From contig JBBDQS010000014.1 of assembly GCA_040905805.1 (NCBI GenBank), positions 1 through 32,667 on the forward strand: a stretch of DNA of 32,667 nt, in the 5' to 3' direction. The translations under genes and the position numbers were made by a program. Of this stretch, positions 1 through 32,667 are shown piece after piece. The first letter of the stretch is position 1. Every line of letters begins with the position of its first letter. This DNA is from Egibacteraceae bacterium. Its GTDB lineage: Bacteria; Actinomycetota; Nitriliruptoria; Euzebyales; Egibacteraceae. The notes below the pieces were generated by a model. It searched no databases. It saw nothing but the letters and a program-made list of their open reading frames with translations, and was not told the DNA's origin.

Positions 1-75
1 AGCCCGTCACAGGCTCCGCCCCACCCAGACGTCCCTTCAGAAAATCTGCACCCGAAGGTAATGGTGTACGACGGC

Positions 76-363
76 TCAGGCACCGACTTCCGAGCGCCCA
101 CGGAACTCGTCGCGGACCTGCTGCAACGAAGTGCCTTGGGCTCCGGCGTCGAGTTCGGCCAGACCCTGGGTGATCGCGGCGACCGACTCCTGGTCGGAGA
201 GGACCTCCAGGGTCAGCTCGAGTCCTTCGAGGTCGTCGATGGACAGCAACACTGCCTCGGCGCGGCCGTTGCGCGTGAGGGTGAACCGCTCATGTTCGGC
301 GTGGGCGAGGCGAGCAAGTTCGTTCAGCTTGGCTTTCGCCTCGCTCACCGGCAGCGTCGTCAT
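76..363 (-). CDS. Phd/YefM-family antitoxin, orphan in this window
   Basis: A 95-residue protein with the N-terminal pattern of Phd/YefM antitoxins: it opens with a short strand and 'VSEAKAKLNELARLAH', followed by 'FTLTRNGRAEAVLLSIDDLEGL'. Family members bind operator DNA through this N-terminal half and neutralise a RelE- or Doc-type toxin with a flexible C-terminus. The C-terminal 40 residues here are acidic and Gln/Ala-rich, which fits. The partner toxin would normally follow directly on the minus strand, but only 75 bases remain before the window edge and no toxin start with a convincing reading frame is visible. The gene is therefore either an orphan or its toxin lies outside the window. 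The ATG at 363 is the only reasonable start. The role is inferred from family resemblance alone. Confidence 0.8.
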   Translation of the reverse strand: MTTLPVSEAKAKLNELARLAHAEHERFTLTRNGRAEAVLLSIDDLEGLELTLEVLSDQESVAAITQGLAELDAGAQGTSLQQVRDEFRGRSEVGA

Positions 364-488
364 GGTCTGAATAGTAGTCCGTTTCGGGGGGACGGGGCAA
401 CGGTCGCCGGGCTGTCACCCGTCCGGCACACCGCCACAGCCTGGCCCTCGCGGCGTAGGGCTGGTGGCTGACTCTGTTTGGGAGGACG

Positions 489-1411
489 GTGACGGCATGT
501 CCATCGAATGGAGATGCCATGGCCACCACCTCGCTCCGTGTTGATGACGTGCCGCTCCTGCTCGAGTCGTTCCTCACCGGCTACTGGTCCCAGCGCACAC
601 GGGCGAACTACCGGTTCATCCTCGGCGGCTGGTTCACCTGGTGCACCCGCCATGAGCACGACGTGCTTCGTGACACTGACCCACGCGTGGTCGAACGCTG
701 GATCACCGACATGCAGCAGCACCCGTATGCAGCGAACACCATCGCCGCTCGCGTGTCAGCGGTCTCGGCGTTCTACCGCTGGTGCTTGCGCGAACAACTC
801 GTCGACCGCAACCCCGTCGAGGCGATCCGTCGCCCCAGCCGTCCGGGAGAGTCGACCACGTCGAGCCTGACCCGCCACCAGCTCACCGACTGGCTCGCGG
901 CCGCCGAACGCCACGGCGGTGCCTGGTGGGCCGCAGCGATGCTGCTGGGCCTCAACGGCCTGCGCTGCGGCGAGCTCATCGCCTGCGACGTCACCGACGT
1001 CGGCAACCACTCCTGGCACCACACCCTGGCGTTGCGCACCACCAAGGGCGACAAGCCCACCGTGATCGCGCTCGCCCCCCCGACCATGCAAGCGATCGAG
1101 ACCGCTGTCGACGGTCGGTCCGGCGGGCCGCTGCTGCGCAACACCGCCGGCCGGCGAATGACCGTCTACAACGTCCAGTACCTGGTCGCCGCGCTCGCCC
1201 GCGACGCCGGGATCATCAAACACCTGACTCCCCATGGGCTGCGACACAGCGCTATCACCGTTGGCCTGGACGCCGGCGTTTCCTTGCCGACATGCAGGAC
1301 TTCGCCCGCCACGCCGACCCCAAGACCACCCGACGCTACGACCGCTCCCGCCACGCCCTCAACCGCCACGCCACCTACGCCATCGCCCGCTACCTCGCCG
1401 GAGGCATATAG
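489..1411 (+). pseudogene. Tyrosine recombinase / phage-type integrase, frameshifted near the C-terminus
   Basis: Tyrosine recombinase of about 300 residues. The N-terminal SAM-like core-binding domain ('TRANYRFILGGWFTWC', 'FYRWCLREQLVDRNPVEAIR') is followed by the catalytic domain with Arg in 'GLNGLRCGELIA' and the His-x-x-Arg box 'LTPHGLRHSAITVGLDAG'. Just after 'DAGVSL', at about 1281-1287, the reading frame breaks. The expected tail, with 'FARHADPKTTRRYDRSRH' carrying the last His and the nucleophilic Tyr, continues in the +2 frame to a stop at 1411. One missing base in 'tccttgccg' accounts for this. The in-frame read-through product would lack the catalytic Tyr. The start is GTG 489 after GGGAGG, or ATG 519. 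A conserved repeat lies 43 bases past the end. The integrase is either inactive or affected by an assembly error. It is the natural candidate for mobilising the neighbouring genes. Confidence 0.87.
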
Positions 1412-1453
1412 ACATCGGTCCTGCGGGCCATGGTCCGCATTCGTGTAGGCGGG

Positions 1454-1466
1454 GCGGATTCAACGG
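1454..1466 (+). repeat. Dispersed repeat, copy 1 (partial; left arm only)
   Basis: The 13 bases GCGGATTCAACGG are identical to 2931-2943 and to the matching part of the copy near 4100. Only the left arm is present here: no TGAATCCGCC right arm follows. It sits immediately downstream of the integrase and upstream of the first hydrolase gene. Confidence 0.6.
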
Positions 1467-1491
1467 ATAACCGAACCCTCGGCACTCAGGA

Positions 1492-1514
1492 GCCTGTCGC
1501 AGGAACCGACAGGC
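1492..1514. other. Perfect 8-bp stem-loop after repeat copy 1
   Basis: GCCTGTCG at 1492-1499 pairs perfectly with CGACAGGC at 1507-1514 across a 7-base loop. It lies 26 bases after repeat copy 1 and 25 bases before the first hydrolase. It could be a terminator for the integrase (no T-run follows), an operator, or part of a recombination site. The sequence does not decide between these. Confidence 0.4.
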
Positions 1515-1527
1515 CGAACCGCCGGCG

Positions 1528-1533
1528 TAGCCT
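1528..1533 (+). promoter_or_regulatory. Possible -10 element for a leaderless hydrolase transcript
   Basis: TAGCCT ends 5 bases before the ATG at 1539 and there is no convincing ribosome-binding site. This is the arrangement seen for leaderless transcripts in Actinobacteria. No good -35 box is visible, so support is weak. Confidence 0.3.
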
Positions 1534-1538
1534 GGGGT

Positions 1539-2520
1539 ATGCAGTACACCGACTGGGGTGAGCGCGCCGCTTGCTGGTCCGGGATCCGCCGCGAGACGGT
1601 CGATGTGCACGGCACGAAGGTGCACTACCTGGTAACGGATCACACCCGGACGTCGGATCAGCCGGTTCACCTGCTCGTTCCCAACCCTGCCAACGGCGCC
1701 TCGAACTGGCTCGACGTACTCGCGGGGCTGCGGGCACACGCGCATGCGATCGCGGTAGACCTGCCCGGCACGATCGCCGGCCACACCGCGCTGCCGAACC
1801 GGCGCGCGGCGAGCATCGAAGCCAACGCGCTGTTCCTGCGTGATTTCAGCGACGCACTCGAACTCGATCTGGTCGTGGTTCACGGCTGGTCGGCGGGCGG
1901 GATGATTGCGCTGCTGTTCGCCGACCAGGCACCCGAACGGGTCGCCGGACTCGTGTTGGTTGTTCCGGCACTTCCCTCCCCCGCTGAGCGCGGGCGAGGC
2001 GCGCATGTGGCGGACCCTCGGCAGCGCTGGGTTGGCGGTCGTCGCGCCGGTCGCCCGTGCGCTGCTCCGCGTTTCGGAGAGACGGATCCTCGCGTGGAAC
2101 CTGCAGCAACTGAACGATCCCGCGTCGATTTCGGGTAGCAGATGGAATACGGGCGGTGACCTGACGAAGATGTCGGCGGAAATCGCCGGTCTCATGCGAG
2201 ATGAGATGTCGGCGGTCTAGTCGACACGCCTGGGAAGCGCGGTCACGGTGTATGCCTCAGTCATGTCGCTGATGTTCGTCTGGCGGCGATCCGTGCTCGA
2301 CGCGATGCGCCGGGTCGCGGCGCGGACTCTTCTTGTTTGGGGCGATGAGGATCGCCTCACTCCCCGCGCGTCGATCGATGACTGGACTGCGCACCGGCCC
2401 GACTGGAACTTGGTGGTCTTGCACGGTGTGGGTCACGCGCCGCCGTTGGAGGTCGCCGCCGATTACGCGCGCACGGTCATCGACTGGGTGGGGCTCACGG
2501 GTTCAGGACACGACCAATAG
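1539..2520 (+). pseudogene. Alpha/beta-hydrolase fold protein, broken by a frameshift and a stop
   Basis: An alpha/beta hydrolase of about 320 residues can be reassembled from two frames. The first frame gives the N-terminus and nucleophile elbow 'VVHGWSAGGMIALLFADQ' (Ser in G-x-S-x-G). At about 1975-1990, in a C-rich run ('cttccctcccccgctg'), the coding continuity moves by one base into the next frame ('PPLSAGEARMWRTLG'). That frame is then cut by a TAG at 2218-2220. It resumes without a further shift to give the acid loop 'LLVWGDEDRLTP' and the catalytic His in 'VVLHGVGHAPPLE'. All three catalytic positions are still readable, so decay seems recent. Two independent lesions, one a nonsense codon, make a sequencing slip an unlikely full explanation. 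The gene lies between repeat copies 1 and 2. Confidence 0.82.
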
Positions 2521-2875
2521 GGATACGTCGGGTAGCTGCTGGGAGCGGCTGTGAACAACCTCCGGTAGCAGGCTGGACCAGGCAGGAGCGACTACAGCCG
2601 CCAGGGTTCGGGAAACTTGGCACTCAAGGATGTAGAAGCCGCTGAGCTCGAGGCCAGCAGGGAGTGCCGGGCCGGCTGCCATGGAGCCGTTTGCGACGCT
2701 GACGACCCGTGCGGTCTCCCTGGGCATGAAGGCTTCCCCTCCGCGAGCGAAGGACGCCGGCCTTTGCGAGGTCATGAGTGATCTCGGTGTAGGCCGAGAG
2801 CTCGGCTGCTGCCTCAGCAGCTGTGGTCATCGCTGCGCGTGCCGGGTCCAGGTACAGAAGCAGTGCATACCGCAT
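2503..2875 (-). pseudogene. YCII/DGPF-domain protein, frameshifted and degenerate
   Basis: Starting at the ATG at 2875, the minus strand encodes the typical YCII-family opening 'MRYALLLYLDPARAAM' and 'AELSAYTEITHDLAKAGVL'. Near 2750 the frame changes by one base and continues as 'ARGGEAFMPRETARVVSV', then 'LSGFYILECQ'. The signature normally reading DGPF-E-KE-LGGF is degraded. YCII proteins of this type are usually partners of ECF sigma factors. Here the gene overlaps the end of the broken hydrolase by 18 bases on the opposite strand and has no sigma factor of its own nearby. It is a decayed paralogue of the YCII remnant at 4525. Confidence 0.65.
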
Positions 2876-2925
2876 GTCGCCTCCCGTCGGACCGTGCCAG
2901 GCGATACCCACGGCCTTAGGGTTAT

Positions 2926-2974
2926 CGGCGGCGGATTCAACGGGTCGCTGCAACGGCCTCGGTGAATCCGCCGC
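2926..2974. repeat. Dispersed palindromic repeat, copy 2 (full length)
   Basis: Arms GCGGCGGATTCA (2928-2939) and TGAATCCGCCGC (2963-2974) are perfectly complementary, separated by 23 bases. The first 25 bases (2926-2950) are identical to 4099-4123. Compared with copy 3 this copy has 14 extra bases (2951-2964) between the shared left part and the right arm. It lies between the start of the minus-strand YCII gene and the promoter of the second hydrolase. That is a divergent intergenic region, so it is badly placed to be a simple terminator. Confidence 0.8.
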
Positions 2975-3028
2975 GGCACACCGATGGCGGTCCTCCGCCG
3001 CGAGATGCGTGTTTGCCCGGAGGTTTCG

Positions 3029-3058
3029 TTGACGGCCTGAGCTGCGTTTGCCCATACT
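3029..3058 (+). promoter_or_regulatory. Sigma-70-type promoter for the second hydrolase
   Basis: TTGACG at 3029-3034 and CATACT at 3053-3058 are separated by 18 bases. This resembles a housekeeping promoter and would start transcription near 3065. It places the Shine-Dalgarno GGGGAGG (3071-3077) and the ATG at 3087 on the transcript, and argues against an upstream start at 3048. Confidence 0.55.
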
Positions 3059-3086
3059 TGTCCCACGGGCGGGGAGGGCCGGCGAC

Positions 3087-4040
3087 ATGGTGGATCGCAT
3101 CGAGCGGGAGCGGGCGCGTCTGGGCGCCGCCGAAGCTGCGGTGTTCGCCCACTACGGCGTGGACGCCTCATCCGAATCGCTCAGCGTTGACGATCCACCG
3201 CTGGTCACGCGCGTGGTGCGCTGCGGGCGGGGAGCTCCCACCGTGCTGTTCCACGGTGGAGGCATGACGGCGACGGTATGGACCCCATTGCTGCCCCACC
3301 TACCGGCCCGGTCCCTGAACCTGATCGATCTCCCTGGCTGCGGCCTGGCCGATGCCTTCGACTACACCTGCGTGGACCTCGCCGAGCACCAGGCCGCGTT
3401 CGTCGGCTCGGTGCTGGACGCGCTCGGACTCCAGCGTGCCGCACTGGTTGGCAGCTCACTTGGTGGCATGTACGCGTTGCGGTTCACGCTGCAGCAGCCG
3501 GAGCGAGTCACCGCGCTCTCGCTCATCAGCGCCCCCGCCTTCGCGTTGCCGGGCGCACGGATCCCGTTTCCGATGTCGCTGAGCAGCAACCGCCTGCTGG
3601 GTCGGCTCATGACCGCGCTGGCACCCTCTCCGACGCCACGCATGATGCGGCGGGTGCTCGCCATGATCGGCGGCAAGCAGGGGTTGGAGGGCGTGCCGGA
3701 AGCGCTGTTCGATGCATTGGGGGCGGCGATGGCGCTGGCAGGACCGACGACCGCTTCCCTCGGACCAGAGTCTTTCCGCTGGAGCCGGCCCCACCCACAC
3801 CTCGTCGTCACGGACCAGGAGCTCACGAACTGCCATGTGCCGGTGCAGCTCATCTGGGGGGACACCGACAAGGTGCAGTCGCCCGATGCCGGGATCCGGG
3901 CTGTCGAGTTGCTCCCCGACGGAAGGATCGAGATCCTCCCCGGTGGGCACGGGATCTGGTTCGACGCGCCCGCCCGGTGTGGAGAGCTTCTGACCGACTT
4001 CCTCCGCAGCGTCGAGGAAGAGGGTGCGTCGCCGAAGTAG
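3087..4040 (+). CDS. Alpha/beta-hydrolase fold protein
   Basis: Intact 317-residue alpha/beta hydrolase. Visible elements are the oxyanion-hole segment 'TVLFHGGGMTATVW' (HGGG 56-59), the nucleophile elbow 'LVGSSLGGMYALRF' (Ser124), the acid loop 'LIWGDTDKVQSP' (Asp259/Asp261) and the catalytic His288 in 'LPGGHGIWFDAP'. A lid of about 80 residues separates strand 6 from strand 7. The substrate cannot be read from the sequence; esterase, lactonase or C-C hydrolase activity are all possible. There is no signal peptide, so it should be cytosolic. The start at 3087 is chosen because GGGGAGG lies 9 bases upstream and a promoter ends at 3058. The gene has its own promoter and is bracketed by repeat copies 2 and 3, like a cassette. 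It is the intact counterpart of the broken hydrolase at 1539, though the two are only distantly similar. Confidence 0.87.
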   Translation: MVDRIERERARLGAAEAAVFAHYGVDASSESLSVDDPPLVTRVVRCGRGAPTVLFHGGGMTATVWTPLLPHLPARSLNLIDLPGCGLADAFDYTCVDLAEHQAAFVGSVLDALGLQRAALVGSSLGGMYALRFTLQQPERVTALSLISAPAFALPGARIPFPMSLSSNRLLGRLMTALAPSPTPRMMRRVLAMIGGKQGLEGVPEALFDALGAAMALAGPTTASLGPESFRWSRPHPHLVVTDQELTNCHVPVQLIWGDTDKVQSPDAGIRAVELLPDGRIEILPGGHGIWFDAPARCGELLTDFLRSVEEEGASPK

Positions 4041-4095
4041 AGGGATGGATCCGTTGGCCCACGACCGAGGTGCGGGACGCCAGCGAACCTACTGG

Positions 4096-4138
4096 TAGCG
4101 GCGGCGGATTCAACGGGTCGCTGAATCCGCCGCTGCTA
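4096..4138. repeat. Dispersed palindromic repeat, copy 3, with 5-bp direct flanks
   Basis: A 17-bp stem (4096-4112 with 4122-4138, one G-T wobble, ends TAGC...GCTA) closes on a 9-base loop. It shares 25 identical bases with copy 2 and lacks 14 bases of its centre. The pentamer ACTGG occurs directly before (4091-4095) and directly after (4139-4143), like a target-site duplication. The stop codon of the convergent minus-strand gene lies inside the right end, so the hairpin may also act as a bidirectional terminator between 4040 and 4136. Confidence 0.8.
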
Positions 4139-4453
4139 ACTGGGGGGAGGCCGAAGGCCCTTCCCGCCAAGGGGCTGCAACTCGAAGCGGTCGCCCATCT
4201 CTGCGATCACGGGACGAGCACGCGCGATCAACTGCTGGATCGCTTCCAGGTCCAGCGACGCCTGATGCGCCTCAGCGTCATCCCAGACTTCGACGACCCA
4301 GATGGAGTCGGCGTTGTGGGCGTCTCGGCTGACCACGTACAGGTGGCAACCCGCGACGTCCTCGAGTGCTCCCGCGGCCTCCAGCAGATGGTCCACCAAA
4401 ACGTCACCCTTGCCGGGCTTCGCGACGATCTTCCCACACAGCCCGTAGTTCAC
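4136..4453 (-). CDS. Antibiotic biosynthesis monooxygenase (ABM) domain protein
   Basis: A 105-residue single-domain protein of the dimeric alpha+beta barrel ABM/YgiN type: 'YGLCGKIVAKPGKGDVLVDH' leads into the first helix, then 'LYVVSRDAHNADSIWVVEVW' and 'DDAEAHQASLDLEAIQQLIA'. Family members are small cytosolic quinol or polyketide monooxygenases, or heme- and stress-related proteins. The sequence does not pick between these. It starts with GTG 4453 behind a strong AGGAGG five bases upstream. Its last codons and TAG stop run into the end of palindromic repeat copy 3, so the extreme C-terminus ('GLRPPPS') may have been altered when that element arrived. The gene is complete and, with the second hydrolase, one of the few intact genes in the island. 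Confidence 0.85.
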   Translation of the reverse strand: MNYGLCGKIVAKPGKGDVLVDHLLEAAGALEDVAGCHLYVVSRDAHNADSIWVVEVWDDAEAHQASLDLEAIQQLIARARPVIAEMGDRFELQPLGGKGLRPPPS

Positions 4454-4524
4454 ATCGTCCTCCTCGAGCCTCGAGCCGCCACGCTACAGGCAGGCGACAA
4501 CCCTGGCGTAGCGGCTGATCACCT

Positions 4525-4766
4525 ATGCGGGCCTTGGGGCGTACAGCCGAAGCGACGGTCACCACGGTCCTGCGGGCCAAGGACCGCACTGGGGCCCGGG
4601 CCGACGACGACGTCGTGGCCACCGACGGGCCGTACCTCGAAGCCAAGGAGCACCTGGGTGGATTCTGGATCCTTGACGAGGAGCAGCAGCGGTCGAATGG
4701 AGCCGACGCGTCATGTGGTGCGTGCACGCCCCCATCGAGCTCCGGCCGTTCCGGGCCCAGTCCTGA
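4525..4766 (+). pseudogene. YCII/DGPF-domain partner of the ECF sigma factor, truncated and frameshifted
   Basis: The core 'VVATDGPYLEAKEHLGGFWI' is the signature of YCII proteins that accompany ECF42-type sigma factors. The usual N-terminal 45 or so residues ('MRY-LL...') are missing upstream. At about 4688-4693, in a 'gagcagcagcgg' repeat, the frame changes and the expected C-terminus 'VEWSRRVMWCVHAPIELRPF' continues in another frame to TGA 4764-4766. The sigma factor starts 6 bases later, so the two formed a translationally linked pair. With an N-terminal truncation and a frameshift, this partner is unlikely to be functional. Confidence 0.75.
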
Positions 4767-4772
4767 GCACGG

Positions 4773-5966
4773 ATGACGGGCCACGTCGACGCCGCCGCGA
4801 TCGGCCGGATCGTCCGTGAGGATTCCGGCCGATCCGTGGCCACGCTCGTGCGCATCTTCGGTTCGATCGACCTGGCCGAGGACGCGGTGCAGGACGCGTT
4901 CGTCGTGGAGCAACCCGGGCACGACGAACCGCGGCAGGTGGGCGCCGTGAAGGACGACCAGCTCCGCCTCGTCTTCACCTGCTGCCACCCCGCACTGTCA
5001 ACAGAGGCCCGTGTCGCGCTGACCCTGCGGCTGCTCGGGGGGCTCACCACCCTGGAGGTCGCGTCTGCCTTCCTGGTCTCGCAGCCGACGATGGCGCAGC
5101 GCCTGGTGCGGGCCAAGCGTAAGATCCGGGAGGCGCGGATTCCGTTTCGGGTGCCCGACGAGGACGACCTGCCCGTACGGCTCGCAGCTGTCCTCACCGT
5201 GGTCTACCTCGTCTACAACGCGGGGGCGGACCGCGACGGCCACCCCTGCGCGGACGCGGTCAGACTCGCACGGGTGCTGCGGGACCTGCTGCCGGACGAG
5301 CCGGAAGTAGCCGGGCTGCTCGCGCTGCTGCTGCTCGCCGAGGCGCGCCGACCCGCACGACACGACGCTGACGGCCGGCTGGTCGTGCTCCGCGACCAGG
5401 ACCGGTCGTGCTGGGACCGGTCGCTCATCGACGAGGGCCTTGCGATCGTCCGCCGGCTCCTCAACCGGAACGAGCCCGGCCCCTTCCAGCTTCAGGCAGC
5501 GATCGCCGCGGTGCACACCGACGCGGCCACGTTCGAGCAGACTGACTGGCCGCAGGTGCTGGCGCTCTACGACCATCTCTACGCCGTGCAGCCCACCCCG
5601 GTGGTCGCACTGAACCGCGCCATCGCCCTGGGCGAGACCGAGGGGCCCGCCGCCGCGCTCGCGGTCGTCGACCGCTTGGCTCTAGACGACTACCAGCCGT
5701 TCCATGCCACCTGCGCCCACCTGCTACGCGAGGTCGGCCGCCACCGAGAGGCCGACGACGAGTACCGCCGGGCCGTCGACCTTGCCGTGGAGCCCGCTCA
5801 ACGCGCATGGCTTGAGCAACAGCGGACCTCAAATTTGGTCACGGACGGCACGTTCCGAGGGCGCCCGCCGAACGTGATCCCGCGCAAGGTGTACGAGGAG
5901 CTGCGCTGCCCGCACGATGGACGAGGTCGACGAGCTGGTGCGCCAGGGGCAGGCGCTCACGGGTAG
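4773..5966 (+). CDS. ECF42-like RNA polymerase sigma factor with a deletion in region 2
   Basis: Sigma-70 family ECF factor with a long C-terminal extension, as in group ECF42. Region 2 begins normally ('[20 protein letters not shown]', '[10 protein letters not shown]'). Directly after residue 43 it jumps to '[20 protein letters not shown]'. The usual 45-60 residues between these points, including the -10-recognising helix and the 'AIDRLRRE' block, are missing while the frame is kept. Region 4 ('[20 protein letters not shown]', '[10 protein letters not shown]') and the TPR-like C-terminal domain ('[16 protein letters not shown]', '[18 protein letters not shown]') are well preserved up to about residue 355. 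The final 40 residues do not belong to the family: the frame runs into foreign sequence. Without the -10-binding part it probably cannot start transcription. Its YCII partner just upstream is also broken. Confidence 0.78.
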
Positions 5967-6075
5967 GTCGCGCACCACGCCGCTGTGGGACCCCGAGCGC
6001 GACGGGCGTTTCGTCGACGACTGGGACAAGGCGCTGGATCGGCTGGCCGACCCCCCCGCTCCGACGGTAGCTTAG
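5917..6075 (+). other. Unrecognised C-terminal gene remnant
   Basis: A 52-codon open frame ('[16 protein letters not shown]', 'TTPLWDPERDGRFVDDWDKA') with strong coding-like composition ends at TAG 6075. The preceding 25 residues of the sigma-factor frame ('[19 protein letters not shown]') read as its natural upstream part, with a one-base frame change near 5910. This suggests the 3' end of another protein fused to the sigma gene. I do not recognise the family. Confidence 0.35.
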
Positions 6076-6185
6076 GCCCGGCTCTCCAGGAGCACCCGGC
6101 ACGCCTCCGCGCACCGGTGGCAGGCCTGGGCGCAGAGCCGGCAGTGCTCGTGGTGGTCGGCGTGGCTGTCGCACGCCAGCGCTCG
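6072..6185 (-). pseudogene. Fragment of a cysteine-rich four-helix copper-binding protein (DUF326-like)
   Basis: The minus strand carries the last 35 or so residues of a DUF326-type protein: 'HHEHCRLCAQACHRCAEACR' followed by 'VLLESRA' and a TAA. This Cys-x-x-Cys-x-x-x-Cys pattern is typical of Csp-like copper storage and four-helix copper proteins. The N-terminal two thirds, with the other cysteine pairs, are absent and no start codon with a ribosome site leads into it. Its stop overlaps the end of the remnant on the other strand, marking a breakpoint at the right edge of the island. Confidence 0.6.
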
Positions 6186-6305
6186 CGGGCGCTGCTCATG
6201 GTGCAGTCCTTGTCGTCGGCGTCGTGCACGCGTACCCGCGATCGGGCCCGCGTGAACCCAGGCGCGAACGATCGGGGTCACTGCGCCTCGGCTATCGTGA
6301 GGACC

Positions 6306-7460
6306 GTGAACGACGCTCGTCCGCCGGGTGGCACCCCGTCCTCCGTCGCTGTGGGTGACGCCGTGCTGGCGGTGGCCGCCGAGCGCACCGCCGACACGGT
6401 CCTGCGGCGCCTGGTCGAGGCGGCGCGCACCCTCGCCGGGGGGCGGTACGCCGCCCTCGGCATCCCCGACGGCGACGGCGGCTTCGCCCAGTTCCTGACC
6501 ACCGGGCTGACCGCGGAGGAGACCGCTGCCATCGGTCCGCTGCCGCGGACCCACGGCCTGCTCGGCGCGATGCTCGACGAGCCCGCGTCCTTTCGCACCC
6601 TGGACATCACCCGCGACCCGCGCTCCTGGGGCTGGCCGCCCGCGCATCCGGAGATGCGGTCCTTCCTGGGCGTGCCGATCGCCGCCGACGGCGCGGTGAT
6701 CGGGGCGATCTACGTGACCGACAAGGAGGCTGCGGGCGGGTTCACCGACGCGGACCAGGAGGTCATCGAGCTGCTCGCCGCGCACGCCGCGGTGGCGCTG
6801 GAGAACGTGCGTCTCAGCGAACGCACCCGTGAGCTCACCATGATCGAGGAGCGCGCCGCGCTCGCCCGGGAGCTGCACGACGCGATGACCCAGAAGCTGT
6901 TCAGCCTGAACCTGGTCGCCGAGGCCGCGGCGGTCACGGTGACCGCCGACCCCGTGGTGGCGACGGCGCACATCCGTACCTTGCAGGGTCTGGCGCGCGA
7001 CATCCTTGCCGAGCTGCGGTCCCTGATCGTGGAGCTGCGTCCGGCGGACCCCACCGCCGACGGGCTGGTCGCTGCCCTGCGCGCGCACGTGGGCGTCGTC
7101 GCCCGGGTGCACGACCTCGACGTGGGGCTGCGCGTCGGCGGGGACGTCCGGCTCGATGCCGAGCGGGCGCGCCACGTCTTCCTGGTGGTGCAGGAGGCGC
7201 TGCACAACGCCGTGCGCCACGCCGCCGCCGGCAGCGTCGACGTGGTGGTCACCGTCGACGAGGAACGCGTGGTCGTCGAGGTCTGCGATCAGGGCGCCGG
7301 CTTCGATCCCGACGACCTCACGGTGCGCAGCAGCCGGCTGGGGCTGACGTCGATGCACGAGCGCGCCTCCGCGGTCGGCGGGCGGTTGACGATCGACTCG
7401 CGGGTGGGGGCGGGGACGACCGTGCGCCTCGAGGTGCCGGTCGCGGAGCGCGATGACTGA
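6306..7460 (+). CDS. GAF-domain sensor histidine kinase (NarX/DevS-type, HisKA_3)
   Basis: A 384-residue cytoplasmic kinase without transmembrane segments. A GAF domain (about residues 15-180, 'AARTLAGGRYAALGIPDG', 'FLGVPIAADGAVIGAIYVTD') is followed by a HisKA_3 dimerisation helix with the phospho-acceptor His191 in 'ALARELHDAMTQKLFSL'. The HATPase domain follows: N box 'VVQEALHNAVRHAA' (Asn301), 'CDQGAGFDPDD', 'LGLTSMHERASAVGG'. The order matches DevS/NarX-like kinases that sense small ligands, redox state or gases through GAF. No heme-ligand His can be assigned with confidence. GTG 6306 is chosen because GAGG lies just upstream and the conserved domains start soon after. The coding region overlaps the response regulator by 8 bases, so the pair is translationally coupled. 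A TATCGT hexamer ends 7 bases before the start and may be its -10 box. Confidence 0.92.
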   Translation: MNDARPPGGTPSSVAVGDAVLAVAAERTADTVLRRLVEAARTLAGGRYAALGIPDGDGGFAQFLTTGLTAEETAAIGPLPRTHGLLGAMLDEPASFRTLDITRDPRSWGWPPAHPEMRSFLGVPIAADGAVIGAIYVTDKEAAGGFTDADQEVIELLAAHAAVALENVRLSERTRELTMIEERAALARELHDAMTQKLFSLNLVAEAAAVTVTADPVVATAHIRTLQGLARDILAELRSLIVELRPADPTADGLVAALRAHVGVVARVHDLDVGLRVGGDVRLDAERARHVFLVVQEALHNAVRHAAAGSVDVVVTVDEERVVVEVCDQGAGFDPDDLTVRSSRLGLTSMHERASAVGGRLTIDSRVGAGTTVRLEVPVAERDD

Positions 7461-8088
7461 GCGCATCCGCGTGCTGGTCGTCGACGACCACCCCGTCGTG
7501 CGCCAGGGGCTGCGCGCCTTCCTGTCGACCCTTGCGGGCATGGAGATCGTGGGTGAGGCAGCCGATGGGGACGAGGCCGTGCGCAAGCTGCGTCACCTGC
7601 GACCCGACGTCGCCCTGCTCGACCTCGTGATGCCCGGCACCGACGGCCTGGCGGTGCTCGAGCAGGCCGCCGCGCTCGGGTTGCCCACCCGGCTGATCGT
7701 GCTGACGAGCTTCTCCGACACCGACCTGGTCGTGCCCGCCGTGCGGGCCGGCGCAGCCGGCTACCTGCTCAAGGACGCCGGGCCGCGAGCGTTGGAGGAG
7801 GCGATCCGCGCCGTGCACCGCGGCGAGGCCCTGCTGCACCCGGGCGCCGCGGGGGCGGTGATGCGCGAGGTCGCCCAGCCCCCGTCGACGCCGGCACCGG
7901 ACCTCACCCCGCGGGAGCGGGAGGTGCTGGCGCTGCTGGCGCAAGGGCTCACCAATCGGCTGATCGCCCGCGAGCTGGCCGTGGCCGAGAAGACGGTCAA
8001 GACCCACGTCTCCCACGTCCTGGCCAAGCTCGGCGTCGCCGACCGCACCCAAGCGGCCCTGCAGGCGGTCCGCGAGGGTCTCGTCTAG
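7453..8088 (+). CDS. NarL/LuxR-family response regulator
   Basis: A 211-residue response regulator. The receiver domain shows the acidic pair Asp11-Asp12 ('VLVVDDHPVVRQGL'), the phospho-acceptor Asp57 in 'PDVALLDLVMPGTDGL', and the conserved Thr and Lys in 'IVLTSFSDTD' and 'GAAGYLLKDAGP'. A linker leads to a GerE/LuxR-type helix-turn-helix ('LTPREREVLALLAQGL', 'IARELAVAEKTVKTHVSHV'). Phosphorylation by the upstream kinase, whose gene it overlaps, should promote dimerisation and DNA binding. Its targets cannot be read here. All key residues are present and the length is typical. Confidence 0.95.
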   Translation: MTERIRVLVVDDHPVVRQGLRAFLSTLAGMEIVGEAADGDEAVRKLRHLRPDVALLDLVMPGTDGLAVLEQAAALGLPTRLIVLTSFSDTDLVVPAVRAGAAGYLLKDAGPRALEEAIRAVHRGEALLHPGAAGAVMREVAQPPSTPAPDLTPREREVLALLAQGLTNRLIARELAVAEKTVKTHVSHVLAKLGVADRTQAALQAVREGLV

Positions 8089-8164
8089 CACGCCCGACAC
8101 CGCCACCCTGCCGGGGCGCACCGAGAGGACGCCGCGACAGCCGTTCGACGGACAGGTCCACCCG

Positions 8165-9127
8165 ATGCGACGTCCACTCCTCGCCCTCGTCCTCGCCGCC
8201 CTCGTCCTCGCCGCCTGCGTCGACGACGACGGCGCCCTGCCCGACGATCGCGGCCCCTCGCCCGACGGCGCGGACATCGGGGAGGTGGAGGCGGTCGCGC
8301 CCGGCGAGATCGGCCCCCGGACGAACCTGTTCGGCGTGGGGTTCGAGGGCCTGTGGCGGTTCGCGCAGGCCACCGAGGTGGCGCTCGTGCTGGAGCCCGA
8401 CGCCGCAGCGGCAGACCTCGCCGACGAGCTGCGCGCCCAGGCCGGCGTCGCGGCCGTCGACCGCCTCGACGCCGCCGCGGCCGAGGACCGCGCCGCGCTG
8501 GACGCCCTCTTGCCGCCCGACGCCCCGGTGCCCCCCGTGCTGCTGGTCACTGCCGACGACCACCCGACCGCCCTGTCCCTGGGGGCCCTGGTGCAACGCG
8601 AGGAGGTCGCACACACCCTGGTCCCCACCTGCGACGCCCTGGCCGGGACCGCCAGGCTGCACGGCAGGGCGCGGGCCCAGGCGCTGCTCGACGCCGCCGG
8701 GTGCCGCCAGATCGTGCTGGTGGCAGCCAATGCCGACGTCGACACACCGTGGGTGGCCGCGGCGGGTGTCGACGCGGGCACGGTCTGCATCGCCGCTGCC
8801 GTCCAGCACGGCCCGCTGCCGACGAGCTCCTCCACGTGCAGCCGGAACCCCGCGGACCCCGGCCTGCCGGTGGCGGCGCTGACGGGCGGCTTCGTGGTCG
8901 GTTTCGCCCCCGCCAACGCTGCGACGGTGGAGCTCGAAGCCGGGGGCCGGTCCGCCACCGTGAGGCCGGTGACGCTTGCAGACGGGCCCGCGCTGGCCTA
9001 CGCCGCCTTCCTGCCCGAGCCCGACCCCGACGACGGACCCCTGCTCGGCGCGCCCGACCTCGCCGACCTCACCTGGCGCTTCCTCGACGCCGACGGTGCG
9101 GTGATCGACCAGGAGTCGGGGGCGTAG
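8165..9127 (+). CDS. Putative secreted lipoprotein of unknown function
   Basis: A 320-residue protein with a lipoprotein signal: 'MRRPLLALVLAALVLAAC' ends in a lipobox with Cys18, and an acidic Asp/Pro-rich linker follows. The mature part contains 'VPPVLLVTADDHPTALSL' and 'CRQIVLVAANADVDTPW', alternating strands and helices that resemble a Rossmann-like or cell-wall-binding-repeat-like fold, and four further cysteines (in 'PTCDAL', 'AAGCRQ', 'GTVCIA', 'TCSRNP') that could form disulfides. No catalytic motif is recognisable. It starts 76 bases after the response regulator on the same strand and could be co-transcribed with the two-component pair. The function is unknown. Confidence 0.75.
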   Translation: MRRPLLALVLAALVLAACVDDDGALPDDRGPSPDGADIGEVEAVAPGEIGPRTNLFGVGFEGLWRFAQATEVALVLEPDAAAADLADELRAQAGVAAVDRLDAAAAEDRAALDALLPPDAPVPPVLLVTADDHPTALSLGALVQREEVAHTLVPTCDALAGTARLHGRARAQALLDAAGCRQIVLVAANADVDTPWVAAAGVDAGTVCIAAAVQHGPLPTSSSTCSRNPADPGLPVAALTGGFVVGFAPANAATVELEAGGRSATVRPVTLADGPALAYAAFLPEPDPDDGPLLGAPDLADLTWRFLDADGAVIDQESGA

Positions 9128-9175
9128 GACCAGCGGCCGAGGGTGACCGGGCCCTGCGGCGGAGGGCAGGCCCAC

Positions 9176-9203
9176 CGTGTGCTCCTAGCGTTCGTGGCAC
9201 ACG
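9176..9203. promoter_or_regulatory. Inverted repeat upstream of the SDR gene, candidate operator
   Basis: CGTGTGC (9176-9182) and GCACACG (9197-9203) form a perfect 7-bp dyad with 14 bases between. It ends 18 bases before the ATG of the SDR gene and just before its GAAGGAG ribosome site. The layout fits a repressor operator (TetR- or MarR-like) or an mRNA hairpin. No regulator gene is adjacent. Confidence 0.4.
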
Positions 9204-9221
9204 ATCGAAGGAGCCTGCCAT

Positions 9222-9922
9222 GCACCCCCTGTCCATCGCTCTGGTCACCGGCGGGTCGCGCGGTCTGGGCCGGGCCCTGTGCGCCAGCCTGGCCGCCGAC
9301 GGCTGGACCGTCGTCACCGATGGCCGTGACGCCCCGGCCCTGGCCGCCGCCACCGGGCACCCGGCAGTGCACGCGGTGCCCGGCGACGTCACCGACGAAG
9401 CCCACCGCCGGGCCCTGGTCGCAGCCGTCGACGCGCAAGGGCCCCTGGCGCTGCTCGTGCTGAACGCGAGCATGCTCGGCCCGAGCCCCCAGCCACCGCT
9501 GGCCGACTACCCGGTGGACGTGCTGGCGGCGGTGTACGCCACCAACGTCCTCGCGCCCCTGCGGCTGGTGCAGCTGGCCCTGCCCCGGCTGCGTCCCGGC
9601 GGGGCGATCGTGGCGGTCACCTCGTGATGCCGCCCGTGAGCCCTACCCCGGATGGGGCGGCTACGGCTCGTCGAAGGCGGCGCTGGAGCAGGCCGTCAAC
9701 GTGCTGGGCGCCGAGCGACCCGACCTGCGCGTGTACGCCGTGGATCCCGGCGACATGGACACCCGCATGCAGGCCGAGGCGTTCCCGGGCGAGGACACGT
9801 CAGACCGTCCCCCGCCGGAGGCGAGCGTGCCCGGACTGCGCCGCCTGATCGACGGGGACCTGCCGAGCGGGCGCTACGAGGCCCGTGCGCTGGTGTCGCC
9901 GGTGGCGCCGGTGGCGCCGTGA
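9222..9922 (+). pseudogene. Short-chain dehydrogenase/reductase (SDR), frameshifted
   Basis: Classical SDR of about 233 residues split over two frames. The first part has the NAD(P)-binding glycine motif 'ALVTGGSRGLGRALCASLAA', the 'LVLNASMLGP' (NAG-like) strand and 'LRPGGAIVAVTS' up to a TGA at 9625-9627. One surplus base at about 9626 separates it from the continuation 'DAAREPYPGWGGYGSSKAAL', which has the catalytic Tyr-x-x-x-Lys, then 'VYAVDPGDMDTRMQAE' and an end at 9922. Removing one base restores a complete enzyme with Ser, Tyr and Lys. The start ATG 9222 has GAAGGAG upstream. The stop overlaps the GTG of queA. The frameshift may be real or an assembly error, and the same doubt applies to queA just downstream. 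The substrate is unknown. Confidence 0.85.
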
Positions 9923-10983
9923 CCGCCCTGGGCGCCCTGGGCGCCGCCGACGCCGGGGCCCTGGACTTCGACCTGCCCGCGCATCTGGACGCCGACGCGC
10001 CGCCGGAGGCGCGGGGCGGGGCGCGCCACGACGTGCGCCTGCTCGTCGCGAGGCGTGCCGACGGCCAGGTGGTCCACCATCGGCTGACCGACCTGCCAGC
10101 GCTGCTGGCACCGGGGGACCTGCTGGTGGTCAACACCTCGGCGATGGTGCCGGCCGCGCTGCCGGCGACCCGCCCCGACGGCACGGTCCTGCGCGCGCAC
10201 GTCTCGGGACCCCTGCAGGGGCAGCGGCGCTGGCTGGTGGAGCTGCGCTGCCCGGTGGGGGCCGACTGCACCTGCACGCGCCCCACGCCCCGGGTGCGGG
10301 GCCGGGCTCGGCGGGTGCGTCGTCCCGGCTGTGGGTCGCCACGCTGACCCTCCCGCTGCCCCTGATCGCCTACCTGCGGCGGCACGGCCACCCCATCCGC
10401 TACCGCACCAGTGGACGCCAGTGGCCCGTTGACGCCTAACCAGACGGTCTTCGCCGGGGTTCCCGGCAGCGCCGAGTCGCCCTGCGCGGGACGGGCGTTC
10501 TCGACGCGGCTGGTCACCGACCTCGTCGCCGCGGGGATCGGTGTTGCACCCCTGCTGCTGCACACCGGGGTCTCGTCGCCGGAGGAGGGCGAGGCGCCCT
10601 ACCCCGAGCGCTACCGGGTCCCCGCCGCGACCGCCGAGCGGGTCAACGACGCCCGGGCGCGCGGGCACCGGGTCGTGGCGGTCGGCACCACCGTCGCCCG
10701 GGCACTTGAGACCGTCACCCACGCCGACGGCGTCACGTCGGACGGTGCCGGCTGGACCGACCTGGAGATCACCCACGAGCGCGGCGTGCGGGCGTTGGAC
10801 GGGCTCCTGACCGGTTGGCACGAGCCCCGCTCGTCGCATCTGCGCCTGCTGGCGGCCGTCGCCGGGCGCCCGCTCCTGGCGGCCAGCTACGCCGCGGCGC
10901 TCGACGGTGGCTACCGCTGGCACGAGTTCGGCGACCTGCACCTCATCCTGCGCACGGCCCCGGGCGGCGCTCGGCTACGGTAG
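9919..10983 (+). pseudogene. queA: S-adenosylmethionine:tRNA ribosyltransferase-isomerase QueA, two frameshifts
   Basis: QueA transfers and isomerises the ribosyl part of SAM onto 7-aminomethyl-7-deazaguanine in tRNA, the penultimate step of queuosine synthesis. The N-terminal part ('LTDLPALLAPGDLLVVNTSA') is followed near 10256-10260, in a run of five G, by a frame change to 'SSRLWVATLTLPLPLIAYLR' and 'HPIRYRTSGRQWPVDAY'. A surplus base in 'gcctaaccag' at about 10433 forces a second change. After it come the conserved 'QTVFAGVPGSAESP', 'APLLLHTGVSSPEE', 'YPERYRVPAATAERVN' and 'VVAVGTTVARALET'. Correcting two single bases gives a full-length protein of about 355 residues. Both slips compensate each other, which together with the homopolymer context favours sequence error, but real decay cannot be excluded. 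The GTG start overlaps the SDR stop. Confidence 0.85.
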
Positions 10984-11018
10984 GCGCGTCCATAGAGCCC
11001 TCGAGTGGGAAGCGTGCG

Positions 11019-13586
11019 ATGCCGACCGACAACCTCACCCGTGACGAGGCGCGCACGCGCGCCGCGCTGCTGTCCGACGTCGCCTACGACGTCGACCTGG
11101 ACCTGGCCGGTGACGGCGACACCTTCGCCAGCCGCACCGTCGCGCGCTTCGCGTGCGCGCAGGCGGGGGCGTCGAGCTTCATCGACCTCGACGCCGAGTC
11201 GGTCCAGTCGGCCACGCTGAACGGCCAGGCGCTGCCCGCGGCGGCCTTCACCGGCCATCGCCTGCGGTTGGAGGACCTGGCCGAGCGCAACGAGCTCGTC
11301 GTGGACGCGCGCTGCCGGTACCAGCGCACCGGTGTGGGGCTGCACCGCTTCACCGACCCCGTGGACGGCCACGTGTACCTGCATACCCAGTTCGAGCCGT
11401 TCGACGCCCACCGCGTGTACGCGTGCTTCGACCAGCCCGACCTGAAGGCGCCGTTCACGCTGCGTGTCGAGGCTCCCGCCGGTTGGGAGTGCATCTCCAA
11501 CGCCGCCGCCGAGGAGCGCCCCGACGAGGGCGTGGCGGGGACCTGGCGCTTCGGGCAGACCCTCGCGCTGTCGCCCTACATCACCGCCCTGGTCGCCGGT
11601 CCCTTCCACGCCGTCCACGAGCCGTTCACCCTCGAGGTCGACGGCATGGCGGCCCAGGACATCCCCCTCGGGGTGTACTGCCGGCGGTCGCTGGCCGAGT
11701 ACCTCGACACCGACGAGATCCTGGAGGTCACGCGCCAGGCGTTCGCGTTCTTCACCGAGGCGTTCGGCTACCCCTACCCCTTCGGCAAGTACGACCAGCT
11801 GTTCGTCCCCGAGTTCAGCTTCGGGGCGATGGAGAACGCCGGCTGCGTCACCTTCAGCGAGGGCTACGTGTTCCGCTCGAAGGTCACCGACGCGGCACGG
11901 CAGTCACGGGCCTCGACGATCACCCACGAGATGGCGCACATGTGGTTCGGTGACCTGGTCACGATGCGCTGGTGGGACGACCTGTGGTTGAACGAGAGCT
12001 TCGCCACCTACATGGGGACCCTGGCCCTGGCCGAGGCGACCCGCTTCGACACCGCGTGGGCCCGCTTCGCGGGCAGCACCAAGTCCTGGGCCCTCAGCCA
12101 GGACCAGCTGCCGACCACGCACCCGATCGCCGCGGACATCGTCGACACCGACGCGGTGCGCACCCACTTCGACGGGATCACCTACGCCAAGGGCGCGTCG
12201 GTGCTGAAGCAGCTGGTCGCGTGGGTGGGCCGCGAGGCGTTCCTCTCGGGGGTCCGCGACTACTTCGCGCGCCACGCGTTCGGCAACGCCGAGCTCAGCG
12301 ACTTCCTGGCGGCGCTGGAGGCCGCCGGCGGCCGCGACCTGGGCGAGTGGTCCAAGCAGTGGCTGCAGACCGCCGGGGTCACCACCCTGCGCGTGGAGGT
12401 CTCGAGCCGCATCGACCTGCAGACCGAGGACGGCCGCTACAACGCGGTCACCATCAACCAGGAGGCCACCGAGGAGCACCCGACCCTGCGCGACCACCGG
12501 CTGGTCGTCGGCTGCTACACGCTGACCCGCGCTGAGCTGGGTCGCACCAGGCGCGTCGAGCTGGACGTGACCGGGCCGAGCACCGAGGTCGAGGAGCTGG
12601 CCGACGAGAAGGCCGCCGACCTCCTGCTGCCCAACGACGAGGATCTCGCCTTCGCCAAGGTGCGCCTCGACGACTGGTCGGTGGGCACGCTGCTGGCCAA
12701 CCTCTCGCGGATCACAGACCCGCTGGCCCGCTCGCTGTGCTGGGGCGCCCTGTGGGACCAGACCCGCGACGCCGAGCTGCCGGCCCGGCGGTTCGTCCGC
12801 CTGGTGGCCGACCACGCCGCCGCCGAGTACGAGATCGGCACCTTGCAGTCGCTGCTCGGCCAGGCCGTGTCGGCCATCATGCGCTTCGGCGACCCGGACA
12901 ACCGCGAGGCCGCCAAGGCTCTGCTCGCCGACGCCGTGCGCCACGAGCTCGACGGAGCCGAGGCGGGCAGCGACCGCCAGCTGGTGTGGGTGCGCCAGCT
13001 CGCCAGCCTGGCCGCCACCGAGCAGGACCGGGCCTGGGCCCGCGGGCTGCTCGACGGTGCGGTGGAGGTGCCCGGGCTGGCCGTGGACACCGAGCTGCGC
13101 TGGCACCTGGTCGGCGGGCTGGCCGCCGTCGGCGACGCCGACGAGGCACTGATCGCAGCCGAGGCCGACCGTGACCAGACCGACATGGGTGCGCGACGTG
13201 CCGCCGGCGCGCGCGCGGCCCGCCCCATCGCCGAGGCCAAGGCCGAGGCATGGGCCGCCCTCACCGAGGACCGCCATCTGACCCTGGCCATGATGCGGGC
13301 GCTGGTCGGCGGGTTCTCCCAAGCCGGGCAGGAGGAGGTCCTGGCCCCCTACGTCGATCCCTACGTCGACCTGCTGGCGGACGTGTGGGCGACCCGCACG
13401 CCCGAGGAGGCGCTGCTGCTCACCAGCGGGCTGTACCCGTCCCCGGTGGTGAGCGAGGACGCCGTCGCCGCGGCCGACCGGGCGCTGGCGCTCGAGGGCC
13501 TGCCCGCGCCCGGGCGGCGGATGGTCATCGAGGCGCGCGACAGCACCCAGCGGGCGCTGCGGGCCCGTGCCGCCGACCGCTCCTGA
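11019..13586 (+). CDS. pepN: Aminopeptidase N (M1 family zinc metallopeptidase)
   Basis: An 855-residue cytosolic M1 aminopeptidase that removes N-terminal amino acids from peptides. The exopeptidase motif GAMEN (269-273) precedes the zinc site His303-Glu304-x-x-His307 in 'TITHEMAHMWFGDLV'. The third ligand, Glu326 in 'LWLNESFATYMG', is at the standard 18-residue spacing. The N-terminal beta saddle and a C-terminal ERAP1_C-like helical region ('RLDDWSVGTLLANLSRITDP' onward) are present. Length and order match actinobacterial PepN (about 850 residues). ATG 11019 is preceded by a GGGA element and begins the typical 'NLTRDEARTRAALLSDVAYD' opening. It lies 35 bases after queA on the same strand and converges with the next gene 12 bases after its stop. 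No lesion is seen over 2.5 kb, in contrast to queA. Confidence 0.96.
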   Translation: MPTDNLTRDEARTRAALLSDVAYDVDLDLAGDGDTFASRTVARFACAQAGASSFIDLDAESVQSATLNGQALPAAAFTGHRLRLEDLAERNELVVDARCRYQRTGVGLHRFTDPVDGHVYLHTQFEPFDAHRVYACFDQPDLKAPFTLRVEAPAGWECISNAAAEERPDEGVAGTWRFGQTLALSPYITALVAGPFHAVHEPFTLEVDGMAAQDIPLGVYCRRSLAEYLDTDEILEVTRQAFAFFTEAFGYPYPFGKYDQLFVPEFSFGAMENAGCVTFSEGYVFRSKVTDAARQSRASTITHEMAHMWFGDLVTMRWWDDLWLNESFATYMGTLALAEATRFDTAWARFAGSTKSWALSQDQLPTTHPIAADIVDTDAVRTHFDGITYAKGASVLKQLVAWVGREAFLSGVRDYFARHAFGNAELSDFLAALEAAGGRDLGEWSKQWLQTAGVTTLRVEVSSRIDLQTEDGRYNAVTINQEATEEHPTLRDHRLVVGCYTLTRAELGRTRRVELDVTGPSTEVEELADEKAADLLLPNDEDLAFAKVRLDDWSVGTLLANLSRITDPLARSLCWGALWDQTRDAELPARRFVRLVADHAAAEYEIGTLQSLLGQAVSAIMRFGDPDNREAAKALLADAVRHELDGAEAGSDRQLVWVRQLASLAATEQDRAWARGLLDGAVEVPGLAVDTELRWHLVGGLAAVGDADEALIAAEADRDQTDMGARRAAGARAARPIAEAKAEAWAALTEDRHLTLAMMRALVGGFSQAGQEEVLAPYVDPYVDLLADVWATRTPEEALLLTSGLYPSPVVSEDAVAAADRALALEGLPAPGRRMVIEARDSTQRALRARAADRS

Positions 13587-13598
13587 CCGCTCTCACCG

Positions 13599-14915
13599 TC
13601 ACAGGTGGTGGGTGAACCAGCCGACCGCGAGGCCAGCCACGCGCTCCAGGGCTCCCGGTTCGGGGAACAGGTGGGTGGCGCCCTCGACGATCTCCAAGCG
13701 GGTGCCCGCGGTCATCCGCGCCATCGCGTCGCGGTTCATCTGGATCACCGGTGTGTCGGCGCCGCCGACGACCAGCAGCGTCGGTGCCGCCACCCGGGGG
13801 AGCGCCGCGCCGGCGAGGTCCGGGCGCCCGCCACGAGACACCACGGCGGCGACGTCGGGGCGCTCCACGGCGGCGACCAGCGCGCACGCCGCACCGGTCG
13901 AGGCGCCGAAGTAGCCCACCGGCAGGCCGCTCGTGGCGGCCTCCGCAGCGACCCAGTCGGTGGCTGCCACCAGCCGGGTGGCCAGCAGCGCGATGTCGAA
14001 GCGCAGCGCGCCCGTCGGCGCGTCGACCTGTTCCTCCTCGGGGGTCAGCAGGTCGATCAGCAGCGTGGCGAGACCGGCTTCCTGCAGGGTCGCGGCCACC
14101 TGGCGGTTGCGGGGGCTGTGACGGCTGGAGCCGCTGCCGTGGGCGAACACCACGACCCCGCGCGCTCCCCGGGGCACGGTGAGGTCACCGGCGAGCTGCG
14201 CGTGCCCCGCCGGGATGGTGACCTCCCGGGCATGCGCGTCCCGGCGCCGCGCCCCACCCACCGTCGTCCCGGCGCCGGACCTGTTGTCGGTGCTCGCGGC
14301 CAGCAGGGCCTGCACCTCCTCGTCGGTGGTCTGGGCGAAGTCGCGGTACCACTGGCCCACCGCGGCGAAGCCCGGGGGGGTGGCGACGACCACCACGTCG
14401 TCGGCCTCGTCGGCCATGCGCCGGGCCGTGCGGGGGGCGGCGACCGGCACCGCGAGCACCAGACGGTCGGGCCCGTGGCCGCGCAGCGCCCGCAGCGCCG
14501 CGCGGGCGGTGACACCGGTGGCCAGCCCGTCGTCGACCAGCACCGCGGTGCGCCCCCGCACCGCGGTCAGGGGACGCTCGCCGCGGTAGCGGTGCACGCG
14601 CCGGTCGAGCTCGGCACGTTCGGCCTCGACGGTGTCCGCCAGATCCGCGACGTCCAGTCCGAGCAGACCGAGGGCGTCGTGGTCGAAGATCGGGTCGCCG
14701 CCCTCGGCGACGGCACCCACACCCAGCTCGGGCCGTCCGGGCGCGCCGAGCTTGCGGGCGACGATCACGTCCAACGGGGCATCCAGTGCCGCCGCCACCT
14801 CCACGGCGACCGGCACCCCCCCGCGGGGCAGGGCCAGCACGACCGCGTCGGCGTCGGCGTAGTGGGAGAGCTGCGCGGCCAGCTGTCGGCCGGCGTCTCG
14901 ACGGTCGGCGAACAT
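13599..14915 (-). CDS. Phosphoribosyltransferase fused to a dienelactone-hydrolase-type alpha/beta hydrolase
   Basis: A 438-residue two-domain protein. Residues 1-215 are a type I phosphoribosyltransferase-like domain: 'ADAVVLALPRGGVPVAVEVA', 'DVIVARKLGAPGRPELGVGA', and the PRPP-binding loop 'VLVDDGLATGVTARAAL' at 125-134. Residues 230-438 are an alpha/beta hydrolase with oxyanion segment 'VVVFAHGSGSSRHSPRN', nucleophile Ser339 in 'VGYFGASTGAACAL', Asp387 in 'LLVVGGADTPVI' and His415 in 'EGATHLFPEP'. This fusion is known as an architecture in environmental bacteria but no reaction has been settled that I can name. Both active sites look complete. ATG 14915 follows a GAGG element. No partner gene is obvious; it ends 12 bases from the convergent pepN. 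Confidence 0.9.
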   Translation of the reverse strand: MFADRRDAGRQLAAQLSHYADADAVVLALPRGGVPVAVEVAAALDAPLDVIVARKLGAPGRPELGVGAVAEGGDPIFDHDALGLLGLDVADLADTVEAERAELDRRVHRYRGERPLTAVRGRTAVLVDDGLATGVTARAALRALRGHGPDRLVLAVPVAAPRTARRMADEADDVVVVATPPGFAAVGQWYRDFAQTTDEEVQALLAASTDNRSGAGTTVGGARRRDAHAREVTIPAGHAQLAGDLTVPRGARGVVVFAHGSGSSRHSPRNRQVAATLQEAGLATLLIDLLTPEEEQVDAPTGALRFDIALLATRLVAATDWVAAEAATSGLPVGYFGASTGAACALVAAVERPDVAAVVSRGGRPDLAGAALPRVAAPTLLVVGGADTPVIQMNRDAMARMTAGTRLEIVEGATHLFPEPGALERVAGLAVGWFTHHL

Positions 14916-14996
14916 GCGCCTCGGCCTCCCGGAGTCGGATCGGGGATGTCCACCTCATACCATCGGGGCCGCCCGGCCATGCCGGGGGCGGGCCGG

Positions 14997-18141
<3,145 letters not shown>

Positions 18142-18165
18142 CGGACGTCGTCACACCGCAGATCC

Positions 18166-18191
18166 GGCCGGTGCGCGCACGCGCACCGGCC
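18166..18191. terminator. Strong bidirectional hairpin after katG
   Basis: GGCCGGTGCGCG (18166-18177) and CGCGCACCGGCC (18180-18191) form a perfect 12-bp stem with a 2-base centre. It lies 24 bases after the katG stop and 14 bases from the stop of the convergent small gene. No T-run follows, as is common for hairpin terminators in high-GC Actinobacteria. Confidence 0.7.
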
Positions 18192-18205
18192 CGTCCATCG
18201 GTCGG

Positions 18206-18346
18206 CTAGGACTCCTGGCGGCGCAGGACCTTCACGACCGCCGCGCCGATGCCGGCGACCACGGCCAGCTTGGTGAGCTTGCCCAGTCCCTTCTTGACGG
18301 CGACCAGGATCCCCGCCTTTTTCGCCACTTCCTTCTTGTTGGCCAT
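18206..18346 (-). CDS. Small basic amphipathic protein, unknown function
   Basis: A 46-residue protein with a lysine-rich N-terminal third ('MANKKEVAKKAGILVAVKKG'), a hydrophobic stretch 'LAVVAGIGAAVVKVL' and an 'RRQES' end. ATG 18346 is preceded by GGAGGGG at good spacing, which supports real translation; the open frame extends further upstream without a ribosome site there. The pattern fits a small membrane-associated protein. Similar short 'KKGLGKLTKLAVVAGIGAA' proteins are annotated as hypothetical. It converges on katG across the hairpin at 18166. Confidence 0.65.
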   Translation of the reverse strand: MANKKEVAKKAGILVAVKKGLGKLTKLAVVAGIGAAVVKVLRRQES

Positions 18347-18451
18347 GAGCCCCTCCGTTGAGTCGACTTGCGGCACCATACCGCGGGACACCTGCGGGCT
18401 ACGCGTCCGCTGGGGGTGGTGTGTCCTCCGCAAGCTCCGGCGAACCACCCC

Positions 18452-19087
18452 TCAGCCGACGAGCACCGCCCGTGCGGGCGCGCCGTCGGAGCCGGGCAGG
18501 AGCAGGGGCAGCGCGGCGAGGTCGTAGGCCCCGGCCGCGACACCGTCGAGGTCGAGCCCTTCGAGGACCGCGACGCCGGCCCCGAGCAGCGCCTTGTGGA
18601 CGGGGAAGCCGTCGTGCTGGGCGGCGAAGGTCTCGATCGACACGTAGTCGATGCCGAGCAGCCGGACGCCCCGATCCAGGCACCACTGCGCGGCCGAGGG
18701 GTCATAGGCGACGTAGTCCTCGCGGAACGCGCGATCGGTGCGACTCCATCCCGAGTTGCGGGTGCGGGCCAGGATCCGCTCGGCCCCGGCCGGCAGGTCG
18801 GCGCGGCTGAGGTCGTCTGCGCCGATACGCTCGTGGACCCCGCGCAGGTCCACGACGTGGCAGCGGCCGACGAACGCGTCGGGCGGGAACGTCTCCACGC
18901 CGCCGCCGCCGGGCAGGAAGTGCACGGGCGCGTCGACATGGGTGCCCGTGTGGGCGCCGAGCGACAGGTGGGAGACCGTCGCCGGGTCCTCGGGCTGCTC
19001 GGCGACGAGCTCGCGGCGCAGCCCCTGCTCCCCGGGCCAAACCGGCAGGTCGCCCCGCAAGGGGGCACTGATGTCGTAGACGGTCAT
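18452..19087 (-). CDS. Cyclase family protein (kynurenine formamidase KynB-like hydrolase)
   Basis: A 211-residue metal-dependent hydrolase of the cyclase/KynB family. The metal-binding signature is complete: His46-x-Gly-Thr-His50-x-Asp52-x-Pro-x-His56 in 'LGAHTGTHVDAPVHFLPGGG'. 'VYDISAPLRGDLPVWPGEQG' is the usual opening and 'LLGIDYVSIE' with the late 'VLEGLDLDGVAAGAYDLAAL' is the usual core. KynB hydrolyses N-formylkynurenine; relatives open isatin or other amide and lactone rings, so the exact substrate is uncertain. The start ATG 19087 has GAGAGG upstream. No kynureninase or tryptophan-dioxygenase gene is adjacent. An IDO-like fusion is encoded about 6 kb away on the same strand, which is suggestive but not proof of a shared pathway. 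Confidence 0.88.
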   Translation of the reverse strand: MTVYDISAPLRGDLPVWPGEQGLRRELVAEQPEDPATVSHLSLGAHTGTHVDAPVHFLPGGGGVETFPPDAFVGRCHVVDLRGVHERIGADDLSRADLPAGAERILARTRNSGWSRTDRAFREDYVAYDPSAAQWCLDRGVRLLGIDYVSIETFAAQHDGFPVHKALLGAGVAVLEGLDLDGVAAGAYDLAALPLLLPGSDGAPARAVLVG

Positions 19088-19154
19088 GGACGAATCCTCT
19101 CGATCGCGCGAGCGGGCTACCCCGACCCGGCACGTCCAGCATGCCGCGCAGGGG

Positions 19155-19864
19155 CTACCCGGCGGACCGGCGCGTCTGGCGGGCGGTGTTCAGCTCCGCG
19201 CCGAGCAGCAGGCTGAGGTTCGCCCCGTACAGCCACAGGCCCAGCACCACGGCCGTGGACAGCGCGGGCGGGTACTGCTGGGCGAGCTGGTCGGCCACGG
19301 TGAGGGCGAGCGCCAACGCGACGGTCACGACGGCCACGCCGAGCGTCGACCACGCCGCTCCCACCCACAGCCTCGACCAGGGCAGCGGAGCATCCCGGCC
19401 AGCAGCACCAGGCCGACGGCGAGGCCCTTGACCCGCCCGAGCAGACCGCGAATCGCCAGCGGGCTCTCCTGCTCGCACACGGCATCGAGCGCGCGCCGCC
19501 ACCCGCTCGCCAGGGTCGTGGCGGGCCAGAGCAGCACGACCATCCCCACACCGGCGTACCTGGCGCCCTGGTCTTGCATCTGCTCCAGCAGGCCACCGAG
19601 CCCCAGGGTCTCGGGGAAGCTGTGCTGCAGCGTGTCGATCAGGGTGTTGATCAGGTGGTCGGGTGCCACCATCCGCAGGAGCCCCAGCCCCACGCCGACC
19701 GCCGGGCTGAGCGACAGGAGGCCGAAGAACGCCAGCCCTGCGGCGAGGACCAGCGTCTGGTGCCGGGCGGCACCCTCGATGACGGCACGCACACTGCCGG
19801 GCAGGCGCTCGCTGACGTCTGCCGCCCGCTCGGTCGCCGCTTCCACCTGATCGGTCCCGCCCAC
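19155..19864 (-). pseudogene. YihY/virulence factor BrkB family membrane protein, frameshifted
   Basis: Membrane protein of the YihY family (formerly called ribonuclease BN). From GTG 19864 the first frame gives 'VIEGAARHQTLVLAAGLAFF', the family's first transmembrane segment, and 'ATTLASGWRRALDAVCEQ'. At about 19385-19395 continuity passes to another frame: 'WSRLWVGAAWSTLGVAVVTV', then 'VVLGLWLYGANLSLLLGAEL' and a stop at 19155. The corrected protein would have about 236 residues. Usual family length is 270-330, so part of the middle (one or two helices) may also be missing at the break. It lies 15 bases after the stop of the upstream membrane-protein gene and is probably co-transcribed with it. 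A deletion is more likely than a simple one-base sequencing slip, but this cannot be settled by eye. Confidence 0.75.
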
Positions 19865-19879
19865 GGGACAGCAGTACCC

Positions 19880-20299
19880 CTACCGGGCGGTTGCGAACCC
19901 AGCAGCCGCATCGTGCACCGCGTTGCGGCGCCACAGGACCAGCGCGATCAGGGCGATGGCCGCGAGCAGCTCGGACCACAGTGCCGCGCCCTCCGGGCCC
20001 GACCAGGTCCACTGGGTCTCGAATCCGAAGAGCCCGACGCTGCTCGAGACGGTGAACGCGGCCACCTGTCCCAGCGACAACAGCACGCCCGCGCTGACCA
20101 CCACCCGGTTGTTCGTGGCGAGCACGGCGACCGCGAGGACGAACGCGGTCAGGGCGCCGGCGAGGAACAACGGGCCGATGACCGGGATCTCGGCGTAGCC
20201 GTCCCGCCACAGCCACAGATGGACGACCCCCTGCGTCGCCAGCAAGACGGCACCGATGCCGCGCAGGACGACACGGGGAAGGCGGGGATCGTCGGTCAC
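19880..20299 (-). CDS. Small four-helix integral membrane protein, unknown function
   Basis: A 139-residue hydrophobic protein with four predicted membrane segments: 'VLRGIGAVLLATQGVVHLWL', 'IGPLFLAGALTAFVLAVAVL', 'VVVSAGVLLSLGQVAAFTV' and 'ALWSELLAAIALIALVLWR'. The GTG at 20299 is preferred because GGAG lies just upstream; an ATG at 20326 would add nine residues. The layout resembles small uncharacterised actinobacterial membrane proteins. No catalytic motif is seen. The stop is 15 bases before the YihY start. Confidence 0.75.
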   Translation of the reverse strand: MTDDPRLPRVVLRGIGAVLLATQGVVHLWLWRDGYAEIPVIGPLFLAGALTAFVLAVAVLATNNRVVVSAGVLLSLGQVAAFTVSSSVGLFGFETQWTWSGPEGAALWSELLAAIALIALVLWRRNAVHDAAAGFATAR

Positions 20300-20426
20300 A
20301 CGAGACTCCGAGGTTTGGGGGGGCATGCTGGGGTAGGGCGGTGGCCATGGGTGTTCGTGGGCCGGGCGGCGACGGATTGGGGTGGCCGGGCAGCCAGCGT
20401 GCGTCGCCGCCGTGGTGACGGCGAGG

Positions 20427-20492
20427 TCAGCGGGCGCGGGCGGCGGTGTCGTAGCGGTCCCTGCCCGCCACGCGCTCCACGCTGGCGACCAT
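20427..20492 (-). pseudogene. Remnant of a cell-wall-binding repeat 2 (CWB2) domain
   Basis: The 21-codon frame reading 'VERVAGRDRYDTAARAR' before a TGA matches the start of CWB2 repeats, which usually begin like 'R-x-A-G-x-D-R-Y-x-T-A'. Nothing of the rest of a CWB2 domain is found in any frame downstream. It is a short relic, or a chance match in the 224-base gap between the membrane-protein gene and the SpoIIE gene. The rest of that gap shows nothing recognisable. Confidence 0.4.
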
Positions 20493-20523
20493 GGCCTCGG
20501 GCTCCCGGCACCCGCCCGCGACG

Positions 20524-21741
20524 TCACCTGCTGGCGTCGATCTCCGCCCACACGCGCTTTCCGTCGACGGTCGGTGACACACCGACCGCGGCGGCGAGAG
20601 CCTCGACGATGGGGAGGCCGCGACCGCTGACGTCGAAGGCGCCGGCCGGTCGCGACTGCGGCAGGAGGCGCGACCCATCGCCGACCGCGACGCGGACCCG
20701 GGTGCCGTCGTAGCCGAGCAGCACCGTGATGTCGTCTTCGCCGTATCGCACGGCGTTGCCCAGCAGCTCGCTCGTCGTGAGCTCGACGTCGCCGACCTCG
20801 GCGAGGTCGGACAGGCGCCAGCTGTGCAGGACGCCCCTGGCGAACCGGCGCCCGACGGGCACCGAGGACTCCGCCGGTGGGAGGAGGATGCGTGCCTCGC
20901 GCGGTGGGGTCGGCCGCTGGTTCGGCGCCCAGTGCGGCACGCCGACCGGGTAGCCGGGCAGGGCGCCGTCGGCGGACAAGGTCGGCAGGGCGCTGCGCAG
21001 ACGCTTGTCGGGGTCGTCCGCGGCGTCGTCGGGCACACGCACGACCAGCACCGTCGCCTCCGCAGGAGCGTCGCCGCCAACGTGGTCAGACACTGCCCCG
21101 AGCACCTCGGCCGCCAGCACGCCGGCTGGTTGGCCCACCGCGGCCAGGAGCGTCTCCGGCAGGCGCTCTTCGGAGAAGGCCTCACCGGCGGCGTCACGGG
21201 CGTCGGCAACCCCGCCAGCGGTGAACACCAGCGCGTCGCCCGGACCCAAGCCCACGCGGTCCTCGCCGTAGCCAGACCCCCCGGCCGTGCCCAGCGGAGG
21301 ACCTGCCTGGCCCCGGACGTCGATCCATCCCGCCCGGCGCACCAGCACCGGGCGGGGATGGCCGGCGGAACCGATCGTGACCCAGGCGCCACAGCGGTCG
21401 AGCTCAAGGACCGCAAAGACGAGGCCGAGGGTCCCGTGGCCGTCCCCGCTCACCGGGGCGAAACGACGGTTCAGCAGCTGCATCGCCGAGGTGACGCCCG
21501 TGTGGTAGCTGCGAGCCGCCTGGACGGCCTCGCTGCCCGCGAGCGCGGCCCTGCCCTGGCGCCCCGACGCGTCGCCGACTGCCAACACCCAGCGGTTCGG
21601 CGCGCACCGTTGGGCGACCCAGAAGCTGGTGCCGGAAGCGTCGTCCGGACCGCCCCGCATGGCCGCGTCCATGCCAGGCAACGCCAGCTCGCCCGGGCCC
21701 ACAAGCGAGAGAGGTGATGGCAGATCGTTCGTCAACGCCAT
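20524..21741 (-). CDS. SpoIIE-type serine phosphatase fused to an RsbW-like ATPase domain
   Basis: A 405-residue protein combining two modules of partner-switching stress signalling. Residues 1-260 are a PP2C/SpoIIE phosphatase with metal-binding 'RWVLAVGDASGRQG', 'TLGLVFAVLELDR' and 'GPGDALVFTAGGVADARDAA'. Residues 290-405 are a GHKL ATPase of the anti-sigma kind: 'VELTTSELLGNAVRYGEDD', 'VAVGDGSRLLPQ' and 'GAFDVSGRGLPIVEALAAAV'. Such fusions both dephosphorylate an anti-anti-sigma factor and bind or phosphorylate partners. Neither a STAS protein nor a matching sigma factor is adjacent. ATG 21741 follows GGAGG seven bases upstream; the frame continues further upstream without domain content. 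There is no sensor domain or transmembrane segment. Confidence 0.88.
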   Translation of the reverse strand: MALTNDLPSPLSLVGPGELALPGMDAAMRGGPDDASGTSFWVAQRCAPNRWVLAVGDASGRQGRAALAGSEAVQAARSYHTGVTSAMQLLNRRFAPVSGDGHGTLGLVFAVLELDRCGAWVTIGSAGHPRPVLVRRAGWIDVRGQAGPPLGTAGGSGYGEDRVGLGPGDALVFTAGGVADARDAAGEAFSEERLPETLLAAVGQPAGVLAAEVLGAVSDHVGGDAPAEATVLVVRVPDDAADDPDKRLRSALPTLSADGALPGYPVGVPHWAPNQRPTPPREARILLPPAESSVPVGRRFARGVLHSWRLSDLAEVGDVELTTSELLGNAVRYGEDDITVLLGYDGTRVRVAVGDGSRLLPQSRPAGAFDVSGRGLPIVEALAAAVGVSPTVDGKRVWAEIDASR

Positions 21742-21895
21742 GCGTGGGCCTCCAGCGTCGCCGCCCGCGGCCCACTGTACGCCAGTCCCACGCCCAGTCG
21801 CCAATGGCGTCGATGCCGCTCTCGGACGCCGATTGCGCACTCGACGAGGTCCTGCCAGGCCGGCGAGACGGGACGTGCGGCGCACGGCCAACCCG

Positions 21896-23092
21896 TCACG
21901 ACGTGGCGCGCCGGCTGCCCTTCTCCACGCCCTTGTAGTTGACCAGTGTCTCCAGGCGGTGGACGACCTCGACGAGGTCGGTCTGGTCGGCCATCACCGT
22001 GTCGAGGTCCTTGTAGGCGCCGGGGATCTCGTCGATCAGCTGCGCGGCCGCCTCCCGCAGCCAGGTGCGGCCCGCCATCGCGCGCTCCAGGTCGTCGACG
22101 TCGAAGGTCCGGCGGGCTTGCCGGCGCGACATCGCCCGGCCGGCGCCGTGGGCGGCGGACAGGTACGCCTGCGGGTTGCCGAGGCCGCGCACGACGAACG
22201 ACCCGGTGCCCATCGACCCCGGGATCACGCCGAGCTCGCCGTCACGCGCCGAGATGGCGCCCTTGCGGGTGATCCACAGCTCCGTGAGGCAGTGGCGCTC
22301 GCGGCGGGCGTAGTTGTGGTGGTTGTTGATCGTGCGCACCGCCAGGTCGGGATCGCGGCCGGTGGCGGTGGCCAGGGCGTCCAGGGCCACCTGCATCATG
22401 CGCTCGCGGTTGCCGAACGCGTAGGCCTGCGCCCACAGCAGGTCGGCGATGTAGGCGTCGAACTCCGGCGTGCCCTGGGCGACGTAGGCCAGCTCGGGAT
22501 CGGGCAGCGCCACCGCCATGCGCCGCATGACCCCCTTGGCGGCTGCGATGTGGCGCAGCGCCAGGGTGTTGCCGGGCCCGCGTGATCCGGAGTGCAGCAT
22601 GAGCCAGACGGTTTCGGCCTCGTCGGTGCACAGCTCCAGGAAGTGGTTGCCGCTGCCCAGCGTGCCGAACTGGCGGGGTGCCTTGGTGCGCAGGCGCGCG
22701 TCGGCGTGCACCGACTCGGGCAGTCCGTGTCGGGCGACGAAGGCCCGCCAGGCCGGGTCCTCGTCGGCGTGCCAGTAGCCGAGGCCGGCGGGGATGGTGG
22801 CGGCCCACCGGTCGAGCAGGGGGTCGAGGCTGTCGGGGAGGTCCTCCGCGGACAGCGACGTCCGCGTGGCGATGACGCCGCAGCCGATGTCCACGCCCAC
22901 GGCGGCGGGGATGATGGCCTCCCGGGTGGGGATCACCGACCCGACCGCGCACCCCATCCCGAGGTGGGCGTCGGGCATGAGCGCGACGTGCCCGTCGACG
23001 ACGGCCACGCTCGCGGTCGCCAGCGCCTGTTCGCGGGCCTGCTCGTCGAGCACCGAGGCCCAGCTCAGCACGCGCTCCCCGATGCGTTCCAT
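21896..23092 (-). CDS. rtcB: RtcB 3'-phosphate/5'-hydroxyl RNA ligase
   Basis: A 398-residue RtcB that joins 2',3'-cyclic-phosphate or 3'-phosphate RNA ends to 5'-hydroxyl ends using GTP and manganese. Conserved motifs are present in order: 'VALMPDAHLGMGCAVGSVIP', 'AAVGVDIGCGVIA' (Asp68, Cys71), 'GTLGSGNHFLEL' (148-151 GNHF), 'WLMLHSGSRGPGN' (His167), 'NNHHNYA' and the guanylylated His315 in 'YLSAAHGAGRAMSR'. ATG 23092 is preferred because GGGGAGG lies 9 bases upstream; the ATG at 23104 has no such site. The gene is divergent from arsR with 105 bases between. No archease or RtcA gene is nearby, so the RNA substrate (tRNA or damaged rRNA repair) is not indicated. Confidence 0.96.
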   Translation of the reverse strand: MERIGERVLSWASVLDEQAREQALATASVAVVDGHVALMPDAHLGMGCAVGSVIPTREAIIPAAVGVDIGCGVIATRTSLSAEDLPDSLDPLLDRWAATIPAGLGYWHADEDPAWRAFVARHGLPESVHADARLRTKAPRQFGTLGSGNHFLELCTDEAETVWLMLHSGSRGPGNTLALRHIAAAKGVMRRMAVALPDPELAYVAQGTPEFDAYIADLLWAQAYAFGNRERMMQVALDALATATGRDPDLAVRTINNHHNYARRERHCLTELWITRKGAISARDGELGVIPGSMGTGSFVVRGLGNPQAYLSAAHGAGRAMSRRQARRTFDVDDLERAMAGRTWLREAAAQLIDEIPGAYKDLDTVMADQTDLVEVVHRLETLVNYKGVEKGSRRATS

Positions 23093-23129
23093 GGTCCCCA
23101 TCCTCCCCGCGGCCGTCGATGGATAAGAC

Positions 23130-23182
23130 ATTGACGAATGTCGATCTAGGTGGCATGCTGGTATGCATCGACGAGTATCGAT
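23130..23182. promoter_or_regulatory. Two ArsR-type operator dyads before arsR
   Basis: ATCGA-N6-TCGAT at 23167-23182 is a perfect dyad. A second copy, ATTGA-N6-TCGAT, lies at 23130-23145, exactly 37 bases upstream, and both are followed by the same CTAGG. This is the classical look of an ArsR/SmtB binding site. The downstream copy ends 2 bases before the AGGAGG ribosome site of arsR, so binding would block its expression. The upstream copy also faces the rtcB promoter. Confidence 0.75.
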
Positions 23183-23197
23183 CTAGGAGGATGCCAG

Positions 23198-23560
23198 ATG
23201 CCCACCGGGTGTGAGCCGTCGGCGGACCAGTCGCCTGCGGCGTGCTGCGCCCCCCTCGGTGCCGCCGTCCTCTCGCACGAGGACGCGGCGGTGACCGCGG
23301 CGCTGTTCAAGGCGCTCGCCGACCCCCACCGGGTGCGCATCGTGAACATGCTGGCCGCCTCGGACCGCCCGGTGTGCGTCTGCGACCTCACCGGCCCGCT
23401 CGGCATCAGCCAGCCGACGGTCAGCCACCACCTGAAGAAGCTTGTCTCCGTCGGCCTGCTGCGCCGCGAGCAACGCGGCACCTGGGCCGACTACTCGCTG
23501 GATCCCGACGCGCTGCGGCGTCTGACCGACGTCGTCGACCTCGAAGGAGCAACGCCATGA
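23198..23560 (+). CDS. arsR: ArsR-family metalloregulator, arsenic type
   Basis: A 120-residue winged-helix repressor of the ArsR/SmtB family. 'TAALFKALADPHRVRIVNML' leads into the 'VCVCDL' element with Cys60 and Cys62 in the metal-sensing helix. The recognition helix follows in 'ISQPTVSHHLKKLVSVGLL', then the wing 'RREQRGTWADYSLDP'. Further cysteines at 5, 16 and 17 may complete a three-thiol As(III) site, as in other ArsR variants with N-terminal Cys pairs. It should repress its own operon through the dyads at 23130-23182 and release DNA on binding arsenite. ATG 23198 has AGGAGG seven bases upstream. Its stop overlaps the ATG of arsM. Confidence 0.93.
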   Translation: MPTGCEPSADQSPAACCAPLGAAVLSHEDAAVTAALFKALADPHRVRIVNMLAASDRPVCVCDLTGPLGISQPTVSHHLKKLVSVGLLRREQRGTWADYSLDPDALRRLTDVVDLEGATP

Positions 23561-24342
23561 CCGCCACCTCAGCATCCTCGGACGACCTGCGCGAGCAGGT
23601 CCGCACCCGCTACGCCGCCGCCGCGACCGCCACCGATCCGCTGGACGCGGACTGCTGCGGCCCCGGCTCTGGCTGCGGCAGCGAGTCGGCCTTCGGGGCC
23701 GACCTGTACTCCGCCGACGACCGGGCGGCCCTGCCCGACGCCGCCCGCCTGGCGAGCCTTGGCTGCGGCAACCCGACCGCTGTCGCCGAGCTGCGCGCGG
23801 GTGAGATCGTCCTCGACCTCGGCTCGGGCGGTGGCATCGACGTCTTGCTGTCGGCCCGCCGCGTGGGGCCCACCGGCAAGGCCTACGGCGTGGACATGAC
23901 CGACGAGATGCTCGACCTCGCCCGGCGCAACGCCGCCGAGGCCGGCGCCACCAACGTCGAGTTCCGCAAGGGCGAGATCGAGGCGCTGCCCCTGCCCGAC
24001 GCCGCCGTGGACGTGGTCATCTCCAACTGCGTGGTCAACCTGTCGGTCGACAAGCCGGCGGTGATGGCCGAGATGCACCGGGTGCTGCGCCCCGGTGGGC
24101 GCATCGGCATCAGCGACGTGGTGGCCGAGGACCGCCTCGACCCCACCGCCCGTGCTGAGCGCGGCAGCTACGTCGGCTGCATCGCTGGGGCGCTGTCGGT
24201 CGGGGAGTACCGGGCGGGGCTGACGGCGGTCGGCTTCACCGACGTCGACATCACCTTCACCCACGAGGTCGCCGACGGGCTCCACGGGGCCATCGTGCGC
24301 GCCGTCAAAGCCGGCGGGTCGGACGGCGGCACCGCCGGCTAG
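23557..24342 (+). CDS. arsM: Arsenite S-adenosylmethionine methyltransferase ArsM
   Basis: A 261-residue SAM-dependent methyltransferase that methylates As(III) to volatile or less retained species. SAM motif I is '[17 protein letters not shown]' (87-93). The three conserved As-binding cysteines are present: Cys70 in '[11 protein letters not shown]', Cys158 in '[15 protein letters not shown]' and Cys208 in '[11 protein letters not shown]', with the usual 50-residue gap between the last two. An extra cysteine cluster at 33, 34 and 40 ('DCCGPGSGC') is common in this family. The ATG overlaps the arsR stop (ATGA), so expression is coupled to the regulator. No arsenite pump (ArsB/Acr3) or ArsC is nearby, so this is a methylation-only arsenic module. 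It converges on the next gene, sharing the CTAG at the stops. Confidence 0.95.
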
Positions 24343-24875
24343 GCGCGGGGCTCGCTGGGCTCGCGGACGGTGGCGAAGGCCCGGGCGGCGGCCTCCTGAC
24401 GGTAGGTCTCCAGGCGCTCGAGCTGGGAGTCCGCCCGGTGGATGAGGCGGTCGAGGTCCGTGGCGCCGATCGCGGCGTAGGAGGACGCGACCCGCTGCAG
24501 GGCATGCCACAGCCGCCGCTTGACGTTCACGCCGCCGACCAGGCCCTCGAGCTCCACCAGGCGGCTCAGGTCCGAGTAGCCACGCAGGCGGCCGTTGAGC
24601 TTCAGCCGGGCGACGCGCTCGCCGACCACCGCGAGGGCCTGCTTGGCCGGGTCGCGGGTCAGGTGCAGCGCGTCCATCAGGTCCATGAGGGTCGTGCGGT
24701 CCTCGCCGATCTCAACCAGGAGCTCCTCCAGGAAGGCGCCCAGCGCGGTCCCCTGGTTGCTGGACAGGCAGCGACGCGCCAGGTGGATGCCGGCGGTGGC
24801 CCCCGCGAGGTGGTCGTTCAGGTAGATGCGCAGCAGCTTGCGCTCGTCGGTGGCCATCAGGCCGGGCATCGCCAT
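24339..24875 (-). CDS. Predicted all-helical protein of unknown function (ferritin-like layout)
   Basis: A 178-residue, mostly helical protein without signal peptide or membrane segment: 'KLLRIYLNDHLAGATAGIHL', 'ALGAFLEELLVEIGEDRTTL', 'LKLNGRLRGYSDLSRLVELE' and 'DLDRLIHRADSQLERLETYR'. The series of long amphipathic helices with His and Glu resembles ferritin-like or DUF892-type bundles, but a full di-iron motif (ExxH pair) is not evident. ATG 24875 is chosen for the upstream GAGGAG; 24869 and 24857 are alternatives without one. Its TAG stop overlaps that of arsM on the opposite strand by sharing CTAG, so the two transcripts converge directly. No function can be assigned. Confidence 0.7.
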   Translation of the reverse strand: MAMPGLMATDERKLLRIYLNDHLAGATAGIHLARRCLSSNQGTALGAFLEELLVEIGEDRTTLMDLMDALHLTRDPAKQALAVVGERVARLKLNGRLRGYSDLSRLVELEGLVGGVNVKRRLWHALQRVASSYAAIGATDLDRLIHRADSQLERLETYRQEAAARAFATVREPSEPRA

Positions 24876-24983
24876 GACAATCGCGCTCCTCGGGGGGTTC
24901 AGCGTCGGGCCACCAGTACCCACCGGGCACGCGTGGCACACCGGGCCCCGCCGAGGGTTAGAGCCGGCGGCAAGTGGCCCCGC

Positions 24984-25000
24984 ACTGACCGAAGGTCAGT
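24984..25000. terminator. Hairpin at the end of the five-gene operon
   Basis: ACTGACC (24984-24990) and GGTCAGT (24994-25000) form a perfect 7-bp stem with a 3-base loop (UUC in the minus-strand RNA). It overlaps the stop codon of the zinc-ribbon gene, the last gene of the minus-strand operon, and is placed to end that transcript. No T-run follows. The 108 bases to the next gene start show nothing else. Confidence 0.5.
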
Positions 25001-25247
25001 CAGGCTGGCCATCGGGGCGCAGTGGCACCCCGCTGAAGTCCTTGGTGGCCACGCCTTCGACCTCCTGCACGAGCTCGAGCACCGCTTCCACCTGGGAGCG
25101 GGCGTGCGGCGCCGGATCGGTGTGCCCGCAGACCTCGCAGCGCACGGAGGGCACTTCCTTGGCCTTGAGCCGGCCGGTCGGGTAGACGATCTCGTAGGGG
25201 GAGCGCACGTAGACGCGCTCCCCGCCGCAGTCCGCGCAGGGTTTCAT
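24996..25247 (-). CDS. Small zinc-ribbon protein, last gene of the IDO-fusion operon
   Basis: An 83-residue protein with two CxxC knuckles, Cys4/Cys7 ('MKPCADCGGERVYV') and Cys37/Cys40 ('VPSVRCEVCGHTD'), 29 residues apart. This is a zinc-ribbon layout similar to the YgiT/MqsA-type N-terminal domain. The C-terminal half ('SQVEAVLELVQEVEGVATKD') is helical and acidic. No DNA-binding helix-turn-helix is present. Its ATG overlaps the stop of the 1162-residue fusion gene (ATGA), so it is translated in coupling with it. The tight linkage suggests a shared job, perhaps as a binding or chaperone partner, but this is inference only. Confidence 0.75.
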   Translation of the reverse strand: MKPCADCGGERVYVRSPYEIVYPTGRLKAKEVPSVRCEVCGHTDPAPHARSQVEAVLELVQEVEGVATKDFSGVPLRPDGQPD

Positions 25248-28200
25248 GGACCCATCATGCCCGACGCGCGCGCGTCCTCCGCCAGCGCCGCCAGACGGGT
25301 GAGGTAGCCCCGCACGATCCGCGGCAGGGAGGCGGCGGTGGCGCACAGCTCGTCGGCGCCCGCGGTGATCGTGTCGGCCTGGTGGGTCTCGAAGACCCGG
25401 ACGCCGTCGCGCAACGCCGACTTCAGCTCCGTCAGGACCCGGCGGTCCTCGACCTCCAGGGCGGCGACCGTCGAGTCGCACCAGGTCATCACCGACCCGG
25501 CAGCGGACGGTCCGCCGGATCCGGCCCGCCGGAAGGCGGCGGCAACGGCGGCTTCCAGGGCAGCCGCGCCCGCAGCGGCCGTCCCGTCGGCGACGGCGGT
25601 CAGCGCCTGCTGCATCCAGCGCACGTCGTTGTGCTCGCCGTGCAGCCCGCTGGTCACCGCCCACAGGTCCGCGAAGCGCCGGTCGGTCAGTCCGGCGAGG
25701 TGCTCGCCCCTGAACCGGTCGTGGGTCCCGGCCAACGCCCGCGCCTTGTAGGGCGACATGCGCACGGCGTCGGGGCGCTCGTCGGCGGTGACGGGCTCGT
25801 GGCGCACGCCGTAGTCGTTGGCCACGGCGTTCTCGATCTCCACCACCCGGAACAGCAGGTCGACCCAGGTCCGGAAGGCGTCTTTGACGGTCAGCAGGCG
25901 CAGGCCCGCCCCGGTGGCCGCGACGCCCCAGGCGGCCCCGAAGTCCAGACGGCGGACGGTCCCGAGCTCGTAGAGGCCGAGCAACGCATCGACCTCCGGG
26001 TGGGTGTCGTGGCCGACCCTGCGGTAGGCCGCCGTGGCGTCCATGCCGGCGTAGGACCTGATGATCTTGTTGCCGCCCGGGTGCAGCTGGGCGAAGCGCG
26101 TCAGGTCGTACACGCGCCCGTCGACGACCATCCAGCAGGACCGCTCCGGGTCGTTGTGCGCGGCGACCTCGGAGGCGTCGTAGGTGCGCCCGCCGGCGAA
26201 GTGCGGTCCGGGGTAGGTGGTGAAGACCTCCTGCTCGTAGCGGCCCTCGCCGTTCAGCCGGTGCAGGGCCCGGCGCGCCTGCTGCCGCTCCCGCTCGCCG
26301 ACCGGCCCGGAGGCGGGGGGCGCCAGCACCACTTCCAGGGCCTCCTCGACCGCCGCGGCGAAGCCCGTGCGCCCGCACACGTAGACGTGGCCGCCGGGTC
26401 CACCCGCCGATGCGGGCCGCAGCAGCGCGGCGAGGTGCCCGGTCTCGGCTTCGTCGGTCAGCAGGGCGCCGATGCGCCGACGGGGTGCGGGGGACCAGAC
26501 CAGGTTCCCGTTCTCGGAGGCGCCGTGGAGATCCTCGCGGGTGAGTGCCACACGCAGGTGCACCGCGCCGGCCGCCACGTGCCGGCGCAGCTCGTGCTCG
26601 CCGTGGAGGTCCGCGCGGGTGCGCGCGGACACGTACAGCCACGTCTCGCCGGCGCCGGCGCCGGCGCCGGCGTGGCGGGCGCGCGCGGCGACCATGCCGA
26701 GGAACGGCGAGATGCCCGTGCCGCCCGCGATGCACACGACCGGCCGGCGGGGGTCGTCGGGCAGCGCGAACCCCGCCGGCGGCACGATGCGCACCGCCAC
26801 CGTGCGCTCGCTCGGCCCGCGCTGCTCGGACGGTGCGGGTGGCCGTGACAGGTACCCCGATGCGGTCCCCTGGCGCACCCCCGCCGGCGAGACGGCCGAC
26901 ACCGGGGTGGTGTAGCGCAGTCGTCCGAGCGTCAGGCGCAGCTCGTCGGCGGTTCCAGCGCCGGGATCCATCACCGAGGAGATCGAGTACAGCCGGGCCG
27001 TCTCCGGGGGGACGAGCACGCAGATCCCCGCGCGCTCCCCGGGCTGGGCCTTCCACAGGCTCGCGGGGTGCAGCCCCGACTCCTCCTCGAGCAGCGCGAG
27101 CAGCTCCCAGAGCTCCCACTGGTCCTCGGCGCGCGCTTCGATGACGCCGTGCAGCGTCGCGTTGTGGGTCAGGGCGTACAAGGCCTTGGCGACGTCACGG
27201 GCGACGGGGCGCACATGCCCGAACGCCAGCAGCGCCCGCAGGGGCAGCACCCGTGCCCCTTCGTAGCCCGCCCGCTGGTCGACCGCCGTCCGCCAGGCGG
27301 CGTCGAGCTGCACCGGCTCGTCGCCGCGGGCGTGCAGGGCATCGAGTGTGCGTGCGACCAGCTCGGGGGCCTGCTCGGGCAGGACGGCGCAGCGACTGCC
27401 CGGGCGGTAGCGGACCCCGGCGCCCGCCAGGTCCAGCACGACCTGGCCGACCCACCCCTGCGGGTCCGCGCGCAGCTCCTCGACGCGGGCGACCCGGGCG
27501 TGGTGGGACGCCGGCGCGGCGGTGGGGGTGCGTTCGAGGCGGGCCAGGGCCAGCTCGGCGTCCATCCGGTCCCACGGCCGGTCCTCAAAGCTGCCGGCGA
27601 AGCCGCTGAGGGTCTTGCTGCGTCCCGCCTTGAACGACAGGTCGAGATAGCCGAAGGTCTTCAGGCGGTGGCGTCCCAGCAGGCCGTCACGACCGGCGTA
27701 GGCCTCCCGGGCCTCGGCGAAGATCCCCCGCAGCGCACGGTCGCCGTGGCCAGCGACGAACGCCGGGATGCTGATCGCCTCGGCCGCGGTCAGGAAGTCG
27801 CGCCAGTGCGCGGGGAACCACTGCCGGGCGAAGAGCGTCTCACGACCGATGGTCGAGAGGTGCGCGTGCCGGCCGAACAGGATGTCGAGCAGCTGGAAGG
27901 CCGGGATCGCGGTGCCGCTCGGCCCGGGGGGCGGGTCGACGGCCTGGAAGGGGGTGGCCAGGGGCGCCACGGTCTTGCCCCACACGACCGGGTTGACGTA
28001 GTTGGGGCTGTGGGGGTTCGGGTCGACCTTGGCGAAGGAGCGGGTGAGCCGCTCGACGACGTCGGTGATCGCGAGCAGCTCGCCTGCCAGGGCCCGTCCG
28101 TCGGCGCGGGCGACGGCCTCCTGTGCCCGCACGGCCGCGCCCACGATCGGGGTGAACACCGCGAGCATCTCGACCGGGGTCATCTGGAAGCGGCGCTCGT

Positions 28201-28732
28201 CGGCGTTGCCGAGGAGGGGGATCAGCAGCGCGAGGTTCTCGACGAGGAGCGCGTCGCTGCCGCGGCCGGCTCGCAGCCGCCAGTTGTAGGCGTTGAGGTC
28301 GATGAAGGACAGGTTGGGCCCCGGGCGGTCGAGCCGGTCGCTCACCGTCCGCCAGGGCCGGGTGATCGACGGCGGGAGCGCGTCGGGGGGGTCGGGGTCG
28401 GCGTAGTGGTAGGCGTGCGCGCTGATGCCGAGGATCGCCGCGGCGCGCAGCAACGCGTCGTCGGGGAGCGCGTCGGCCGTGGCCGGCAGCACCGGCAGCG
28501 CGTCGAACGCGGCGCGCAGCGTCAGGTCGCGGAACAGGTCGGGCAGCCGCGCGGCGATGTCGTCCCACGCCCGGTGCGCGGCGGGCAGGGCCAGCGCCGG
28601 CGCCTCCTGGGGGAGGAACCCGTGCGCCTCGGAGAGGAACCCGAGGTTCTCGTGGCCGTCGTGCTCGGCGCGTTCGGTGGCGCGGGTGAGCACCGCGCGG
28701 GCGGGGACGTCGGTGGTGGGCGTGGCGGTCAC
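25244..28732 (-). CDS. Multidomain heme-flavoenzyme: IDO-like domain + FAD/NAD(P)H reductase + cytochrome b5
   Basis: A 1162-residue fusion with no membrane segment. Residues 30-400 resemble indoleamine 2,3-dioxygenase: 'AARLPDLFRDLTLRA', 'AILGISAHAYHYADPD', 'FIDLNAYNWRL', 'FQLLDILFGRHAHLST' and 'RQWFPAHWRDFLTAAE', with likely proximal heme ligand His355 in 'LLGRHRLKTFGYLDLS'. Residues 405-810 match the FAD and NAD(P)H lobes of P450 reductase/CysJ: 'ARLYSISSV' (Arg580-x-Tyr-Ser), 'VVCIAGGTGISPFLGMV' and 'HVYVCGRTGFAAAVEEAL'. There is no FMN domain. Residues 845-930 are cytochrome b5: 'LHPGGNKIIRSYAG' (His884) and His908, spaced 24 as in b5. Residues 930-1162 are helical and unrecognised. The IDO region 238-258 lacks an evident Arg matching the carboxylate-binding residue. 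GTG 28732 overlaps the upstream stop. The likely flow is NAD(P)H to FAD to b5 to heme; the substrate is unknown. Confidence 0.85.
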   Translation of the reverse strand: MTATPTTDVPARAVLTRATERAEHDGHENLGFLSEAHGFLPQEAPALALPAAHRAWDDIAARLPDLFRDLTLRAAFDALPVLPATADALPDDALLRAAAILGISAHAYHYADPDPPDALPPSITRPWRTVSDRLDRPGPNLSFIDLNAYNWRLRAGRGSDALLVENLALLIPLLGNADERRFQMTPVEMLAVFTPIVGAAVRAQEAVARADGRALAGELLAITDVVERLTRSFAKVDPNPHSPNYVNPVVWGKTVAPLATPFQAVDPPPGPSGTAIPAFQLLDILFGRHAHLSTIGRETLFARQWFPAHWRDFLTAAEAISIPAFVAGHGDRALRGIFAEAREAYAGRDGLLGRHRLKTFGYLDLSFKAGRSKTLSGFAGSFEDRPWDRMDAELALARLERTPTAAPASHHARVARVEELRADPQGWVGQVVLDLAGAGVRYRPGSRCAVLPEQAPELVARTLDALHARGDEPVQLDAAWRTAVDQRAGYEGARVLPLRALLAFGHVRPVARDVAKALYALTHNATLHGVIEARAEDQWELWELLALLEEESGLHPASLWKAQPGERAGICVLVPPETARLYSISSVMDPGAGTADELRLTLGRLRYTTPVSAVSPAGVRQGTASGYLSRPPAPSEQRGPSERTVAVRIVPPAGFALPDDPRRPVVCIAGGTGISPFLGMVAARARHAGAGAGAGETWLYVSARTRADLHGEHELRRHVAAGAVHLRVALTREDLHGASENGNLVWSPAPRRRIGALLTDEAETGHLAALLRPASAGGPGGHVYVCGRTGFAAAVEEALEVVLAPPASGPVGERERQQARRALHRLNGEGRYEQEVFTTYPGPHFAGGRTYDASEVAAHNDPERSCWMVVDGRVYDLTRFAQLHPGGNKIIRSYAGMDATAAYRRVGHDTHPEVDALLGLYELGTVRRLDFGAAWGVAATGAGLRLLTVKDAFRTWVDLLFRVVEIENAVANDYGVRHEPVTADERPDAVRMSPYKARALAGTHDRFRGEHLAGLTDRRFADLWAVTSGLHGEHNDVRWMQQALTAVADGTAAAGAAALEAAVAAAFRRAGSGGPSAAGSVMTWCDSTVAALEVEDRRVLTELKSALRDGVRVFETHQADTITAGADELCATAASLPRIVRGYLTRLAALAEDARASGMMGP

Positions 28733-29595
28733 GACGCCTCGACGACCGCGCGGCAGATGTCGGCGCGGGACAGGGTGCCGACGAGGCCGGTGCCGTCCAG
28801 GACCGGCAGGAGGCGGATCTGGCGGTCGATCAGCAGGGTGGCGGCCTTGGCGACGTGGTCGTCGGGTGCCAGGACGAACGGCTCGGTGATGATCAGGCGC
28901 GCGATCGGCTTGTCCGACAGCGCCCGGGCCTTGTGCAGGAACAGCTGGTAGCCGGCCCGCAGCGTGCCGCCCGCAGCGAGGATCTCGTCGAGGTCGGGCA
29001 GGGAGCTGCGCAGGATGTCGCCCTCCGACAGCACGCCCACGAACGCTCGGGCCGCGTCGACCACCATCAGGTCTGGCACCCGGGTGGCGGCCACGAGCGC
29101 GGCCGCCTCCGCCAGGCTCGCGTCGACGTCGAGGGTGGCCACCGCGGTCTGCATGACGTCGCTCACCAGGGTGGGACGGACGCTGACCCGCGACGACCAG
29201 TCGGCGAGGAGGTCGTCGAGCACGGGGTAGAGCTCCTCCTCAGGATCGGTCCACGGGGTGACGAGACAGCGGTCCAGGCCCGTCTGGTTGACCGCGACGA
29301 CGGCGGACTCCGCATCGGCGTGCTCGGCCAGCAGCACTCGGCCCGCGTCGGGGTGCAGGTGGTGGGCCTCGGTCAGGAACGCCATCCCGGCGCCGTCGGG
29401 CAGGTGCTCGGCCGCGACCAGCAGGGCCACGGCCTGGCCGCGCCCGGCGAGGTCGTGGCAGGCGGCCATCCCGGCCGCGGCGTCCCCGGCGTGGGCGACG
29501 GCCTGGGCGGGCCCGTAGCGCACCGCCACGTCGCGTTCCCATGCAGCGCCCACCGCGGGGTCACCGTCGACCACGAGGATGACGGACGGGCTCAT
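28729..29595 (-). CDS. Receiver-like domain fused to a CBS pair, phospho-acceptor Asp missing
   Basis: A 288-residue protein. Residues 1-135 resemble the receiver domain found fused to thioredoxin reductase in some bacteria: 'VILVVDGDPAVGAAWERDVA', then 'LYPVLDDLLADW' at its end. The segment 'VALLVAAEHLPDGAGMAFL' aligns with the usual 'LLVADQRMPGMTG', so the phospho-acceptor Asp is replaced by Ala, and the paired acidic residues are reduced ('VDGD'). Residues 145-288 are two CBS motifs ('VSDVMQTAVATLDVDASLAE', 'FVGVLSEGDILRSS', 'IARLIITEPFVLAPDDHVAK', 'LVGTLSRADICRAVVE'), which bind adenine nucleotides and sense energy or redox state. It probably acts as a regulatory subunit rather than a phosphorylated regulator. 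ATG 29595 lies 3 bases after the RidA stop, and its own stop overlaps the fusion-gene start. Confidence 0.85.
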   Translation of the reverse strand: MSPSVILVVDGDPAVGAAWERDVAVRYGPAQAVAHAGDAAAGMAACHDLAGRGQAVALLVAAEHLPDGAGMAFLTEAHHLHPDAGRVLLAEHADAESAVVAVNQTGLDRCLVTPWTDPEEELYPVLDDLLADWSSRVSVRPTLVSDVMQTAVATLDVDASLAEAAALVAATRVPDLMVVDAARAFVGVLSEGDILRSSLPDLDEILAAGGTLRAGYQLFLHKARALSDKPIARLIITEPFVLAPDDHVAKAATLLIDRQIRLLPVLDGTGLVGTLSRADICRAVVEAS

Positions 29596-29598
29596 GGG

Positions 29599-30009
29599 CT
29601 ACTCGACGACCGCGACGGCCGCGACCGACAGCAGGTAGCCGGGCGCCAACCCGACCTGCATCGTCATGCGCGCCGGCGGGTCGGCGGGGAAGACCTCGGC
29701 GAAGACCTGGTTCAGGTCGGCGAAGGCACCGAGGTCGCTCATCATCACCGTGACGTTCAGGACGAGGTCGGCACGGCTGCCGCCGGCACGCACCACCGCC
29801 AGCAGGTTGGCGAAGGCCTGCCGGGCCTGTGCCAGGAACGTGTCGCCCACCGGGGTGCCGGGCTGGTCGCCGACCGCGGCCTGACCCGACACGAACAGCA
29901 GGCCGCCGCTGCGGACCGCCTGCGAGTAGGGGCCGAGCGGGGTCGGCACGCCCGGCCCCGACACGATCTCCTTGCGCCCGCGTTCGGGCCCTGCGCCAGC
30001 ACCGTTCAT
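29599..30009 (-). CDS. RidA family protein (enamine/imine deaminase-like), atypical active site
   Basis: A 136-residue member of the RidA/YjgF family, trimeric proteins that hydrolyse reactive enamines and imines made by PLP or flavin enzymes. Characteristic parts are 'TPLGPYSQAVRSGGLLFVSG', 'QARQAFANLLAVVRAGG' and 'PADPPARMTMQVGLAP' with the conserved Arg114. The C-terminal stretch that normally reads 'VEIEAIA', with the catalytic Glu, is 'LLSVAAVAVVE' here, so the usual Glu is replaced. It may belong to a non-deaminating Rid subgroup, or bind a ligand instead. ATG 30009 overlaps the stop of the disulfide-reductase-like gene (ATGA). Its place between a flavoprotein and the IDO-like fusion suggests handling of an unstable imine or enamine product. 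Confidence 0.88.
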   Translation of the reverse strand: MNGAGAGPERGRKEIVSGPGVPTPLGPYSQAVRSGGLLFVSGQAAVGDQPGTPVGDTFLAQARQAFANLLAVVRAGGSRADLVLNVTVMMSDLGAFADLNQVFAEVFPADPPARMTMQVGLAPGYLLSVAAVAVVE

Positions 30010-31406
30010 GCGCGCCTCCGATCAGCTTCGAGTAAGCGTAGCCAGACCTCGCTGACGGTCGGGAACGCCGGCACAGCGTGCCAGAGGGTGGAAAGCGGGA
30101 CCGCGCCGACGATCGCGATGGTCGCGGCGTGCAGGAGCTCGCCGACGTGGGGGCCGACGAACGTCGCGCCGACGATGACGTCGCGGTCCTCGTCGATGAC
30201 GAGCTCGGCGTGGCCGCGCACGTGCTTGCCGACCAGCGTCGCCCCGGCGGTCGACCCGATCGCCACGGTGACGGTGCGCACCGCGATCCCCGCGTCGCGC
30301 GCCTGCGCCGCGCTTGATCCCACCGCGGCGATCTCGGGGTCGGTGAACACCACCTGGGGGACCGCGCGGTGGTCGGCCCATGCCTCGTGGTCCTTGCCTG
30401 CGACGATGTCGCCGACCAGGCGGGCCTGGTACTTGCCCTGGTGGGTCAGCAGGGCGCGGCCGTTGACGTCACCGGCCGCGTACAGCCAATCGCCCTCGAC
30501 ACCCTGCACCCGCAGGCGGTCGTCGACGCGCAACGGCCCGCCCGGCTCCAGCCCCACGGTCTCAAGCCCCAGGTCGTCGGTGTTGAAGGTGCGCCCGGTG
30601 GCGACGAGCAGCTCGTCGCCGACCCACTCGCTGCCGTCGTCCAGGGTCACGGTGACCGACCCGTCGGTGCCGTCGCGCCGCGCGGCGGTGGCGTTGGCGC
30701 CGGTGCGCACGGTGATGCCCTCCTCGGTCAGCGCCGCGGTGAGCAGCTCGCTGACCCACGGGGCGTAGGGGGCCAGGATCCGCTCGCCGCGCTGGAGGAT
30801 GGTGACCTCCGCCGCCCCCAGGCGCCGGTAGGCCTGCGCCATCTCGACGCCGACCACGCCGCCGCCCAGGATCAGCAGCCGTCTCGGGATCTGCGTGGCG
30901 GTGGTGGCCTCGCGGTTGTCCCACGCGGAGACGTCGCGCAGCCCCTCGATCGGCGGCATGGCGGGGCGGGTCCCGGTGGCGACCACGACGGCGCGGGCGG
31001 CGGTCAGGGTGCGCACCGTGCCATCCGTGGCGGTGACGGTGACCTGGCGCTCGCCGGCGAGGCGGGCGGTGCCGCGGACCAGCTCCGCGTCGATCGAGCC
31101 CACCCAGCGGGCCTGCCCACCATCGTCCAGGTTCGCGATGAACCGGTCCCGCCGGGCCAGGACCGCCTCGACGTCGACGTCGCCCGTGACCGCCTGCGCC
31201 GCGCCGGGCAGCCGGCGCGCCGCCGCGACCAGGTGGGGCGGACCGAGCAGCGCCTTGCTCGGGATGCAGGCCCAGTACGAGCACTCACCCCCGACCAGCT
31301 CGGCCTCGACGATCGCCACACTCAGGTCGTTGCTGCGGGCGTAGTCGGCCACGTTCGTGCCGGTCGACCCAGCGCCCAGCACGACGACATCGAAGGTGTC
31401 GCCCAT
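30006..31406 (-). CDS. FAD/NAD(P) disulfide-reductase-like protein lacking the catalytic His
   Basis: A 466-residue class I pyridine-nucleotide-disulfide oxidoreductase. The FAD-binding '[19 protein letters not shown]' is followed by the redox cysteines Cys42 and Cys47 in '[15 protein letters not shown]'. The NAD(P) motif is '[16 protein letters not shown]', the second FAD motif '[14 protein letters not shown]', and a C-terminal dimerisation domain follows. In lipoamide and glutathione reductases the C-terminus reads H-P-T-x-x-E; here it is '[17 protein letters not shown]', with Phe448 in place of the catalytic His while Glu453 is kept. The electron acceptor is therefore probably not a standard dithiol. 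ATG 31406 follows GGGAG and begins the FAD motif. It is the first gene of the coupled five-gene minus-strand operon. The promoter must lie in the 112 bases shared with the divergent lipoprotein gene. Confidence 0.9.
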
Positions 31407-31518
31407 CGGTTCTCCCTCTCCCGTTCCGCGCCTGACCGTACTCCCATCTACCCGGATCGTGCTCGCCGGCTTCGCCGGCTCGACGCTACCCTGTCCCGCA
31501 GTCGAGGGAGGGGACAAC

Positions 31519-32022
31519 GTGAGCCGGTCGTGGGCGGGCTTGGCGGTCTGCCTGGCGCTGGCGGCCTGTACGGGGGACGACGGCGGGGCAGCGGACAGGG
31601 CCGGTGACGAGCCGCCTGCTGAGCCGCTCACGACGGAGGAGTACGTCGCCGCCTCGCACGACGCCTGCGAGCACTACCTGGGGGCCCTGTTCGGTTTAGT
31701 GGAGGCCGACGAGCAGATCGATCTGGACAGCCCGGACGCCTCCACCGAGGTGTTCCGGCGCCGGGCCACCGACATCGCCGGGCTGCACGCCGACTACCGC
31801 ACGCGCCTGGACGAGCTCGAACCGCCCGAGGACCTCCGGTCTGTGCACGACGAGCTCGTCGCGCTGCAGGGCGAGCACGTGGAGACGCTGCAGGCCCTGG
31901 GCGGGGCCCACCAGGCAGGCGACGACGAGCGGGCCGAGGCTCTCGTGGCGGACTCCGCGCGCATCGAGACGGAGACCGCGGCCTTGCAGTCCCGCCTCGG
32001 CGTCCAACCGTGCGGGCAGTGA
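31519..32022 (+). CDS. Small putative lipoprotein
   Basis: A 167-residue protein with signal 'SWAGLAVCLALAAC' and lipobox Cys17, then an acidic linker and a helical domain ('TTEEYVAASHDACEHYLGAL', 'VHDELVALQGEHVETLQAL', 'ALVADSARIETETAALQSRL'). A Cys in 'HDACEHY' and one in 'GVQPCGQ' near the C-terminus could bridge the helices. The pattern resembles small actinobacterial DUF-type lipoproteins with two long antiparallel helices. GTG 31519 follows GAGGGAGGGG at good spacing; the open frame upstream lacks a signal peptide at its own start. It diverges from the five-gene operon and may share regulation with it. The function is unknown. Confidence 0.78.
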   Translation: MSRSWAGLAVCLALAACTGDDGGAADRAGDEPPAEPLTTEEYVAASHDACEHYLGALFGLVEADEQIDLDSPDASTEVFRRRATDIAGLHADYRTRLDELEPPEDLRSVHDELVALQGEHVETLQALGGAHQAGDDERAEALVADSARIETETAALQSRLGVQPCGQ

Positions 32023-32050
32023 GCGCAACGGTGCCAGGCGCACGCTGCCG

Positions 32051-32158
32051 TCAGGCCCAAGGGTCGGCCGCGAGGTCCTCGCGGCCGAACAACGCGAGCA
32101 CCGGTGTGCCGTGGAAGAAGGTGACCGTGCCCGCTAGTGCGAACGGTGAGGCGCTCAT
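32051..32158 (-). other. Possible 35-codon ORF or gene-end remnant
   Basis: The minus strand reads 'MSASPFALAGTVTFFHGTPV' and on to 'GREDLAADPWA' with a stop at 32051. No ribosome site precedes the ATG and no family is recognised. It may be a decayed gene end or chance. It lies downstream, on the minus strand, of the small gene at 32276. Confidence 0.25.
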
Positions 32159-32180
32159 CTGGCGTGACACGCCGGGAGGA

Positions 32181-32250
32181 GGTTACCCAGTGGTGGATGG
32201 GGCCGGAGCGACAGATATGTCGCTGCGCCCCGCTCTACCCGTCGGTAACC
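32181..32250. other. Nested stem-loop in the gap between the lipoprotein and the last gene
   Basis: GGTTACC (32181-32187) pairs with GGTAACC (32244-32250), and inside it AGCGACA (32207-32213) pairs with TGTCGCT (32218-32224) around a GATA loop. It lies 26 bases beyond the stop of the minus-strand gene at 32276 and between two convergent transcripts. A terminator or small structured RNA are possible. No known RNA family is recognised. Confidence 0.35.
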
Positions 32251-32275
32251 CCGTGCTGCACGCGCATCGGCGGGC

Positions 32276-32533
32276 TCAGTACGGGTCGTTGGACTCTGCC
32301 TTGTCGGGCGCCCCGACGGGACCGGTGATCTCGGGGTTGATGCCGTCGGGGTTTGGCCCGGGGATGTCGGCGCTGGTGAGCGTGCCGACGTCGACACCCA
32401 GGTCCTCCAGGGTCTCGGCGTGGTCACGGGTCTCGACCAGGGCGGGCAGGATGCGGCGCGCGTGGTCCAGCTGCTGGTCGTCCGCCCCCTTCTCGCTGAG
32501 GTGGTCGAGGACTTGGGCGAGCGCGATCTTCAT
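32276..32533 (-). CDS. Small acidic hypothetical protein
   Basis: An 85-residue protein. The first half is helical and charged ('MKIALAQVLDHLSEKGADDQ', 'LDHARRILPALVETRDHAET'). The second half is Pro/Gly/Asp-rich and probably disordered ('TSADIPGPNPDGINPEITGP'). ATG 32533 has GGAGG eight bases upstream, which supports translation. No signal, membrane segment or known motif is seen. Confidence 0.65.
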   Translation of the reverse strand: MKIALAQVLDHLSEKGADDQQLDHARRILPALVETRDHAETLEDLGVDVGTLTSADIPGPNPDGINPEITGPVGAPDKAESNDPY

Positions 32534-32639
32534 GGGGCAACCTCCGCGGTTGGCTGGCGGCTGGTGCTTCCTGCTTTCCCGTATCGGCGATGGTTCACGC
32601 CTTGCCCGCGCGCGTCACCACCACCATCGCCAACCCGGC

Positions 32640-32667
32640 GGGGGGGGGGGGGGGGGGGGGGGGGGGG
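32640..32667. other. Poly-G run at the sequence end (artefact)
   Basis: 28 consecutive G bases end the window. Such runs arise from no-signal cycles on two-colour sequencers or from contig-end assembly and are not a plausible genomic feature here. The preceding 100 bases hold no recognisable gene. Confidence 0.85.

Follow-up and report, generated by a model that had tools for sequence, protein, structure and literature searches.

What is a palindromic repeat doing behind each of two hydrolase genes downstream of a tyrosine recombinase? The question is raised by a 32,667-nt stretch of an Egibacteraceae genome (hereafter the window), where a first-pass annotation had proposed that the palindromes punctuate gene cassettes, as either a different type of cassette boundary or a small mobile palindrome. 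The layout, with an unpaired site beside the integrase and hairpins after the genes, gives a first impression of an integron-like system, which was overturned by evidence that the repeats are ends of IS30-family insertion sequences.

Three repeat copies at one locus

The whole genome (3.6 Mb, 166 contigs) contains the sequence GGCGGATTCAACGG three times, at positions 1453, 2930 and 4103 of the window and always on the plus strand. Copies 2 and 3 have 25 identical bases in common (2926–2950 and 4099–4123) together with a 12-base inverted right arm, both as first annotated, while the match reported for copy 1 also held but spans 14 bases (1453–1466) rather than 13. When hairpin folding was compared with that of shuffled sequences, copies 2 and 3 gave z-scores of −4.9 and −8.9, respectively, with none of 200 shuffles folding as well. 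Copy 1 has no inverted arm and is not palindromic (folding z = −1.8). Since all three occurrences in the genome fall at one locus and on one strand, copies 2 and 3 go far beyond what chance would produce, and they do not qualify as REP-like. The genome-wide scatter that the annotation had named as the mark of ordinary repeats was therefore not seen, though the confinement has a different reason than linkage to cassettes.

A search of Rfam gave no match, and the 18-mer was not found in viral contigs. A degenerate IS30-type pattern was present in 14 viral contigs, one of which carries an inverted pair 1.4 kb apart. An exact 20-mer search across 85k species returned one match, inside a threonylcarbamoyl-AMP synthase-like (Sua5) gene, which was attributed to chance.

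IS30-family ends and transposase codons

The first hint of origin came from a BLAST comparison of copy 2 with plasmids, in which the matches were weak and several lay at the ends of IS30-family elements. A pattern drawn from these plasmid IS30 ends, GATTCAAYNGGTCNNYGCAAC, fits copy 2 without mismatch. Because this pattern had been picked post hoc, a separate test was built without using the window sequence. IS30 transposases were gathered from 296 genomes of the phylum with the profile NF033563, their terminal inverted repeats were located by self-comparison and aligned in register on the common TTCAA motif, and a 32-nt end profile was made from seven Actinomycetota IS30 elements (14 ends in all) selected by transposase alone. 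The top three matches of this profile in the window, at 2929, 4102 and 1452, are exactly the three copies. With nhmmer, copies 2, 3 and 1 reached E-values of 1.7e-6, 0.003 and 0.24, and with a weight matrix (PWM) they scored 34.1, 20.8 and 8.9 bits, against a maximum of 20.3 bits in a random 3.6-Mb sequence with the dinucleotides of the window. Copies 2 and 3 exceed this maximum and are therefore IS30 ends, while the score of copy 1, which 80 random windows also reached, is only suggestive. A further weak match outside the window, at about base 33562 of the contig, scored 11.4 bits, has no palindrome and is within the reach of chance.

The most extensive copy also retains coding sequence. Copy 2 (43 bp, 2930–2972, minus strand) is identical at 34 of 36 bases to the right end of an IS30 element in a genome of the same class (L138, genome G035; E = 3e-8), where this end reads TGCGCATTCAACGGGTCGCTGCAACAGCCTCGGTGAAC and adjoins transposase sequence. 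The minus strand of 2937–2966 translates to FTEAVAATR*, the final residues of an intact transposase ORF of the IS30 type in L140 are ...KFAEAVAATR, and matching C-terminal codons are present at the IS30 end of L130/L138. The peptide is thus the C-terminus of such transposases, and copy 2 therefore retains the last nine codons and the stop of a transposase gene. No IS30 transposase was detected in the genome with NF033563; as those nine codons are all that remains, the copy is a relic and not a functional member of the family. An intact IS30 with exactly these ends was not found in this genome or in one relative of the same genus, and the ends of the intact parent would be expected to read GGCGGATTCAACGGGTCGCTGCAACGGCCTCGGTGAA.

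Copy 2 and copy 3 (29 bp, 4103–4131, minus strand) are thus very probably the relics of two minus-strand IS30-family insertion sequences, which is the best explanation overall. Copy 1 (1453–1466) is probably the truncated tip of a third, tentatively placed on the minus strand with GGCGGATTCAACGG on the plus strand, and it has no inverted partner. It is unusual, and counts against this reading, that three relics should lie within 2.7 kb while the rest of the genome yielded none.

Probable loss of the element interior

The joints within copies 2 and 3 point to how the hairpins may have formed. In the orientation of IS30, copy 2 consists of the left tip GGCGGATTCA joined to TTCACCGAGGCC...GTTGAATCCGCC, with TTCA at the joint and on both sides. 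In window coordinates, the right inverted repeat and the 3′ end of the transposase gene occupy 2930–2966 and the left tip occupies 2963–2972 (both on the minus strand), meeting in the microhomology TTCA at 2963–2966. Copy 3 has the same 10-nt left tip joined to GCGACCCGTTGAATCCGCC, with 19–21 nt of the right end retained, and can equivalently be derived from copy 2 by removing 14 nt between TG repeats. Microhomology at the deletion joint thus amounts to four bases in copy 2 and two in copy 3, where it is seen as a 2-nt overlap.

We propose that an IS30 relative inserted, probably with a 2-bp (GC) duplication, and that a deletion between very short direct repeats (TTCA for copy 2, TG or CA for copy 3) later removed nearly the whole element, bringing right end and left tip together. 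With the interior gone, the inverted repeats at the two ends of an insertion sequence automatically form a near-perfect hairpin. The loss most likely took place in situ, through replication slippage or microhomology deletion, comparable to the nearly precise excision of transposons mentioned for Tn10 (PMC5991714). We infer this order of events, and deletion in place rather than a transposing mini-element, from the end products. The dinucleotide GC flanks copy 2 (2928–2929 and 2973–2974) and copy 3 (4101–4102 and 4132–4133), and these flanks may be target duplications, which would fit the 2-bp duplications made by IS30 (PMC9333248), but GC is self-complementary and could instead belong to the stem. 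The flanks of copy 3 also form a near-palindrome, TAGCGGC/TGCTA, in keeping with the targeting of IS30, which favours nearly palindromic hot spots or its own ends (PMC9333248).

A MITE-like, non-autonomous IS30 derivative could alternatively have moved as a 43-bp unit with transposase supplied in trans, copy 3 later losing 14 bp. The outer ends and GC flanks common to the two copies, and the exact correspondence of copy 3 to copy 2 without those bases, would follow from such a history. However, the left arm is a 10-nt tip only and lacks the inner segment GGTCNNYGCAAC that IS30 ends have in common, there is no transposase in the genome, and only two copies were found, in a single genome. The first 21 nt were absent from 65 other genomes of the same class with three mismatches allowed, and a hairpin pattern searched against 395 genomes of the phylum had one other match, L161, which is without the GCAAC part of the IS30 end. 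As one arm is 10 nt long and no further copies were found, we consider the mobile unit rather unlikely and favour in-place deletion as the simplest account. The small mobile palindrome suggested by the annotation was correct in so far as the palindromes originate from mobile-element DNA, but they are deletion relics that show no sign of mobility, being limited to two palindromic copies in a single genome, with no copy in the other genomes searched.

The strong GC-rich stems are also what ordinary hairpin terminators or REP-like genome repeats would display, and copy 3 does lie between convergent genes, hydrolase 2 and an ABM gene (4136–4453). We nevertheless judge this very unlikely as an explanation, given that the copies are absent from the list produced by a terminator scan, are limited to three at one locus instead of being genome-wide, and have in common a sequence that covers the loop and the transposase codons. 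It is also unlikely, though conceivable, that hairpins formed by IS30 deletion have since been co-opted: the one separating hydrolase 2 from the gene that converges on it could, for example, terminate transcription in both directions, or an intact recombinase of related type, present elsewhere in the cell, could use the hairpins as single-strand targets. A present function of the palindromes is not needed to explain them by IS30 deletion.

The integrase, its neighbours and known systems

The recombinase (489–1411, plus strand) is recognised by Pfam as a tyrosine recombinase, as annotated, but is frameshifted near 1283: its frames run from 519 to 1286 (frame 3) and from 1283 to 1408 (frame 2), and the end with the catalytic Tyr (1283–1411) lies in the second of these. 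Several related integrases align across this point in one frame. The enzyme is generic XerC/D-like and not IntI, with scores of 39.7 bits against integrase_gron TIGR02249 (cut-off 265) and 15.7 against PRK15417 (cut-off 435), and it is a neighbour of the relics, not part of them. Its closest relative (L028, G037:C262, 977–1720) is also broken, by an internal deletion of the stretch matching window positions 1118–1314. The genome contains a second member of this integrase family (L038, G000:C44, 6633–7355), which carries two in-frame TGA codons; in its surroundings, at 1–3.4 kb of that locus, lie diverged repeats of 65 nt, commonly at a spacing of 108 or 204 bases.

Were the palindromes attC-like sites of an integron-like system using this recombinase, copy 1 would be the attI-like site. 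The order of integrase, unpaired site, gene, hairpin, gene and hairpin agrees with such a system, as do the same orientation of all three sites, their uniqueness to the locus and the fit of ATTCAAC to the RYYYAAC core. However, attC sites have RYYYAAC and inverse GTTRRRY cores and are 57–141 bp long (PMC3053210), whereas the 3′ arms here (GGTGAAT and GCTGAAT) are without a GTTRRRY core and the palindromes measure 43 and 29 bp. The proposed enrichment beside this integrase family was not borne out: the 15 related integrase loci (from 296 genomes of the phylum, read in sequence and including the second copy in the same genome) had neither repeated hairpins nor an IS30-end site above the random maximum, and the repeats have no link to the integrase family. 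Similarly, none of the closest hydrolase 2 relatives from other genomes had the element at its borders where flanks were read. Together with the broken, non-IntI recombinase, and with a sequence accounted for base by base as IS30 end, these results lend no support to a different type of cassette boundary, and we give an integron-like system almost no credence. The match to IS30 and the presence of transposase codons rule out attC or an integron as the origin of the sequence.

The neighbourhood is a decaying chromosomal patch with several broken genes. Both presumed hydrolases were confirmed by Pfam as alpha/beta hydrolases, but hydrolase 1 (1539–2520, plus strand) is broken by a frameshift and an in-frame TAG (2218–2220); hydrolase 2 (3087–4040, plus strand) is intact. 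A further gene in the first interval, on the minus strand, is frameshifted as well. The annotation had given each interval its own promoter, yet interval 1 had no sigma-70-like match and interval 2 a single one, at 3029–3058. Further downstream, an ECF sigma factor of the DUF6596 type (4773–5966, plus strand), in which Pfam finds only region 4 and DUF6596, apparently lacks about 46 codons between 4904 and 4908 relative to L142 and L143 and may also be a pseudogene. The closest relatives of hydrolase 2 (58–64%) all belong to another family of the class (f4) and not to the genome's own, as do those of the sigma factor (4773–5822) and the closest relative of the integrase, a placement that suggests lateral gain of the segment. 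Near the contig end, Pfam identifies a Phd/YefM-type antitoxin gene (76–363, minus strand), for which a toxin partner could lie beyond the contig start.

The palindromes are an ordinary feature, the scars of IS30 deletion. With their identification, an apparent lead to a new cassette system proves false. The case also illustrates clearly how an insertion sequence that is almost completely lost leaves behind perfect intergenic hairpins, which can pass for attC-like or REP-like elements. Screens for novel palindromic boundaries should be filtered against the terminal repeats of insertion sequences.

Among known systems, integron attC sites resemble the relics in being palindromes that follow a gene, with a tyrosine recombinase upstream, and the RYYYAAC-like core is a coincidence of the IS30 end; the relics differ in having no GTTRRRY core, in being too short and in their frameshifted, non-IntI integrase. 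MITEs and TIMEs are likewise short, palindromic, non-autonomous elements with transposon ends. However, a MITE would be expected to occur as a set of nearly identical copies in which a transposase could recognise each end, whereas here there are two copies, in which one end is a 10-nt arm without the inner part. In the nearly precise excision of Tn10, an internal part is lost between short direct repeats and the inverted ends are left joined, as proposed here, although the present case is reconstructed from end products only and its repeats are just 2–4 nt. The closest likeness is to the IS30 family itself: the relics have lost nearly all of the element, transposase included, but they keep the 32-nt end profile, with its TTCAA..GGT...GCAAC motif 6–7 nt from the tip, the transposase C-terminus overlapping the inverted repeat, and GC flanks (2 bp, ambiguous through self-complementarity) in palindromic surroundings.
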